NCBI GenBank assembly: GCA_014238155.1
Contig: JABABQ010000015.1
Span: forward strand, 1 to 64,000
DNA length: 64,000 nt
Source of the DNA: Rhizobiaceae bacterium
Lineage (GTDB): Bacteria; Pseudomonadota; Alphaproteobacteria; Rhizobiales; Rhizobiaceae
Direction of reading: 5' to 3'
The notes beneath the pieces are model-generated. The model did not search any database. It was not told the origin of the DNA and saw nothing but the letters and a program-made list of their open reading frames with translations. This document shows positions 1 to 64,000 of the stretch, in pieces; the first letter of the stretch is position 1; the number at the start of each line of letters is the position of its first letter. Position numbers and translations under genes: made by a program.

Positions 1-140
1 GACTGCCAAACTCAACGGCGTCGATCCGCAGGCCTGGCTCACAGATGTCCTCAGCCGTATTGCAGATCACAAGATCACAAAGCTGGACGAGCTGATGCCG
101 TGGAATTACCTTGCGGGCGAGTGACAATCTGGACGCTTAC
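1..140 (+). mobile_element. Right end of an IS66-family insertion sequence
   Basis: The window opens inside the last codons of an IS66-type transposase. Sixteen bases after its stop comes GGACGCTTAC, ending at 140. Read inward this is GTAAGCGTCC, matching the GTAAGCG ends known for IS66-family inverted repeats. I therefore place the element boundary at 140. IS66 elements usually duplicate 8 bp, so 141-148 would be one copy of the target duplication. The left end and the accessory tnpA/tnpB genes lie outside the window, so neither completeness nor activity can be judged. The boundary is inferred from the one visible end. Confidence 0.7.
2..124 (+). CDS. tnpC: IS66-family transposase, C-terminal fragment (cut by window edge)
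   Basis: Only the last 40 residues are visible, in the frame starting at base 2 and ending at TGA 122-124. They include [17 protein letters not shown] and LDELMPWNY, which are hallmarks of the IS66 transposase C-terminal element (commonly [15 protein letters not shown] and LDELLPWNW). The catalytic DDE domain lies upstream of the window. The gene runs to within 16 bp of the putative right inverted repeat, as expected if the stop sits almost inside the repeat. Whether the full gene is intact cannot be seen. Confidence 0.85.
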
Positions 141-390
141 TAACATTCGTCGATTTGTGAGGGACGAACGCGGCGCAGCCTTGATCGAGTACACGATTCT
201 TCTTTCTTTGATAACTGGAATGATGGTCGCGCTTGTCATCACTGTGGCAGACTGGACGGAAGACCAATGGGCCAACTTCAACACCAATGTTGAAAACTGC
301 CAGGCAAATCAGAACGCAGGAAATTCCAACGCGTCAAGCAACGGCAGTGGAAACGCTGCGTGTAATTCTGCAGCAGGCAATTCAAACTAA
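100..390 (+). CDS. Flp/Fap-type pilin, 5' end replaced by IS66 insertion
   Basis: The protein carries the class IVb prepilin signature: a basic leader RRFVRDERG, then AALIEY with Glu at +5 and Tyr at +6 after the Gly cleavage site, then a hydrophobic helix ([19 protein letters not shown]). Flp pilins form adhesive Tad pili after cleavage by a TadV-type peptidase. Only the codons from about 142 on appear native. The ATG at 100 and a GTG at 121 both lie inside the IS66 end, so the original start was probably lost and any product would begin with IS-encoded residues. After the helix the protein has an odd tail of about 35 residues rich in Asn, Ser, Gly and Ala with two Cys. No tad/cpa genes are nearby. 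It may be a pseudogene; family assignment is good, expression doubtful. Confidence 0.6.
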
Positions 391-431
391 CAACCGGGTC
401 ACTAAACACCCGGTCAAACTGGGAAATCCAC

Positions 432-695
432 CCCGGCAAGCTGGCTTTTGTTGGTCATAGTACCGACGAGCACCGATACGGCAGGCTACTCGAACCGGGC
501 GACCTACAATTTCTCAACAATTATGTGGCTCTGCACACCCGCTCAGCCTGTCAGGACCATAATGACCCAAACAAAAAACGGTTGTTGTGGCGATTGTGGC
601 TGATGAACCCAAATCTGCGTCCGCGCACGGATTATTCAAAGCAATGGTTGAACGGTGTCGGGCTTGGCAAAGGCAATAATCAGATCCGCTTGTAA
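432..695 (+). pseudogene. TauD/TfdA-family dioxygenase, C-terminal remnant
   Basis: Reading the frame that ends at TAA 693-695 gives about 85 uninterrupted residues including RLLEPGDLQFLNNY, VALHTRSACQD and RLLWRLWLMNP. This is the C-terminal signature of Fe(II)/2-oxoglutarate dioxygenases of the TauD/TfdA clan: the GD(I/L)QF.NN loop, the distal iron-binding His in the LH(S/T/G)R motif, and the closing Arg-rich RRH(L)LRLWL segment. The N-terminal two thirds, with the HxD iron motif, is absent; upstream sequence merges into the pilin tail region without a start codon or ribosome-binding site. I read it as a deletion remnant. The ATG at 603 could at most give a meaningless short peptide. Confidence 0.7.
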
Positions 696-764
696 TTGAA
701 TTGCGGGTAATTCCGCTCCAAAATAAGGCATTAGCCGATTTATTCAGCCAATCTACGATCGAAA

Positions 765-825
765 TGTCACCAAATTCACATTCAGTCTTGAAGTTGGGCG
801 CAACCCTATTCAATGTGTCACCAAA
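765..825 (+). repeat. Two direct copies of TGTCACCAAA upstream of the TRAP operon
   Basis: TGTCACCAAA occurs at 765-774 and again at 816-825, 51 bp apart, in the leader of dctP. The second copy ends 29 bp before the start codon, so the pair could be regulator sites or chance. No known operator consensus was recognised. Confidence 0.3.
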
Positions 826-854
826 CACGAAGACTGTTTCAATGGGAGGAAACA

Positions 855-1856
855 ATGAAACAAACTACAATCAAACTGCTGGTCACAGCGATGGCCGCAA
901 CATTCACAACTGCTGCTTTTTCAGCCGATAAAGTGCTGACGATGTCTCACTGGGCAGGGCCAAAGCACGCTATGGCCACAAAAGTACATCCCTGGCTTGA
1001 TGAACAGCTAAAAGCCTGCAGCGGTGGTTCGCTTAGCGTGAAGATCGAAAACGGTCTTGCGTCCCCCCCCGCTCAATATGACACCGTTCGCGACGGCGTT
1101 GCAGACATCGGCTGGATCGTGCACGGCTACACCAAGGGCAAGTTTCTGACTACCAAGATGATCGAGCTTCCCGGCCTGTCCGGCAATGCTGAATCCATGT
1201 CAGTTGCGTTTCAGATGACCCACGAAAAATATTTCGCAGCAGCAAAAGAAGCCAAGGGCGTTGAAGTTCTGGCGAATTTTGTGCACGGCCCTGGCGTGGT
1301 CAATACGGCTGAGAAAATCACATCCTACAAACAGCTTGAAGGCAAAAAAATCCGCGTCGGTGGTGGCGTAGCAAACGCTGTTGGCAAGGCTTTGGGCGTT
1401 GCCGGTGTAAACATGCCAGCGCCAGCCGTTTATGAAGCGATTTCATCTGGCGTTGCCGAAGGCGTGTTTTTCCCGCTGGAAACGCTTTATTCGTTCAAGA
1501 TCAACGAGCTGACGAAATATTCTTTCAAGAATCCAGATGGCATGTACACAACGTCATTTGGCTTGATCATGAACAGCGACTCCTACTCCGGTCTTGATGA
1601 TGCCCAGCGAGCATGTGTCGACAAGATCCGCGGTGTGGAAATGTCTCGCACAATTGGTCGCTTTTGGGATGACGCAGACACGATTGGCGCAACCGAGTCT
1701 GCCAAAACAGGGTCGGTCGTGATCGAAGCAAGCGCCGAGGAGCGGGCTTATTTCACGGATAAAACCTCCGCAATTCAGGCTGAAGTGATGGAAGAGATCG
1801 AAAGCCGAGGTGTCGATGCCAATGCGGCGCTCGATTTCTTGAAGTCACAGCTCTAA
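855..1856 (+). CDS. dctP: TRAP transporter substrate-binding protein, DctP family
   Basis: This 333-residue periplasmic protein captures a carboxylate-like solute and delivers it to the DctQM membrane unit; the substrate cannot be told from sequence. The start at ATG 855 is chosen because GGGAGGA lies just upstream and because it begins a normal Sec signal peptide (KQTTIKLLVTAMAATFTTAAFSA, cleavage near residue 23-24). The mature part shows DctP features: LTMSHWAGPKHA at the N-terminus, the ligand-loop region YDTVRDGVADIGW, and a later LEGKKIRVGGG segment preceding the conserved Arg-containing binding helix. Length is normal. dctQ follows 18 bp later, so dctPQM form one operon. The best guess is a TRAP system of the TAXI-unrelated DctP class. 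Confidence 0.93.
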   Translation: MKQTTIKLLVTAMAATFTTAAFSADKVLTMSHWAGPKHAMATKVHPWLDEQLKACSGGSLSVKIENGLASPPAQYDTVRDGVADIGWIVHGYTKGKFLTTKMIELPGLSGNAESMSVAFQMTHEKYFAAAKEAKGVEVLANFVHGPGVVNTAEKITSYKQLEGKKIRVGGGVANAVGKALGVAGVNMPAPAVYEAISSGVAEGVFFPLETLYSFKINELTKYSFKNPDGMYTTSFGLIMNSDSYSGLDDAQRACVDKIRGVEMSRTIGRFWDDADTIGATESAKTGSVVIEASAEERAYFTDKTSAIQAEVMEEIESRGVDANAALDFLKSQL

Positions 1857-1874
1857 CGAGTTGCACTCAAACCA

Positions 1875-2417
1875 ATGCGTAGGTTTTTGACGAAAGCAGA
1901 AAGGCTGGTGGATTCTGCCAGCCTTTTTTCCGCGAATTTGGCGGCCGTGGTTTTGTTGGTGCTGGTGATTCTCACCTGCATCGACGTCATCGGTCGTTAT
2001 TTTTTCAACAGCCCGCTGGTCGGTGCGGTTGAGCTTGTCCAGATATGCATGGGAATGATCGTATTCTTTTCCTTCCCGATTATGTTTTTGCGCAATGACC
2101 ATATTGTTGTTGATCTGGTGCCCCAATTCGGCAGAGGCCGGCTCGGCTGGGCCGTCGCGATCCTGTTTCTGCTGATCACGGTATATGTTGCAATCTCACT
2201 GGGTGACCGGGTGATGGATTATGCGGCAAGAGCGATGGAAGACGGTGACATCACAGAATATTTACAGATCCCGCGTTATCCGGTCGTTGGATTGATTACG
2301 GCCGCCATTTTTTGCGCCGCCGCGGTCAGCCTGTTAAGAGCACTGGTTTTACTCAGCAGAATAAAATCCAGCGACCAATATGACGCTGACAGCACAGAAA
2401 GTTCGACTGATTCATGA
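1875..2417 (+). CDS. dctQ: TRAP transporter small permease subunit, DctQ family
   Basis: This inner-membrane protein of 180 residues has four hydrophobic segments (about 22-42, 55-75, 95-115 and 137-160), the standard DctQ topology. Family motifs include CIDVIGRYFFN near residue 36 and the VELVQICMGMIVFFSFP stretch in helix 2. DctQ bridges the DctM transport subunit and participates in docking of the solute-bound DctP protein. It sits between dctP and dctM and overlaps dctM by 4 bp (ATGA), which suggests translational coupling. The C-terminus is a short polar tail of unknown importance. Confidence 0.92.
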   Translation: MRRFLTKAERLVDSASLFSANLAAVVLLVLVILTCIDVIGRYFFNSPLVGAVELVQICMGMIVFFSFPIMFLRNDHIVVDLVPQFGRGRLGWAVAILFLLITVYVAISLGDRVMDYAARAMEDGDITEYLQIPRYPVVGLITAAIFCAAAVSLLRALVLLSRIKSSDQYDADSTESSTDS

Positions 2418-3703
2418 CTGAAGCCCTGATTGGATTTGGCGCTGTCCTGGTCCTTGCCTTCATGCGTATGCCGCTCGGCGTCGCCCTTGGACTGGTCGGC
2501 GTTGTCGGGTTTTCCCACCTGGCCAGTTTCCGCGCGGCCATATCAAGTGCGGCACGATTGGTGATAGATTCGGGTCAGTCCTACGGCCTTTCAGTTGTGC
2601 CCCTGTTTATCCTGATGGGATTGATGGTCGAACGGGGCGGAATGGCCAAAGAACTTTACCGCGCCGCCTATGTGTTTCTCGGCCACCGCAGGGGTGGTCT
2701 GGCAATGTCGACAATTTGTGCCTGTGGCATGTTTTCTGCCATTTGCGGCTCGTCGCTGGCCACCGCTGCGACCATGTCAAAAGTTTCCATGCCGGAAATG
2801 CGGCGCTACAAATATGCCGACTCCCTGGCCACCGCCTCGATTGCAGCCGGCGGCACGCTGGGTATTCTCATTCCACCAAGTGTCATTTTGGTAATCTATG
2901 GTCTGCTCACCGAAGCTTCGGTGGGCAAGCTGTTTATTGCCGGTGTCCTTCCCGGCATTGTCGGTGTTTTATTCTATCTGGCTGCCGTTATGTTTGTCGT
3001 TTCCCGCAACCCCGAGGCAGGTCCGGCAGGTGACCGAACGGGCTGGGGAGACCGGCTGATAGCCCTGCGAGATGTCTGGGCCACCCTCGGCTTGTTCATA
3101 TTTGTCATCGGCGGAATATATGTCGGCGCATTCACGCCGACAGAAGCTGCAGGAATGGGCGCTGCCGGATCTATCCTGATTGCCTGGTGGCGCGGCGCTC
3201 TTAATCTGAACGTTTTGATGGAAGTGACGCGTGAAACCACGATGACCACGGCAAAACTGTTCATGGTCCTGTTTGGTGCATTGATCTTCTCAAATTTTGT
3301 CAATCGCGCGGGATTGCCCGACGGTTTGATCGGCATCGTCAATTCATTCGACGCATCGCCTCTGGGGGTGATCTTCGTAATCCTGGCGATTTATTTGATT
3401 TTGGGGTGCGTATTTGAATCCCTGTCGATGATTCTGCTGACGGTTCCAATCTTCGCACCGGTCGTGGAAGCATTGGGATTTGATCTGATCTGGTTCGGTA
3501 TTCTGGTCGTTGTCGCGACGGAGATCAGTCTCATCACCCCACCGATTGGTCTCAACGTATTTGTCTTGAAAGGTGTGCTGAAGGATGTGCCGGTCAGCAC
3601 CATTTTCAAAGGTGTTACTCCGTTTTGGGTAGCCGATATCTTCCGTCTGATCTTGCTGGCACTGGTGCCTGGCATCGCCCTGTTATTACCATCTTATATG
3701 TAA
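2414..3703 (+). CDS. dctM: TRAP transporter large permease subunit, DctM family
   Basis: At 429 residues and with about a dozen hydrophobic helices, this is the Na+-coupled transport subunit of the TRAP system. Typical segments are visible: RMPLGVALGLVG near the start, ICGSSLATAATMSKVSMPEM (helical hairpin region), GGTLGILIPPSVILVIYG, and near the end TEISLITPPIGLNVFVLKG, the conserved P-P-x-G loops that form the sodium and substrate sites. Length is typical. It overlaps dctQ by 4 bp. The next gene begins 28 bp after its stop and may be cotranscribed. Confidence 0.94.
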   Translation: MTEALIGFGAVLVLAFMRMPLGVALGLVGVVGFSHLASFRAAISSAARLVIDSGQSYGLSVVPLFILMGLMVERGGMAKELYRAAYVFLGHRRGGLAMSTICACGMFSAICGSSLATAATMSKVSMPEMRRYKYADSLATASIAAGGTLGILIPPSVILVIYGLLTEASVGKLFIAGVLPGIVGVLFYLAAVMFVVSRNPEAGPAGDRTGWGDRLIALRDVWATLGLFIFVIGGIYVGAFTPTEAAGMGAAGSILIAWWRGALNLNVLMEVTRETTMTTAKLFMVLFGALIFSNFVNRAGLPDGLIGIVNSFDASPLGVIFVILAIYLILGCVFESLSMILLTVPIFAPVVEALGFDLIWFGILVVVATEISLITPPIGLNVFVLKGVLKDVPVSTIFKGVTPFWVADIFRLILLALVPGIALLLPSYM

Positions 3704-3731
3704 GCCACCCTGCGGGCTGGACCGGCGTTTA

Positions 3732-4019
3732 ATGAACGCCTCTCCAATCAATCAGAAACCTTTATTGACCGTCCGGCCGGGTGATTACATTCGGCTGCGA
3801 GGTTGGCCATTTACGGCGTATTTTAAAGTCGTGGTGAATGCCAGCGGCATTAAACTCAAGCGGGCCAGAATAATGGAATCATGGGGCGCCGTTCTCGGTG
3901 CCAATATGGCTCACCAACTTGAAAACGGAACAAATGTGAACGTTTTCGGACTGGAGTTTGTCGTCAGCGGAGACACCACTGGCAAAACCTGCACCGTGAT
4001 AAGAATTGAGGAGCTTTAA
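3732..4019 (+). CDS. Conserved-looking small protein of unknown function behind the TRAP genes
   Basis: This 95-residue protein was not recognised. It has no signal peptide, no membrane helix and no cysteine-rich motif apart from one Cys (TCTVIRIEEL). The sequence is full of alternating hydrophobic strands (YIRLRGWPFTAYFKVVVN, NVNVFGLEFVVSG, CTVIRIEEL), suggesting a small beta-barrel or SH3/OB-like fold; that is an inference from pattern only. It lies 28 bp after dctM, on the same strand, so it may be the last gene of the TRAP operon, but no clear ribosome-binding site precedes the ATG. No strong terminator was seen between dctM and this gene. Confidence 0.6.
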   Translation: MNASPINQKPLLTVRPGDYIRLRGWPFTAYFKVVVNASGIKLKRARIMESWGAVLGANMAHQLENGTNVNVFGLEFVVSGDTTGKTCTVIRIEEL

Positions 4020-4156
4020 CGCTCAAATGGGGAATAGCACTCAGCGTGCAACTGCCGTGCCGGCCCGCGCGCGACTGACAAAACCAATAGAGCGATCACG
4101 CTCAAACTAACCAAAGCCAACGGGGCAAAGCCTCCGCTCAATAAAACGGCCATCAT
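4016..4156 (-). CDS. Possible small membrane protein, 46 residues
   Basis: An open frame of 47 codons runs from ATG 4154-4156 (a second ATG follows directly) to TAA 4016-4018. It encodes a hydrophobic segment, FAPLALVSLSVIALLVLSVA, flanked by a basic RGPARQLH stretch, which reads as a single transmembrane helix with the positive side after it. A GGGGGT tract about six bases upstream could act as a ribosome-binding site. It is convergent with, and overlaps by 4 bp, the 95-residue gene. The frame is too short to exclude chance and no homology is recognised. Confidence 0.35.
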   Translation of the reverse strand: MMAVLLSGGFAPLALVSLSVIALLVLSVARGPARQLHAECYSPFER

Positions 4157-4494
4157 GACCCCCACAAGTTACCCGTGGCACACATTGCCACAACGACAAC
4201 ATCGCAAAGTTATCTTGCGTGAAGCTGGTCAGCCATATCGGGCTGTTACTTTGAAAATGTTAAGTACTACTCGCTGGAGATTGGACGGGTTAGTCGACCA
4301 AGCTACTTACCAAACATAATATCCCAATGACACGATACATATAACTTCAAACGCTGAAGTAATCAGGAGAGCCGAATTTACCAAATCCATTCCCTGCCCT
4401 TCCGCTTGTCGTGATTCGTTAACACAATATGAACAAACCAACTTGCGCGAAACTGTTTCACCCGCCGGTGCGATACCAAAACCGTTCAGCTCAT
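4157..4494. other. Intergenic region with one tiny hydrophobic frame
   Basis: Between the TRAP cluster and the OmpA-like gene there is about 340 bp with no convincing gene. On the minus strand 4307-4390 encodes 27 residues (MDLVNSALLITSAFEVICIV then SLGYYVW) that could be one membrane helix, preceded by GGGCAGGGA as a possible ribosome-binding site. I rate it as probably chance. No RNA gene was recognised. Confidence 0.3.
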
Positions 4495-4527
4495 CAAAAA
4501 GGGCCGCAGCTACTGCCACGACCCTTC
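4495..4527 (-). terminator. Rho-independent terminator of the OmpA-like lipoprotein gene
   Basis: Reading the minus strand, AAGGG..GGCAGTAGCTGC..CCCTT forms a hairpin (plus-strand arms AAGGGCCGCAGC and TGCCACGACCCTT, imperfect) followed by a T run from the plus-strand AAAAA at 4496-4500. It lies 23 bp downstream of the stop of the minus-strand gene ending at 4550. Confidence 0.7.
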
Positions 4528-4549
4528 AAAACTGCTTTATGAAGTCGCA

Positions 4550-5212
4550 TCAGCCCGATGTGATCGGTGAAATTTCGATTTCAACGCGGCGGTTACGTGA
4601 TTTGCCATCCTGGGTGTTGTTGGCAGCAATCGGGCGCTCTTCCCCATATCCGACAACATGGAAACGGCGTGTGTCTGTCCCCTGACTTACCAGGTAACGG
4701 GCAACATTAACGCCGCGCTTTTCAGACAATTGCTGGTTGAACGCATCACCGCCGTCGCTGTCGGTATGTCCGTAAACATTGACGATGGTGCGGTTATATT
4801 CACGCAAAACCACTGCCACTGAGTTCAGAACACGATAAAATTCCGGACGAATTGACGACGCGCCAGAAGCAAAAGTGATATTGCTGGGCATATTCAGGAT
4901 GATGACATCGCCATTGCGGGTTACGCTGACGCCGGTATTACGCAATTCATCGCGCAGTTTGGCTTCCTGCTTATCTTGATAAAGACCGATGCCCCCACCA
5001 GTCAAAGCGCCAATTCCTGCGCCGATCAAAACCGAATTTCGGGTGTTTGCGTTGGTGGTTTTACCAACAATGAGACCGCCGAGCGCTCCAATGGCGGCGC
5101 CTGTTCCGGCACCAATTGTGGTGTTAGAGACTTTTTGTTGTCCGGTATAGGGATCAGTTGAACACCCAGCAACAACGGCAGCGGCCAGTAGGGCAATGGA
5201 AATTTTTCTCAT
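4550..5212 (-). CDS. OmpA-family outer membrane lipoprotein with glycine-zipper segment
   Basis: The 220-residue protein starts with a lipoprotein signal (RKISIALLAAAVVAGC, lipidated Cys at residue 17). Residues about 30-80 hold a Gly-rich zipper-like hydrophobic stretch (GAGTGAAIGALGGLIVG and GIGALTGGGIGLY). The C-terminal half is an OmpA/MotB peptidoglycan-binding domain, with VNVYGHTDSDGGDAFNQQLS, EKRGVNVARYL and SKNRRVEIEI-like ending (KSRNRRVEIEI), which carry the Asp and Arg that hold diaminopimelate. The architecture matches YiaD-type lipoproteins. It probably tethers the outer membrane to the cell wall. It is monocistronic, with its own terminator. Confidence 0.93.
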   Translation of the reverse strand: MRKISIALLAAAVVAGCSTDPYTGQQKVSNTTIGAGTGAAIGALGGLIVGKTTNANTRNSVLIGAGIGALTGGGIGLYQDKQEAKLRDELRNTGVSVTRNGDVIILNMPSNITFASGASSIRPEFYRVLNSVAVVLREYNRTIVNVYGHTDSDGGDAFNQQLSEKRGVNVARYLVSQGTDTRRFHVVGYGEERPIAANNTQDGKSRNRRVEIEISPITSG

Positions 5213-5646
5213 AGTATTTGACTTTCAGGCTGATTGAGTCGCGACACAATGCGCAGTTAACGAAAACAATCGGTTAAAGTATGTCCAACCGACAATTGTT
5301 GGGAAATAAATCTCCACGGCTTATCTTCATGATGACAGGGATTGTTCTGCCTTGCAAAATTCGAAATCATCGGCGTTTGCCAAGCTTCTGTACCTGTAAT
5401 ATTGGGCGACACAAGGGCAAAAGCTGAATCGTTGCCAGACATGGCCTGCCATTGAATATTCAAATACCATCAGCATCCGCCAGTTGTAATATAGCCGACG
5501 GTAGGATGCGCTGCGGTGACCGCTGCTCATGCATACTCAACAGGTAAATCCTTGACGCGTGCAACTCTGCGGCTAATATTTGTTAGAAATCATCACCTAA
5601 GCAGTAGCGTTGTCAAACTGACAGCGTCATTTGGGAGGGCATATAG
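5213..5646. other. Divergent intergenic region, no gene seen
   Basis: These 434 bp separate two divergently transcribed genes (OmpA-like lipoprotein and cfa) and must hold both promoters. Short frames on the minus strand lack ribosome-binding sites and plausible composition. I see no RNA gene or strong palindrome. Confidence 0.5.
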
Positions 5647-6903
5647 ATGACAAAAGAGGCAGTTGTTTCAGACGTTAATACCATTCAGCTGACCGACGGG
5701 AATATCACCGACGTGATCAGTACCCTGCCAAAAAAGGTCGGATTTGTGGTTCGCGCCCTTGCGAAACTGCAGCAGGGATCGGTCAGGGTAACCATACCTG
5801 AAGGCAAAACCATTGAATACATCGCCCCGCAACCCGGCCCTCATGCAGAAGCCACTTTCCACAATTGGGGAGTTGTGCGCCGTATTCTTTCGCACGGTTC
5901 GCTTGGTATTGCAGAAAGTTACATTGAAGGAGAATGGGACAGTCCTGATGTAACCTCGTTTCTGCAGATGTTTCTGCTAAACTCTTATGGCGGTGGTGCT
6001 GAGAGTTTTTTCAATCGCAATCCTCTGCTGAACCTGTTGAGCAAATTTGGCCACTACCTTAACCGCAACTCCAAAACAGGTGCCAAACGCAACATTGCCG
6101 CCCACTACGATTTAGGCAATGAATTTTACACCCAATGGCTCGATCCATCGATGACATATTCCAGCGCCATTTTTCGTGATGGCGCCAATTCCCTTGAAGA
6201 AGCTCAGGAAGCAAAGTACCGGTCACTTGTAAAATTGACGGACATCCAACCCGATCACCACGTACTTGAAATTGGTTGCGGCTGGGGCGGTTTCGCCGAA
6301 TTTGTCGCTTCTAACATCGGGGCCAGGGTGACCTGTTTGACCATTTCGCAGGAACAACTTAATTTTGCCCGCGAGCGTATGAATAGGGCCGGTCTGGGCC
6401 ATCTCGTGGACATCAAATTCCTCGATTACCGTGATGAAACCGGAAAATACGACCGCATCGGGTCTATCGAAATGTTTGAGGCGGTTGGCGAGTCCTATTG
6501 GCCCTCCTATTTCGACCAGCTCCACAAATGCCTTAAACCCGGAGGTCGAGCCGGCTTGCAGGTGATCACCATTCGCGAAGAGGATTATGAAGCATACAGG
6601 GCACAACCTGACTTCATACAGAAATACATTTTTCCCGGCGGTATGTTGCCTTCTGCCGAGATTTTGTCGCAACTGGGAAACAACCACCAACTCGCAGAAG
6701 TCGCCAGTCGCGCCTTTGGCACCGACTATGCTGCCACGCTGGAGGCCTGGCGGCTGAAATTCTGGGAAAAATGGCCAACCATCAAACCTTTGGGTTTTGA
6801 TGAACGCTTCAAGCGCATCTGGGAGTTCTATTTCCACTATTGCGAAGCCGGATTCAAAGCCGAGTCAATAAATGTACGTCAATTGATTTATCAAAAGACC
6901 TGA
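5647..6903 (+). CDS. cfa: Cyclopropane-fatty-acyl-phospholipid synthase
   Basis: The enzyme transfers a methylene group from S-adenosylmethionine to cis-unsaturated acyl chains in membrane phospholipids, typically in stationary phase or under acid and osmotic stress. The 418 residues include a N-terminal lipid-binding region and a Rossmann methyltransferase fold with VLEIGCGWGGFAEF at about residues 206-219 (SAM loop), AAHYDLGNEFYTQWLDPSMT (family signature before it) and a terminal FHYCEAGFKAESINVRQL with the conserved Cys-containing loop. GGGAGGG sits about 12 bp before the ATG. Length matches alphaproteobacterial Cfa/CmaS. The gene appears to be monocistronic. Confidence 0.94.
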   Translation: MTKEAVVSDVNTIQLTDGNITDVISTLPKKVGFVVRALAKLQQGSVRVTIPEGKTIEYIAPQPGPHAEATFHNWGVVRRILSHGSLGIAESYIEGEWDSPDVTSFLQMFLLNSYGGGAESFFNRNPLLNLLSKFGHYLNRNSKTGAKRNIAAHYDLGNEFYTQWLDPSMTYSSAIFRDGANSLEEAQEAKYRSLVKLTDIQPDHHVLEIGCGWGGFAEFVASNIGARVTCLTISQEQLNFARERMNRAGLGHLVDIKFLDYRDETGKYDRIGSIEMFEAVGESYWPSYFDQLHKCLKPGGRAGLQVITIREEDYEAYRAQPDFIQKYIFPGGMLPSAEILSQLGNNHQLAEVASRAFGTDYAATLEAWRLKFWEKWPTIKPLGFDERFKRIWEFYFHYCEAGFKAESINVRQLIYQKT

Positions 6904-7071
6904 CCGCAACAGCTCTGGTGTCAGGATCCGGCTGTCAGCCAACGGCGCAACAGGATCGATCACATGAAAAACCAAACTACCAAACCGGCAAATCTGGAGG
7001 ATTCCTTTGCTTGCTCCCTACAATGAAGGCGTTTAGTTTCGCACCAAATAGCTTCCAGATCTGGACTCGCC

Positions 7072-8115
7072 ATGACAATCCATAACTCCATCATCACAGC
7101 CATTGGCAACACGCCGCTCATCCGTCTCAACAAGGTGAGTGAAGAAACCGGTTGCGAAATTCTCGGCAAAGCCGAATTCCTCAATCCCGGTCAAAGCGTC
7201 AAAGATCGCGCTGCACTGTCGATCATTCGCACTGCCGAAGAAGCCGGTGATATTCGTCACGGAGGTTTGATAGTAGAGGGTACGGCCGGCAACACCGGTA
7301 TTGGACTGGCAATGGTTGGAAATGCCCTTGGATATCGATCGGTCATCGTCATTCCCAACACTCAAAGTCAGGAAAAGAAAGACGCCATCCGGGCCTTTGG
7401 GGCGGAACTTATTGAAGTGCCGCCAAAACCTTACAGCAACCCCAACAATTTTGTACGACTGTCCGGTCGCCTTGCTGAGAAACTTGCAAAGTCTCATCCA
7501 CAGGGAGCCATCTGGGCCAATCAGTTTGACAACGTCGCCAACCGACAGGCACATATCGACACCACCGGCCCCGAAATCTGGCAGCAGACCGATGGCAAGG
7601 TTGACGGGTTCATCTGTGCAGCCGGTTCAGGTGGCACGCTGGCCGGGGTGGCAACAGCGCTGCGCGAACGCAATCCAAACGTTAAAATCGGGCTGGCCGA
7701 TCCGGGCGGCGCAGCCCTGTACGGTTATTATGCCAACGGCGAATTGAAAGCTGAGGGCACGTCGATAACGGAAGGCATCGGTCAAGGCCGCATCACGGCG
7801 AATCTGGAGGGATTGGAAGTTGGTTTCCCTTATAGAATTCCCGACGATGAGGCCCTGCCCTATGTATTTGACCTGATGGAACATGAGGGCCTCATGCTCG
7901 GCGGCTCTTCGGGCATCAACATTGCCGGTGCTGTAAGGTTGGCAAAGGAACTCGGCCCGGGCCACACCATTGTTACCGTATTGTGTGACTATGCAACGCG
8001 CTATCAGGCCAAGATGTTTGATCCCGAATTCCTGCGCTCCAAAGACATTCCTGTTCCCGCCTGGATGGATCGTGTCTCGACCATTGAAGTTCCGTTTGAA
8101 GAGGTCAACGAGTGA
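7072..8115 (+). CDS. cysK: Cysteine synthase A, O-acetylserine sulfhydrylase
   Basis: This PLP enzyme replaces the acetyl group of O-acetylserine with sulfide to make cysteine. The 347-residue protein has the PLP-Schiff-base motif NPGQSVKDRAA with Lys44, the substrate loop TAGNTGIG, and the phosphate-binding GSGGTLAG segment. The sequence start (IGNTPLIRL) and the longer than usual C-terminus match the alphaproteobacterial cysteine synthase A subgroup of about 345 residues. It is first in an operon: the next gene starts with a GTG that overlaps its stop, and a mercaptopyruvate sulfurtransferase follows, so the operon handles cysteine supply and sulfur transfer. Confidence 0.93.
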   Translation: MTIHNSIITAIGNTPLIRLNKVSEETGCEILGKAEFLNPGQSVKDRAALSIIRTAEEAGDIRHGGLIVEGTAGNTGIGLAMVGNALGYRSVIVIPNTQSQEKKDAIRAFGAELIEVPPKPYSNPNNFVRLSGRLAEKLAKSHPQGAIWANQFDNVANRQAHIDTTGPEIWQQTDGKVDGFICAAGSGGTLAGVATALRERNPNVKIGLADPGGAALYGYYANGELKAEGTSITEGIGQGRITANLEGLEVGFPYRIPDDEALPYVFDLMEHEGLMLGGSSGINIAGAVRLAKELGPGHTIVTVLCDYATRYQAKMFDPEFLRSKDIPVPAWMDRVSTIEVPFEEVNE

Positions 8116-8852
8116 CCACCACCCGTCAGATTTTTGCAGAAGACGCCTATGCCAGCACTTGCGATGCCCAGGTGCTGGCCATCAATGAACTGGGTGGAAT
8201 TGTACTGGATCAAACCGTTTTCTATGCGACCAGCGGTGGCCAGCCAGGCGATGCAGGTTTTCTGGAGCGTCAGGATGGCAGTCGCATTCAAATCGCCACC
8301 ACGGTTTATGAAAAAGGTGGCAAAACAACCATTGTCCATGTGCCGGAAGTCGAACAATCGCTTCCAGATGTCGGCGAACAACTGATTGCCCATATCGACT
8401 GGGAACGCCGCCACAAACTCGCCCGCATGCACACCGCTTGCCACATCCTGTCGGTGGTCTGCCCGCAACCGATTACCGGTGCCGCGGTTGGTGAAAATGA
8501 AAGCCGCATCGACTTCGATATGAGCGAGACCGCCGACAAAACTGAAATTTCCGTGGCTATGATGGAAATCGTCAATCAGAATCATCCAGTGTCCACCCAA
8601 TGGATTGAAGAAGCTGAACTGGACGCCAATCCCGGATTGGTGCGCTCCAAAAACGTCAAACCACCGCGCGGCGTTGGTAAAATTCGTTTGGTGTGTATCG
8701 GTGAAAACTCTGGTATCGACTCGCAGCCTTGCGGCGGCACCCATGTCTGCGAGTCCGCAGAGATCGGTGAAATCCATATTGGTAAAATCGAAAAAAAGGG
8801 TCGAGAAAACCGCCGCATGCGCATTCGCTTCGGCCCGCTTCCACAATCCTGA
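8112..8852 (+). CDS. alaX: Alanyl-tRNA editing protein, AlaX type
   Basis: This free-standing homologue of the AlaRS editing domain hydrolyses Ser- or Gly-mischarged tRNA(Ala). The 246 residues contain the zinc-binding pattern RMHTACHIL (His107, His111) and PCGGTHV (Cys206, His210), plus the N-terminal barrel motif VFYATSGGQPGD. The start is a GTG at 8112 that overlaps the cysK stop by 4 bp, which implies translational coupling. Cotranscription with a cysteine synthase may couple quality control to amino acid supply, since serine is both the cysteine precursor and the mischarged residue; that link is inference. The length fits the medium-size AlaX class. Confidence 0.92.
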   Translation: MTTTRQIFAEDAYASTCDAQVLAINELGGIVLDQTVFYATSGGQPGDAGFLERQDGSRIQIATTVYEKGGKTTIVHVPEVEQSLPDVGEQLIAHIDWERRHKLARMHTACHILSVVCPQPITGAAVGENESRIDFDMSETADKTEISVAMMEIVNQNHPVSTQWIEEAELDANPGLVRSKNVKPPRGVGKIRLVCIGENSGIDSQPCGGTHVCESAEIGEIHIGKIEKKGRENRRMRIRFGPLPQS

Positions 8853-8863
8853 TTGGAAAATCC

Positions 8864-9724
8864 ATGTCGCCCAATCCATTCCTTGTTGAAACCGACTGGC
8901 TGTTCGACCACCTTGGTGATTCAAACCTGTCGATTGTTGATGCCTCGTGGTATCTGCCAACCATGCTGGCCAACGGCGAACCACGCAACGGTCGCGCGGA
9001 GTTCGAAGAACAGCATATTCCAGGTGCTGTCTATTTTGACATTGATGCCATCAGCCAACCAGGCAGCAATCTACCACACACCCTGGCGTCGCCAGAAATC
9101 TTCGCAAAGATGGTCGGCGAGTTGGGTGTTTCCCATCAAGATACAATTGTCGTGTATGACGGCTTGGGCCTGTTTTCAGCCGCTCGAGCATGGTGGAATT
9201 TTCGCATCATGGGCGCTGAAAAAGTTGTGCTGCTAAATGGCGGCCTACCCAGATGGACAGCTGAGCACCGGCCAATCGAAACTGGTACAACAGCAATCAG
9301 TCCGAAACATTTTGAAGCAAATTTCAATGCCGATACGGTGGTGTCATTTGACGCAATGAGCGAGATCGTCGGCTCAGGTTCCGCGCAGATTGCTGACGCC
9401 CGCCCAGAAGCGCGCTTTAATGGTGAAGCTCCCGAACCTCGCGCAGGCATACGCTCAGGTCATATGCCCGGCGCTCTGTCGGTGCCATTTTCAGAATTGG
9501 CAAAAGATGGTCAGTTACGGTCTGCTGAAGAACTAAGCCAGATATTTGTGGCTGCCGGCGTAGATTTGACCGGGCCGCTCGTAACCACCTGTGGTTCAGG
9601 CGTTACCGCTGCGGCGCTGACACTCGCTCTGGAAACGATTGGTCATGCCAACCACAAACTCTATGACGGCTCGTGGTCGGAATGGGGCAGTCGCGACGAC
9701 ACACAGGTCGTCGCCGACGCCTGA
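8864..9724 (+). CDS. sseA: 3-mercaptopyruvate sulfurtransferase (rhodanese family)
   Basis: The 286-residue enzyme moves sulfur from 3-mercaptopyruvate, derived from cysteine, to thiol acceptors or cyanide. It shows two tandem rhodanese domains; the C-terminal one carries the active-site loop CGSGVTA with Cys243, the mercaptopyruvate type rather than the thiosulfate type (CRxGxR). The N-terminal domain has VDASWYLP and NGRAEFEEQHIPGAVYFD typical of the family. It starts 11 bp after alaX and is the last gene of the cysK operon; its end nearly meets the convergent L,D-transpeptidase gene (18 bp between stops). Confidence 0.94.
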   Translation: MSPNPFLVETDWLFDHLGDSNLSIVDASWYLPTMLANGEPRNGRAEFEEQHIPGAVYFDIDAISQPGSNLPHTLASPEIFAKMVGELGVSHQDTIVVYDGLGLFSAARAWWNFRIMGAEKVVLLNGGLPRWTAEHRPIETGTTAISPKHFEANFNADTVVSFDAMSEIVGSGSAQIADARPEARFNGEAPEPRAGIRSGHMPGALSVPFSELAKDGQLRSAEELSQIFVAAGVDLTGPLVTTCGSGVTAAALTLALETIGHANHKLYDGSWSEWGSRDDTQVVADA

Positions 9725-9742
9725 AAGCTGAAAGGCTCCAGA

Positions 9743-10552
9743 TCAGCGGTTCTGCTGCTGCTCGATCAAAGAGACCCTCACCTCAGGACGAACCTGAACG
9801 GAAACGCGCGTGCCGACCCGGCTATAGAGATCAATCACGTCCTGATTGATCATTCTGAAACATCCCGATGACGCCGCCTTGCCGATCGAGAATGGCTGGG
9901 TAGTACCGTGAATCCGATACAGCGTATCGCGGCCATCCTTGTAGAGGTACATGGCCCGTGCACCGAGCGGATTTTCAGTACTGCCTTTCAAACCATCGGC
10001 ATATTTTTGAAGTTCGGGCTTGCGCGCGATCATTTCAGCTGGCGGTGTCCATGTCGGCCATTTCTGCTTCCACTGCAGCACCGAGTTACCAGTCCAGCCA
10101 TAGCCTTCCTTGCCCACGGCAATTCCGTAACGAATGGCCATTTTGCCGGATTGCACCAGATATAGGTGGCGGCGACGCGCATCGACGATAATTGTGCCAG
10201 CGGGTTCCGGGCCGTAATATCGCACAGCCTGACGCAGATATCTGGCATTCATCTTCTTGTAGTTGAACGCAGGAATAGTAATCCCATCATCCGCCTTCGC
10301 AGCGTAGATTGTCGCGTAATCAAACGCCCCACCCTGAGCACGAGATTCCTGCAGCCGCCTGCTCAATTCGACGGCGGCTCCGGTGTTAGAAGTCGCACGA
10401 CTTCGCAGGTCATCGGTGGTTGTCAAAGAACCGTAACTGGAAGTCAGCGTACTCGATGTAGAACAGGCTTGCAGACCAAGCGTGATTACGCCAAGGCAAG
10501 CCAGACGGACGACCGGATGCCCGGACATCAATTCAAATGTATTGGAACCCAT
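9743..10552 (-). CDS. L,D-transpeptidase lipoprotein (YkuD domain)
   Basis: The 269-residue protein makes 3-3 peptidoglycan cross-links or anchors proteins to peptidoglycan in the periplasm. The ATG at 10552 is preferred over an upstream one because GAGGAG lies 12 bp before it. The N-terminus is a lipoprotein signal with lipobox LQAC (Cys30). The YkuD catalytic motif is complete: HGTTQPFSIGKAASSGCFRM, with His and Cys of the HxGT..S.GC.R pattern. The preceding VDARRRHLYLVQ strand begins the catalytic domain. It is convergent with sseA. Specific subfunction (cross-linking versus Braun-type anchoring) cannot be told. Confidence 0.93.
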   Translation of the reverse strand: MGSNTFELMSGHPVVRLACLGVITLGLQACSTSSTLTSSYGSLTTTDDLRSRATSNTGAAVELSRRLQESRAQGGAFDYATIYAAKADDGITIPAFNYKKMNARYLRQAVRYYGPEPAGTIIVDARRRHLYLVQSGKMAIRYGIAVGKEGYGWTGNSVLQWKQKWPTWTPPAEMIARKPELQKYADGLKGSTENPLGARAMYLYKDGRDTLYRIHGTTQPFSIGKAASSGCFRMINQDVIDLYSRVGTRVSVQVRPEVRVSLIEQQQNR

Positions 10553-10720
10553 GTTGTAGGTACTCCTCAAGCTGCCCCTTGCCTCATTGAAGCAAGATTC
10601 TTTGCGAAAAGAAACAACAAAGTACCCGCTGGCCAATTTGGTAAAGCATTAGTTAACGCAAAATTTGGCCCAAAAAGGGCAATTTCTGGGCCAATCGACG
10701 CCAATTCAGGCCAATCAGGC

Positions 10721-10762
10721 AAAAAAAAGCCGCGATGGGAGCCCATCGCGGCCTTTTTTGAT
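10721..10762 (-). terminator. Strong terminator after rpoC, likely bidirectional
   Basis: An 11-bp perfect stem (GCCGCGATGGG at 10729-10739 and CCCATCGCGGC at 10742-10752) is flanked by A8 on the left and T6 on the right, so it works in both directions. For rpoC on the minus strand the hairpin is followed by a run of eight T. Confidence 0.93.
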
Positions 10763-10772
10763 AATTGCAGGC

Positions 10773-13700
10773 TTATTCAGCCGCTTCGGTGTCGCTCATA
10801 TCAGCCAGCATTGCTGCTTCGGCCTCGGCAACTTTGCGATGCTCATCGACAATCAGGTCATCACGAGAATTGGCAATACGACGAACCTGATTCATCACCC
10901 CGCCGGTACCAGCCGGGATCAGACGACCAACAATTACGTTTTCTTTCAGGCCTTCCAGCGTATCAGACTTACCGGCAACTGCCGCTTCCGTCAGAACGCG
11001 GGTGGTTTCCTGGAACGAAGCCGCAGAGATAAACGAACGGGTTTGCAGGGACGCTTTGGTAATGCCCAGCAAGATCGGTTCGCCGGATGCAGACGCACGC
11101 CCTTCTTCTTCAAGTTTCTCGTTCATCAGGTCGAGTTCAATGCGATCCATCTGTTCACCACGCACAAGGCCGGATTCACCTGGATCGGTGATTTCGACTT
11201 TCTGCAGCATCTGGCGAACAATCACTTCAATATGCTTGTCGTTGATGCCCACACCCTGCAAGCGATAAACTTCCTGTACTTCGTCAACGAGGTAGGAAGC
11301 CAGCGCTTCAACACCTTTCACGGCAAGAATGTCGTGTGGTGCAGGATTGCCATCGAGTAGGTAATCACCTTTTTCAATTGGGTCACCGTCCTGATGATGG
11401 AAGGGTTTGCCTTTTGGAATGAGGTGCTCAACCGGTTCAACGGTTTCGTCACTTGGTTCGATATGGATGCGACGCTTGTTCTTGTAGTCGCGACCAAAGC
11501 GGATGGTACCGTCAATTTCAGCAATGACAGCAGCATCTTTTGGCCGACGTGCTTCAAACAACTCTGCAACCCGTGGCAGACCACCTGTGATGTCCTTGGT
11601 TTTGGCACTTTCAAGCGGCACACGTGCAAGCACGTCCCCAGCATGTATTGCAGCGCCGGGTTCAACCGACAGAATCGCATCAACCGACAACAGGAACCTG
11701 GCTTCGCCTTGTTTGGTGGTAACGACCTTGCCCTTTTTGTCCTTGATGACAACTGCAGGCTTCAAGTCGACACCACGCGGGTTGGAACGCCAGTCGATGA
11801 CAACGCGTTTGACAATACCCGTATTTTCATCGGCGCTCTCAGAAACAGATACACCGTCCACCAGGTCTTCAAACTCAACCACACCGGTCTCAGGTGTCAG
11901 GATCGGACGCGTATAGGGATCCCATTCTGCAATCCGCTGACCCTGTTTGACGTTGTCGCCATCGTCAACCAACAGGCGTGAGCCATATGTGACACGGTGA
12001 ACCGCGCGCTCATTGCCCTGTTCATCCATGATCAACACAGCCATGTTACGGCCCATGACCATCATGTTGCCGCTGGAATCGCGAACCATATTGCGGTTGC
12101 GGATCTTCACAGTGCCTTCATAGGAAGCTTCGATAAACGATGAGTCGACCACGTTGGCAGTGCCGCCAATGTGGAACGTACGCATCGTCAACTGTGTGCC
12201 GGGTTCTCCAATCGACTGAGCAGCGATAACACCAACTGCTTCACCCATATTGACTGGTGTGCCACGAGCAAGGTCACGACCGTAACAGGTGCCGCAAATA
12301 CCTGTGCGGGTTTCACATGTCAGAGCTGAACGGATTTTCACCGTCTGGATACCAGCTTCCTCGATTACGACGGTGTCGGGATCTTCAATCGACTGCCCGG
12401 CCTTGACGAGAACTTCCTCGGTTTCAGGATGCACAACATCTTCAGCAGCAGCACGGCCAACGATGCGCTGACCCAGTGTTGCAACAACCTGACCGGCATC
12501 GACAATGGCCTGCATGGTCAGACCAGCAGTTGTGCCACAATCCGTTTCGTTGATGATGCAATCCTGTGCCACATCAACAAGCCGGCGCGTCAGGTAACCG
12601 GAGTTGGCAGTTTTCAGCGCTGTATCAGCCAGACCCTTACGGGCTCCGTGGGTGGAGTTGAAATACTCCATCACGGTCAAGCCTTCTTTAAAGTTCGAGA
12701 TGATCGGTGTTTCGATAATCTCGCCGGATGGCTTGGCCATCAATCCGCGCATACCCGCCAGCTGCTTCATCTGAGCAGGCGAACCACGAGCACCAGAACG
12801 GCTCATCATATAAACCGAGTTCATCTGCAACTGGCGACCAGCTTCATCGAACTTGGTCTCCTGAAGACCATTCATCATTTCATCGGCAACCTTGTCACCA
12901 CATTTGGCCCAGGCATCAACGACCTTGTTGTATTTTTCGCCCTGAGTGATCAGGCCGTCATTATACTGCTGTTCAAAATCCTTGGCCAAAGCTGAAGTTT
13001 CAGCAACCATTCCCTCCTTGGTATCGGGAATAACCATGTCATCCTTACCAAAGGAAATGCCTGCCTTACAGGCGTTGGTGAAACCAAGCTTCATGATCTG
13101 GTCAGCGAAAATGACAGTGTCTTTTTGACCGCATTTTCTGTAGACCTTATCAATCATCAAAGAGATGTTCTTCTTGGTCATTTCCTGGTTTACGATCTCA
13201 TAGCTGACGCCGGGACGACGTGGCAGCAACTCGCCCATCATCATCCGACCTGGCGTGGTATCATAAACCACTGAAGTCGGATTGCCTTCTTCATCAACGG
13301 ACTTAAAGCGGCCTTTGATTTTGGAGTGCAAGGTAACGACTTTGTTGTCGAGCGCATGCTGCAATTCGCCCATGTCAGCAAAGATCATGCCCTGGCCGGG
13401 CTCATTCTCAGCTTCAATCGACAGATAATAAAGGCCCAGAACGATATCCTGTGACGGCACAATAATCGGCTGACCATTGGCAGGGTGCAGGATGTTGTTG
13501 GTGGACATCATCAACACGCGGGCTTCCAACTGTGCTTCCAGAGACAGGGGTACGTGGACCGCCATCTGGTCGCCGTCAAAGTCAGCATTGAACGCGGCAC
13601 AAACGAGCGGGTGCAGATGAATGGCTTTGCCTTCAATCAGCACGGGTTCGAACGCCTGGATGCCAAGCCGGTGAAGCGTTGGTGCGCGGTTCAGCAGAAC

Positions 13701-14966
13701 CGGATGCTCGCGGATAACCTCATCGAGAATATCCCAAACTTCCGGTTTTTCCTTTTCAACCAGCTTTTTGGCCTGTTTGACGGTGGACGAATAGCCCTTG
13801 GCGTCAAGGCGCGCATAAATAAACGGCTTGAAAAGTTCCAGAGCCATTTTCTTCGGCAGGCCACACTGGTGAAGTTTCAGCTCGGGACCAACCACGATAA
13901 CTGAACGGCCGGAATAGTCGACGCGTTTACCGAGCAGGTTTTGACGGAAACGACCTTGCTTGCCTTTCAGCATATCAGACAGGGATTTCAGCGGACGCTT
14001 GTTGGCACCAGTAATGGTGCGGCCACGACGGCCGTTGTCGAAGAGCGCATCAACAGATTCCTGCAACATGCGTTTTTCGTTGCGGATAATGATATCCGGC
14101 GCACGCAGTTCCATCAGGCGCTTCAACCGGTTGTTACGGTTGATTACCCGACGATACAGATCATTCAGGTCGGACGTTGCAAAACGACCACCATCCAGTG
14201 GAACCAGAGGACGCAGATCCGGTGGTATAACCGGAATGGTTTTCATGATCATCCATTCGGGACGGTTGCCGGAGTCCAAAAAGGCTTCAGCAGTTTTCAG
14301 CCGCTTTGAGATCTTTTTATATTTCAGCTCCGACGTGGTAATTGCGATTTCTTCGCGCAATTCATTGACCAGTTTTTCGAGGTCCAGTGCTGACAGCATT
14401 TCGTGAATGGCTTCGGCACCAATCATCGCTGTAAAACTGTCGTCGCCATATTCTTCACAGGCGATCATGTGCTCTTCTTCAGAGAGCAGCTGCAATTCTT
14501 TCAGCGGTGTCAGGCCGGGTTCGATAATAACAAAGTTTTCGAAATACAGGATACGCTCAAGATCCTTCAAAGTCAGATCCAGCAACAGTCCGATGCGAGA
14601 AGGCAATGATTTCAAAAACCATATATGGGCAACTGGCGACGCCAGGTCGATATGCCCCATGCGTTCGCGGCGAACCCGTGACAAGGTGACTTCTACGCCA
14701 CACTTTTCACAAATAATACCTTTATATTTCATGCGCTTATACTTACCACACAGGCATTCATAGTCCTTGATCGGACCAAAGATGCGTGCGCAGAACAAAC
14801 CATCGCGTTCAGGCTTGAAGGTACGGTAATTGATGGTTTCTGGCTTTTTGATTTCGCCGAATGACCAAGACATAATTTTTTCCGGTGAGGCAATCGAGAT
14901 CCGGATGGAGTCGAAAGACTGGGCCTGCACCTGTGGATTGAAGAGATTCATGACCTCATGGTTCAT
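10773..14966 (-). CDS. rpoC: RNA polymerase beta' subunit
   Basis: This is the catalytic clamp and cleft half of core RNA polymerase. I start it at ATG 14966 because AAAGGAGAA lies immediately upstream, giving 1397 residues with the usual [11 protein letters not shown] start. The catalytic magnesium motif [10 protein letters not shown] has its three Asp at 462, 464 and 466. The zinc ribbon near the N-terminus ([20 protein letters not shown]) and the second zinc site ([16 protein letters not shown]) are both present. Length is normal for alphaproteobacteria, which lack the large gammaproteobacterial insertion. It follows rpoB after about 100 bp and ends just before a strong terminator. Confidence 0.98.
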
Positions 14967-15065
14967 GTGATTTTCTCCTTTTTGGGCTTTCACCCGTTTA
15001 GGTCTGATCAGCTGATTTCAGACCACAATAAATTCAAATAGCGGGGGTCGAAGGGGCCGAAGCCC

Positions 15066-18000
15066 CTACTCGGCTGCATCCGGCATATCAACGAAGTCTC
15101 TTTCTTCTTCTTCCTGATCAAGTTTGGAATTTTCCAACTCAACAGATAGACCAAGCGACCGCATCTCTTTGACCAACACGTTGAATGATTCCGGAATACC
15201 GGATTCAAACGTATCGTCGCCACGTACGATGCTTTCGTAGACCTTGGTGCGGCCTGCAACATCATCCGATTTGACAGTCAGCATTTCCTGAAGCGTGTAG
15301 GCTGCGCCATACGCTTCAAGCGCCCAGACCTCCATCTCACCAAAGCGCTGGCCGCCAAACTGCGCCTTACCACCCAGCGGCTGCTGTGTGACAAGGGAGT
15401 ATGGACCGATAGACCGGGCATGGATCTTGTCGTCCACCAGATGGTGAAGCTTGAGCATGTAGATGTAGCCCATGGTCACCGGGCGATCGAAAGCTTCCCC
15501 TGTACGACCATCATACAAGGTCGACTGACCCGATGCGTCGAGGCCTGCCTGCTCCAGCATTTCAACAATGTCTGGCTCATGGGCCCCATCGAACACCGGC
15601 GTTGCAATGCGAACACCGGTTTTCAACTGGTCGGCAATACGAACAATGGAATCATCATCGTAATCGCGAACCGGCTCGTTGCGGTCATTGGCCGGATAAA
15701 GAGATTCAATCTCCCTGCGCAAAGCATCCTGCTGACCGGACTTCTGATATTCTTCCAGAAGATTGCCAACTTTCTTACCCATGCCGGCACAGGCCCAACC
15801 CAGGTGGGTTTCGAGGATCTGACCAACATTCATGCGCGAAGGCACACCCAACGGGTTCAACACGATGTCCGCGTGGGTACCATCTTCCAGAAACGGCATG
15901 TCCTCGATCGGCATGATGCGGGAAACCACACCCTTGTTGCCGTGACGACCAGCCATTTTATCACCAGGCTGCAGCTTACGCTTAATGGCTACAAAGACCT
16001 TGACCATTTTCATGACGCCAGGTGGCAGTTCGTCGCCACGCTGCAGTTTTTCAACCTTGTCCATGAAGCGACCTTCCAGAAGGCCCTTCGATTCGTCATA
16101 CTGGCCGCGCAGAGCTTCAATCTGGCCCTGTAGCTTTTCGTTATCTACAGCAAACATCCACCATTGGGAGCGTGGAAATTCTTCCATCGCTTCCTGGTTC
16201 AGTTTCTGGCCCTTCCTGAAGCCTTTTGGGCCAGCAACGGTTTCCTTGCCTTTCAGCATATCTGCCAAACGACCATAGACGTTGCGGTCCAAAATGGCCT
16301 GCTCGTCATCGCGGTCTTTAGCGAGCGTTTCGATTTCTTCGCGCTCAATCGCCATGGCACGCTCGTCTTTTTCAATACCGTGACGGTTGAAAACGCGAAC
16401 TTCGACGACTGTACCAAATGCACCGGGGCTCATGCGCAGCGACGTATCACGCACATCGGACGCCTTCTCACCAAAGATGGCACGCAGAAGCTTTTCTTCC
16501 GGTGTCATCGGGCTCTCACCCTTTGGCGTGATCTTGCCAACAAGAATATCACCCGGGCCAACTTCCGCACCGATATATGTGATGCCTGCTTCATCGAGGT
16601 TTTTCAAAGCCTCTTCTGAAACGTTTGGAATATCGCGGGTAATTTCTTCCGGCCCGAGTTTTGTATCACGCGCCATCACTTCAAATTCTTCGATGTGAAT
16701 GGAGGTGAAAACATCGTCACGCACGATGCGCTCAGACAACAGGATGGAGTCTTCGAAATTGTATCCGTTCCAGGGCATGAACGCGACGAGGACGTTGCGG
16801 CCCAGCGCCAGATCACCAAGATCGGTTGACGGACCATCAGCGATAATATCGCCCTTGTTCAACACGTCACCTACCCGAACCAGCGGGCGCTGATTGATAC
16901 AGGTCGACTGGTTGGAACGCTGGAACTTCTGCAGGCGGTAGATATCAACACCGGGTTTGGCCGGGTCCAGATCTTCAGTTGCACGAACAACAATACGGGT
17001 GGCATCCACCTGGTCAACAACTCCACCGCGCTTGGCACCAATGGCGGCACCAGAGTCGCGGGCAACAATCGGTTCCATGCCGGTTCCGACAAACGGCGCT
17101 TCAGCGCGTACCAATGGCACCGCCTGACGCATCATGTTGGAACCCATCAGGGCACGGTTGGCGTCGTCGTTTTCCAGGAATGGAATAAGCGCTGCAGCTA
17201 CCGAAACCAGCTGTTTTGGTGACACGTCCATCAAGTCAACATCACTTGTTGGCATCATGTGCACATCACCAGCCTGGCGACAGATGACAAATTCATTGAC
17301 GAATTTACCTTTGTCGTCGAGTTCAGCATTCGCCTGAGCGACGGTGTGCTTGGCTTCTTCCATGGCTGACAGATAGACCACATCATTTGTGACCTTGCCT
17401 TTTACAATCTTACGATACGGGCTTTCGATGAAGCCGTATTTGTTGATCCGGGCAAAGGTGGCCAGCGAGTTGATCAGACCAATGTTTGGTCCTTCCGGTG
17501 TTTCAATAGGGCAGATGCGACCGTAATGGGTGGGATGCACATCACGCACTTCAAAACCAGCTCGCTCGCGGGTCAGACCACCAGGTCCAAGCGCTGACAA
17601 ACGACGCTTGTGCGTGATCTCAGATAATGGGTTGGTCTGGTCCATAAACTGCGACAATTGCGAAGAACCGAAGAACTCGCGAACCGCTGCAGCAGCAGGT
17701 TTTGCGTTGATCAAATCCTGCGGCATGACCGTGTCGATTTCGATCGACGACATACGCTCCTTGATCGCGCGCTCCATGCGCAGCAAGCCGACGCGGTACT
17801 GATTTTCCATCAGTTCGCCTACTGAACGCACACGGCGGTTGCCGAGGTTATCAATATCGTCGATTTCGCCAATACCATCGCGCAACTCGACCAGAGTTTT
17901 CATAACCGACAGGATGTCTTCCTTGCGCAGAACGCGGACTGTGTCTTCAGCATCCAGATCAAGGCGCATGTTCATTTTTACGCGACCAACAGCCGACAAG

Positions 18001-19250
18001 TCGTAGCGCTCACGGTCAAAGAATAATGACTGGAACATCGCCTCGGCAGTGTCCGGTGTCGGTGGTTCACCCGGACGCATCACACGATAGATGTCAAACA
18101 GGGCATCCTGACGGGAATTGTTCTTGTCAGCCGCCAGGGTCGAACGCATATAAGCGCCGATCGTCACGTGGTCGATATCGAGAACATCGATTGAATTATA
18201 GCCCATTTCGAGCAGATCAATCACCGAACCGGACACTTCCCCATTCTTCTCATTGACTTCATAAGTCAGCTCATCACCAGCTTCAAAGTAGATTTCGCCA
18301 GTTTCCATATTGACGACGTCTTCAGAAAGATAACGACTGTTCAGAGATTCAGGAGTTACTCTGATATCCTTGATCTTATCACCCAAATCACGAATCGTTT
18401 TGGCGGTGACTTTCTTGCCAGCTTCAATCACCACTTTGCCATTAGCGGCATTGATGATGTCTTCAGTTGGTTTTGTACCCTTCAAACGTTCGGCGTCGAA
18501 TGGCATGCGCCATCCTTTTTTACCGTCATTCTTGAAAGTAACGGTATTGTAGAAGTGGGACAGGATGTCTTCGCCGTCCATGCCCAGAGCCATCAACAAA
18601 GTCGTGGCCGGAATTTTGCGGCGGCGGTCGATACGCGCATAGACAATGTCCTTGGCATCGAACTCAATGTCGAGCCATGATCCACGATAAGGGATCACGC
18701 GTGAAGCGAACAATAATTTTCCTGAGGAATGTGTCTTGCCCTTGTCGTGGTCAAAAAATACACCCGGAGAGCGGTGCATCTGCGAAACAATTACACGTTC
18801 CGTACCGTTGATCACGAACGTGCCATTGCCGGTCATCAGGGGCATATCACCCATATAGACTTCCTGCTCCTTGATATCTTTGACCGACTTGGCGCCGGTT
18901 TCTTCATCGATATCAAAAACGATCAGCCGAAGCGTCACTTTCAGCGGCGCTGAATAAGTCATGTCGCGCTGGCGGCACTCTTCGGTGTCATATTTTGGCG
19001 CTTCAAAATCGTACCGGACGAAATCAAGTTGCGCTGCACCGGTGAAATCCTTAATCGGGAATACCGAATTAAACACCGCCTGAAGGCCTTCGTCGCCGCG
19101 GCCACCATCGGGCTCTTCAACCATCAAAAAGGCATCATAAGACGACATCTGAACCTCAATGAGGTTCGGCATATCAGTCACTTCCGTAATGTGACCGTAA
19201 ACTTTGCGGACGCGTTTGCGGCCGTTGAAGACATGAGCTTTCGAAGCCAT
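15066..19250 (-). CDS. rpoB: RNA polymerase beta subunit
   Basis: The 1394-residue subunit forms the upper jaw of RNA polymerase. Start at ATG 19250 is supported by GAGGA upstream and by the conserved beginning FNGRKRVRK. The rifampicin region is visible around residues 527-553 ([29 protein letters not shown]) with the wild-type residues equivalent to E. coli Asp516, His526 and Ser531, so it predicts a rifampicin-sensitive enzyme. Later motifs include [15 protein letters not shown] and [20 protein letters not shown]. It follows rplL by about 290 bp that contain paired hairpins, as in many L10 operons. Confidence 0.98.
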
Positions 19251-19479
19251 GGATAATCCTCGTATTGGTGGCCCATGCGACGGGCCGAACACACAAAAAC
19301 AGCCCTCACGCTCGATCCGGCTATTACTTCGGATCGGCATAAACGCTGCATATGGTCTGTTGTTTTGGACAAGTCGCCAAAAAGCCCTATTCAATCGGAC
19401 TTTCAGGACACCTGCCAATCAACAGGTCTGGATTCAAGACACCCCAAGCGAATCATCCCAGGGTAACTTTCGGTTATGT

Positions 19480-19526
19480 TTCGCAACAATGTGTTGCGAA
19501 TGGGGCAGAGCTAACACCCTGCCCCA
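19480..19526 (-). promoter_or_regulatory. Tandem hairpins in the rplL-rpoB intergenic region
   Basis: Two adjacent stem-loops lie between rplL and rpoB: TGGGGCAG/CTGCCCCA (19501-19508 with 19519-19526) and TTCGCAACA/TGTTGCGAA (19480-19488 with 19492-19500, 3-nt loop). Neither is followed by a T run in the direction of transcription, so they look more like an attenuator, pause or RNase-processing site than a full terminator. E. coli is known to have a partial attenuator and processing site at this place; the role here is inferred. Confidence 0.6.
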
Positions 19527-19539
19527 TAAGGCAAACTGT

Positions 19540-19911
19540 TTACTTGAGCTCGACAGTAGCGCCAGCTGCTTCAAGCTGCTTTTTGAGCTCTTCGGCTTCC
19601 CCTTTGGAGATGCCTTCTTTAACTGCTTTTGGAGCGCCTTCAACAAGGTCTTTGGCTTCTTTGAGGCCAAGACCTGTGATGCCGCGCACTTCTTTGATGA
19701 CGTTGATTTTCTTGTCACCGATAGCAGCCAGAACAACGTCGAATTCGTCTTTTTCTTCAGCGACTTCTGCTGGAGCAGCGCCAGCGGCGGCAGCAGCAAC
19801 AGGAGCAGCAGCAGAAACACCCCAATGCTCTTCGAGCATTTTTGAGAGTTCAGCGGCTTCCAGCACGGTCAATGTTGAAAGTTCGTCTACGATCTTTTGA
19901 AGATCAGCCAT
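19540..19911 (-). CDS. rplL: 50S ribosomal protein L7/L12
   Basis: The 123-residue protein forms the flexible ribosomal stalk that recruits translation GTPases. It has the N-terminal dimerisation helix ([23 protein letters not shown]), the Ala-rich hinge ([15 protein letters not shown]), and the C-terminal factor-binding domain ([38 protein letters not shown]). Length and order are standard. It follows rplJ by about 66 bp and is cotranscribed with it; the stalk pentamer with L10 is the product of the two genes. Confidence 0.98.
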
Positions 19912-19977
19912 TTTATTAGTCCTTAGATTAGTTCAAACGAGTGTTTGTGAAGTTGAATTGGTTGTTTCGAAATCCGC

Positions 19978-20493
19978 TCACGCAGCTTCCTTTGAGGAGT
20001 AGGCCCCGATAACCCTTGCCACCTGACCCGCTGGGGCGCTGGTGATTACGGCTATACGTTGTGCAGGCGTGCTGATCATTGCGACCAACTTGCCACGCAA
20101 CTCATCCAGCGACGGCAGAGAAGCCAATGACTTCACACCGTTCTGATCGAGGTTGGTTGCACCCATTGCGCCACCAAGAATAACGAGTTTCTCATTTTTC
20201 TTAGCAAAATCGCTGGCTGCTTTCGGTGCTGCCACCGGGTCTTCTGCATATGCAAGAAGAGTTGGACCCGTCAAAAGGTCCCCCATGTGTTCAGCATCCG
20301 TACCCTCAAGAGCAAGCTTGACGAGACGGTTTTTCGCAACTTTGACAGTACCGCCGGCTTCGCGCATCGATGAACGTAGTTCTGTCATCTCTGCAACCGA
20401 CAGACCGGCATATTGTGCCACCACGACAGAACCGGCGCCCGAAAGCGTCTGTTTCATCTCAGCGACAAATTCGCGTTTTTCCGCTCTATCCAA
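19978..20493 (-). CDS. rplJ: 50S ribosomal protein L10
   Basis: L10 anchors L7/L12 dimers to the ribosome and, as L10-L12 complex, represses its own mRNA in many bacteria. I place the start at a TTG (20491-20493) because GGAGAG lies about five bases upstream and the following [12 protein letters not shown] is the standard alphaproteobacterial L10 beginning. The frame continues open far upstream, but that extension has no ribosome-binding site and unrelated composition. The 171-residue product has [20 protein letters not shown] and [11 protein letters not shown] motifs. C-terminal residues form the L12-binding helix. Confidence 0.94.
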
Positions 20494-20828
20494 TTTGTCT
20501 CTCCAGTTTTGACCCGGATTAATATCCAGATCTGGTTGCCTTTTGCCGCCTTTGCTCACCGAAGTGCGCAACAACGACGCTCGAGGATCCTGTCCCCTTG
20601 CGTCACACAACCTCCAATTGGAAGCAGCAGCGCAAGGCAATCGTTCGAACCAAATAATTCGGTTCATTCGTCTGTGCGGGCTTTCGCGATTAAGAGGTCA
20701 TTTCTGACCTCGCCTGCAGTCTCGGACAGGGGATAAAACTTTGTGGCTTTATCCATCTGAACCGGCGAACCGGTCCAGAATTCTTAAAATAAGTTCAGAG
20801 CATTGTGCTAAAAACTTAATGTGCATTC
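20494..20828 (-). promoter_or_regulatory. rplJ leader between rplA and rplJ
   Basis: These 335 bp precede rplJ. In bacteria this position usually carries the L10 leader RNA, which binds L10-L12 and controls translation, and often a promoter. I see no certain consensus structure by eye. The open frame through part of it (above residue 59 of the rplJ frame) is not believed to be coding. No other gene is seen here. Confidence 0.45.
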
Positions 20829-21530
20829 TCAAGAAGCTGGCAAAATCGACGCTGGGTCAATCTTAACGCCTGGCCCCATTGTTGAAGATATCGCCACGCG
20901 CTTGATGAAAGTGCCTTTGACACCTGATGGTTTGGCTTTGGTAACAGCTTCGGTAAATGCCAATACGTTTTCTTCGATTGCCTTGGCGTCGAAACTTGCT
21001 TTTGCAATACCGGCATGAATGACGCCGGCTTTTTCGGCGCGAAATTCAACTGATCCGCCTTTGGCATCTTTAACAGCCTGGGTTACGTCAGGGGTAACAG
21101 TACCAACGCGCGGGTTGGGCATCAGACCACGAGGACCAAGCACCTTACCCAAACGACCAACAAGGGCCATCATGTCAGGCGTTGCGATGATACGGTCAAA
21201 CGGAATGTCACCACCCTGAATACGCTCCATCAAATCTTCAGCACCGACAGTATCAGCTCCGGCAGCCAGCGCTTCCTCTGCTTTGGCATCACGGGCAAAT
21301 ACGGCGACATTCATGTCTTTGCCAGTGCCGTTCGGCATTGTCACGACACCACGAACCATTTGATCAGCATGACGCGGGTCAACACCCAGGTTCATTGCCA
21401 CTTCAACGGTTTCGTCAAATTTGGCTTTCGCACCGTTTTTGACGAAAGAAATCGCTTCGGACAGATCATAAAGCTTTTTGCGATCAATGCCTTCACGAGC
21501 GGTAGTTAGTCTTTTTCCTGCTTTTGCCAT
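20829..21530 (-). CDS. rplA: 50S ribosomal protein L1
   Basis: The 233-residue L1 binds 23S rRNA at the mobile stalk and represses its own operon in E. coli. Recognisable parts are [33 protein letters not shown] and [19 protein letters not shown], the last being the L1 signature. It follows rplK by 4 bp, the usual tight pairing in which translation of the two is coupled. Length is normal. Confidence 0.98.
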
Positions 21531-21534
21531 CTTG

Positions 21535-21963
21535 TTAGCCCTTCACTTCCAGGCCCATCGAGCGGGCAGAGCCTTCAATGATCAGCATTGCCTGATCGAT
21601 TGTATTGGCGTTGAGATCTTTCATTTTGATTTCGGCGATTTCTTTCACCTGGTCGCGGGTTACAGAACCTGCAACGGTGCGACCGGGCTCTTCTGAGCCG
21701 GATTTCAGGTTCGCAGCTTTCTTCAAAAGGTAGGACGCTGGTGGCGTCTTCATTTTGAAGGTGAAAGACTTATCCTGGAAAATGGTAATGGTGACCGGAA
21801 CCGGAGCGCCTTTTTCCATTTCCTGGGAAGCCGCGTTAAACGACTTACAGAATTCCATGATATTCAGACCGCGCTGACCCAGCGCCGGACCGATTGGCGG
21901 GGACGGTGTAGCACTTCCCGCAGGCACCTGAAGCTTCAGGTATCCGTCAATTTTCTTGGCCAT
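21535..21963 (-). CDS. rplK: 50S ribosomal protein L11
   Basis: L11 (142 residues) sits at the GTPase-associated centre and is needed for RelA-type stringent signalling. N-terminal domain: [26 protein letters not shown], the proline-rich segment that contacts thiopeptide antibiotics. The C-terminal RNA-binding domain includes [11 protein letters not shown]-like [20 protein letters not shown]. The order nusG-rplK-rplA is standard. A small hairpin GCTCC..GGAGC lies about 20 bp upstream. Confidence 0.98.
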
Positions 21964-22087
21964 CTACTTGCCTTTGTTTTCGCTCCCTGCGGAGCATTTC
22001 ATAAACAGCTTTCACTGCGCTCAAAGACCTGCGTGGTATGGAATTGGAAGCCGGCCAGGCCCCTCACCTCCCACACAGATGCGTGGA

Positions 22088-22618
22088 TCAGACCTTTTCG
22101 ACCTGCCCATATTCAAGATCAACCGGCGTTGCACGCCCGAAGATCGAAACTTCTACTTTCAGGCGGGCGCGTTCCTCGTCCACCTCTTCCACAGTGCCAC
22201 TGAATGAGGCAAATGGACCATCGGATACCCGAACATTCTCGCCAATTTCGAACATGACCGACGGCTTGGGACGATCAACACCCTCCTGAACCTGATTAAG
22301 AATGCGATCAGCTTCCTTGTCGGGTATCGGCAGTGGCTTGTTGTCAGACCCCAGAAAGCCGGTCACTTTCGGTGTATTGTTGATCAGATGAAATGCCTCA
22401 TCGGTCATTTCCATCCGTGCCAACACATAGCCGGGGAAAAACTTGCGCTCGGCATCGACTTTCTTGCCCTTGCGCACTTCAACGACTTTTTCAACCGGCA
22501 CCAGCACTTGTTCAAACAGGTGCTCGAGGCCCTTTTGACGCGCCTGTTCCTCAATCGAGGCCACAACCTTTTGCTCGAAATTCGAGTAGGCGTGAATGAT
22601 GTACCACCGCATAGCCAT
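22088..22618 (-). CDS. nusG: Transcription termination/antitermination factor NusG
   Basis: NusG binds RNA polymerase, suppresses pausing and couples it to Rho and the ribosome. The 176 residues begin with MRWYIIHAYSNFEQKV, a NusG N-terminal domain typical of alphaproteobacteria, and end with a KOW domain (EIGENVRVSDGPFASFSGTV). FFPGYVLARMEM is the conserved core. ATG 22618 is chosen over an upstream frame extension because the family begins there; ATG 22612 is an equally possible start. It lies 28 bp behind secE. Confidence 0.97.
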   Translation of the reverse strand: MAMRWYIIHAYSNFEQKVVASIEEQARQKGLEHLFEQVLVPVEKVVEVRKGKKVDAERKFFPGYVLARMEMTDEAFHLINNTPKVTGFLGSDNKPLPIPDKEADRILNQVQEGVDRPKPSVMFEIGENVRVSDGPFASFSGTVEEVDEERARLKVEVSIFGRATPVDLEYGQVEKV

Positions 22619-22645
22619 GGAATTTCCGCACTCCGTCTGGATCAA

Positions 22646-22837
22646 TTATCCGAAAAGAAAGCCTGTGCCGTAGCTCAGGACCTGATCAACCAAAAAGAAA
22701 AATATCGCAAAAATGAACACAAGAGCCAGCGTCATCACGGTGGTTACGCCGGTTTCCCGACGCGTCGGCCAAACAACCTTTGCCACTTCCGCCCGCACCT
22801 GCTGGAGAAATGTGAATGGATTTGTTTTTGACGCCAA
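22646..22837 (-). CDS. secE: Preprotein translocase subunit SecE
   Basis: This small inner-membrane subunit clamps SecY. I start it at TTG 22837 because GAGG precedes it by about nine bases and the result, (M)ASKTNPFTFLQQVRAEV, is the typical beginning; another TTG at 22855 would add six residues. It has the cytoplasmic amphipathic helix QVRAEVAKVVWPTRRET, which is the SecE signature, and one membrane helix (TVMTLALVFIFAIFFFLVDQ). The 63 residues match alphaproteobacterial SecE, which has one membrane helix instead of the three in E. coli. Confidence 0.94.
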   Translation of the reverse strand: MASKTNPFTFLQQVRAEVAKVVWPTRRETGVTTVMTLALVFIFAIFFFLVDQVLSYGTGFLFG

Positions 22838-23473
22838 CGTGATTTCCTCAAACAATGCGCGGAAAAAATCCGCATCTTCTTGTTTTCAAACAGCAAACAG
22901 GCGCGCCGAGCATTCAGTACACTCAACGCACCTTAATTAGTTGATGCCTATCTATTGCACGCAAGCTCTAAGTGCAAGATGCACAATGGATTTTTTGCAC
23001 TATCTGAGGAGATTTTAACAACCGCAGATCTGCAACCATATGAGTTGATTCTTCGTCCATCCGGCTTAATCTTTTGTACGACGCCACCAAATGCCCAGTT
23101 TCTGTCTTGAGATGGGGGAATGTCTTGAAAATAAATCACCGCTATATGTCGGATTACATCTGGTATTGGGAGTCTTATTTTGCAGGCCTGCGCCCGCGGA
23201 CCAGATATTGCAGCAACGGTCATTTCGGACCTGGCTCTCATCGACCAGAACAGACGTCAGTTTTCCCCTGACACCGGAGAAAGCCGCTTTCTGCGGTCCG
23301 AGCCGGTAAACGTGTCACTCAACTATTTGCACCGATTGAGCAGACATATCCTTCAACCGTAAATTCGTCGCTAAAACATCGTTTTGCGGCCAAAACAGAA
23401 CTGCGTGGCCTCGTTCACCCGGCTAACACTGCATCTCAAAGCGAGGCTGCACCGGCACATTAGGCGATCATTG
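22838..23473. other. Long divergent intergenic region upstream of secE
   Basis: About 640 bp separate secE from the divergent DMT transporter gene and must contain the ribosomal-cluster promoter. I looked for the tRNA(Trp) gene often found upstream of secE in related bacteria and did not find it. TTGCAC..GTGCAA inverted repeats occur at 22955-22960 and 22972-22977 and a further TTGCAC at 22995-23000. Short frames here have no convincing coding character. Confidence 0.5.
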
Positions 23474-24382
23474 ATGAACACCCGCCCGCAAAACATCAAG
23501 CTGGGAGTAAGCCTGATACTGGCCGCGGCTCTGGCTATTTCGGTGCAGGATGTCATCTTCAAACTGTTTAGTGACCAACTATCTCTTTGGCAGATATTTG
23601 CCCTGCGTGGCTGTATCGCAGTTCCATTATTGCTGGTGATCGGCAGGATGCGCGGCTCCCGGAACCTGCTTAAGCCCGCATTAAGCCGCTGGCCAATGAT
23701 GCGGTCCCTCTTCATTACCACTACTTTTCTGGCGTTTTATGCGGCCATTCCCTTTCTCAGCCTTTCAACCGTTGGCGCGGCCAATTACATCGCACCGATA
23801 TTTGTCACTTTGCTGTCTGCTTATGTCATCGCCGAGCCGGTTGGATGGCGGGGATGGATTGGAGTTGCACTTGGCTTTGCCGGGGTGATGGTCTTGCTGC
23901 AACCTGGTTCAGAAGCCTTTTCTCCATGGTCAATCTTGCCGGTTATCGGTGCTGCATTTTACGCACTTGCTCATATCACCACGCGAACAAAATGTCAGGA
24001 TGTTCCTCTTTCCGTATTGTCTCTGTCGCAAAACATTGTGATGGGGTTAGCTGGGTTTGTGGTCAGCGGGCTGCTGCTTTGGTTGTCCACAGATGGGATG
24101 CTCGTTGAAGCCTATCCTTACATCTTTGGAACCTGGTCATCGGTTGGGCTGTCTGACATCGCAGTGTTGATCGTATTGGCCGGCTTTGCGGTCGGCCTCG
24201 GCTTGCTATTGGCCGGTGCCTATCAGGCTGCACCACCGTCCACCGTTGCAACTTTCGAATACACTTATCTGATCTTTGTTGCCATCTGGGATGCTGTGTT
24301 TTTTGCAATCCTGCCAAACCCAATATCGCTGTCGGGCATGGCATTGATTGTGATCGCAGGCCTGCTCGTGCTGCGCAGATAA
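23474..24382 (+). CDS. DMT-superfamily (EamA) transporter
   Basis: The 302-residue protein has ten hydrophobic helices arranged as two EamA repeats. The segments VQDVIFKLFSDQLSLWQIFALRGC and MRSLFITTTFLAFYAAIPFLSLSTVGAANYIAPIF in repeat 1, and PPSTVATFEYTYLIFVAIWDAVFF in repeat 2 are typical of rhizobial drug/metabolite exporters. The start at ATG 23474 is chosen because the upstream extension is basic and not membrane-like. Substrate is unknown. It is transcribed alone and is convergent with fahA (8 bp between the stops). Confidence 0.88.
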   Translation: MNTRPQNIKLGVSLILAAALAISVQDVIFKLFSDQLSLWQIFALRGCIAVPLLLVIGRMRGSRNLLKPALSRWPMMRSLFITTTFLAFYAAIPFLSLSTVGAANYIAPIFVTLLSAYVIAEPVGWRGWIGVALGFAGVMVLLQPGSEAFSPWSILPVIGAAFYALAHITTRTKCQDVPLSVLSLSQNIVMGLAGFVVSGLLLWLSTDGMLVEAYPYIFGTWSSVGLSDIAVLIVLAGFAVGLGLLLAGAYQAAPPSTVATFEYTYLIFVAIWDAVFFAILPNPISLSGMALIVIAGLLVLRR

Positions 24383-24390
24383 TGAGATCT

Positions 24391-25647
24391 TCACTCGATA
24401 GCTGGAAGAATGGTTGCTGTGCATTCGCCAAATCCGATGCGATAGCCGTTCCCCTGAGCGTGCCCCCTCAGGGTCAATCGGTCTCCGTCTTCAATGAATG
24501 TTCGGCTCTCCCCGTTGTTGAGGGTAAACGGTTCCTTGCCGCCCCAGCTGATTTCAAGCAGTGACCCCAACGACGATTTGTCAGGGCCGGATATTGTTCC
24601 GGAACCCAAGAGGTCGCCACAATTCATGGCGCAGCCCGAGCTGGAATGATGCGCCAGCTGTTGGGCCGCTGAATAGTACATTTCCCGATAATTGGTGCGC
24701 GAAATAATGGTTTCCACATCAGCTGCATCAGGCTGCATGGCCACCTCCAGATCGATATCATAGAGCAAGGGGCCATTTTCCTGCAGATAGGACAACAGCG
24801 GCTTTTCCCGATCCGGTGTCGATACCCGAAATGGTTCGAGCGCCGCGCGGCTGACAATCCACGGACTGATTGAAGTAGCAAATGCCTTGGCCTGAAAAGG
24901 GCCAAGTGGCTGATATTCCCAGGCCTGAATATCGCGCGCCGACCAGTCATTGACGATGACATAGCCGAAGATCATCTCATCCGCTTCGTCGACCGACACG
25001 GGCCGCCCCATCGTGCTGGATGTTCCAACAACAGCCCCCATTTCCAGTTCGATATCAAGTCGTCTACTGGGGGCAAAAATCGGAGTTTCATGTTTTGGGC
25101 TCTTAAGCTGCCCCTGCGGGCGCACGATATCGGTGCCGGATACCACAACCGTCGACGCCCTCCCGTTATAGCCAACCGGAATATGCAGCCAATTTGGTTG
25201 AAGCGCGTTTTCTCGGCCCCGAAACATCGTCCCTGCATTTTCGGCATGATGACGTCCGGAAAAGAAATCAGTAAATTCACAAACCCGAAACGGCATCTGC
25301 ATGCGCGCCTGACCAAGCGGCGTCATTGCCGCTTCAATTGCAGCCTTATTGCTGCCAACCGCTTTTTCATTCAGCAGTTCGATGAGTTGCTGGCGGACCC
25401 TATCCCAACTGCCCTGCCCCATAGCCATGAACTGATTCAAACAATTCTGACTGAAAATGGCTTCCTCACCCACATCAATCAATCCGCCAATCTGCAATTG
25501 CGCGAGATCAAGGACATAATTGCCGATGGCAGTGCAACAGGCAGGTTCACCACCTTCGATTGAATAGACGCCATATGGCAAATTGTTCAGCGGAAACGGG
25601 CAATCCGGTGCGTTGGCACCATCTACCCAGGAAGGCATCAAAGTCAT
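24391..25647 (-). CDS. fahA: Fumarylacetoacetase (homogentisate pathway)
   Basis: The last step of tyrosine degradation: fumarylacetoacetate is hydrolysed to fumarate and acetoacetate. The 418-residue enzyme has an N-terminal SH3-like domain (PYGVYSIEGGEPACCTAIG) and the FAH catalytic domain with FTDFFSGRHHAENAG (the catalytic His and a metal Asp), RRLDIELEMGAVVG (two metal Glu), and NDWSARDIQAWEYQPLGPF followed by QAKAFATSISPWIV (the Lys). It lies 38 bp downstream of hmgA on the same strand, so the two are an operon. Maleylacetoacetate isomerase, the intermediate step, is not in this window. Confidence 0.94.
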   Translation of the reverse strand: MTLMPSWVDGANAPDCPFPLNNLPYGVYSIEGGEPACCTAIGNYVLDLAQLQIGGLIDVGEEAIFSQNCLNQFMAMGQGSWDRVRQQLIELLNEKAVGSNKAAIEAAMTPLGQARMQMPFRVCEFTDFFSGRHHAENAGTMFRGRENALQPNWLHIPVGYNGRASTVVVSGTDIVRPQGQLKSPKHETPIFAPSRRLDIELEMGAVVGTSSTMGRPVSVDEADEMIFGYVIVNDWSARDIQAWEYQPLGPFQAKAFATSISPWIVSRAALEPFRVSTPDREKPLLSYLQENGPLLYDIDLEVAMQPDAADVETIISRTNYREMYYSAAQQLAHHSSSGCAMNCGDLLGSGTISGPDKSSLGSLLEISWGGKEPFTLNNGESRTFIEDGDRLTLRGHAQGNGYRIGFGECTATILPAIE

Positions 25648-25685
25648 GTAGTAAATCCTGGAATGTTATTGGTTCAAGCTTTGCA

Positions 25686-27011
25686 TTACTTCAGGCCGGG
25701 CGTGCCATCAAACTTCCGTTCCAAACCTTCCCAGCAGTCAACATAATCATCCTGCAACGTGTCCAGCTCAGCTGCAAATTTTGTCAGCTGTTGAGGAAAT
25801 CTCGTTTCAAACATGAATGCCATTGTGTTATCCAACTTCGTTGGTTCCAGCTCGCTGTGGGATGCCTTTTCGAAGCCACCAAAGTCCGGACCATGGGGCA
25901 ACATGAGATTGTGCAGGCTCATGCCACCGGGCACAAAACCCTCTTCCTTTGCATCATATTGTCCGTAAACAAGTCCCATGAACTCGCTCATGATGTTGCG
26001 GTGATACCAGGGTGGACGGAAAGTATCTTCTCCCACCAGCCAGCGTGGTGGGAAAATCACAAAATCCACATTGGCTGTTCCCTCTTCGCCAGACGGCGCC
26101 GTCAATACCGTGAAAATCGATGGGTCAGGGTGATCGAACAAGACCGCACCGACCGGCGAATATGTCCGCAAATCATATTTATAGGGCGCGTAATTGCCAT
26201 GCCATGCAACCACGTCGAGGGGCGACTGACCGATCTTAGTCAGATGAAAGGAACCGCACCATTTAACTGTCAATCGACACGAAATTTCCTTGTCTTCATA
26301 GGCAGCAACAGGTGTTTTGAAATCGCGCGGATTGGCCAGACAATTTGCTCCGATTGGCCCTCGATCGGGCAAAGTCAATTTGGCCCCGTAATTTTCACAA
26401 ATATAGCCGCGTGCAGCTTTTTCACCGTCCGCCAACATGACCTTGAAAATCATGCCGCGCGGAATGACGCAAATTTCTGCCGGTTCCAGATCCATAATGC
26501 CAAGCTCGGTGAACACCCGTATCGCGCCCTGCTCAGGCACCAGCATCAGCTCGCCATCGGCGTTGAAAAAATAGTCATCGTTCATGTCCATGTTAAAGGC
26601 ATAGACATGGGCCGCGATACCCGATTGGCTGAGTGCATCACCTGCCGTTGTCATCGTCGCCACACCTTCAATAAATGTAGTCGGCTCATCGGGCATAGGA
26701 ACTGGAGACCAACGCAACTGCCCCAGCGCCAATCCATGTTTGACCAGATGAGGAGCTGTTTTCCAGTTCGGCAGGTCAATCTCGCTATACCGACCGGAAT
26801 GCTGCACTCCCGGGCGAATTCTGTACAGCCAGGACCGCTCATTGGTGCCGCGAGGCGCGGTGAATGGAGAGCCAGACAATTGCTCCGCATAAAGGCCATA
26901 ATTACAACGCTGCGGAGAATTGCGCCCCTGGGGCAAGGCGCCGGGCAGGCTCTCAGTTTCAAAATCATTCCCAAATCCGGGCATGTAGGACGGAGAATTG
27001 GTTGTGCTCAT
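25686..27011 (-). CDS. hmgA: Homogentisate 1,2-dioxygenase
   Basis: This Fe(II) enzyme opens the aromatic ring of homogentisate to maleylacetoacetate. The 441 residues show [17 protein letters not shown] and [15 protein letters not shown] at the N-terminus. The iron ligands sit in [16 protein letters not shown] (His and Glu) and [15 protein letters not shown] (His). GAGG lies about nine bases before the ATG. It opens the hmgA-fahA operon and is divergent from a MarR regulator, with a palindrome between them. Length is normal. Confidence 0.96.
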
Positions 27012-27037
27012 TGGGCTACCTCTGGAAAAACAATTTT

Positions 27038-27051
27038 GTTACATATGTGAC
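27038..27051. promoter_or_regulatory. Palindromic operator candidate between hmgA and the MarR gene
   Basis: GTTACATATGTGAC is a palindrome with one mismatched pair (third position), centred in the 68-bp divergent region. MarR-family regulators bind such short palindromes. Its place, 27 bp before hmgA and 29 bp before the regulator, would let it control both. Confidence 0.6.
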
Positions 27052-27079
27052 GATTGATTTTGTAACCATCAAGGCCTCC

Positions 27080-27541
27080 ATGTCAGAATCTGTATCAAAC
27101 ACAAATCCGGAATTCGATCTTGAGACTTTCCTGCCGTTTCGATTGCATCAGGCATCTGAAGCGGTAAGCCAGTCATTCAGATCGATCTATCGAAACGAAT
27201 ACGGCGTGACCCGCAGCGAATGGCGGGTGTTGGCTCATTTGGGGCAATACGGTCCCATGACGGCGACCGAAATTGGTAATTCCGCCAGTCTTCACAAGAC
27301 CAAGGTTTCCCGCGCGGTTTTTTCACTGGAAAAAAGGCGCTGGTTGTCCCGCGCACCCGATCAACGCGACCGACGTGTTCAAATACTCACACTGACCAAA
27401 TTGGGCCACCGGTCCTATCGTCGCCTGGGTTCGCAAGCCCAACACTATAACGATCAGCTTGCTCAGAAATTGGGAGAGGCCAAGGCGGCTGAAATAATTG
27501 AACTTGCCGACATTCTCCAGCGGGTGATTGAAGGTCGCTAG
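27080..27541 (+). CDS. MarR-family transcriptional regulator, probable HmgR-type
   Basis: The 153-residue protein has the winged helix-turn-helix MarR fold: RLHQASEAVSQSFRSIYR (dimer helix), YGVTRSEWRVLAHLGQYG and TATEIGNSASLHKTKVSRAV (recognition helix), and DQRDRRVQILTLTKLG (wing with the DxRD..R signature). ATG 27080 is the first start that yields a normal MarR N-terminus. Divergence from hmgA suggests that it represses hmgA-fahA with homogentisate as the likely ligand, as described for MarR-type regulators of this pathway in other proteobacteria; the ligand is inference. Confidence 0.86.
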   Translation: MSESVSNTNPEFDLETFLPFRLHQASEAVSQSFRSIYRNEYGVTRSEWRVLAHLGQYGPMTATEIGNSASLHKTKVSRAVFSLEKRRWLSRAPDQRDRRVQILTLTKLGHRSYRRLGSQAQHYNDQLAQKLGEAKAAEIIELADILQRVIEGR

Positions 27542-27640
27542 CAAATCATCCCTGTGACTGCGCGACATTGACGAACCGATTGACAAAACTTCAGATTTGC
27601 ACATTGTGATTTCGGGTTGGGCGCCTCAAAGGAGCATCCA

Positions 27641-28459
27641 ATGGCCGGCAACAAATTAAACGAGCTACAATTGAATGATCTCAACCGGGACGGGTTTTTG
27701 ATCCTGCCCGAATTGTTTTCAGAAAACGAAATCGAAATACTCAATGAAAAAATGCCCCACCTTTGGGCGCAGGACACAGAGGCCAATATCCGCGAAAAAA
27801 ACTCTGGAGAGATTCGCATGGCCATGGCTCTTCATCAACGCGATGAACAATTTTCCAAACTGGTATACCACTCCAAACTGATAAATCCGGCATATCAGAT
27901 ACGTCCCGAGCCGCTTTATGTTCAACAGGTCAAAGTCAATAATAAGACACCGTTTTCAGATGACGTTTGGCAATGGCACCGCGACTTTGGCAATCATAAC
28001 GTCAATGACGGGATCAGACGTCCTCTGGCCCTCAACATCCACGTTTACCTGGATGATGTGAACCAGTTTAACGGGCCAATTTGTTTCATCCCAGGTTCTC
28101 ATTTGACCGAAAACCGGGAAGTTGCATCGCATGAAATGTTCTTTGATGACCAAACGACGTCATATGCCGTTTGGGCCGTTGACGAAGCGGTCATCGGAAA
28201 TCAGGTGAACAAGGCGCAAAAACTTAACCCGGATCACGGGATTGTCGCGGCGATGGGCAAGAAAGGCACCGCGTTGATTTTTTTCGACACGACAATCCAC
28301 TGCTCACCAGCCAATTTCTCCCCATGGAAACGCTCGGTATTCTCGATGATCCTCAATCCCGTCAGCAATGCCTATGGCAACACCGATCGACCCGATTATC
28401 TCCATCACAAGGATCTTACTCCGGTGGAACCTCTGGGCGGCGACCTGTTAAACATTTAA
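27641..28459 (+). CDS. Phytanoyl-CoA dioxygenase family protein
   Basis: An Fe(II)/2-oxoglutarate-dependent dioxygenase of 272 residues. GGAG lies seven bases before ATG 27641. The iron site is visible as WQWHRDFGNHNVNDG (HxD) and the distal His in DTTIHCSPANFSPWKRSVFS, with the Arg in the same segment binding 2-oxoglutarate. YLDDVNQFNGPICFIPGSH is the family core. PhyH proteins hydroxylate diverse small molecules such as ectoine, proline or lipids, and the substrate here is unknown. It sits between the MarR gene and a GNAT gene inside the tyrosine pathway region; whether it takes part in that pathway is unclear. Confidence 0.86.
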   Translation: MAGNKLNELQLNDLNRDGFLILPELFSENEIEILNEKMPHLWAQDTEANIREKNSGEIRMAMALHQRDEQFSKLVYHSKLINPAYQIRPEPLYVQQVKVNNKTPFSDDVWQWHRDFGNHNVNDGIRRPLALNIHVYLDDVNQFNGPICFIPGSHLTENREVASHEMFFDDQTTSYAVWAVDEAVIGNQVNKAQKLNPDHGIVAAMGKKGTALIFFDTTIHCSPANFSPWKRSVFSMILNPVSNAYGNTDRPDYLHHKDLTPVEPLGGDLLNI

Positions 28460-28557
28460 TTGCTGGGAGAATTGCTGCATTGCTTGCTCAGACGGACCAT
28501 TCATGGGGTAGATTGAAAATCCAAAAGTACCTGCGGTCATTTTCAAAATTAGTTCCT

Positions 28558-29061
28558 ATGCTGACGATTAAACCGATATCTTCACAAAATGACCATGATG
28601 CCGCGGTCGAATTGGTTCGTGAATTGACCCAATGGTCGATTGAACTTGATCCTGATTCTTCGGCAGCCCCGACATTTGAAGGTCTGGATAACGAACTCAC
28701 TGATCTGTCCAAGGTGTATGGCCCGCCACTTGGCTGTTTTCTGCTGGCCAGATACAATGGACAGCCTGTTGGCTGCGGAGCACTCATCGGCCACGGTGAT
28801 GATGTTGTCGAATTAAAGCGCATGTATGTATGCCCCGGTCAGCGCAGCAAAGGCGTTGGCCTAAAGCTGACGAAGGAACTGGTTGCACAAGCTGGAAACA
28901 CCAGTGCCAAACGAATAATTCTGGACAGTTATCACACCATGCACAGCGCCCATCGGATTTATCGCGCCGTCGGGTTCAAGGACGTCGCGCCACCGAGCGA
29001 ATTCCCGGCAGAAATTGTCGACCGCGTGGTGTTCATGGAAATGCTGCTTGATCAGGCCTGA
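28558..29061 (+). CDS. GNAT-family N-acetyltransferase
   Basis: The 167-residue protein shows the acetyl-CoA binding core VVELKRMYVCPGQRSKGVGLKLT (the Q/RxxGxG/A loop) followed by RIILDSYHTMHSAHRIYRAVGFKDV, the usual end of the GNAT fold. Start is ATG 28558, the first Met after a non-coding gap; an open frame extends upstream over the PhyH gene but lacks a ribosome-binding site. Substrate unknown. Its stop overlaps the convergent AsnC gene by 10 bp. Confidence 0.82.
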   Translation: MLTIKPISSQNDHDAAVELVRELTQWSIELDPDSSAAPTFEGLDNELTDLSKVYGPPLGCFLLARYNGQPVGCGALIGHGDDVVELKRMYVCPGQRSKGVGLKLTKELVAQAGNTSAKRIILDSYHTMHSAHRIYRAVGFKDVAPPSEFPAEIVDRVVFMEMLLDQA

Positions 29062-29531
29062 CCAGCGCCACCCCCTGCACTGATCGGCAGGGCAAGTGTC
29101 GATTTGATTGTGTCCAGAACAATGGCGCTTTTAACATTCTGCACGGCTTTTTGGGGCAGCAACACATCGCTGATGAATCGCGACAGGGATTTCAGATCTG
29201 GTGAGACGACCTTGATTGAATAGTCCATTTCTCCGGTGAGTGAGAAAGCTTCCTGAACATTATCGAGGCTCAGCAACAATTGGCGAAACTGATCAGCATT
29301 GTCGTCATTATGCGATGTCAAAGTAACGGATATGATGCAGGTCAGGCTGACGCCAACCTTTTCTGAATCAACCAATGCCGTGTATCCGCGAATAACACCG
29401 CTTTCTTCCAGAGCTGACCGCCGTCGCGAGCATTGCGACGCGGAAAGACCGACCCGATCGCCCAACTCACCATTTGTCAGGCGACCATCGCTCTGAAGCG
29501 CACGAACAATATTGCGATCAAATCCATCCAT
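29052..29531 (-). CDS. Lrp/AsnC-family transcriptional regulator
   Basis: The 159 residues contain an N-terminal helix-turn-helix (FDRNIVRALQSDGRLTNGELG, VGLSASQCSRRRSALEES) and a C-terminal RAM (AsnC) ligand domain (VSLTCIISVTLTSHNDD and EAFSLTGEMDYSIKVV). It is divergent from hppD with 138 bp between them, so it probably senses an amino acid, likely tyrosine or phenylalanine, and controls hppD and itself. That assignment is inference from context. The C-terminus ends with a Gly/Ala-rich tail (SAGGGAGQA). Confidence 0.9.
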   Translation of the reverse strand: MDGFDRNIVRALQSDGRLTNGELGDRVGLSASQCSRRRSALEESGVIRGYTALVDSEKVGVSLTCIISVTLTSHNDDNADQFRQLLLSLDNVQEAFSLTGEMDYSIKVVSPDLKSLSRFISDVLLPQKAVQNVKSAIVLDTIKSTLALPISAGGGAGQA

Positions 29532-29560
29532 TTGTTATAATCCAATCATTATTACGCCAG

Positions 29561-29600
29561 TTTACGCACATGTTGTGTAAATTTAGGTGTAAACATACAC
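29561..29600. promoter_or_regulatory. Lrp/AsnC operator candidate upstream of hppD
   Basis: Two adjoining palindromic elements lie in the divergent region: TTTACGCACATGTTGTGTAAA (29561-29581, arms TTTAC/GTAAA) and GTGTAAACATACAC (29587-29600, arms GTGTA/TACAC). Both share the GTGTAAA string, giving an array suited to an oligomeric Lrp-type regulator. Binding is not shown. Confidence 0.6.
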
Positions 29601-29669
29601 ATTTTACAAGAAACTTGCACTACGAATTTGTTATAGTCGGTGCAGACAATTTTTTGCGGAGCAAACGTT

Positions 29670-30794
29670 ATGGGCCCATTTCCACACCACGCGCCAAAAG
29701 CCGAGATATCGGATCAAAACCCGGTCGGCACGGATGGTTTTGAATTTGTTGAATTCGCCCACGCCGAATCTGCTGAACTGGAAACCCTGTTCACGCGGAT
29801 GGGCTACAAACAAGTTGCTCACCATAAAACCAAGTCGATCTCCGTTTGGCGTCAGGGCGATATCAATTACCTGATCAACAGCGAGCCCAATTCTCATGCG
29901 ATGAATTTTGTCGATGCCCATGGACCCTGCGCATCGTCAATGGCATGGCGCGTTGTGGACGCTCAACAAGCCTTCGATCACGCAGTAAAACTCGGCGCCG
30001 AACCCTATCTGGAAGACGATAAGGCGCTGGACGTTCCTGCAATTATAGGCATCGGCGGATCACTGCTTTATTTCATCGACAACTACGGTGAAACGGGCTC
30101 TGCATATGACGCCGAATTCGACTGGGTGGGAGCTGCCGATCACCGGCCAGAAGGTATTGGATTTTATTATCTCGACCACCTGACCCACAACGTGTATCGC
30201 GGCAACATGGACACCTGGTGGCACTTCTACCGGGATCTGTTCGGGTTCACCCAAATCCATTTTTTCGACATCGAGGGCAAGCTCACCGGCCTGATCAGCC
30301 GCGCGATAACTTCACCTTGCGGAAAAATTCGCATCCCACTGAATGAAAGCACTGACGACAAAAGCCAGATTGAATCCTATCTGCACAAATACAAGGGCGA
30401 AGGTATCCAGCATATTGCTGTCGGCACTGACGATATTTATGACGCCACCGACGAACTTGCCGACAATGGACTGAAATTTATGCCCGGACCGCCCGACGCC
30501 TATTACCAGTTGAGCAAAGAGCGGGTAACCGGGCACTCCGAGCCACTCGACCGCATGCGCAAACATGGCGTGCTGATTGATGGTGAGGGTGTGATTGATG
30601 ACGTCAATGGTGACCGAATGACCCGCATTTTGTTGCAAATCTTTTCAAGAACCGTGGTCGGTCCGATCTTTTTCGAATTCATCCAACGCAAAGGGGATGA
30701 AGGCTTTGGAGAAGGCAATTTCCGCGCCTTGTTTGAGAGCATCGAAGCGGAACAATTGCGCACCGGCGAATTGACTCAGGACGATGCCGCTTAA
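29670..30794 (+). CDS. hppD: 4-hydroxyphenylpyruvate dioxygenase
   Basis: Converts 4-hydroxyphenylpyruvate to homogentisate, the entry step to the hmgA-fahA pathway. The 374-residue protein begins at ATG 29670, 12 bases after GGAG; a further upstream Met is less likely. Two glyoxalase-like VOC domains carry the iron ligands His170 (YYLDHLTHNV), a His in GIQHIAVGTDD, and a Glu in IFFEFIQRKG. GFGEGNFRALFESIE at the end is the conserved inhibitor-binding helix. It is divergent from the AsnC regulator. Its end is 12 bp from the convergent znuA gene. Confidence 0.96.
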   Translation: MGPFPHHAPKAEISDQNPVGTDGFEFVEFAHAESAELETLFTRMGYKQVAHHKTKSISVWRQGDINYLINSEPNSHAMNFVDAHGPCASSMAWRVVDAQQAFDHAVKLGAEPYLEDDKALDVPAIIGIGGSLLYFIDNYGETGSAYDAEFDWVGAADHRPEGIGFYYLDHLTHNVYRGNMDTWWHFYRDLFGFTQIHFFDIEGKLTGLISRAITSPCGKIRIPLNESTDDKSQIESYLHKYKGEGIQHIAVGTDDIYDATDELADNGLKFMPGPPDAYYQLSKERVTGHSEPLDRMRKHGVLIDGEGVIDDVNGDRMTRILLQIFSRTVVGPIFFEFIQRKGDEGFGEGNFRALFESIEAEQLRTGELTQDDAA

Positions 30795-30806
30795 CCCACG
30801 TGACGT

Positions 30807-31757
30807 CTATCTTAACAGACAGTCAGTCAGGGTTTCAGCAAGATTGCGTTTGAGCTCGAAATAAAGCTCCGGTCCCGGCGTTACTTCCAGCCCTATCGGA
30901 TCAAGAGTATCAATGCGCAATCCATTGTCGTCGGCGATTGCGTCCCAGGCTTCAGGTTTAATCTGCGGTTCGGAAAATACACATTTTACGCCCGATAACC
31001 GGGCCTGCTGTGCGAGTTTCTGCAACCGTTTTGCACTGGGGCCAACCACCGGGTTGGGCGATAATACGCCAGCATTTTGAAGTCCAAACCGATTTTCGAA
31101 ATAGCCGTAAGCCTGATGAAACACCATATACGGCCGGTCACGAACCGATGCAATTTGCGCATTGATTTCAGTGCCGAGCAGCTTCAGTCGCGCGACAGTA
31201 TCTGCAGCATTTTTGGCATAGTTTTGGGAGTTTTCCGCATCCTGCTCCGCCAGTCTGCGCGCAATATGTTCCACCATGACGATAGCATTTTCAGGATCCA
31301 GCCAGATGTGGGGGTCAAAGGCGTCTTCAGGTGGTGAAATTCCATCATCATGGTCATCATCATTGCCATGATCAAAGTGCTGGTCTGCTCCCTTGATCCT
31401 GTTGAGACCAGGCGAAGCAACAAGCGCAACCGACTGCGCATCAGGGGCTATGGATTCGATGGATTTACTTAAAAAACCCTCCAGCCCCGGCCCAATCCAG
31501 AATACAGTATCGGCTCTTTGAAGCATCCGTGCCTGCGACGGCTTCAATGTAAATGAATGGGGTGACTGACCACCGCTGATCAACAGGTCTGGGGTTCCAA
31601 TGCCGCGCATAACCGATGCAACCAAAGAATGTACCGGCCGTATTGAGCTGACCACGTGGAGATCACTTGCAACAACCGGCAAGGTGCTGCTCATCGCCAA
31701 AACATGGGCAGCAATTCCGACAATAAAGTTTCGCACTTCAGCCCTCAAAACAATCAT
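30807..31757 (-). CDS. znuA: Zinc ABC transporter substrate-binding protein
   Basis: Periplasmic zinc receptor of 316 residues. The start at ATG 31757 is chosen because it opens a Sec-type signal (LRAEVRNFIVGIAAHVLAMSSTLPVVASD); no clear ribosome-binding site is seen there. Zinc ligand regions are GGQSPHSFTLKPSQ, FDPHIWLDPENA and FHQAYGYFENRFG. A short acidic, His-rich loop (DQHFDHGNDDDHDD) precedes the second, as in high-affinity ZnuA proteins. It faces znuC-znuB-zur across a 76-bp divergent gap. Confidence 0.94.
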   Translation of the reverse strand: MIVLRAEVRNFIVGIAAHVLAMSSTLPVVASDLHVVSSIRPVHSLVASVMRGIGTPDLLISGGQSPHSFTLKPSQARMLQRADTVFWIGPGLEGFLSKSIESIAPDAQSVALVASPGLNRIKGADQHFDHGNDDDHDDGISPPEDAFDPHIWLDPENAIVMVEHIARRLAEQDAENSQNYAKNAADTVARLKLLGTEINAQIASVRDRPYMVFHQAYGYFENRFGLQNAGVLSPNPVVGPSAKRLQKLAQQARLSGVKCVFSEPQIKPEAWDAIADDNGLRIDTLDPIGLEVTPGPELYFELKRNLAETLTDCLLR

Positions 31758-31775
31758 CAAATGTAGAATAGGTAT

Positions 31776-31797
31776 TTGTGTAATGATATAACATGTG
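31776..31797. promoter_or_regulatory. Candidate Zur-box in the znuA/znuC divergent gap
   Basis: The AT-rich stretch around 31780-31792 (GTAATGATATAAC) is an imperfect inverted repeat with GT..AT/AT..AC arms. It resembles the TGTTATaatATAACA type of alphaproteobacterial Zur site. It lies between two zinc uptake genes, in front of a Zur gene operon, so zinc repression is likely; the match is partial. Confidence 0.5.
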
Positions 31798-31833
31798 AGA
31801 TACAAGAGGTCATCTTCATCAATCTGACGCCCA

Positions 31834-32682
31834 ATGAACGCCACAACGCCTCTTGTAAATCTGCAAAATGTTGGCCTGGAAACGGCTGACCGCTGGTTGG
31901 TCCGTGGTGTCTCATTCACCGTTCTGCCGGGTCAAATCGTGACCCTGATTGGCCCCAACGGTTCTGGCAAGTCTACCACAGCAAAAATTGCCCTTGGCAT
32001 TACCCAACCAACACACGGCACTGCACACCGACGCAACGACCTGCGGGTTGGATACGTTCCGCAAAAACTGAATATTGACTGGACGTTTCCATTGACAGTG
32101 GAGCGTTTCATTCATCTGACCGGGCGCATCACCGCAGATGCGGTAATGGACGCCCTGTCTTTGACCGGCATTTCCCATTTGGGTGGTCATGAAATGAGCA
32201 CCCTGTCGGGCGGTGAATTCCAGCGCGCATTGATGGCGCGGGCGATTGCCCGCAAGCCCAACCTGCTGGTATTGGACGAGCCGGTTCAGGGTGTCGACTT
32301 CAATGGAGAGATTGAACTGTATAACCTGATCGGCGTCATCCGTGACAAATTGAAATGCGGTGTGTTGTTGATTTCTCATGACCTGCATCTGGTCATGGCG
32401 GCAACAGACCTGGTGATTTGCCTGAACGGCCACATGTGTTGTCAGGGCACACCAACAGCCGTGGCGGAAACCCCCGAATACCAGCAATTATTTGGTGGCC
32501 GCGCTGCTGGTCTGGCGTTTTACCTTCATCAACACGATCACATTCACTTGGCAGACGGAAGTGTGATGCATTCAGACGGCTCAATCACCGATGATTGCCA
32601 TCCAGATGATGGCCACCATGGTCACAGCCACGACAGCACACAGAAGCGCATACAGTCGCAGGAGTCATCGGATGCTGGATGA
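31834..32682 (+). CDS. znuC: Zinc ABC transporter ATP-binding protein
   Basis: The 282-residue ATPase drives zinc import. Walker A is GPNGSGKST, the signature is LSGGEFQRALMARAIA, and Walker B is LLVLDEP. The C-terminus (about residue 225 onward) carries a histidine-rich tail (HQHDHIH and DDGHHGHSHD), seen in ZnuC proteins and possibly binding zinc. znuB starts 11 bp before its stop, so the two are translationally coupled. Similar to ManZnu-type ATPases, but context makes zinc most likely. Confidence 0.95.
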   Translation: MNATTPLVNLQNVGLETADRWLVRGVSFTVLPGQIVTLIGPNGSGKSTTAKIALGITQPTHGTAHRRNDLRVGYVPQKLNIDWTFPLTVERFIHLTGRITADAVMDALSLTGISHLGGHEMSTLSGGEFQRALMARAIARKPNLLVLDEPVQGVDFNGEIELYNLIGVIRDKLKCGVLLISHDLHLVMAATDLVICLNGHMCCQGTPTAVAETPEYQQLFGGRAAGLAFYLHQHDHIHLADGSVMHSDGSITDDCHPDDGHHGHSHDSTQKRIQSQESSDAG

Positions 32683-33499
32683 TTTTTTCATGCGCGCATT
32701 ATTTGCCGGCATTGGCGTAGCGCTGATTGCCGGGCCGCTTGGCTGCTTCATCGTCTGGCGGCGTTTGGCTTATTTTGGCGACTCCCTCTCCCATGCGGCA
32801 TTATTGGGAGTGGCCGTGGGGGTGTTGGCGGATATCAACATCACACTGGCAGTTTTGGCGGTCTGTGTGGGCGTCTCTTTCATTTTGCTGCTGCTGCAGA
32901 ACCGCTCTAATATTTCTTCAGATGCGCTGCTCGGCATTTTCTCACACGGAGCGCTGGCAATCGGATTGGTTGTGTTGACGCTCGCAACATGGTTGCGCGT
33001 TGATCTGATGGGGCTGCTGTTTGGCGACATTCTGGCAGTGTCGAAAACGGATATTCTCGCCACCTATGGTGGAGGGATTGTGATCCTTGCGGTGCTCGCT
33101 GCAATCTGGCGGCCGTTGTTTGCCGCAACGGTCAATCCGGAACTGGCCGAAGCAGAAGGCATGGCACCAAAACGCACCAACCTGATTTTCACCCTGCTCA
33201 CTGCTGCTGTTATTGCGCTGTCAATCAAGATCGTCGGCGCGTTGCTGATCACCGCTTTGTTGATCATCCCCGCAGCCACCGCACGCCGGTTTGCTGCTAG
33301 CCCGGAAGTGATGGCACTCGGTGCCGCACTGATTGGCGTTGCCTCGGTCAGCGGCGGTCTGTTTGCCTCATTGCAGTGGGACACCCCGTCGGGGCCAAGC
33401 ATTGTGGTTGCAGCTGCCTGCCTGTTTGCATTAAGTCAATCACCACTCGGCAAATTGTTTGCCACAAACCATCGCCATTCAGGAAAGGATGCGCCATGA
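32672..33499 (+). CDS. znuB: Zinc ABC transporter permease
   Basis: The 275-residue inner-membrane permease has eight or so helices of the ABC-3 family. RRLAYFGDSLSHAALLGVAVG is the family signature, and KIVGALLITALLIIPAATARR is the conserved late loop. ATG 32672 is inside the end of znuC and preceded by GGAG (32661-32664). Its stop overlaps the zur start (ATGA, 4 bp). The C-terminus ends in a short His-containing tail (NHRHSG). Confidence 0.95.
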   Translation: MLDDFFMRALFAGIGVALIAGPLGCFIVWRRLAYFGDSLSHAALLGVAVGVLADINITLAVLAVCVGVSFILLLLQNRSNISSDALLGIFSHGALAIGLVVLTLATWLRVDLMGLLFGDILAVSKTDILATYGGGIVILAVLAAIWRPLFAATVNPELAEAEGMAPKRTNLIFTLLTAAVIALSIKIVGALLITALLIIPAATARRFAASPEVMALGAALIGVASVSGGLFASLQWDTPSGPSIVVAAACLFALSQSPLGKLFATNHRHSGKDAP

Positions 33500-33918
33500 G
33501 TCCTGATCAATTGATGCCTTCCCTCACCCGAAATCAGGAACTGGTTTTGACAACGCTGGATGACGCGAAAACTTCGCTCAGCGCCTATGCTATATTGGAC
33601 ACCCTGCGTGTCGAAGGATTTCGCGCGCCCCTTCAGGTCTATCGCGCGCTTGAAAAACTTATGGAAGTCGGTCTGGTGCACCGGTTGGAATCACTCAATT
33701 CCTTCGTCGCATGTCAGCATTCCAACTGCGATCAGCACAAGGCAATTGCGTTTGCCATCTGCAATTCCTGCGAGCGTGTTAAGGAATTGAGCAACGCCAG
33801 GCTCTCCTCACTTGTGAGTTCAATTTCCAGCGACAATCACTTTCAACTTGAAAACTCAATCGTCGAGCTGCGTGGAAAATGTGAAAATTGTGAAGCAGAT
33901 GACCAACATCAAGTTTGA
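33496..33918 (+). CDS. zur: Fur-family repressor, zinc uptake regulator Zur
   Basis: A 140-residue Fur-family protein. It has the winged helix (TRNQELVLTTLDDAKTSLSAYAILDTL, VYRALEKLMEVGLVHR) and the dimer domain with structural zinc cysteines arranged as SNCDQHKAIAFAICNSC (the CxxxxxxxxxxxC pair) and CENC near the end. It is the last gene of znuC-znuB-zur, so Zur represses zinc uptake, likely at the palindrome in front of znuC. ATG overlaps the znuB stop by 4 bp. Confidence 0.92.
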   Translation: MSPDQLMPSLTRNQELVLTTLDDAKTSLSAYAILDTLRVEGFRAPLQVYRALEKLMEVGLVHRLESLNSFVACQHSNCDQHKAIAFAICNSCERVKELSNARLSSLVSSISSDNHFQLENSIVELRGKCENCEADDQHQV

Positions 33919-34026
33919 ATTCACTGCGGGCTCCACCTCAGATTTACCGGGCATCGAGAATGAGCATCGAACAAATCTGGCTGGATTATTGATCGCGGAT
34001 CAGATCGTTTCTGCATTCCAAGGTGT

Positions 34027-35676
34027 CTAAAGGCTGTCCGGTCGTAGCTTTTCCAAAAGCCAGGAATGCTGTGGTGCAAGCACTGGACGTCGCGTTGTCG
34101 TCATTGGCCCGTGAGACAACCGATCTGCGGCAGCCAAGCATTGCTCAGCTTGTTCTGGTTGGTTTAATTCCTTCAATGCCAGCGCGCGCAGTTTCAACAG
34201 ACCGGCCTCGTTTGGGCGCAGGTCTGATGCCAATGCTGCATCCCGCTCTGATCCGTGATAGTCTTCGGCGCAGAACCGTGCCACGCCGCGCAAAAACATT
34301 CGGTAGGGTTGAAGTGGGTTTTGCGTACCTCGTTCAACAAGCCGGGAAAACGCCGCATCTGCGGCAATATAATTGCCTTCCCGCATAGCGATATGCGCTT
34401 CCAGTTCATAATTATCCAGATAGGCCGAATTAATCGCCATGCAACGACCTAAGTCCGCCTTGGCTCCCAGCACATCGTCTTCAACGGTGATACGAAACAG
34501 ACCTCGCGTCCAAAATACATAATCGCTTTGAGGGGATTGAATAACGGCTGTGTCCAGGCTCGCCGCCAACTCGTGTCTTAGATCTCCCTCGATGTCTTCA
34601 TACCGAGCCCCATGAAGCATGATATGGGCTTCAATCCGCATGGCCAGCGAAACGCCGTCCAGTGGATCCAGCGCTACTGCCCGCTCCATCAAAGACAAAC
34701 CGTGGGTCCAACTCTCGGTGGTAACCTTGTAGTACTCGTTGGCAGCCCTTGCTCTCAATTCTGACACGCTTAATTTTTCGTCAGCCAGGCCGGAAAGACG
34801 ATCCCCGTCGAAAGCATTTGTCTGCAAACGAAGGTCCCCCTCTGCCAGTTCCAGAACGTTGTCGCAAAACTCAAATATATCAGCTGTGTTTTCTTCATAA
34901 GTCGCAGACCAGACAGGCCGGCTTTCCTCCCGAAGAATAAGGGTGAGCGTAAGCCTTCCGCGGTCACCAGCTAAACGTAACCGTCCGCGTAGTTCATAAA
35001 CTGCGTCAATCTCTTCTTTGGACTGACCGTCAAATATCGAAACCCCCTTGCGTCGCGACATGCGAACAATCAGTTGATCGCGTAAATCACCGGAGACCGC
35101 TCCAGTATCCAAATCGTTTGGTGCGAACTCGAACGACTGCACCACGATTGACGGAACTTCCCCCCAACTTCGGCTGATTTCCAGTGTCGGACGCCATTGA
35201 TATAGCCGAACCGGCTGAGAAATATTTTTCAGGTTGAAGGTTCCGGCGTCCTGAAACTCGTCACGCTTGTCCTGCGATAATTGACGACACAAATCCTCAG
35301 AAATCATAATTCCGCCGGGGGGCGCTTCGGTCTGGATGCGCTGGGCAATGTTTACACCAGCGCCGTAAAAATCGTCCTCATCCTCAACGATTTCACCAAT
35401 GTGACAGCCAATCCGCAATTTGATGTCGCGATGTTCGTAAAGCCCAGTTTGAACCTGCATCGCACACTCCACAGCATTACCGATTGAGGCAAATTCGATA
35501 ATCCAGCCGTCACCCATTCGCTTGATGACACTGCCTGCATGTTCATCAACGACAGGTTCCAGGTGTTGGCTTTTCAGCGAGCGCACAACTTTAATTGCCG
35601 CTTCCTGATCACGGCTCATCATCGCCGAATATCCGACCAAATCAACGAACATTAGTGTGGTTAGGCGAGAGTGCAT
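34027..35676 (-). CDS. Class III adenylate/guanylate cyclase with TPR-rich C-terminus
   Basis: The 549-residue protein has an N-terminal cyclase catalytic domain: MFVDLVGYSAMM (metal Asp12), RMGDGWIIEF (metal Asp56), RIGCHIGEIVEDEDDFYGAGVNIAQRI (substrate and transition-state region). The rest, about residues 200-549, has a beta-rich linker and then helix-turn-helix repeats like TPRs (LDPLDGVSLAMRIEAHIMLHG, ELEAHIAMREGNYIAADAAF, RPNEAGLLKLRALALKELNQ). No membrane helix is seen, so it is likely cytosolic. Such cyclase-TPR proteins are numerous in rhizobia; ligands are unknown. It is transcribed alone and is convergent with zur. Confidence 0.88.
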   Translation of the reverse strand: MHSRLTTLMFVDLVGYSAMMSRDQEAAIKVVRSLKSQHLEPVVDEHAGSVIKRMGDGWIIEFASIGNAVECAMQVQTGLYEHRDIKLRIGCHIGEIVEDEDDFYGAGVNIAQRIQTEAPPGGIMISEDLCRQLSQDKRDEFQDAGTFNLKNISQPVRLYQWRPTLEISRSWGEVPSIVVQSFEFAPNDLDTGAVSGDLRDQLIVRMSRRKGVSIFDGQSKEEIDAVYELRGRLRLAGDRGRLTLTLILREESRPVWSATYEENTADIFEFCDNVLELAEGDLRLQTNAFDGDRLSGLADEKLSVSELRARAANEYYKVTTESWTHGLSLMERAVALDPLDGVSLAMRIEAHIMLHGARYEDIEGDLRHELAASLDTAVIQSPQSDYVFWTRGLFRITVEDDVLGAKADLGRCMAINSAYLDNYELEAHIAMREGNYIAADAAFSRLVERGTQNPLQPYRMFLRGVARFCAEDYHGSERDAALASDLRPNEAGLLKLRALALKELNQPEQAEQCLAAADRLSHGPMTTTRRPVLAPQHSWLLEKLRPDSL

Positions 35677-35813
35677 TTTGGATCCCCGGCCAACAATCTA
35701 ACAAAGATCATAATGACTACAAGCTGAATTGGTTCAACAGGACGAAGCGATTTGAAGGAGGTTACGCATGTGCCCGTCGGTATCGCCAAAGATCCAGTTT
35801 GCAAAACTATCTT

Positions 35814-36206
35814 TCAGGCGTTTGCGTATTTGTCACCGACATCCTCACGAACCGGATGAGTGTCGTAAAAAATCGACATGGAGGAAAATCTACCAGCGGG
35901 TGAAAACTTAAAATAGTCGATGCCTTGAAAAACAATCTGCTCGCCACTCGCCAGCGTCCAGTCATATTCAAAATGGGCAGCCGCGCTGTCACCGTTTTCG
36001 CCCAGCAAAATATCAAACACCGTCAACATGCTGGCCGTTGAAGCGTTGCCAAGCTTGTTAAAAAAGTCGCCTGCCGACATTTTGCCCAAAAACGGCGACA
36101 CTATCAATGCGTCTGCCTCAAAAAGCGCGATGATCCCAGCAATGTCGGAAGCCGACATCAATTCAAAGTAACGGCGTACAAGGGTCGTTTGTTCATTCGA
36201 TGTCAT
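35814..36206 (-). CDS. SnoaL/NTF2-like domain protein
   Basis: The 130-residue protein shows the cone-shaped NTF2-like fold pattern: an N-terminal helix (TTLVRRYFELMSASDIAGIIALFEADALIVSP), a strand-rich middle and FKFSPAGRFSSMSIFYD near the end. Such proteins act as isomerases, hydrolases or ligand-binding modules, and no catalytic residues identify which. The gene sits between the cyclase gene and cckA on the same strand, with about 140 bp before it and 50 bp after it. Function unknown. I use ATG 36206; the further 11 residues in frame upstream lack a ribosome-binding site. Confidence 0.75.
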   Translation of the reverse strand: MTSNEQTTLVRRYFELMSASDIAGIIALFEADALIVSPFLGKMSAGDFFNKLGNASTASMLTVFDILLGENGDSAAAHFEYDWTLASGEQIVFQGIDYFKFSPAGRFSSMSIFYDTHPVREDVGDKYANA

Positions 36207-36256
36207 ACAATCAGCTTTCTTCGAAAATGTGCTCGCCAATCAGTCCAAAACCAGCT

Positions 36257-38977
36257 CTAGACGTCCTCTTCCAGCTGTTCTTTCACAGCCGTGGCCAGTT
36301 GTTTGAGCGAATAGGGTTTTGGGATAAAACCGAACTTGCCGCGTTCGGATTCCGGCAGGTTTTTCTCAAATGCGTCTTCGGCATATCCGGAAGCGAATAT
36401 AAACGGCACTCTATTGCCCATTTTGCGCACCGCATCCAACAGGGATGGTCCATCCATTTCCGGCATCACCACGTCGGAAACAACCAGATCCACTTCGTCT
36501 CCCATCTCTTCAATCAATTCCAGAGCGATAGCGCCGTTTTCGGCTTCATGAACATCATATCCCCGCGCCTGCAATGTACGCGAGCCCACGGCCCGAACCG
36601 CGTCTTCATCCTCGACAAATATGATCGTCGCGCTGCCAGCAAGATCTTTGGGCTTTTCTTCCTTCTTCTCGGCAACTTCTTGCGAAGCCTCAATCTCGGC
36701 GGCGCTCGGCACATGGCGAGGCAGGAAGATGCGGAAACTGGTGCCCTTACCAATCTCGGAATCTGCATAGATAAAGCCGCCGGACTGTTTGATAATTCCA
36801 TAAACCGTGGACAGGCCGAGACCGGTTCCCTTGCCGACATCCTTGGTGGAGAAAAACGGATCAAATATCTTGCTCATTACCTCCTGACTCATGCCGGTGC
36901 CGGTGTCCTTCACCTCGATCATCACGTATTCGGCCACAGGCATTTCCTTGCGGAAATGTTCATTTTGGATATCGTCCGGGGTCAGGTTTTTCGTGGTGAT
37001 GGTCACCGCGCCCCCGTCTTCATCGATGTCGTTGATCGCGTCACGGGCATTGACGCATAGGTTGACAATCACCTGCTCAAACTGACCGATATCAGCTTTC
37101 AACGGCCACAGATCCCGGCCATGCTGCATTTCCAGATTGATCTTGTCGCCCACCAGTCGGGCCAGCAACATGCGCAAATCGGCCAATACATCCGGCACTG
37201 AAAGGGTTTGCGGACGTAGCGTTTGCCGGCGGCTAAACGCCAACAACTGCCGCACAAGCGAAGCGGCTCGATGGGCGTTCTGCTTGATATTCATAATGTC
37301 CGGGAAAGACGGATCAGACGGACGATGGTTGGACAACAACAAATCAGAAAATCCGATAATGGCCGTCAGCACGTTGTTGAAGTCATGGGCAATACCGCCC
37401 GCCAACTGACCAACCGCCTGCATTTTCTGCCCCTGCGCCATTTGCCGCTCCAGCGCTTTTTGTTCAGTCATCTCGATGGCATACAAAATGGCGCGTTCCT
37501 GCTTTTCGCCACTTCCAGCGTCCGATTCACCATCCGCCACAGCGCTGACGAAATAGCGAATAGAACAATCTTCATTGTCAATTTGCGCCGCGACGCCGGG
37601 CAATACTGAATCCACAAAATCGATCGTCCCCTTGCCTTCATTCGCCTCTTCCATTGCCTTTAGAAGAGCTGGTGCTTCATTCTCTCCGCATAACTGGTCG
37701 ATGGTAATGCCGCTCTTGGCATGACGTTTTGCCTTCGCCAGAACTTCCGCAAACAACCTCTGGAACGGTGCATTTGACTGCACCATCGAGCCATCTTCCG
37801 CAAATGATGCTATGGCAATCGGAGTATTATTGAAGAAACGGGTAAATCGCACCTCGGCTGCTCTGAGTTCTTCAGAAATTCCCTCCCCCGCACTGCGGTT
37901 GAGCACCAAAGTGCGCGTTGCGCCGGGCGCACCATCGGGCGCAAAAGGAACTTTGTGATAGAGACGAACCGGCAGGCTTTGACCATTCGACCGGGCGAGA
38001 TCGAGATCAACAACCGCGGTTTTGCTTTCTCCGGGCTCAACTTCCAGCGTGTTTAACAGCGCCATGCCATCACCCAGAACAAGGCTTTCCATATTGACGG
38101 TGCCGGGTTTGAACTGGGTCAAATCAAGACCAAGCCAGTCGGCAAGCGTCGCGTTGATATACATGATCGAACCATCGGACTGGGCTGAGAAAAATCCCGC
38201 CGGGGCGTGGTCGAGATAATCAATCGCATGCTGCAGCTCAAGAAACACGCTTTCCTGACGAAGCCGCTCCTGGGTCACATCGCTGATTTCCCAGACCAGC
38301 AACGGTTTCTTGTAGTCTGGATGGTCCAGCGGTCGGGCAGTAATGCGGTACCAGTGAGGCGTTTGATTGTGCTTGCTGCCGTTGATATGTCGCACATCCT
38401 GGATCATTCGAAATTCCTGAGTGTCGGTCTGTCCGCTACGCACCCGCTGATTCATTCGATAGACAATTTCAGACGCTTCATCCGAACTTGAAAACGCCCG
38501 CTCAACAGTCGCCACATCACGGGCGCTTTCCACACCCGTCAACTCACCATAAGCCTGATTGGCATAAACGATGCGCCCTTCCCAGTCGGTCACCACTGCC
38601 CCGTGATGAAGCCCGTCAACAAAAGCTCGGGCAAAGCCATCACCCTTATTGCGCGAGGACAGATGCACAAAGCCGATGGCTACAGTGAAAAGAAAAAACA
38701 CGCCGATCATTGACAAAAAGGTCAGCAGCGCAAGCGTCACCTGTTTGGCCAGCGTTTCCGGCAGAATCGTAAACAACGCAACGAGACCCAAAAGCAACAG
38801 GCCAACCAGCAGTAACCGGCCAATATTACCCCCCCTTTCAGCACGGTCGATCAGCGGTATTTTGCCCGCATCTGGCGTTTTGGTAGTGTTGTGAGAACGG
38901 TGCCCGGCTGACTTTGTGGACGAGCCGGACGGCACTGATTTCACATCTGTGCCGGGCTGCTTGAGGGCCTCACTCAT
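36257..38977 (-). CDS. cckA: Hybrid sensor histidine kinase CckA
   Basis: CckA is the essential cell-cycle kinase that feeds phosphate through ChpT to CtrA in alphaproteobacteria. The protein has two membrane helices near residues 55-75 and 80-100, several PAS-like regions (about 110-500), a dimerisation domain with the signature GGIAHDFNNVLTAIIGFSDLLL (His531), the LVRQLLAFSRRQTLRPQ segment typical of CckA, the HATPase domain (VNLCVNARDAI, VKDTGTGM, GLGLSTVYGIIKQSGG) and a C-terminal receiver (phospho-acceptor Asp835 in VVSDVVMPEMDGP). The start is uncertain; ATG 38977 is used, with a TTG at 39049 possible. It stands alone on the minus strand behind the SnoaL-like gene. Confidence 0.93.
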   Translation of the reverse strand: MSEALKQPGTDVKSVPSGSSTKSAGHRSHNTTKTPDAGKIPLIDRAERGGNIGRLLLVGLLLLGLVALFTILPETLAKQVTLALLTFLSMIGVFFLFTVAIGFVHLSSRNKGDGFARAFVDGLHHGAVVTDWEGRIVYANQAYGELTGVESARDVATVERAFSSSDEASEIVYRMNQRVRSGQTDTQEFRMIQDVRHINGSKHNQTPHWYRITARPLDHPDYKKPLLVWEISDVTQERLRQESVFLELQHAIDYLDHAPAGFFSAQSDGSIMYINATLADWLGLDLTQFKPGTVNMESLVLGDGMALLNTLEVEPGESKTAVVDLDLARSNGQSLPVRLYHKVPFAPDGAPGATRTLVLNRSAGEGISEELRAAEVRFTRFFNNTPIAIASFAEDGSMVQSNAPFQRLFAEVLAKAKRHAKSGITIDQLCGENEAPALLKAMEEANEGKGTIDFVDSVLPGVAAQIDNEDCSIRYFVSAVADGESDAGSGEKQERAILYAIEMTEQKALERQMAQGQKMQAVGQLAGGIAHDFNNVLTAIIGFSDLLLSNHRPSDPSFPDIMNIKQNAHRAASLVRQLLAFSRRQTLRPQTLSVPDVLADLRMLLARLVGDKINLEMQHGRDLWPLKADIGQFEQVIVNLCVNARDAINDIDEDGGAVTITTKNLTPDDIQNEHFRKEMPVAEYVMIEVKDTGTGMSQEVMSKIFDPFFSTKDVGKGTGLGLSTVYGIIKQSGGFIYADSEIGKGTSFRIFLPRHVPSAAEIEASQEVAEKKEEKPKDLAGSATIIFVEDEDAVRAVGSRTLQARGYDVHEAENGAIALELIEEMGDEVDLVVSDVVMPEMDGPSLLDAVRKMGNRVPFIFASGYAEDAFEKNLPESERGKFGFIPKPYSLKQLATAVKEQLEEDV

Positions 38978-39268
38978 AAAGGAATCACTTTCTCGTCCTA
39001 AAAGCCGTTCAAGTCTTGAATCATATTCGGCAGTCGCTGAAAACCCCAATCCCCATAGGCAAAAGAAAGTCTCCTTTGGTTTTCCTCATGTCGCCTGTTT
39101 GCTATTCAGTCCGACAGTGACATAATTCGCCCGTTGCGGCGTTACCAAATTGTTTAGGGCCTTGCTTTAGGAACTCGTAACCATAGGGGACACGGCACCC
39201 CAAACGACAACCTTGACGACCCACCTGCTCAGGCATTGAGCGGTAGGCCAGAATGGACGGAATAAATT

Positions 39269-39967
39269 ATGTATCAGTTTTTCAGCTCAGACCTGCTTGG
39301 CATTCCAGTAGACACAGCAAATTGGATTGCCAATGGCATCGTCGCATTGGTCATCATTATTGTGATCTATATGTTGTACAAAATGTTCACCCGTCCCCGG
39401 ATGGCTGGCGGTCGCCGCAGCAAAAATGCCCGGTTGGCAATTACTGACGCGGCATCTATTGATGACCGTCGCAGAATTGTCCTGGTGCGCCGCGACGATG
39501 TTGAGCACCTAATTATGATTGGCGGCACCAACGATTTGGTGATCGAATCCGATATCAACAAAGCCCCGTCGATCCGTCCTTCCAAACCGCTTGCTCAGCC
39601 CTCAATAGCAAAGCCTGCAAGCGCTCCAATTCCCCCCGCCAATAAATCCCGAATTTCAACCGATTCTGCAAGCAGCCCGGCCAAACCGGACCCAACAAAA
39701 CCAGACATAGCAAAAACTTCAAACACCAATCCCGCGGCTGCGACTCCTACGGTGGCGACACCTGCCAAGTCCCCTCCTCAAATTTTTACATCGACCTCAA
39801 AATCGCCTCCCGGTCAAAGTGATGCATCGTCGTTGATTGGAGACGTCCGCCCCAAACCCAACGAAGCGCCGAGATCGCCGACATCGCCGACATCGCCGCC
39901 TTCTCCAAAGAGTACGGTTGGAGAAAATATGGACGCTCTGCTGACCGAAATAACCGGCAAGAAGTGA
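39269..39967 (+). CDS. fliO: FliO-like flagellar biosynthesis protein
   Basis: The 232-residue protein starts with one membrane helix (VALVIIIVIYMLYKMF) and then has ARLAITDAASIDDRRRIVLVRRDDVEHLIMIGG, the conserved FliO/MopB-like core. FliO helps assemble FliP in the flagellar export gate. The rest is a Ser/Pro/Ala/Lys-rich unstructured tail of about 150 residues. No other flagellar gene is in the window, but this placement beside cckA and dksA is common in rhizobia as I recall it. Function as a true FliO is therefore only likely. Confidence 0.75.
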   Translation: MYQFFSSDLLGIPVDTANWIANGIVALVIIIVIYMLYKMFTRPRMAGGRRSKNARLAITDAASIDDRRRIVLVRRDDVEHLIMIGGTNDLVIESDINKAPSIRPSKPLAQPSIAKPASAPIPPANKSRISTDSASSPAKPDPTKPDIAKTSNTNPAAATPTVATPAKSPPQIFTSTSKSPPGQSDASSLIGDVRPKPNEAPRSPTSPTSPPSPKSTVGENMDALLTEITGKK

Positions 39968-39977
39968 GCGCATAAAA

Positions 39978-40002
39978 AAAGGCGGCACAGAAGCCGCCTT
40001 TT
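39978..40002. terminator. Bidirectional terminator between fliO and dksA
   Basis: The stem GGCGGC (39981-39986) and GCCGCC (39993-39998) is extended by flanking A and T runs (AAAAAAA before, TTTT after), which serve both converging genes. It is located 10 bp after fliO and 37 bp from the dksA stop. Confidence 0.85.
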
Positions 40003-40038
40003 ACAAATTCTATTGCTGCCATTCAGGCCTTACCGACT

Positions 40039-40452
40039 CTAATCGTCACGATAAACTTTTTCGCGGCGCTCGTGGCGCTCCTGCGCTTCCAGCGACAGCG
40101 TGGCAATTGGCCGTGCATCCAGCCGTTGCAAACTGATCGGTTCGCCAGATTCTTCACAAAAGCCATACTCGCCATCATCAATGCGCTTCAGCGCCTGATT
40201 GATCTTCGAGACCAGCTTTCTTTGGCGGTCACGCGCCCGCAGTTCAATGGAGCGATCGGATTCTGAAGTTGCCCTGTCGGCCAGATCTGGCGCGTTAAGA
40301 TTGTGTTCCTGCAGAGATTCAACAGTTTCCGCCGATTCTCGTTGAATGTCGGAACGCCACGCCAACAGTTTCTCCTTAAAATAAGTCGTCTGCCGAGGAC
40401 TCATAAACTCTTCATCATCAGAAGGTCTATACTCTTTGGTCTTTGCCGACAT
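40039..40452 (-). CDS. dksA: RNA polymerase-binding transcription factor DksA
   Basis: DksA binds the secondary channel of RNA polymerase with ppGpp and adjusts ribosomal and amino-acid promoters. The 137-residue protein has the coiled coil (YFKEKLLAWRSDIQRESAETVESLQEHNLNAPDLADRATSESDRS) with the conserved DxxDxA tip (APDLADRA). The canonical four-Cys zinc finger is replaced: the first pair is FCEESGEP, leaving one Cys, and the second is TLSLEAQERHE with none. This Cys-poor form is frequent in rhizobia, so it is not a defect but the zinc site is probably not functional. Confidence 0.94.
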   Translation of the reverse strand: MSAKTKEYRPSDDEEFMSPRQTTYFKEKLLAWRSDIQRESAETVESLQEHNLNAPDLADRATSESDRSIELRARDRQRKLVSKINQALKRIDDGEYGFCEESGEPISLQRLDARPIATLSLEAQERHERREKVYRDD

Positions 40453-40694
40453 TGAAACTCCCTTGCCTTATGCGGAACATGGTCAGCGGCTGCTTCCTCC
40501 ATGTTATCTAGCGCCGGTATAACGACCCTCTCCGCTTGCTTCAAGCGTCAAAAAAGCCTCTGTTGGCATGAAATTGCCAGGTCTGCCAAAAAATGCCGTT
40601 TTTCCTCAGTTTTCAGACTGTTGATAGAGTCTGGCAAGTCTGGTCAACTTGCAATGAAAACTGCAATATGTGCTCTTGACCCTGGGTAAACTCG

Positions 40695-41207
40695 ATGAAA
40701 CAACTCTATATTCTTCGCCATGCCAAGTCTTCCTGGGCTCAGCCAGGTTTGGGCGATATTCAACGTCCGCTAAACAAACGCGGCCTCAAACAGGTGTCGT
40801 CCTTGAGGGCATGGATAGATCAACAGGGCATCATTCCCGACAAAGTCCTGTGTTCGCCTGCAACGCGTACCCAGGAAACCTACCGCGGCATCAAAGCCGC
40901 CTTCGATGCAACACCCTTCGAAACAATTGCCAGTCTGTATAACGGCCGAATGGATGACTATCTGCAGGCGCTTTGGGTTCAGGAGGCCGACAAGATCATG
41001 GTGATCGGTCACAATCCGACATGTGATGAGCTGGCGCGCTATTTGACCAAGCCCGGCAGTCCTGCTTCTGACAAACTTATGGCGCACCATTTTGGAACCG
41101 CCACAATGGCTGTATTCAGCCTCGACACCAGCGATTGGCAACAACTTGGTCAGGCAAGCGGTTCGCTGGACGTGATGCTGCGTCCCAAAGATCTGGAATC
41201 CAATTAG
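40695..41207 (+). CDS. sixA: SixA-type histidine phosphatase
   Basis: The 170-residue protein belongs to the histidine phosphatase superfamily: LRHAKSSW at the N-terminus gives the phospho-acceptor His9, with Arg8 and Arg58 in the substrate site and the second His106 in VIGHNPTC. SixA in E. coli dephosphorylates phosphotransfer His residues; the substrate here is unknown. In this window it precedes ycjX, with about 70 bp between, and may be separately transcribed. Confidence 0.86.
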   Translation: MKQLYILRHAKSSWAQPGLGDIQRPLNKRGLKQVSSLRAWIDQQGIIPDKVLCSPATRTQETYRGIKAAFDATPFETIASLYNGRMDDYLQALWVQEADKIMVIGHNPTCDELARYLTKPGSPASDKLMAHHFGTATMAVFSLDTSDWQQLGQASGSLDVMLRPKDLESN

Positions 41208-41278
41208 GCCCTGAAGTCATCCTGTAATACCACAATTTGCACCCTATATTGGACGGAGACCAATTTTAGGACTGGCAA

Positions 41279-42733
41279 TTGAACAAGATCACGACGCTCA
41301 CCGATGACGCACGAATCGCCATAGACAATTTGGCTGACGCCGCGACTGGCCTGTTTGAACCAAACCTGAGATTTGGCGTAACCGGCCTGTCGCGGGCGGG
41401 TAAAACCGTGTTCATCACAGCCCTCATTCACAACCTGTTGCATGGCGGTCGGCTGCCACTTTTTGCCGCCCAGGCAGAAGGTCGCATTTCAAACGCCAAA
41501 TTGGCTCAACAGCCTGACGACGCGGTGCCGCGATTTCAATATGAAGATCACCTCACTGCCCTGCTGGAAAATCGCAAATGGCCCCAGTCAACCAGCGCTA
41601 TTTCCGAGCTTCGAATAAAAATTGAATTTGAATCGGCAAGTTCCTGGTCCCGCACGTTTGGTCCCGGCAGCCTGACACTCGATATCGTTGATTATCCCGG
41701 TGAATGGCTTCTTGATTTGCCACTTTTGGGAAAAAGCTACGACGAGTGGTCGGCAGAGGTTTTGCAATTGGCAAGATTGCCAAATCGTAAGCAGGAAGCA
41801 CTTGAATGGCTCAAAATGGTTGATGCGACCGATCCAAATGGGGAGGCCGATGAGATGGTCGCCCGCGATCTGGCCGACGTGTTTACAAATTACCTGCGGG
41901 CCTGTCGCGAGGACCGCACCGCCCTGTCCACTTTGCCACCAGGGCGGTTTTTGATGCCCGGCGATCTAGAAGGATCGCCCGCTCTGACATTTGCGCCTCT
42001 GCCACCAATTTTGCAGCCGTCAGACGGTAACGAAACGCTGTATGCTATGATGCAGAGGCGTTACGAAGCTTATAAATCAATCATCGTAAAACCGTTTTTC
42101 CGGGAACATTTCGCCCGCATCGACCGCCAGATCGTTCTCGTAGACGTGTTGCAGGCGTTGAACGCCGGTTCTGCAGCTGTAACCGATCTTGAAAAGGCAC
42201 TTTCGGACATTCTCAGCTGTTTCAATCACGGCAAGCGGAGCTGGCTGACCTCATTGTTCAGCACCAGAACCGATCGCATACTCTTTGCTGCGACAAAAGC
42301 TGATCACCTGCATCACCACAACCATGACAGGCTGGAGGCCATCCTCGGCAGGCTGGTCGAAAAAGCCACCGAAAAGGCGGCGTTCAGCGGCGCTGAAACC
42401 GATGTGGTCGCGCTGGCCGCGATCCGCGCAACCCGAGAAGCTGAAGTAACAGAAAACAAAGAAGTTTTACCCGTAATTGTTGGTCAACCCCTGGCCGGTG
42501 AAAGCATCGGCACGGAGGTCTTTGACGGCAATTCTAAAACGGCGATTTTTCCCGGCGACCTGCCAGAAGATCCCGACAATGTTCTGCGGGAAAATCACCA
42601 GGCAGGTGACTTGAAATTCCTACGCTTCACGCCACCCAAACTCGAGAAAACCGTTGAAGGCATGACACTGTCGCTGCCACATATTCGTCTGGACCGGGCG
42701 CTGGAATTTCTTCTGGGAGATTATTTGAAGTGA
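41279..42733 (+). CDS. ycjX: YcjX-family P-loop NTPase (DUF463)
   Basis: The 484-residue protein starts at a TTG (41279-41281), with AGGA about eight bases upstream. It has the GTPase-like P-loop GLSRAGKT (residues 36-43), the G3-type loop DIVDYPGEW and an internal TKADHLHHH motif near the G4 region. YcjX is a conserved inner-membrane-associated NTPase linked to envelope stress in gammaproteobacteria, with unknown biochemical role. A GTG start of the ycjF-like gene overlaps its stop, and the same pair is found in many proteobacteria. Confidence 0.9.
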   Translation: MNKITTLTDDARIAIDNLADAATGLFEPNLRFGVTGLSRAGKTVFITALIHNLLHGGRLPLFAAQAEGRISNAKLAQQPDDAVPRFQYEDHLTALLENRKWPQSTSAISELRIKIEFESASSWSRTFGPGSLTLDIVDYPGEWLLDLPLLGKSYDEWSAEVLQLARLPNRKQEALEWLKMVDATDPNGEADEMVARDLADVFTNYLRACREDRTALSTLPPGRFLMPGDLEGSPALTFAPLPPILQPSDGNETLYAMMQRRYEAYKSIIVKPFFREHFARIDRQIVLVDVLQALNAGSAAVTDLEKALSDILSCFNHGKRSWLTSLFSTRTDRILFAATKADHLHHHNHDRLEAILGRLVEKATEKAAFSGAETDVVALAAIRATREAEVTENKEVLPVIVGQPLAGESIGTEVFDGNSKTAIFPGDLPEDPDNVLRENHQAGDLKFLRFTPPKLEKTVEGMTLSLPHIRLDRALEFLLGDYLK

Positions 42734-43872
42734 GTAATGCCAACAAATCCACCGCTAAAGGACGCGCACCCCGGGCCATTAAACTGGACGATCCGGACGC
42801 CACCCCAAAACCCGGGCCCAGCGCCAAGACCACCAGCAAAAAATCCCAAACTGCGCGAAAACCCAAGTCATTTTCTGAAAATACCAGGTTTCGCGACACA
42901 CCTGACGAGGCTGCCCAGCGCATTGCACCACCACCAGAAAATGCCACCGATCTGGAATTGGCAAAAAACCTGACGCCCCCGCCTGCTGACAATCCGGCCA
43001 ATCGGGGTTTCAGATGGGGGCGACTGTTCTGGTTCGCACTGATTGGATTGGTTTCATTGTCGTTGGGACTTTGGATAGACCAACTCATTACTTCGCTGTT
43101 TGCGCGCAATGATTGGCTGGGATGGACGGCCAGTGGTTTTGCCGGTCTGTTGATACTGGCAAGCGTTGTTCTGGCATTGCGTGAGTTTTGGGGCCTGTCG
43201 CGCATGGCAAAAATCGGCCAATTGCGAAAAGACGCGTCCAATGCAAGGGCAAATGATGACATGCGTGGCGCTAGAATACTGGCTGTGCAACTGAATAATC
43301 TGTACTCAAACCGGCCCGACACCGCTCGTGGCCGCAACAAAATGCAGCAGCATGTCGAACAGATTATTGATGGTCGTGCCCTGGTTGATCTAATCGAGCG
43401 TGATCTGATGACATCACTTGATCAAAGATCACGCGCTCTTGTGATGGGATCCGCAAAGCGTGTCAGCGTGGTAACGGCGGTCAGTCCCCGCGCTCTGATC
43501 GACGTCGGATATGTGCTGTATGAGAATCTGAAACTCATTCGCCAAATTGCCGAACTGTATGGTGGACGGCCGGGATCGATTGGGTTCTGGCGGTTAACTC
43601 GAAATGTTGTTGGCCATTTGGCGGTGACCGGAACCATAGCTGTGGGTGATGGATTAATGCAGCAATTGGTTGGCCAGGGGGTCGCTGCAAAATTATCATC
43701 AAGACTGGGCGAAGGTGTCATAAACGGCATGTTGACGGCGCGGATCGGCATTGCCGCGATCGACCTTTGTCGGCCCCTGCCCTTTTCCGAACAAACGCGA
43801 CTTTCGGTGTCTGATTTCCTTGGAGAATTGATCAGTTTGGGCGGTAAACGCGGCAAACACGAAGACCATTGA
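42730..43872 (+). CDS. ycjF: YcjF-like membrane protein (TIGR01620/DUF697)
   Basis: This 380-residue protein begins at a GTG that overlaps the ycjX stop by 4 bp. The first 95 residues are basic and unstructured (KPGPSAKTTSKK). Then come two membrane helices (FWFALIGLVSLSLGLWIDQ, WTASGFAGLLILASVVLAL) and a C-terminal DUF697 region (TAVSPRALIDVGYVLYENLKLIRQIAELYGGRPGSIGFWRL). It is the partner of YcjX. The domain likely senses or couples membrane stress to the NTPase; its exact role is unknown. Confidence 0.87.
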   Translation: MSNANKSTAKGRAPRAIKLDDPDATPKPGPSAKTTSKKSQTARKPKSFSENTRFRDTPDEAAQRIAPPPENATDLELAKNLTPPPADNPANRGFRWGRLFWFALIGLVSLSLGLWIDQLITSLFARNDWLGWTASGFAGLLILASVVLALREFWGLSRMAKIGQLRKDASNARANDDMRGARILAVQLNNLYSNRPDTARGRNKMQQHVEQIIDGRALVDLIERDLMTSLDQRSRALVMGSAKRVSVVTAVSPRALIDVGYVLYENLKLIRQIAELYGGRPGSIGFWRLTRNVVGHLAVTGTIAVGDGLMQQLVGQGVAAKLSSRLGEGVINGMLTARIGIAAIDLCRPLPFSEQTRLSVSDFLGELISLGGKRGKHEDH

Positions 43873-43989
43873 GGCGTAGACAAAACGAAACCCACTTGCT
43901 CCAGTTCAACATGGCGTTTGCAAATTTGCAGGAATGCGTTAACCATTATGGTTAATACTCTCGCGTGAAACAGATCAGGTTTTTATGTA

Positions 43990-44529
43990 ATGAGTTTTCT
44001 GACCCCTATTCTAAAGTCCGGTTCGGCGATGGCCTTTGCCATGGCCGTGACAATGGGCGGCAGCGCCGCCGCCAGCGACTATACCTATTTCAAAAATGTA
44101 CAGGGTATGTGGTCAGGAGCCGGTAAAATCGTTGCCGGCCCTTATAAAAACACCCGCTTTACCTGCAAACTTGAAGGCCGCACACCCGGTCGTGCCGGCA
44201 TGAAATTGGCTGGAACGTGTCGGGTCGGCCTGTTTTCGCAGCGAATTGAAGCAACCGTGACCAAGCGCGGTAAGTCTTACCGGGGCAAATTTCTGGACGG
44301 TGCCAAAGGTAAAGGCCTCGACATTGTCTCCGGGCGCCTGCGCGGCCAAAAACTGGTTCTGGGCATCAAGCGCAAACAATTGCGCGGCACTATGATTGCC
44401 AGACTAAAAGGCAAAAACAAGATGAACATCACCATTGCCGTTCGGGTTAATGGTGGCCTGACACCATTTATTGGACTCAGCCTCGATCGCAAAAGTGGCG
44501 CACGAAAAACCAGTTTTCTGACCGACTAG
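43990..44529 (+). CDS. Secreted protein of unknown function
   Basis: The 179-residue protein has a signal peptide (about residues 1-28, ending SAAAS) and a mature chain of many strands rich in Lys, Arg and Gly (FLDGAKGKGLDIVSGRLRGQKLVLGIKRKQLRGTM, MNITIAVRVNGGLTPFIGLSL), suggesting a beta-barrel or sheet protein. Two Cys near residues 57 and 76 could form a disulfide. I do not recognise the family. It overlaps the convergent folK gene by 4 bp. Confidence 0.65.
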   Translation: MSFLTPILKSGSAMAFAMAVTMGGSAAASDYTYFKNVQGMWSGAGKIVAGPYKNTRFTCKLEGRTPGRAGMKLAGTCRVGLFSQRIEATVTKRGKSYRGKFLDGAKGKGLDIVSGRLRGQKLVLGIKRKQLRGTMIARLKGKNKMNITIAVRVNGGLTPFIGLSLDRKSGARKTSFLTD

Positions 44530-45035
44530 GACCACCACGAACGGTCGGAACTATCCATTTCAATACCATCATCGTCCAACTGACTCAGCCATTGTTTGGC
44601 TGATTTGCCTGCTATGATCAGGTGAGGCGCAATCTCGGCCAACGGCACCATGACAAAGGCCCGTTCCGTGGCTCTGGGGTGTGGGATGGTCAGCCGTTGT
44701 TCAATCTGCTCACAATCTTCAAAGGCGACGATATCAATATCGATTGTTCGCGGGCCCCAGCGAACATTGCGCTGGCGTTTGCCCTGTCTTTCCGCATCCT
44801 GGCACAATTCCAGAACTTCTTCCGGTGACAAACTGGTCTTAATTTGGGCGCAACAGTTCAAAAACCACGGCTGATCTTCCACTCCCCAGGGCGGGGTCTT
44901 GTAGATTGGAGAAACCAGTTCAACAACCACTGCCGGATGTGCATTCAAACTTTGCAGCGCTTGCGCCATGGCCCGCTCAACGTCCCCGATATTGCCACCA
45001 AGCCCCAACCATGCCCGTTTAAAGCTCTGCGTCAT
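44526..45035 (-). CDS. folK: 6-hydroxymethyl-7,8-dihydropterin pyrophosphokinase
   Basis: Transfers pyrophosphate from ATP to hydroxymethyl-dihydropterin in folate synthesis. The 169-residue protein has WLGLGGNIGDVERAM, the Mg-binding RWGPRTIDIDIVAFE with two Asp, and the signature IPHPRATERAFVMVPLAEI. Start at ATG 45035 overlaps the folB stop by 4 bp (ATGA), which argues against the ATG 12 bases further upstream. It is the last gene of the folP-folB-folK cluster. Confidence 0.94.
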   Translation of the reverse strand: MTQSFKRAWLGLGGNIGDVERAMAQALQSLNAHPAVVVELVSPIYKTPPWGVEDQPWFLNCCAQIKTSLSPEEVLELCQDAERQGKRQRNVRWGPRTIDIDIVAFEDCEQIEQRLTIPHPRATERAFVMVPLAEIAPHLIIAGKSAKQWLSQLDDDGIEMDSSDRSWWS

Positions 45036-45409
45036 TCTGGATGACACACCGTCACTTCAACATGGTCCAGAATGCCCGGTACCGGCGCGTTCGGCTTGCG
45101 TACAGTGACTCGAGCATGAAGAATTTCATCAAACGCCTCACAAAGTCCCTGGGCAATATCCAGCGCCAGGGCCTCGATCAAATAGCGGTTGCGTTTGGTC
45201 ACCAGTTTTTCAATGACAGCAAATGCTTCGCCGTAATGGACGGTGCCTTCTATCCGATCCTGTTCCAGCGCCCCACGTGGTTCAACTTTCAGCGTAGCAT
45301 CGACGAAAAACCGCTGGCCCAGTTTGGTTTCCTCTTCGAATACCCCGTGATGGGCAAAAAAAGCACAATTTTTTAAAGTGATTTCATAGGTATGGGTTTT
45401 TTCGATCAT
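45032..45409 (-). CDS. folB: Dihydroneopterin aldolase
   Basis: Makes 6-hydroxymethyl-dihydropterin from dihydroneopterin. The 125-residue enzyme has FFAHHGVFEEETKLGQRFFVD (the catalytic Glu and Tyr-like region), RNRYLIEALALDIAQGL, and TVRKPNAPVPG (catalytic Lys). It overlaps folP upstream (stop/start within 4 bp) and folK downstream, so the three are tightly coupled. Length is standard. Confidence 0.95.
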   Translation of the reverse strand: MIEKTHTYEITLKNCAFFAHHGVFEEETKLGQRFFVDATLKVEPRGALEQDRIEGTVHYGEAFAVIEKLVTKRNRYLIEALALDIAQGLCEAFDEILHARVTVRKPNAPVPGILDHVEVTVCHPE

Positions 45410-46266
45410 GGGGCGTTATCCGGATCAATGACAGCATCGGCAACCGCTAGGGCATCCTTGTTTACCTCTATATCATGGACGCGGAAGATCGCCGCACCTT
45501 TCTGGCGGGCGACAACACTTGTCGCAGCCGTCGCTGCACCGCGCTGTTTAGCCTCCCCGCCGGTAATCGCACCCAAAAACCGTTTGCGCGACGTGCCAAC
45601 CAGCAATGGAAACCCCAATTCGTGCAGTCGCTCAAGTTCCCGTAATATCGGGATGTCATGATCGATAGAAGGAGCGAATCCAAAACCCGGGTCCAGCAGG
45701 ATCTGTTCCGGTGCAACAGCAGCGGCTGTGGCAATTTTGAGTGACTTGCGTAAAAATTCAGCCGCGTCCTCCAACAGATCACTCAGCACTTCCCGGTCTC
45801 GCCTGGTGTTCATGATCACCAGCCCTGCACCCGTGTCCGCGGCAACCCGAGCAATATCCGGATCGCGTTGGCAGCCCCACACGTCGTTGACTATGTGAGC
45901 ACCAGCTGTCACCGCCAGGCGCGCCGTTTCTGCCCGGTAGGTATCGATTGAAATGATGGTGTCACCAGCCTCTGCCAGCGCTTCAATTATCGGCAGCACC
46001 CTGCCCTGTTCTGTCAGTGCATTTACAGGTTCGGCGTTTGGCTTGGTCGATTCCCCACCGATATCAATAATGGCTGCACCGCGCTCCTGCATCAGTCGCG
46101 CCCGTTCCAGCGCAACCGTCGCATCGAAATGTTCACCACCGTCGGAAAACGAATCTGGCGTGACGTTCAGTACGCCCATTATCACCGCCCGGGGCCCCAA
46201 TTTAAGGCTGCGACCATGGGCCAATTGCCAATGGCGCGGTGCAAAACAATGGGAAAGGCCTGACAT
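45406..46266 (-). CDS. folP: Dihydropteroate synthase
   Basis: The target of sulfonamides, joining p-aminobenzoate to the pterin. I begin at ATG 46266, one base after the nadE stop on the same strand. The 286 residues have the pterin-binding motif GVLNVTPDSFSDGGEHFD, GAAIIDIGGESTKPNA, the GADIVNDVWG-like HIVNDVWG strand and the LLDPGFGFA loop near the C-terminus. Loops look intact, so it should be a functional sulfonamide-sensitive type. nadE-folP-folB-folK appear to be one transcription unit. Confidence 0.95.
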   Translation of the reverse strand: MSGLSHCFAPRHWQLAHGRSLKLGPRAVIMGVLNVTPDSFSDGGEHFDATVALERARLMQERGAAIIDIGGESTKPNAEPVNALTEQGRVLPIIEALAEAGDTIISIDTYRAETARLAVTAGAHIVNDVWGCQRDPDIARVAADTGAGLVIMNTRRDREVLSDLLEDAAEFLRKSLKIATAAAVAPEQILLDPGFGFAPSIDHDIPILRELERLHELGFPLLVGTSRKRFLGAITGGEAKQRGAATAATSVVARQKGAAIFRVHDIEVNKDALAVADAVIDPDNAP

Positions 46267-46267
46267 A

Positions 46268-47953
46268 TCAGGCCCGGTCGCGGAACCGATTGGTGATCGG
46301 ATAGCGCCGCTCACGTCCAAAGGCCCGTCTGGTTATCTTGACACCTGGCGCGGCCTGACGACGCTTATATTCTGCAATGTAGAGCAGATGCTCCATCCGC
46401 TCGACAGTCGCCCGATCAAAACCGGTTTCATCAACAATCATGTCGACAGACTTTTCCTCTTCGATCAGTGATTCAAGTATCTTGTCGAGGACAGGATATT
46501 CAGGCAGCGAGTCCTGATCCGTTTGACCTTCACGCAATTCAGCGGTCGGTGCCTTGTCGATTATGTTTTGCGGAATGACTTCGCCTGTCGGACCCAAACA
46601 GTCCGGCGGCATATGCTTGTTACGCCAGTCACACAGTTCATAGACCTGCATCTTATAGAGGTCTTTGATCGGGTTAAAACCACCATTCATGTCGCCGTAA
46701 AGCGTAGCATAACCGACTGACATTTCTGACTTATTGCCCGTGGTCACGACCATCGAACCAAATTTGTTTGAAATCCCCATCAAAATAACACCGCGGGCGC
46801 GACTCTGCAGGTTTTCTTCTGTGACCCCCTCATCGGTGTCAGCAAAAGTTGCCTTCAGAGCAGACAAGAAACCCTCGACCGGTTCATAGATCGGCACCGT
46901 TTCATATCGTACACCCAGATTACGGGCGCAGTCTTCTGCATCTTTGAGGGATTCACCGGACGTGTAGTGATAGGGCAGCATCACACAGCGCACCCGTTCT
47001 TCACCCAACGCATCCACACTCATTGCTGCGACAATGGCAGAATCGATCCCGCCGGACAGACCAAGGACTACGTTTTTGAATCCATTTTTGTTGACATAAT
47101 CTCGCAGACCCAGAACACAAGCACGCCAGTCGCTCTCTTGGGTATCTGCCAGTTTCGCCTGAACACCCTGATCGCAAATCCAGCCTTCGTCTTCGGCGCC
47201 ACGGCGCCAGGTTGTAACCACCACACTGTGCTCAAACTGGTTCATCTGTATCGGAATCGTTTTATCAAGATTGACCACGAAAGAGCCGCCATCAAAGACC
47301 AATTCGTCCTGACCACCTAGCTGATTGGCATAGATGATCGGTCGTTCAGATTCTATGACTTGCTTCAACACCACCTGAATCCGAACATCCATCTTGTCGC
47401 GGTAATACGGGGATCCGTTGGGCACCAGCAGTATTTCAGCTCCGCTTTCCGCCAATGTTTCGCAGACGTCCAGCTCTCCCCAGATATCTTCGCAAATCGG
47501 GATGCCAAGTCGCACGCCACGAAAGTTCACAGGACCCGGCATCGGTCCGATATCAAACACCCGCTTTTCGTCAAACACCCCGTAATTGGGCAAATCAACC
47601 TTATATCTCAGCGTGGAAATCTCGCCATTGTCCATGACAGCCACTGCATTGTGCAGGCCGGACTTCTTGTCGCGCCATGGCACGCCGATAATAATGCCAG
47701 GGCCGCCGTCAGCAGTATCTTTGGAGAGCTCTTCCGCGGCTTCCCTGCAACGCGCAATAAAGGCCGGTTTCAACACCAGATCTTCGGGCGAATAGCCAGA
47801 CAGGAATAGTTCTGTAAACAGCACCAGATCGGCGCCCTGCTTGGCGGCATCGCGACGAGCTTCCCGTGCCAGCGCCAGATTACCGGCGATATCGCCTACG
47901 GTTGGGTTCAATTGCGCAATTGCTATGCGCAGCGTATCGGGTGCTTTGCTCAT
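46268..47953 (-). CDS. nadE: Glutamine-dependent NAD+ synthetase
   Basis: Amidates nicotinate adenine dinucleotide to NAD using glutamine nitrogen. The 561-residue protein has an N-terminal nitrilase-type glutaminase domain (Glu48 in LFTELFLSGY, the RYKVDLPNYGVFDEKR Lys segment, and the nucleophile Cys in LGIPICEDIWGE) and a C-terminal synthetase domain with LGLSGGIDSAIVAAM, the ATP pyrophosphatase loop. Late part NKSEMSVGYATLYGDMNGGF binds NaAD. Standard length. It precedes the folate genes. Confidence 0.96.
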   Translation of the reverse strand: MSKAPDTLRIAIAQLNPTVGDIAGNLALAREARRDAAKQGADLVLFTELFLSGYSPEDLVLKPAFIARCREAAEELSKDTADGGPGIIIGVPWRDKKSGLHNAVAVMDNGEISTLRYKVDLPNYGVFDEKRVFDIGPMPGPVNFRGVRLGIPICEDIWGELDVCETLAESGAEILLVPNGSPYYRDKMDVRIQVVLKQVIESERPIIYANQLGGQDELVFDGGSFVVNLDKTIPIQMNQFEHSVVVTTWRRGAEDEGWICDQGVQAKLADTQESDWRACVLGLRDYVNKNGFKNVVLGLSGGIDSAIVAAMSVDALGEERVRCVMLPYHYTSGESLKDAEDCARNLGVRYETVPIYEPVEGFLSALKATFADTDEGVTEENLQSRARGVILMGISNKFGSMVVTTGNKSEMSVGYATLYGDMNGGFNPIKDLYKMQVYELCDWRNKHMPPDCLGPTGEVIPQNIIDKAPTAELREGQTDQDSLPEYPVLDKILESLIEEEKSVDMIVDETGFDRATVERMEHLLYIAEYKRRQAAPGVKITRRAFGRERRYPITNRFRDRA

Positions 47954-48041
47954 ATTTGCTATTTAGGCTGCAAGTGGCGCTTGAGCAATGCGCGATAATG
48001 ACAATTTGGGAACAAACGGCAGCGCAGCGCTGGTGGTGCGT

Positions 48042-48440
48042 TTAATCTGCCTGCTTAAATAACGGCAGACCATCGTTTAGTTCGTAATAATCACCCTTGT
48101 CCGCAACAAAAATATGGCGGTCGAGCTTGATGCCCCCTGCATTGCCATCCAACGAGCCGGCCAGAATTGACGTATTAATTCCGTCATTGCGCTTCCAAAA
48201 CAGGGCTGATCCACACTCACCACAGAAACCGCGCTTTGCGCCATCTGAAGCGGCATACCATTTCAGGCTGCCGGAATCCTCAATATGCAGGTCGCTGTTC
48301 GATGCGCTGGTTGCGGCATAGAAATGTCCCGACTGTTTACGGCACTGGCCGCAGTGGCAGGCGATTACCTCACGCAGCGGGCCGCTGACGGTGTATTTTA
48401 CACCGCCGCAATTGCAGGATCCGGAGACGATATCTGCCAT
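48042..48440 (-). CDS. GFA-family (glutathione-dependent formaldehyde-activating-like) zinc protein
   Basis: The 132-residue protein has the GFA fold with cysteine pairs for zinc: GSCNCGGVKYTV, ACHCGQCRKQSGHF and GFCGECGSALFWKR. The sequence fits the broad GFA family that includes glutathione-dependent formaldehyde-activating enzyme; most members are of unknown substrate. ATG 48440 is one base after the stop of the DAHP synthase gene on the same strand, so they may be cotranscribed. Its specific role is not known. Confidence 0.86.
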   Translation of the reverse strand: MADIVSGSCNCGGVKYTVSGPLREVIACHCGQCRKQSGHFYAATSASNSDLHIEDSGSLKWYAASDGAKRGFCGECGSALFWKRNDGINTSILAGSLDGNAGGIKLDRHIFVADKGDYYELNDGLPLFKQAD

Positions 48441-48441
48441 A

Positions 48442-49818
48442 TCAAGCAGCCTCTTCGGTTTTGTTCTGATCATCCTTTTTGCGCTTCAAACGATCCGCAA
48501 TCAGGAAAGCCAGTTCCAGCGACTGATCTGCATTCAAACGAGGATCACAATGGGTGTGATAGCGGGAGCCGAGATCATCGTCGGTGACCGCGCGAGCACC
48601 GCCAGTACACTCGGTGACAGCCTTGCCGGTCATTTCCACATGTACTCCACCAGCAATCGTGCCTTCCGCATCGTGTACATCAAAGAATGAGTTGACCTCG
48701 CCCATCACCCGGTCAAACGGTCGGGTTTTGTAACCGGCTGCAGAAATCGTGTTGCCGTGCATCGGATCACAGGACCAGACGACGTTCTTGCCTTCGCGCT
48801 TCACAGCACGCACCAGTTCAGGCAGGTGATCCTGCACCTTATCGTGACCGAAGCGGGCGATCAGCGTCAAACGTCCGGGATCATTCTGCGGAGACAATAT
48901 GTCGATGAGTTCCAACAGCCCGTCAACGGTGGTGCTTGGACCGCATTTCAATCCAAGCGGATTATTGACACCACGGCAATATTCAACGTGGCCATGGTCA
49001 GGCTGGCGGGTGCGATCACCAATCCAGATCATGTGTCCTGATGTTGCATAAGGATCACCGGTGATGGAATCCTCGCGGGTCAATGCCTGCTCATAGCCTA
49101 GAAGCAATGCTTCATGGCTGGTGTAAAAATCTGTTTCACGCAATTTTGGATTGGCTTCCGGATCCATACCAATAGCCCGCATGAAATCCAGAGTTTCGCC
49201 GATGCGCGACGCCAGTTCTTCGTACTTCTCCGCCTGAGGCGAATTCTTGACGAAATCCAGTGTCCACTCATGGACATGGTTCAGATTGGCGTAACCACCT
49301 TGGGCAAATGCACGAATCAGATTCAGCGTCGCCGCAGACTGGCGGTAGGCCATAATCTGGCGCTCAGGATCGGGTATACGGGCTTCAGAATTAAACTCGA
49401 TGCCGTTGACCACGTCACCACGATAGGATGGCAGGCTCTCTTCACCCTTGGTTTCCATGTCGGATGAACGAGGCTTGGCAAACTGACCGGCAATGCGGCC
49501 AACTTTGACGACCGGCTTGGATGCACCGAAGGTCAACACAACGGCCATCTGCAGGAAAACACGAAAAAAGTCGCGAATGTTATCAGCACCGTGCTCGGCG
49601 AAACTCTCAGCACAATCACCGCCCTGCAGCAAAAATGCTTCACCTTTACAGACTCGCGCCAGTTGGTCTCTCAGCGCGCGCGCCTCGCCGGCAAATACCA
49701 GCGGTGGAAATGTCGCAAGACGGTCTTCGGTCGCCTGCAGTTTAGCCAAATCCGGATAATTGGGCATCTGCAGTGCTGGTTTTGAACGCCAGGAATCGGG
49801 GGACCATTTTGCAGCCAT
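48442..49818 (-). CDS. aroG: Class II DAHP synthase (3-deoxy-7-phosphoheptulonate synthase)
   Basis: First step of aromatic amino acid biosynthesis: phosphoenolpyruvate plus erythrose 4-phosphate give DAHP. The 458-residue protein belongs to the class II (plant/Mycobacterium-like) family: [32 protein letters not shown] (metal Cys), [26 protein letters not shown] and [13 protein letters not shown] (metal His). The C-terminal [20 protein letters not shown] carries further metal ligands. A hairpin and GAGGAG lie directly before the start. It has its own upstream region. Confidence 0.94.
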
Positions 49819-49832
49819 TTTACTCGCTCCTC

Positions 49833-49849
49833 GGGCCGTTACACGGCCC
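49833..49849 (-). promoter_or_regulatory. Hairpin just before the DAHP synthase ribosome-binding site
   Basis: The perfect arms GGGCCGT and ACGGCCC (3-base loop TAC on the plus strand) sit 15-31 bp before the start codon on the minus strand, with GAGGAGCG following. It could affect translation or be an attenuator element; no T run follows. Confidence 0.4.
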
Positions 49850-49909
49850 AGTTTAATTTGCAGGTCGTCTTAGAATGCTATGGGGGAGTTTGGCAAGAAA
49901 AACCGTCTA

Positions 49910-50500
49910 TCAACGGGTCGGAATATGCCGATCAAACAGATTGACTTCGGTCTCGCCCACCGAGATGGCCCGGGGATAGACCGGATCGTGGCGGTCTTCA
50001 TGGATCGGCCAGTCGAAGTTTGCGGTGGTGTTAACGAACCGTTCGATCCCCTGCTCACCGAAATGGCCGTGAAATCCCCGTAACACCACATCAAGATAGG
50101 AACGCAGAATACGAGCCGTTGCATCCGTTGCGTTGGGTTGCGCTACATAGAGGAATAAATCCTGATCTGGCGACAACGGATTGTGATCAACAAACTCCAC
50201 GTCGTTGTGTGCCAAAGCCGCACGGTCATAAAGCGCCTCGCGTTTGTCCAAGGCTGGCAGGCTGGCTCGATGATCAATGATGACCATGCCTTCAATAGTG
50301 GTCTGAGGACAGGGTTCAACGGACAGGAAAGCCAGACCTTCGACCGGCGCAAAACTGCCGGTCACTTTGGGACGCGCTTTCCAGGCCCGTTTCCAGCCTT
50401 TCAGCCGCGCCGGATGCGCCGAAACATATGGCGTTTGCAGGGTTTCCAGGTTGACCAGAGACCCATAGCCAAAATACGCAATGTTTGCAGACAATTTCAT
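49910..50500 (-). CDS. Gamma-glutamylcyclotransferase-like protein
   Basis: The 196-residue protein begins AYFGYGSLVNLETL, the GGCT-fold YGSL substrate loop (residues 12-15). Members cyclise gamma-glutamyl amines or act as AIG2-type proteins of unknown substrate. The later part (EGMVIIDHRASLPALDKREALYDR) has the strand and Glu/Asp-containing stretch typical of the fold. It lies between DAHP synthase and scpB, transcribed in the same direction, and has about 60 bp before it. Function in glutathione or peptide turnover is inference. Confidence 0.78.
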   Translation of the reverse strand: MKLSANIAYFGYGSLVNLETLQTPYVSAHPARLKGWKRAWKARPKVTGSFAPVEGLAFLSVEPCPQTTIEGMVIIDHRASLPALDKREALYDRAALAHNDVEFVDHNPLSPDQDLFLYVAQPNATDATARILRSYLDVVLRGFHGHFGEQGIERFVNTTANFDWPIHEDRHDPVYPRAISVGETEVNLFDRHIPTR

Positions 50501-50561
50501 TGAACTGGATTAGCTGGAACTTTACGCCCTGCCAAGGTGCCAGAATCCACACCGTGGTCAA

Positions 50562-51293
50562 TTATTCGTCGTCAGCACCACCGGGAGTGAGCAAGCCCAG
50601 TTCTTCCACATCATCAAGCGTGAACGGCTCTTCATCTTCCTGCAAGGCGTCGTCGTCACTCGGCACAGGGACCGCAAAACTGGCAGGCACCTGACTCTGC
50701 AGTAATCCGGATCCTTTAAGTTCATCAAGTCCAGGAAGATCCCGAATTTGCGCCATACCAAAATGATCCAGAAATTCTGCCGTGGTACCATAGGTCACCG
50801 GACGACCGGGGGTTTTGCGTCGACCCCGCATCCGCACCCAACCCGTCTCCATCAACACATCCAGAGTGCCCTTTGAGGTCACCACGCCACGCACTTCTTC
50901 TATTTCGGCACGAGTGACCGGCTGGTGATAGCCGATGATTGCCAGAACTTCGAGCGCCGCACGAGACAGTTTGCGGGTTTCAACCGCTTCCTTTTGCAAC
51001 AAAAATGACAGGTCTTCCGCCGTTCGGAATGCCCAGGCATCGGCCACGCGGACCAAATTTACACCACGATTGGCATAGGCCAGCTGGACTTCTCTTAGAA
51101 GTTGTTCGATGTCGGTATCTTCCGGCAAACGCGCCGCAATCGATTTTTCTGAAACCGGGTCGCTGGAGGCAAAAATCATCGCCTCGACGATGCGTACCAT
51201 GCGCAAGGTTTCTGTGCTGCCCCCCGGCTCCTGATCATCAATCAGATGAGGAAACGGCAATACATTGGCTTCAAATGCAGTGGACATAGACAT
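50562..51293 (-). CDS. scpB: Condensin accessory protein ScpB
   Basis: ScpB pairs with ScpA and binds SMC to make the chromosome-organising condensin complex. The 243-residue protein has the two winged-helix regions typical of ScpB: RMVRIVEAMIFASSDPVS, VRVADAWAFRTAEDLSFLL, RKLSRAALEVLAIIGYHQPVTRAEIEEVRGV and GRRKTPGRPVTYGTTAEFLDHFG. An acidic extension fills the C-terminus. It starts immediately after scpA (adjacent stop/start), a standard pairing. Confidence 0.95.
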   Translation of the reverse strand: MSMSTAFEANVLPFPHLIDDQEPGGSTETLRMVRIVEAMIFASSDPVSEKSIAARLPEDTDIEQLLREVQLAYANRGVNLVRVADAWAFRTAEDLSFLLQKEAVETRKLSRAALEVLAIIGYHQPVTRAEIEEVRGVVTSKGTLDVLMETGWVRMRGRRKTPGRPVTYGTTAEFLDHFGMAQIRDLPGLDELKGSGLLQSQVPASFAVPVPSDDDALQEDEEPFTLDDVEELGLLTPGGADDE

Positions 51294-52130
51294 TTATCCT
51301 TGAGCGGCTTTGGTTGTTTTCTGTTCGGGGTGGCGCATATAGAGCGGTGCAAATGCGTCAGTCTGGCGAATTTCCAAAACTCCCTCGCGCACAAGTTCCA
51401 AACTTGCTGCAAACGAGCTGGCGATCACGCCGGGGCGTTCTTCCGGATCGGCCAGATAGTCCTGCAGAAACGCGTCCAGCGGCGTCCAATCGGACAATTT
51501 CCCGATCAAACGGGTAATGATTTCTCGTGCATCGCCAAGCGACCAAACTTCGCGGCGAGTGATTGTAACACTGCTGACGGACTGCCGTTGTCGTTGAGAG
51601 GCATAGGCCGTCAACAAATCAAACAACGAAGCTGAAAATTCCTTTTGGCGGTCGATCACCACAGGTTCAGGATCACCACGGGCAAATATATCGCGACCGA
51701 GTCGGTTGCGGTTCATCAAATTGATGCCGGCTTCGCGCATCGCTTCCAAACGTTGCAATCTGAAGGCCAGCTGATTGGCCAGTTCTTCACCTGATGGCTC
51801 TTCATCACCTTCTGGTGCGGGCAAAAGCAACCGCGATTTCAGATAGGCCAGCCAGGCCGCCATGACCAGATAGTCTGCCGCCAACTCCAGCCGCAACGTG
51901 CGCGCCTTCTCGACAAATTCCAGATATTGCATCGCGAGGTCGAGAATGGAAATCTTGGCAAGGTCGAGCTTTTGCGTTCGCGCCATGGCCAGCAACAGGT
52001 CCAGCGGTCCTTCAAAACCATCAACATCGACGGTGAAGTCCGGATCGTTAATCGCGCGGTCCACCGGTTGCGCACTCTCCCAGAGGTCGCGCGCGATGGC
52101 GGGTTCCGTTGTGTCGCCGGTATTTGTCAC
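51294..52130 (-). CDS. scpA: Condensin subunit ScpA (kleisin)
   Basis: ScpA is the kleisin that closes the SMC ring. The family core is clear: VDVDGFEGPLDLLLAMARTQKLDLAKISI near the N-terminus and a C-terminal winged-helix part (LVREGVLEIRQTDAFAPLYMR). I place the start at GTG 52130 because it gives the typical length for the family (278 residues); a TTG at 52190 is an alternative with an extra 20 residues. No strong ribosome-binding site precedes either. Its N-terminus is uncertain. Confidence 0.9.
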   Translation of the reverse strand: MTNTGDTTEPAIARDLWESAQPVDRAINDPDFTVDVDGFEGPLDLLLAMARTQKLDLAKISILDLAMQYLEFVEKARTLRLELAADYLVMAAWLAYLKSRLLLPAPEGDEEPSGEELANQLAFRLQRLEAMREAGINLMNRNRLGRDIFARGDPEPVVIDRQKEFSASLFDLLTAYASQRQRQSVSSVTITRREVWSLGDAREIITRLIGKLSDWTPLDAFLQDYLADPEERPGVIASSFAASLELVREGVLEIRQTDAFAPLYMRHPEQKTTKAAQG

Positions 52131-52384
52131 AGCTGTTGAGGTTTTCCATGGTCCAGTAGTTGGAAACAAACTACACTGACATGAGAACAAGCGCCAAAGT
52201 GTGGCGCAACAAATATGCGCAAATCCCCAGATACTACGTCTAAAATCGCTATATCTGCCATCGAAATAATTTTGCTAGTCTGAAAAACACCAGCAATTTC
52301 AATTTCTTCGTCAAAACGCCGCTAATTTGGGATTTTGCGAAAACCGCATTCTCTGCTGATTATCTGAAGGTTCGGTCAAATAGC
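52131..52384. other. Intergenic region between scpA and the SPOR-domain gene
   Basis: About 250 bp upstream of scpA. It must hold the scpA promoter. A small hairpin GCGCCA/TGGCGC occurs at 52191-52207. No gene or RNA was recognised in the region. Confidence 0.4.
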
Positions 52385-52414
52385 AAAACAGGCGGACCAA
52401 TAATGCCCGCCTGT
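52385..52414 (-). terminator. Terminator of the SPOR-domain gene
   Basis: On the minus strand ACAGGCGG and CCGCCTGT (plus-strand 52388-52395 and 52107+300, i.e. 52407-52414) form an 8-bp stem with an 11-base loop, followed by TTTT. It lies about 60 bp downstream of the SPOR-protein stop. Confidence 0.7.
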
Positions 52415-52471
52415 CATAGAATTTAACAAAGTGATTCTTTTGGACCCTCCGCCGCGACGGTGGCAGTGGTT

Positions 52472-55033
52472 TTAGCGAGTTACGAAACAATCCCCACCTT
52501 CAGCTTTCAATTGGCCGCAAAGTTGATTGGCTGTTGAACGGCTGTCAGCTGGAATGCGAACCCGGTAATAAGTCTTTCCCTTTACTTTCACTTTGCGGAT
52601 ATCGAGGCCTTTGCCACTCAGGATACTGGAATAGCGACGGGTTAGGGTGGCATAGCTTTTCTTAGCCCCTGCTGCGGACAGCTGGGAAGAAACTTGAACC
52701 GCATATGGCGAAGATACCTGAGGCAAGACCTCGTTGGTAGATTTCCTGACCGGTTTTGGAGTCACGGCCGCAACTTTGACAGGCTTGGCAATCTTTTTTG
52801 GTGCAGCCGCTATCTTTGCTGCCGGTTTGGCAACTTTTTTCGGCACAGCGGCGACTTTCGCGATGGGCTTGGCTACCGCTTTAGGCGCAGCAGCAACTTT
52901 TGCGACGGGCTTGATTACCTTTGTCGGAGCACCAGCTACTTTCGCCACGGGTTTAGTTGCCGATTTAGGCGCAGCAGCAACTTTCGCGGCAATCTTGGCC
53001 ACCTTTTTTGGAGCAATCGTGGCCTCCTTCACAGCCACGGCTGCCGGCTTGGCAACAGACTTTTTCACAGCATCTTTTATGGGAGTTGCAACGATTTTTG
53101 CTGCAGGCCCAGTCAATTTTTTGGCTGCAGGCGCTGTTACCAAAGGTTTGGCGACAGGAGTATCGGCCCTCACTGGTCGGCTTACCGGAATAGCAGTCTT
53201 GGCGAGTCTGGCCACTGCCTCAGGCGTTATTTTCGGCAGGTCTTCCACAACATTGTTGTCCAGCGACGGCGAGGGCGACGAGGTCGACGACGAGGTCGAG
53301 GACGAGGGCAACGGTTCTGGAATTACATCAGGTTTAACCACCACCGGTTCCTTTTTGACAGCAGTGGAACTGACGATTGTTCCGTCAGGCCGCACAACAA
53401 CGGTGCGAACGCTGCGTGGCTTGATTGCCAACGGATTGATCAGTTCAGATTGATTGCTGGCAATGCGGGCGTCTATTTTCTGACCTGTAGGAGAAACGCC
53501 AACCGAAATCGGCTTTTCTTTGTTGTCGGTCAGCCGTGCCTGTGTCGGGGCTTCCTGTCCCTGAACTTCAACCGCTTTATAAACCGCCTGGTCCTGATTT
53601 GGCACCACCTTGCCGCCCGCATCTTTTGGTTTGACCTTTACCGGTTCACTTGACGCCAACAATGTTGGCGTATCAGAAGAATCACCGCCGACAAAATTCC
53701 AGGCCAACGCAGCTGTTCCACCCAAAAGTGCAATCGCGACAATCGCCATCGCCGCCCGACGACCGGAACGCCGCTGTTCGACAATCTGTTCGGGATCAGC
53801 CTGGTCAAGTCTGACAGATGAATTTTCATCATTGCCGGCAATTTCGACCGCCGATCCAGAAGTTCCAAAGCTATCAAACGATACCGTGTCCGACGAATCG
53901 GGCTCTTCGCCAGTCGGTTTGGCGGTGTTGGTCGACACGGCTGGTTTGTTTGAGGCCGCAGCGGCCAAAGCGGCTGCTCCGCCCAACACAACGTCGATAT
54001 GCTCCCTTGCTGTGTCATCTTCAGGAGCGTCGAGAGGGTCTGGGTCGTCGATATGTGGGAGAGAATCCAATTCCTGCGGGATTGCTGATACCGGGTCAAA
54101 TTCGCTCATTTGCACGGGCGTATAAGATGATGGCGCCGATGGTTTCGCCTCTGAAGCAGAAGTTTCCGGCATTGGAGGTTCTGCTACAACTTCCGCTTCT
54201 TGCCAGGGTTCCATCACATCGACGGGAACAGGAGGGGTCGACGGCGGTGGTGGTGTTGACGAAATCGACACCGGATCTGCGGTATCAATTGGATTGGAAG
54301 CAGCAGGTTCGCTTCGCGCAATATCTTGAATTTCTTTGACTTCTGCTTCGCCGCCATCGCCATCGTCGCCATCGTCGCCGACGACATTGGTCTGGTCATC
54401 GTCGAGAACCGCAAAGCTCATCAACTTGGAGAGTTCTTCCTCAATTTCATCTGAAGGAAATGTATCTGCTTCCTCATCAGATTGCAGGTTTTGGTCGGCA
54501 GCGACTTCTTCTGCCAGCGCCTTGTCCAATTCCTCTGCAATCATTTCGTTGAAATCCAGCATCGGATCAACTGATGGTTCTTCAGGCTGTGCCAGATGTG
54601 TTACCGCTTCCACTTCACCAACAGGTGTTGTGATGGTGGGGCTGTCAACAGCAGGCTCAAGCTCAACATCGGCAGACAAGTTTGCGTCACTGACTGCCTG
54701 CATTTGTGAAATCATGTCATCTTGATTGACGGAGGAGGGTCCCGCATCCCCAAATTCGAGACCTTGTTCCTGCGGCGAATCGTCGGTTTCAAATGCCTTT
54801 GTAAGTTCGTTTTCGAGATCAAACTCCAATGCCGGTGCATCTTCGATCATCGTAATCTGATCCGCAGGATTTGGAGATTTCAACGTCAATCTTGATCCAA
54901 CCAGCGATGCCAGTTTTTCCAAATCGTCTTCGGCTACATTCGAAGCAAAGCAAAACCCATCCAGCCAATCGCCATTTTGATATGCCGGCTTCGGGCCCAT
55001 CAGGAAATCGTCTCTAAACTCACACACTCGCAC
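52472..55033 (-). CDS. Large SPOR-domain membrane protein with Lys/Ala/Pro repeat
   Basis: The 853-residue protein ends in a SPOR domain (AVQVSSQLSAAGAKKSYATL, VKVKGKTYYRVRIP, residues about 770-853), which binds denuded glycan strands at division sites. N-terminal 420 residues are acidic and low complexity (SDEEADTFPSDEIEEELSKL), then one membrane helix near 427-447 (AAMAIVAIALLGGTAALAW), so it is probably anchored with the acidic part in the cytoplasm and the SPOR domain in the periplasm. Between them, residues about 640-770 are a repetitive K/A/P/V segment (KVAKPAAKIAAAPKKIAKPV). Start is GTG 55033; ATG 55000 is an alternative. Located directly downstream of argS. Confidence 0.88.
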   Translation of the reverse strand: MRVCEFRDDFLMGPKPAYQNGDWLDGFCFASNVAEDDLEKLASLVGSRLTLKSPNPADQITMIEDAPALEFDLENELTKAFETDDSPQEQGLEFGDAGPSSVNQDDMISQMQAVSDANLSADVELEPAVDSPTITTPVGEVEAVTHLAQPEEPSVDPMLDFNEMIAEELDKALAEEVAADQNLQSDEEADTFPSDEIEEELSKLMSFAVLDDDQTNVVGDDGDDGDGGEAEVKEIQDIARSEPAASNPIDTADPVSISSTPPPPSTPPVPVDVMEPWQEAEVVAEPPMPETSASEAKPSAPSSYTPVQMSEFDPVSAIPQELDSLPHIDDPDPLDAPEDDTAREHIDVVLGGAAALAAAASNKPAVSTNTAKPTGEEPDSSDTVSFDSFGTSGSAVEIAGNDENSSVRLDQADPEQIVEQRRSGRRAAMAIVAIALLGGTAALAWNFVGGDSSDTPTLLASSEPVKVKPKDAGGKVVPNQDQAVYKAVEVQGQEAPTQARLTDNKEKPISVGVSPTGQKIDARIASNQSELINPLAIKPRSVRTVVVRPDGTIVSSTAVKKEPVVVKPDVIPEPLPSSSTSSSTSSPSPSLDNNVVEDLPKITPEAVARLAKTAIPVSRPVRADTPVAKPLVTAPAAKKLTGPAAKIVATPIKDAVKKSVAKPAAVAVKEATIAPKKVAKIAAKVAAAPKSATKPVAKVAGAPTKVIKPVAKVAAAPKAVAKPIAKVAAVPKKVAKPAAKIAAAPKKIAKPVKVAAVTPKPVRKSTNEVLPQVSSPYAVQVSSQLSAAGAKKSYATLTRRYSSILSGKGLDIRKVKVKGKTYYRVRIPADSRSTANQLCGQLKAEGGDCFVTR

Positions 55034-55178
55034 ACCTATATAATTTTTCTAAAACCATCCCCGTCCAAAGGGTAAAGTTCAATCAACAGTCGGCGACAGC
55101 TACGCCCACAACATACAGACCCGCTGTCTGTGCAAAATGAATGCGGCAAAAATACCAGCGCTCATCGCTCCGATATTC

Positions 55179-56942
55179 TTATCGCATTTCTTCCGGCGCA
55201 TCCGCCCCAATTATTCCAAGCCCTGAGGCGAGTATAGTGGATACGGCATGCACAAGAGCAAGCCTGGCCAGCGTCAATGGTGCATTTTCTTGGTGAATAA
55301 AGCGTAAATCGGGCAAATCGCGGCCTCGATTCCACTGTGCGTGCAACAAACTGGCCAGTTCATACAGATAAAAAGCCAGTCGATGCGGCTCGTGTGCCAG
55401 AGCCGCAGCATCGATCAAACGCGGGTATTCCGCCATTTTTCGAATGAGGCCAGCTTCACCTTCGTCACCCAGCAAACTCATATCTGCCTGCACCAAAGCA
55501 GTTTCAGATATGTCCAGATTACCCATCTCCCGGGCGGTCTGACGCATAACACTACGGATACGCGCATGAGCATATTGGACGTAGAATACCGGATTGTCCT
55601 TGGACTGTTCCGTAACTTTGGCAAAATCAAAATCCAGTGGCGCATCATTCTTGCGGTACAACATCATAAACCGCACGGCATCGCGTCCGACTTCATCGAC
55701 CACGTCCCGCAAGGTGATGAATTCGCCAGAGCGTTTCGACATCTTGATCGGCTGCCCCTCGCGGAACAGTTTGACCAACTGGCAGAGCCGGATCGTCACT
55801 TTCGACGTGCCGCTGGATATTGCCCGACCAAGGGCCTCCATGCGTTTCACATAGCCGCTGTGATCCGCTCCCAGAATAAAGATCATCTCTTTGAAACCTC
55901 TATCAAATTTATCCTGAAAATAGCCCACATCTGCGGCAAAATAGGTAAAGTCTCCATTCGACTTGACCAATGCCCGATCCATGTCATCGCCAACATCGGT
56001 GGACCGAAACAGCAATTGCTCGCGATCTTCCCAGTCGTCCGGCTTTGCACCTTTCGGTGGTGGCAAAGTGCCGTGATACACCAGCTTCATGTCGGTCAGG
56101 CGTTTGATCGCCTTGTCAATCAGACTACCTTCTGCGGTATCTGCATGCAGGCTGCGTTCAGAAAAAAACATATCGTGGCGCACACCCAGCGCATCAAGGT
56201 CAGAGCGGATCAGATCCATCATGGCATCAATAGAAGCGTCCTTGACGATCGGCAGCCAGGCCGCTTCGTCCATATTGAGCAACGCATCGCCATGATCTAC
56301 GGCCAGTTTTTTACCCAATGGCACCAGATAATCACCGGGATATAAGCCTTCTGGAATTTGCCCAATATTCTCGCCAAGTGCTTCCCGGTAGCGAAGATAG
56401 GCAGACCGGGCGAGCACAGCGATCTGCCCCCCTGCATCATTGGTATAATATTCGCGAACCACATCGTAGCCAGCAAATTCCAGCAAATTTGCCAGCGCAT
56501 CCCCAACCACGGCACCGCGGCAATGTCCAACATGCATGGGACCGGTGGGATTGGCGGAAACATATTCCACATTGACCTTCTTGCCCTGCCCGGTTGCACC
56601 TCCACCATAGGTGGCTCCACCAGCAAGTATGTCGAGCAATTGCCCAGCCCAAAAATCATCCTGAAGCTCCAGATTGATAAATCCAGGCCCAGCGACATTG
56701 ACCTTGGCGACCGCGGGTTCGTCTTGCAGTTTTTCGGCCAATTGCTCGGCAATGACGCGCGGATTCTGTTTCAGCGGTTTTGCCAAGACCATTGCCGCAT
56801 TTGTAGCCAGATGGCCATGCGCGGGATCGCGCGGTGGCTCCACTGTTACTCGGGACAAATCCAAATCAATACCTGATGTTATTTCAAGCTGTTGGACGAG
56901 TTCTCTAATGCGATGCTCGAAGAGTGCGAACACGTTGGACAT
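55179..56942 (-). CDS. argS: Arginyl-tRNA synthetase
   Basis: Charges tRNA(Arg). The 587-residue class I enzyme has the N-terminal Arg-tRNA additional domain, the HIGH-type motif HVGH at residues 137-140 ([20 protein letters not shown]), the KMSKS-type [22 protein letters not shown], and the DALR anticodon-binding C-terminus. Length is standard. It follows dgt by 83 bp on the same strand, so the dgt-argS-SPOR order matches rhizobial chromosomes. Confidence 0.97.
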
Positions 56943-57025
56943 GAGGTCGATCTCTAGATGTTATCAAGGTGTTTGGTCGCCGGATTTACGCATGGCGAAA
57001 CAATACCGACTATATTGCCTTCCGG

Positions 57026-58261
57026 TTACCCCAGTTCAGGGGTGCGGTCAAACAGACGTCTGTGTTCTGCCACTGCATAACGGTCGGTCATGCCTGCCAG
57101 ATAGTCTGCAATTCTGGTCGCACGGGCCAGATCATCCAGTCCATCCAGCGACCATTGCAGATCATCCGGCATAGAAGCGCCACCTTCCCAGAAAACCCGA
57201 TAAAGGTCGCCCAATATGGTTTGTGCCGCATCAACCGGCTGCATCACCCTTGGATGGCGGTACATTTTGCGAAACAGGAAGGCCTTCAGGTTTTTCTCCT
57301 GTTCCTCCATTTGTGGTGAGAAGGAAACACTGGCGTAGTCGAGTTCGCGAATGGATTGAGCTGAATTTGGCGCGGCGGATTTAATCCGACCAAGCGATTC
57401 ACTAATGACATCCTCGACCATGACAGTGATTTGTCGACGCACCAGTTCGTGGGTGGAGCGTGAATCGTCCAACGTGGGATGCAATTGACGGACTTGCGCC
57501 AGCAAGGCACCGCTTAGCGGCACATTCACCAGATCATCAAGGGAAAACAGCCCCGCCCTCAATCCATCGTCGAGGTCATGATTGTCATAGGCGATATCAT
57601 CGGCAATTGCCGCACACTGGGCCTCAACGGAAGGCCAAGACCATAGATCGAGGCAGTTGTTTTGGTCATATTCCATTATGGCACCGGGAACCGGTCCCTC
57701 CAGACCATCCCCATCACGATCGGTCAACGGGCCATTGTGCTTGACCAGCCCTTCCAACGTCTCCCAACACAGGTTGAGACCGTCAAATCCAGCATAACGG
57801 CGCTCCAAATGGGTGACCACCCGCAAGGACTGGGCATTGTGATCAAAGCCGCCAAATTGCTTGAGTGCTTCATTCAGCACCCGCTCACCGGCATGGCCAA
57901 ACGGCGTATGGCCAAAATCATGAACCAGAGCCAGTGCTTCGGCCAGATCCTGATCAACATTCAACGCCCGTGCCAGTGCCCTGGCAATCTGTCCGACTTC
58001 GATGGTGTGCGTCAGCCGGGTTCGGTAATGATCACCTTCATTGTGAACGAAAACCTGGGTTTTATGCATCAGGCGACGGAAAGCGTCGCTGTGTATAATT
58101 CTGTCACGATCCCTTTGAAAATCCGATCTGGTCGGACTGCCCGGCTCAGGAATCAACCGTCCACGCGTTGACGCAGCACTGGCTGCGTATACCGCCAGGT
58201 CGGGCAGATTCATGCTGGTAATTGGGTCGGGAACCAACGGAGACTTTTTTGCCGAAGACAT
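57026..58261 (-). CDS. dgt: Deoxyguanosinetriphosphate triphosphohydrolase-like protein
   Basis: HD-family dNTPase of 411 residues. It cleaves deoxynucleoside triphosphates to deoxynucleosides and tripolyphosphate. HD motifs: [47 protein letters not shown] (the key His-Asp metal site) and [15 protein letters not shown]. It is divergent from erpA with about 140 bp between them. Substrate specificity beyond the dGTPase family is not determined. Confidence 0.93.
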
Positions 58262-58331
58262 GCAGTTCCTTTAGCGTAGTTTGCCGCTTGCGCCAATTTA
58301 CATTCCTTATTTACAATCCCCTTTTACATTC

Positions 58332-58347
58332 ATCGTAATCTTACGAT
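58332..58347. promoter_or_regulatory. Perfect palindrome in the dgt/erpA divergent region
   Basis: ATCGTAA-TC-TTACGAT is a perfect inverted repeat with a 2-bp spacer, 53-68 bp upstream of the erpA start. TTTACA direct repeats lie nearby (58301-58332). It is a likely operator for a dimeric regulator. No known alphaproteobacterial consensus such as the RirA or Irr boxes was matched. Confidence 0.55.
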
Positions 58348-58399
58348 TGACGTGAGCCCATGGCCTTCCTACATACAGGTCACACACAAATGGAATCCA

Positions 58400-58759
58400 A
58401 TGATGGCCGAAGCCGCAGAAATTACTGTTCCCGAAGGGGAAGTTGTTGTCTCACCATCCGCTGCAAGGCGCGTGGCGAAGATTCTCGCATCGGAGCCTGA
58501 CATGACTGCTTTGCGGGTATCCGTGGAAGGCGGTGGTTGCTCTGGATTTTCATATAAATTTGACCTGACGGACGACGCTCAGGAAGACGACGTGGTGCTT
58601 GAATCGGAAGGCGCCAAAGTGCTGATCGACCCAATATCCCTGATGTACATGGGGGGTTCAGTGATTGATTTTGTCGACGACCTGATGGGCCAGAGCTTTC
58701 AGATCAAAAACCCCAATGCAACGGCCAGTTGTGGCTGTGGCACCAGCTTTTCTATGTAG
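58400..58759 (+). CDS. erpA: Iron-sulfur cluster insertion protein, ErpA/HesB type
   Basis: A-type carrier that passes [Fe-S] clusters to apoproteins. The 119 residues show the three ligand Cys: GGGCSGFSYKF and the C-terminal ATASCGCGTSF. Start is one of two consecutive ATGs (58400 or 58403). It is divergent from dgt and followed by a strong terminator. ErpA and IscA types cannot be told apart by eye, but position and length fit the ErpA-like protein near dgt in rhizobia. Confidence 0.9.
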   Translation: MMAEAAEITVPEGEVVVSPSAARRVAKILASEPDMTALRVSVEGGGCSGFSYKFDLTDDAQEDDVVLESEGAKVLIDPISLMYMGGSVIDFVDDLMGQSFQIKNPNATASCGCGTSFSM

Positions 58760-58788
58760 CCCCCGCACGATTTTCATCAATCAAAAAT

Positions 58789-58820
58789 AAGGCCCGCTGG
58801 GAGCGATCCGAGCGGGCCTT
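58789..58820. terminator. Bidirectional terminator between erpA and the NCS2 fusion gene
   Basis: The arms AAGGCCCGCT (58789-58798) and AGCGGGCCTT (58811-58820) are perfect, with a 12-base loop. It separates the erpA stop (58757-58759) from the convergent permease gene (stop at 58845). An A-rich run on the left could give the minus-strand transcript a T tail. Confidence 0.8.
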
Positions 58821-58844
58821 CGCGTTTTATGCCAACCAGGTCGA

Positions 58845-60962
58845 TTAAGACTTGGCAGCCTTTTGACGTGCGCGATCAGACTTGGCACGTGCCGGTTTTC
58901 CAGCCAGCAGATCTTTCGCCTGTTTCTGCCAGTCTTTGGCGTATTTCCCGCTCTTTTCAGCATAGCTGACAACATCCGCGGCTTTGGTAAGATCCGCGAT
59001 GCTTGCCTTGGCAATGCTGGAAAGCGTGCCGTAGCCGAGCTTGGTCAGCTTCTTGCTCAGAACCGGACCGACGCCATCAATCAAGGCGATATCGTCCTTG
59101 ACGCCACTCTTGCCCGCTTTGCCGGCTGACTTGGGGGCCGCTTTGGTCGGCGCGCTTTTTGCAGCAGACTTGCTGGCCGATTTAGCCGCAGTCTTTTGCG
59201 CTGCGGGCTTGGCAGCAGATTTCGCTGCCGAGCTTTTGCTGGTCGCCCTAGGCGACTTGCTCGACGACTTGCCTGCTGCCTTGCTGACCGACTTGCTCGC
59301 CGACTTGCTCGCTGACTTTTTAGCTGGCGAAGGCCGGTTTGCCGCCGAAGAAGCGCCACCAGACTTTTTTGCTGCAGGGGATGAACTACCTGCACCTCCA
59401 GATTTGCCGGCCGACTTACTGGTCGATCCTCCCGCTGAACCTGCATCAGGTTCTGATGAACTTGAGCGCGTAGATATTGTGCCGGAACTCGCCAAAGACG
59501 CTGCAGTAGATGCAGAAGTTGTCCCGGAACCAGCACCGCTGGAGGCTGAACCCGCATCGCCCAGACCACTGATCTGAGTTTCATGGGCGCCACTGTTGCC
59601 ATCATCACCATCAAGGTCTTCAGGCAATAACAGGTTCAACACGATTGCAATTGCCGCTGCAGGCAACAGACCTGATGTCAGCAGAATTTTCAAGGTGCCT
59701 GGCATATGCTGAAGCGCATCTGGCACCAGTTGCAAACCCAGTCCGACGGACAGAGCGGTGGCAAATATCACCATATTGCGACGGTTCCAGTTCACATCAG
59801 ACAACATGTTGACACCGGCTGAACAAACCATGCCGAACATCACAATCACACCACCACCAAGCACATTGATTGGCACGGTATTGATGATTGCACCGACCTT
59901 TGGAATAAGACCGCCAATGATCAGGAAACATGCACCAATAGACACCACGTGGCGGCTCATCACGCCGGTCATGGAAATCAAACCGACATTTTGCGAAAAC
60001 GACGTATTTGGCAGACCGCCAAAAATACCTGCAATTGCGGTACCCAGACCGTCAGCATAGGTCGCACCCTGAATTTCTTCATCGGTGGCTTCCCGTCCCG
60101 CACCACCCTTGGTGATACCAGATACGTCGCCGACTGTTTCGATTGCTGAAATAAAGGCCATCAGGCACATGCCGATGATAATTGCCCAGTTGAGGCTGAA
60201 ACCCCAGCGGAATGGATTGGGCAGTTCAAAGAAAGCCGCCCCGCCAACACCTCCGAAATTTACCTGTCCCATAAACAGCGCGACAATGTAGCCAGCAATA
60301 ATACCGACGAGCACGGCTGCAACCGCTGTGATACCCTTGCCGAAGAACTTAACCGCCAAAGTTACGATAATTACGATTAATGCCGGGAACCACATGGCCA
60401 AAGAACCAAATGCAGGTTTACCCATTAACGGCACGCCGCCAGCGGCATATTGAATGCCAACTTTAACCAGCGCCAGACCAATCATCAAAACGATTAGTCC
60501 GGTCACCAGCGGAGGCAGTGCAAATCGAATTTTCTTAATGAAGGTACCCAGGATCATGTGGAAGACCCCACCGATCATTACTCCTGCCATGAGCCCCCCC
60601 AGCCCACCGGCGCCAAGACCTGCGACTGCAGGAATCATGACTGGCAAAAAAGCGAAACTGGTTCCCTGAACAATCGGCAATTTTGCCCCAACAGGGCCCA
60701 CGCCAAGGGTCTGGATCAGTGTCGCAATACCTGCAAACAGCATAGACATCTGAATCATATAGCGCATGTCGGGGAAGCCGAGAGCTCCCTGATCAGACCC
60801 GAAACCGATTCCTGCTGCACCGCAAACGATGATCGCGGGGGTTACATTACTGGCAAACATCGCCAGTACATGTTGTATCCCCAATGGTACCGCCTGCCCT
60901 AAAGGCGGCATATAGTTCGGGTCGCGGAGTTGCTCCGGCGTTCCCAATGAATTGTCAGACAT
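58845..60962 (-). CDS. NCS2 nucleobase permease fused to a Ser/Ala/Lys-rich tail and helix-hairpin-helix domain
   Basis: Residues 1 to about 447 are a nucleobase:cation symporter-2 (xanthine/uracil permease), with GQAVPLGIQHVLAMFASN in helix 1, the NCS2 signature SFSQNVGLISMTGV, and roughly 12-14 hydrophobic helices. Then comes a 170-residue low-complexity tail rich in Ser, Ala, Lys and Gly (SKSASKSVSKAAGKSSSKS) like the C-terminal tail of histone H1 or bacterial H1-like proteins. Residues 623-705 hold a helix-hairpin-helix module, DDIALIDGVGPVLSKKLTKL, followed by basic residues. Total 705 residues against about 450-500 in normal permeases. The reading frame is continuous and no stop divides the parts. 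The tail should face the cytoplasm; a nucleic-acid-binding role is inference. The HhH module alone occurs as an appendage in other alphaproteobacterial proteins. Confidence 0.93.
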   Translation of the reverse strand: MSDNSLGTPEQLRDPNYMPPLGQAVPLGIQHVLAMFASNVTPAIIVCGAAGIGFGSDQGALGFPDMRYMIQMSMLFAGIATLIQTLGVGPVGAKLPIVQGTSFAFLPVMIPAVAGLGAGGLGGLMAGVMIGGVFHMILGTFIKKIRFALPPLVTGLIVLMIGLALVKVGIQYAAGGVPLMGKPAFGSLAMWFPALIVIIVTLAVKFFGKGITAVAAVLVGIIAGYIVALFMGQVNFGGVGGAAFFELPNPFRWGFSLNWAIIIGMCLMAFISAIETVGDVSGITKGGAGREATDEEIQGATYADGLGTAIAGIFGGLPNTSFSQNVGLISMTGVMSRHVVSIGACFLIIGGLIPKVGAIINTVPINVLGGGVIVMFGMVCSAGVNMLSDVNWNRRNMVIFATALSVGLGLQLVPDALQHMPGTLKILLTSGLLPAAAIAIVLNLLLPEDLDGDDGNSGAHETQISGLGDAGSASSGAGSGTTSASTAASLASSGTISTRSSSSEPDAGSAGGSTSKSAGKSGGAGSSSPAAKKSGGASSAANRPSPAKKSASKSASKSVSKAAGKSSSKSPRATSKSSAAKSAAKPAAQKTAAKSASKSAAKSAPTKAAPKSAGKAGKSGVKDDIALIDGVGPVLSKKLTKLGYGTLSSIAKASIADLTKAADVVSYAEKSGKYAKDWQKQAKDLLAGKPARAKSDRARQKAAKS

Positions 60963-61177
60963 ATTCTCTCTCCTGGGGCGTGTTTATCCGTTAGCGACCG
61001 CTATTGAGCGATTCCTTTTACCCCTAACCTACCTTGTACTCCGACTACGAAACGGTGCAAAACCCTTTTCTTTGCGGTATTCACAGCCCCCCACCATTGG
61101 CAGGCGACCAAAATATCACCTAGGATGAGCGACGTTGGCGACCATTTGGGCCGTTTCAAAATGGAATTTTTGAGCAG
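60963..61177. other. Divergent leader between the NCS2 permease gene and xthA
   Basis: These 215 bp hold the promoters of both genes. Xanthine-class permease genes in proteobacteria are often preceded by purine-sensing RNA elements, but I recognise no specific consensus by eye. No gene seen. Confidence 0.4.
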
Positions 61178-61972
61178 ATGAAGATCGCCTCCTGGAACAT
61201 AAATGGCATCAAGGCACGTCATGATGTGCTGCTCGAATGGTTGCGGCAATCTGCTCCCGACATTGCTTGTCTGCAGGAAATAAAGTCTGTCGATGAGGCT
61301 TTTCCGGGCTCCCAGATTGAAGAAATGGGTTACAATGTGGAGACCCACGGCCAGAAGGGTTTTAACGGAGTTGCCATCCTGTCAAAACTGCCCTTCGACG
61401 AAGTCAATCGTGGTCTGCCGATGCTGGCGACCAGCACGATTGAGGACGAACAGGCGCGTTTGATTGAAGGGGTTTTTTCTATCGATGGCCGAGCCCTGCG
61501 GGTGGTTTCACTATACCTGCCCAATGGCAATCCGGTCGATGATCCGCGGAAATTTGATTATAAACTGGAATGGATGGACAGGTTGTACGCCTGGGCCGAA
61601 GATCGATTAGCACTCGAAGAAGCGTTCATAATGGCGGGCGATTATAACGTCATCCCGCAAAACGACGATTGTTGGGATCCGCATTTCTGGCAGGGTGATG
61701 CGTTATTCAGACCCGAGACTCGCTCACGTTTTGAAGCTCTGAAAAATCTCGGCCTGACAGAAGCCTTGCGAAGTTCATCCGATGCGTCTGGTATTTATAC
61801 ATTTTGGGATTATCAGGCTGGAGCCTGGCCAAAAAATCACGGAATTCGAATCGATCACATGTTGCTTTCACCCGAAGCGACGCTCAGTTTTGGCGGGTGC
61901 GAAGTCGATAAGTATGTTAGGGACTGGGAAAAACCATCCGATCATGTACCTATCTGGCTGGAATACAATTAG
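61178..61972 (+). CDS. xthA: Exodeoxyribonuclease III
   Basis: The AP endonuclease/3' exonuclease of base excision repair. The 264-residue protein has SWNINGIKARHDVLLEWL (Asn7), CLQEIKS (metal Glu34), MAGDYNVIPQNDDCWDP (Asp-Asn pair), and the C-terminal SDHVPIWLEYN with the catalytic His. Length and motifs are typical. It is divergent from the permease gene and stands alone. Confidence 0.96.
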   Translation: MKIASWNINGIKARHDVLLEWLRQSAPDIACLQEIKSVDEAFPGSQIEEMGYNVETHGQKGFNGVAILSKLPFDEVNRGLPMLATSTIEDEQARLIEGVFSIDGRALRVVSLYLPNGNPVDDPRKFDYKLEWMDRLYAWAEDRLALEEAFIMAGDYNVIPQNDDCWDPHFWQGDALFRPETRSRFEALKNLGLTEALRSSSDASGIYTFWDYQAGAWPKNHGIRIDHMLLSPEATLSFGGCEVDKYVRDWEKPSDHVPIWLEYN

Positions 61973-62149
61973 TCCGGTAACCGATTAATTCTTTTAAATA
62001 ATATTGTAATTGCCACTCTGTCCACCATGCATATTTAATCAACAGGCAAAGAAAAAAACAGCTGTCTGTTTTTTGACACGCAACGTTTATTCACCGACAT
62101 TTCTTAAATGGCCGAACAACGTTTGGCCAATTAGGAGAGGAGAAACGTT
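61973..62149. other. Intergenic region before the BCCT gene
   Basis: About 180 bp. GGAGAGGAGAAAC just before the start of the next gene is a strong ribosome-binding site. No other element was seen. Confidence 0.4.
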
Positions 62150-63742
62150 ATGTCGACTTCAGATTCTTCGACAGACAAGGAAATGCAATTTTCCACCGAC
62201 TACAAGATGGGGCAGGACAATATCCGACCGTTGGGTCTCGATATTCACAACCCCGTATTTTTGATTTCCAGCATACTGATTTTCGGCTTCGTCCTGGTAT
62301 CGCTCGCCAACCAGGAGGCCTCTGCAGCGTTTTTTGGATGGCTGCGACCCTGGCTGACAAGCACGTTCGACTGGTTTCTCGTTCTTTCGGTAGATGCTAT
62401 CACGCTGTTTTGCTTGGCCCTCATCATATTACCGGTCGGATCGGTTCGCATTGGCGGCAAAGACGCCAAGCCGGATTATACCTATACCGGATGGATCGCG
62501 ATGATGTTCGCTGCGGGCATCGGTATCGGATTGTTGTTTTTCGGCGTTCTGGAACCAGTTTACTACAATTTCTCCGAAGGTGGCGCCGCACGACCGCTGG
62601 GAATTGATGCAACGTTGCCCGGCAATGAATATATCGGCGTCGTGGGCACGATACATCACTGGGGGCTGGAAGGATGGGCAATCTACGCCGCGGTTGGGCT
62701 GAGTCTGGCTATATTCTGCTACAATCTGGGACTGCCGCTCACCCTACGCTCAGCGTTTTATCCCATTTTGGGCGAAAGGGTCTGGGGCTGGTGGGGACAT
62801 GCAATTGACACGCTTGGTGTGTTTGCAACCCTGTTCGGGCTGACAACATCTCTCGGCCTCGGAGCGCGTCAGGTCGCTGCGGGCCTGAATGAGGTTGCAG
62901 GAATCGAACCGACCAACACCGTTACTGTGCTCTTAATTATCGGTATAACGGTTATAGCGTTGGGATCGGTGATGTTGGGCATGGACAAAGGCGTTAAACG
63001 CCTCTCCGAAATCAACATGGTGATGGCGGTAGGATTGTTTCTCTTCGTTCTGTTCATGAGCGGCGTGGGCACGGCGTTGTCGCGTTATTTTGGCGCAATG
63101 GTCGACTACATCACCTATCTGCCGGCGCTGTCGAACCCGTTCGGGCGAGAAGACACCAGTTATTTCCATGGCTGGACAACTTTCTACTGGGCCTGGTGGA
63201 TCGCCTGGTCTCCCTTTGTCGGCATGTTCATTGCCCGCATTTCCAAAGGCCGCACGGTGCGCGAATTCATACTATGTGCACTGATTGCACCTACTTTGGT
63301 TTGTGCTTTGTGGATGTCCACTTTCGGAGGCGCTGCAATTGACATGATCAATTCAGGCACTGGCCAGGGCGTCTCTGCAGTTGTCGTCGACAGTTACAAG
63401 CCGGAAATGGCGTTGTTCCGACTGTTGGATCAATATCCGCTCTATGACTTCATTGCCCCGATTTCTCTCGTGTTGATTGTCATCTTCTTCGTCACTTCTT
63501 CCGACAGCGGTTCGCTGGTAATCGATACGATCACGGCAGGTGGCAAGATGGACGCACCGGTTATTCAACGGGTGTTCTGGTGCACGCTGGAAGGATTGGT
63601 GGCAATCGCGCTGCTGCTTGGTGGTGGTCTCAATGCGTTGCAGGGAGCGGCGGTCTCGACTGGCATCCCCTTCACGGTAGTGGTGCTGGTCATGTGCTAC
63701 TGTCTCTGGCTGGCGCTGAAATCAGAGAGGGCCAAACTCTGA
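62150..63742 (+). CDS. BCCT-family transporter (betaine/carnitine/choline type)
   Basis: The 530-residue sodium- or proton-coupled symporter has twelve predicted helices. Typical motifs are MFAAGIGIGLLFFGVLEPVYY (core helix), HHWGLEGWAIYAAVGLSLAIFCYN, and the Trp-rich stretch HGWTTFYWAWWIAWSPFVGMFIARISKGRTVREF. Late helices contain FVTSSDSGSLVIDTITAGGK. It takes up compatible solutes such as glycine betaine, choline or dimethylsulfoniopropionate; the substrate cannot be told by eye, and this fits a marine lifestyle. It is followed by a bidirectional terminator. Confidence 0.94.
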   Translation: MSTSDSSTDKEMQFSTDYKMGQDNIRPLGLDIHNPVFLISSILIFGFVLVSLANQEASAAFFGWLRPWLTSTFDWFLVLSVDAITLFCLALIILPVGSVRIGGKDAKPDYTYTGWIAMMFAAGIGIGLLFFGVLEPVYYNFSEGGAARPLGIDATLPGNEYIGVVGTIHHWGLEGWAIYAAVGLSLAIFCYNLGLPLTLRSAFYPILGERVWGWWGHAIDTLGVFATLFGLTTSLGLGARQVAAGLNEVAGIEPTNTVTVLLIIGITVIALGSVMLGMDKGVKRLSEINMVMAVGLFLFVLFMSGVGTALSRYFGAMVDYITYLPALSNPFGREDTSYFHGWTTFYWAWWIAWSPFVGMFIARISKGRTVREFILCALIAPTLVCALWMSTFGGAAIDMINSGTGQGVSAVVVDSYKPEMALFRLLDQYPLYDFIAPISLVLIVIFFVTSSDSGSLVIDTITAGGKMDAPVIQRVFWCTLEGLVAIALLLGGGLNALQGAAVSTGIPFTVVVLVMCYCLWLALKSERAKL

Positions 63743-63800
63743 TTCACGACCTCTGACCAGACGTCAATCGTCTGATTCACCATGGACCCATGGTTTAAAA

Positions 63801-63840
63801 AAAACAAAAGAGCCACAATGCAGATTGTCGGCTCTTTTTA
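63801..63840. terminator. Bidirectional terminator after the BCCT gene
   Basis: AAAAGAGCC (63806-63814) pairs with GGCTCTTTT (63830-63838), extended by ACAAT/ATTGT. A runs on the left and T runs on the right serve both the BCCT gene and the minus-strand gene beyond. Confidence 0.85.
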
Positions 63841-63887
63841 AATTCTCTGGACAAGTTGAGAGATACGGCCTCCGGTCAATACTCCGG

Positions 63888-64000
63888 TTATTTATCGCGG
63901 CCTCCGCGATCTCTGCCACCGTCCCTGCCGCCGTCCCTGCCGCCGTCCCTGTCGCCACCCTTGTCGCCACCCTTGTCGCCGCCCTTGTCGCCGCCGCCAT
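63888..64000 (-). CDS. C-terminal end of a Gly/Asp/Lys/Arg-repeat protein (cut by window edge)
   Basis: The minus-strand frame ending at TAA 63888-63890 reads as tandem GGDK units that turn into GGRD units (GGDKGGDKGGDKGGDRDGG, then GGRD), about 36 visible residues of Gly, Asp, Lys and Arg. At DNA level these are 12-bp repeats GGCGGCGACAAG and related. A different frame gives an Ala/Arg/Thr string but lacks sense. The terminator at 63801-63840 would serve this gene. The domain upstream is outside the window, so the protein is unidentified. Repeats like this often mark disordered, RNA-binding or surface proteins. Confidence 0.6.
   Translation of the reverse strand, partial: GGGDKGGDKGGDKGGDRDGGRDGGRDGGRDRGGRDK

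Follow-up and report, generated by a model that had tools for sequence, protein, structure and literature searches.

C-terminal helix-hairpin-helix (HhH) modules have been described on several bacterial proteins. In Caulobacter crescentus, the phasin PhaH has an HhH domain that a review describes as binding DNA non-specifically and placing granules on the nucleoid (PMC13052382). The authors of the structure of protein-O from the Dinoroseobacter shibae RC-LH1 complex point to a similar C-terminus on NuoE and other proteins and call the function of these domains obscure; only residues 8–59 of protein-O itself were traceable (PMC12079452). Family models also exist for NuoE, ribosomal protein S2, and ribosomal protein L21 with a C-terminal extension (NCBIfam PRK12373, PRK12311, and PRK12278). 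From these models and the two papers, the module is already known on NuoE, S2, L21, and PhaH.

Here we describe an HhH module carried by an NCS2 permease. The gene lies in the window, the whole 64,000-nucleotide stretch of Rhizobiaceae DNA that was analyzed. Ordinary NCS2/NAT permeases, of the UraA, XanQ, and PbuX types, likewise have a complete transporter body but are without the linker or the HhH domain. We found no paper on an NCS2-HhH fusion in the open-access literature searched, and within that literature the NCS2 permease is a new host for the module.

A permease, a linker, and an HhH module in one frame

The fusion and its parts are as follows.

58845..60962, minus strand: NCS2 permease, linker, and HhH module in a single frame, 705 amino acids from ATG to stop
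59622..60962, minus strand: NCS2 nucleobase:cation symporter body (xanthine/uracil permease family), residues 1–447, from PF00860, TIGR00801, TIGR03173, and AlphaFold2 (AF2)
59103..59621, minus strand: linker, residues 448–620, from composition and AF2 pLDDT <50 at 452–620
58848..59102, minus strand: HhH module, residues 621–705, net charge +9, from PF14520, AF2 fold, fold matches, and charge
58845..58847, minus strand: stop codon of the fusion, from the frame translation

By full-length matches to family models above their cut-offs, the permease is a member of the NCS2 family: PF00860 matches residues 22–414 in the Pfam scan (E 1e-82, 278 bits, cut-off 27), and TIGR00801 matches residues 20–445 in the NCBIfam scan (314.1 bits, cut-off 291.8). 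In the latter scan the xanthine permease model TIGR03173 (pbuX) covers residues 27–447 with 412.3 bits against a cut-off of 414.15. An earlier sequence-only reading had put the end of the permease at residue 447, and this boundary is correct; TIGR03173 ends there, and the predicted helices end at 445.

The linker that follows is 173 residues long, consists to 87% of K, A, S, P, G, and T, and contains only five F, W, Y, I, L, or M residues. Its net charge is −7 over the first 40 residues and +23 over the other 133, which are basic. AF2, run with a 28-row alignment, predicts a helical body with helices to residue 445, a linker (448–620) that is disordered, with residues 452–620 unstructured at pLDDT <50, and a module folded from about 621 to 690. 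The module modeled alone with four rows has five helices and a mean pLDDT of 77. It contains a GVGP hairpin, a DW..QA signature, and a basic C-terminus. PF14520 (HHH_5) matches residues 628–664 with 24.7 bits in the whole protein (cut-off 27 bits) and with 28.0 bits, above that cut-off, on the module alone. HhH fold matches to the predicted module include NusA AR2; Foldseek gave nothing better than E 0.13. Judged by the profile match and the predicted fold, the module is a member of the HhH superfamily (PF14520).

Comparison with the described systems reveals a shared layout. Specifically, PhaH (NCBIfam NF045508), like the permease fusion, joins an N-terminal working part to a C-terminal HhH module of the same family, but its host is a storage-granule protein and the host in the window is a membrane transporter. 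Against the PhaH model the window protein scores a weak 22.4 bits (cut-off 250) and the phasin part is absent; by sequence, the protein is not a phasin. The two solved sequences that carry the module, Dinoroseobacter reaction centre protein-O (8YY9 chain O) and 9WQV chain a, resemble the fusion in having a membrane-embedded N-terminus, a long flexible loop, and a C-terminal module; in contrast to the permease, protein-O belongs to a photosynthetic complex as its small membrane anchor. The NuoE-type module of the window's genome matches 8yy9_O with E 1.1e-21, and the permease module matches 8yy9_O (E 0.19) and 9wqv_a (E 0.086) weakly.

The fusion recurs at a conserved locus in the genus

The permease lies between two genes that mark the locus.

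61178..61972, plus strand: divergent neighbor, exonuclease III-like, which we take to be xthA
58352..58759, plus strand: convergent neighbor, HesB/ErpA-type, presumably erpA
58783..58829, strand unassigned: possible terminator seen by eye, an inverted repeat rich in GC and flanked by T-rich sequence, in the gap from the stop of the permease to the convergent neighbor

In the repeat, a pattern scan found just a shorter hairpin (58794–58806, minus strand), and the four terminator-like sites that it counted in total do not exceed the chance expectation (mean 3.3, sd 1.7). For RNA elements such as a riboswitch, the locus gave only two matches, both below threshold, and we rejected this possibility.

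The permease-linker-HhH fusion is real. As had been read from the letters alone, a single frame, of 705 residues, carries the permease, the Ser/Ala/Lys tail, and the HhH module. Seven other genomes of the genus have the same layout. The tailed form is thus present in 8 of the 15 genus genomes (G000, G003, G006, G008, G009, G010, G011, and G013), with stop-free frames and a body identity of 74–97% between pairs. Because the architecture recurs in stop-free frames in seven other genomes, one of which (G006) is a two-contig assembly, a local frameshift or assembly join is ruled out. We rejected the idea that the fusion is a sequencing or assembly artefact or a two-gene read-through, which has next to no chance of being right: the eight genomes agree on the architecture, none of them has an in-frame stop, and the seven compared with the window all have a tailed permease beside xthA. 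Moreover, the window's tail lacks an in-frame ATG because its 258 residues include no methionine (a GTG or TTG start could still occur). Relatives with two separate genes at this position were not seen either; untailed relatives just end.

The neighborhood is conserved as well. xthA adjoins the tailed permease in 7/7 other tailed genomes and erpA in 6/7, the exception being L013 (G009), where the fetched flank does not contain it. In two sister genera (G018 and G021), the same locus holds an untailed permease.

Within the genus, three genomes have an untailed permease (G001, G004, and G012), and four have no permease match at 1e-20 (G002, G005, G007, and G014). One of these four, G007, is 61% complete and yields a 26-residue fragment. 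G014, a 0.9-Mb genome of the same genus that is 98% complete, has neither an HhH module match nor such a permease match.

We scored 102 homologous loci, with relatives taken as the best 80 of 155 found in genome contigs. These comprise 14 tailed rows, one locus cut by a contig end, and 87 complete untailed loci. The tailed rows represent the eight genomes plus six duplicate loci (in G000, G006, G008, G009, and G010) whose proteins are identical over the shared stretch; among the untailed loci are two distant paralogues at 33% identity, and four come from the same genus (a second copy in G006 and the copies in G001, G004, and G012). All 87 stop within 27 residues of position 447, in agreement with the earlier expectation that permeases of this family normally end after the last membrane helix. 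Among the frames of at least 60 residues in the fetched flanks of loci L012–L111, the first module profile scored in tailed permeases only. No tailed permease was found outside the genus among the examined loci (best 80 of 155 relatives). The tail is therefore not peculiar to the window, since 8/15 genus genomes share it, but among the loci examined the concern that many orthologues would prove to carry it stops at the edge of the genus. A plasmid-borne fusion was rejected, as 54 plasmid records match and 0/54 cover 80% of the query.

The permease body is exchanged and the tail stays

The tailed permease bodies do not form a single clade. In a tree of 92 bodies (8 tailed and 84 untailed, without L026, L027, L028, L111, or duplicates), the tailed state requires five changes, at least four of which are forced by well-supported branches. 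Between G011 and G013, xthA is 94% and the module 96% identical but the body only 79%, and between G009 and G011 the body is 91% identical with xthA at 82% and the module at 40%. Grouping G006, G011, and G013 as one clade is rejected by the body data (AU p 2.6e-80) but supported by the modules, and pairing G009 with G011 is rejected by the module data (p 1.1e-6); these p values are optimistic because the groups were picked after the data had been seen. In a weakly resolved species tree from NuoE, S2, and L21 cores, G011 falls together with G013 and G007, and G000 and G003 form another group. G006 has a tailed copy and, at another locus, an untailed one (L018 and L029) that match without a difference over 1,413 bases; the identical stretch ends immediately ahead of the untailed stop codon.

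By these sequence comparisons, the tail follows the locus and the species, and the permease body is exchanged. The suggestion that the tail is a mobile appendage is right in that it belongs to a recurring appendage family, but within this genus the permease body, rather than the tail, moves most visibly. Because recombination in the shared body would leave a non-homologous tail in place, the pattern reflects body exchange with tail persistence and is not by itself a sign of selection for the tail. We did not find such a pattern in the open-access literature searched, and it is new here. The genus thus provides a natural test in which the locus is the same, the tail is retained, and the permease body has changed.

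The tail belongs to a recurring family of appendages

The earlier reading was also right to place the HhH module in further fusions: the genome of the window carries it on NuoE, L21, S2, and an oligopeptide ABC ATPase. Ten permease, NuoE, L21, ABC, and S2 modules share invariant D6, G13, G15, P16, L22, W61, Q64, and A65. By sequence the module is a recurring alphaproteobacterial appendage, of which the permease is one host, and the permease tail fits the pattern of a W..QA-signature module that follows a low-complexity linker on a complete host. The NuoE, S2, and L21 extensions belong to the same appendage family, but their hosts are complex I or ribosomal subunits, and the modules are acidic on S2 and mostly acidic on L21.

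A ten-row profile gave 91 matches in 14/15 genus genomes, or 82 distinct frames after removal of repeats. Their hosts, named from Pfam and NCBIfam scans of representatives and from clustering, are NuoE (14), L21 (13), S2 (13), oligopeptide ABC ATPase (10), NCS2 permease (8), two-module proteins with a hydrophobic N-terminus (10), formate dehydrogenase gamma (3), frames in which the module sits close to the N-terminus (9), and singles (2). Across the order, the module is present in at least 58 of 61 sampled genomes. The 109 order loci (111 frames) taken from the matches listed cluster by host as L21 (31), NuoE (22), S2 (17), L19 (9), PhaZ depolymerase (7), ABC (3), and others (22); among the matches listed, the last group holds one RND pump and many small proteins that have a hydrophobic stretch at the N-terminus. 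In a phylum sample of 150 genomes, 24 match at 1e-12, all 24 of the window's own class. Besides the permease, hosts include an RND pump, PhaZ, cytochrome c1, formate dehydrogenase gamma, ABC ATPases, NuoE, and the ribosomal proteins S2, L21, L19, and L15. In the census, one small module sits on a dozen or so unrelated host families inside one bacterial class.

Several of these proteins have layouts of their own. Cytochrome b561-type subunits (L113, L198, and L199; L113 is formate dehydrogenase gamma, TIGR01583) carry a basic linker and an HhH module. Ten small proteins (L153, L194–L196, L200–L203, L206, and L207) have an N-terminal hydrophobic stretch, a low-complexity linker, and two HhH modules, a layout like that of reaction-centre protein-O. 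In others (L152, L184, L187, L178, L191–L193, L204, and L209) the module lies near the N-terminus, with a K/A-rich stretch after it; L152 and L209 represent a single gene, confirmed in L152 as an ABC ATPase, and most of the rest are cut before the host domain. HhH modules also occur on PhaZ (a PHB depolymerase), ribosomal L19, and an RND pump (L310, L321, and L317), and L216 combines an EAL domain with four module matches.

Among other hosts in its taxonomic family, the window's module is nearest to the tails of L21 and cytochrome c1. A profile built from permease modules only, run at 1e-14 on 151 genomes of this family, hit 12 of them, one being the window's own. Of its 12 matches in the 11 others, ten are L21 tails, and the remaining two are on a cytochrome c1 and a ribosomal L15, both in G207 (L325 and L336), which carry a C-terminal module near the permease/L21 type; Pfam confirmed the hosts. 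Among the matches listed, L21 tails from the family are among the nearest to the permease module (36–51% identity), and L21 tails from the independent order census also rank close. By BLAST, the window's module is nearest an L21 tail (L327, 50% identity), and in the module tree it is nearest cytochrome c1 (1.29) and then L21 (1.35). Type-B modules (G006, G011, and G013) have their nearest relatives on L15 and cytochrome c1 in G207, ahead of any L21 tail, and the NuoE, L21, ABC, and S2 modules of the window's genome are just 30–33% identical to its permease module. These similarities suggest an L21-type source, which remains a lead because the nearest L21 tails were gathered with a permease-tail profile that favors them. 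The permease modules form one group among labeled hosts (SH-aLRT 97), with the cytochrome c1 and L15 modules of G207 falling inside it; a single origin of the permease tail is thus likely at most.

Constraint, charge, and the possible role of the tail

In type A without G009, module pN/pS is 0.014–0.23 and body pN/pS 0.03–0.23; type A pairs with G009 give 0.29–0.40 for the module, and type B gives 0.05–0.16. Between types A and B the module value is 0.55–0.66, with synonymous sites saturated. The linker evolves fast (pN/pS 0.27–0.74) and varies in length from 99 to 229 residues, but its charge pattern is kept in 8/8, with a net −5 to −7 over the first 40 residues and +10 to +31 over the remainder. 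Permease modules have a charge of +5 to +9 in seven genomes and −1 in G008, where the near-neutral module is joined to the shortest linker. Elsewhere, S2 modules are acidic in 30/30 sampled (−1 to −9), L19 modules in 9/9 (−3 to −12), and L21 modules mostly so (n=44, −6 to +3); NuoE modules across the order average −1 (n=23, −8 to +7). In the membrane-anchored tandem-HhH proteins of the genus (n=10), the first module is +7 in five and −2 to +3 in five.

NCS2 permeases have a cytoplasmic C-terminus. We tentatively favor a reading, plausible though somewhat short of probable, in which the tail is a flexible nucleic-acid tether that would hold a presumably working transporter near the nucleoid. 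From a C-terminus taken as cytoplasmic, the long flexible linker could carry the module many nanometres into the cytoplasm, where the basic linker and the HhH module would bind nucleic acid non-specifically, the nucleoid being the most likely partner. This might keep the transporter near the chromosome or restrict the sites at which it gathers in the membrane, with a possible effect on transport. The proposal draws on sequence and structure prediction: one frame, a predicted disordered linker, a predicted HhH fold, a constrained module, membership in the appendage family, and a tail that persists at the xthA–erpA locus across changes of the permease body. The charge and predicted fold of the permease module are consistent with non-specific DNA binding, and the phasin PhaH, whose HhH domain reportedly anchors storage granules to the nucleoid, would be a precedent. 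Several observations count against the tether: the near-neutral module and shortest linker of G008, the five tandem-HhH proteins with a first module of only −2 to +3, the protein-binding HhH domains among the fold matches, such as NusA AR2, and the poor Foldseek scores.

This leaves the earlier idea of an appendage with a possible nucleic-acid-binding tail supported, but the tail is no one-off, given the spread of its family through the order. A special tie of nucleobase uptake to DNA or RNA is not needed, because the same module is found on hosts that have nothing to do with nucleobases; a nucleobase-specific role is likewise not supported, most hosts being of this kind. Furthermore, because the S2 and L19 modules are acidic, the L21 modules mostly so, and the NuoE modules −1 on average, DNA binding cannot be the general job of the family, and charge does not support universal DNA binding.

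HhH domains such as NusA AR2 bind proteins. The module could instead bind a protein rather than nucleic acid, the candidates being another HhH module, the ribosome, RNA polymerase, and a scaffold; such a partner, common to all hosts of the module, would bring membrane complexes and ribosomes together. We consider this rather unlikely: the split in charge is not maintained in NuoE across the order, the partner protein is still only putative, and the precedent of PhaH is DNA (PMC13052382).

The fast-evolving linker of variable length could also reflect an appendage that acts passively. Linker and cap would then alter the stability or turnover of the permease, crowding, or the way in which the basic linker touches anionic lipids; the module would lack a specific ligand, and spread would come from easy recombination between look-alike K/A-rich tails. 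The 87 complete untailed loci manage without a tail, and recombination inside the body alone would keep the tail, so that persistence need not imply selection. However, the module is constrained, it is present in 8/8 genomes of the genus in which a permease was seen beside xthA, and the linker charge pattern is maintained in all eight, which makes this explanation unlikely.

There is also a broader idea, which we regard as a long shot. HhH tails may form a shared address system of alphaproteobacterial cells in which the acidic ribosomal modules (S2, L21, and L19) and the basic transporter and respiratory modules pair with one another or with the chromosome; membership would be inherited with the locus, and the transporter could be exchanged while the tag stays. 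If true, transport, respiration, translation, and the nucleoid would be held together. A solute transporter with a nucleoid- or ribosome-directed arm would physically and directly link nutrient import to the cell interior.
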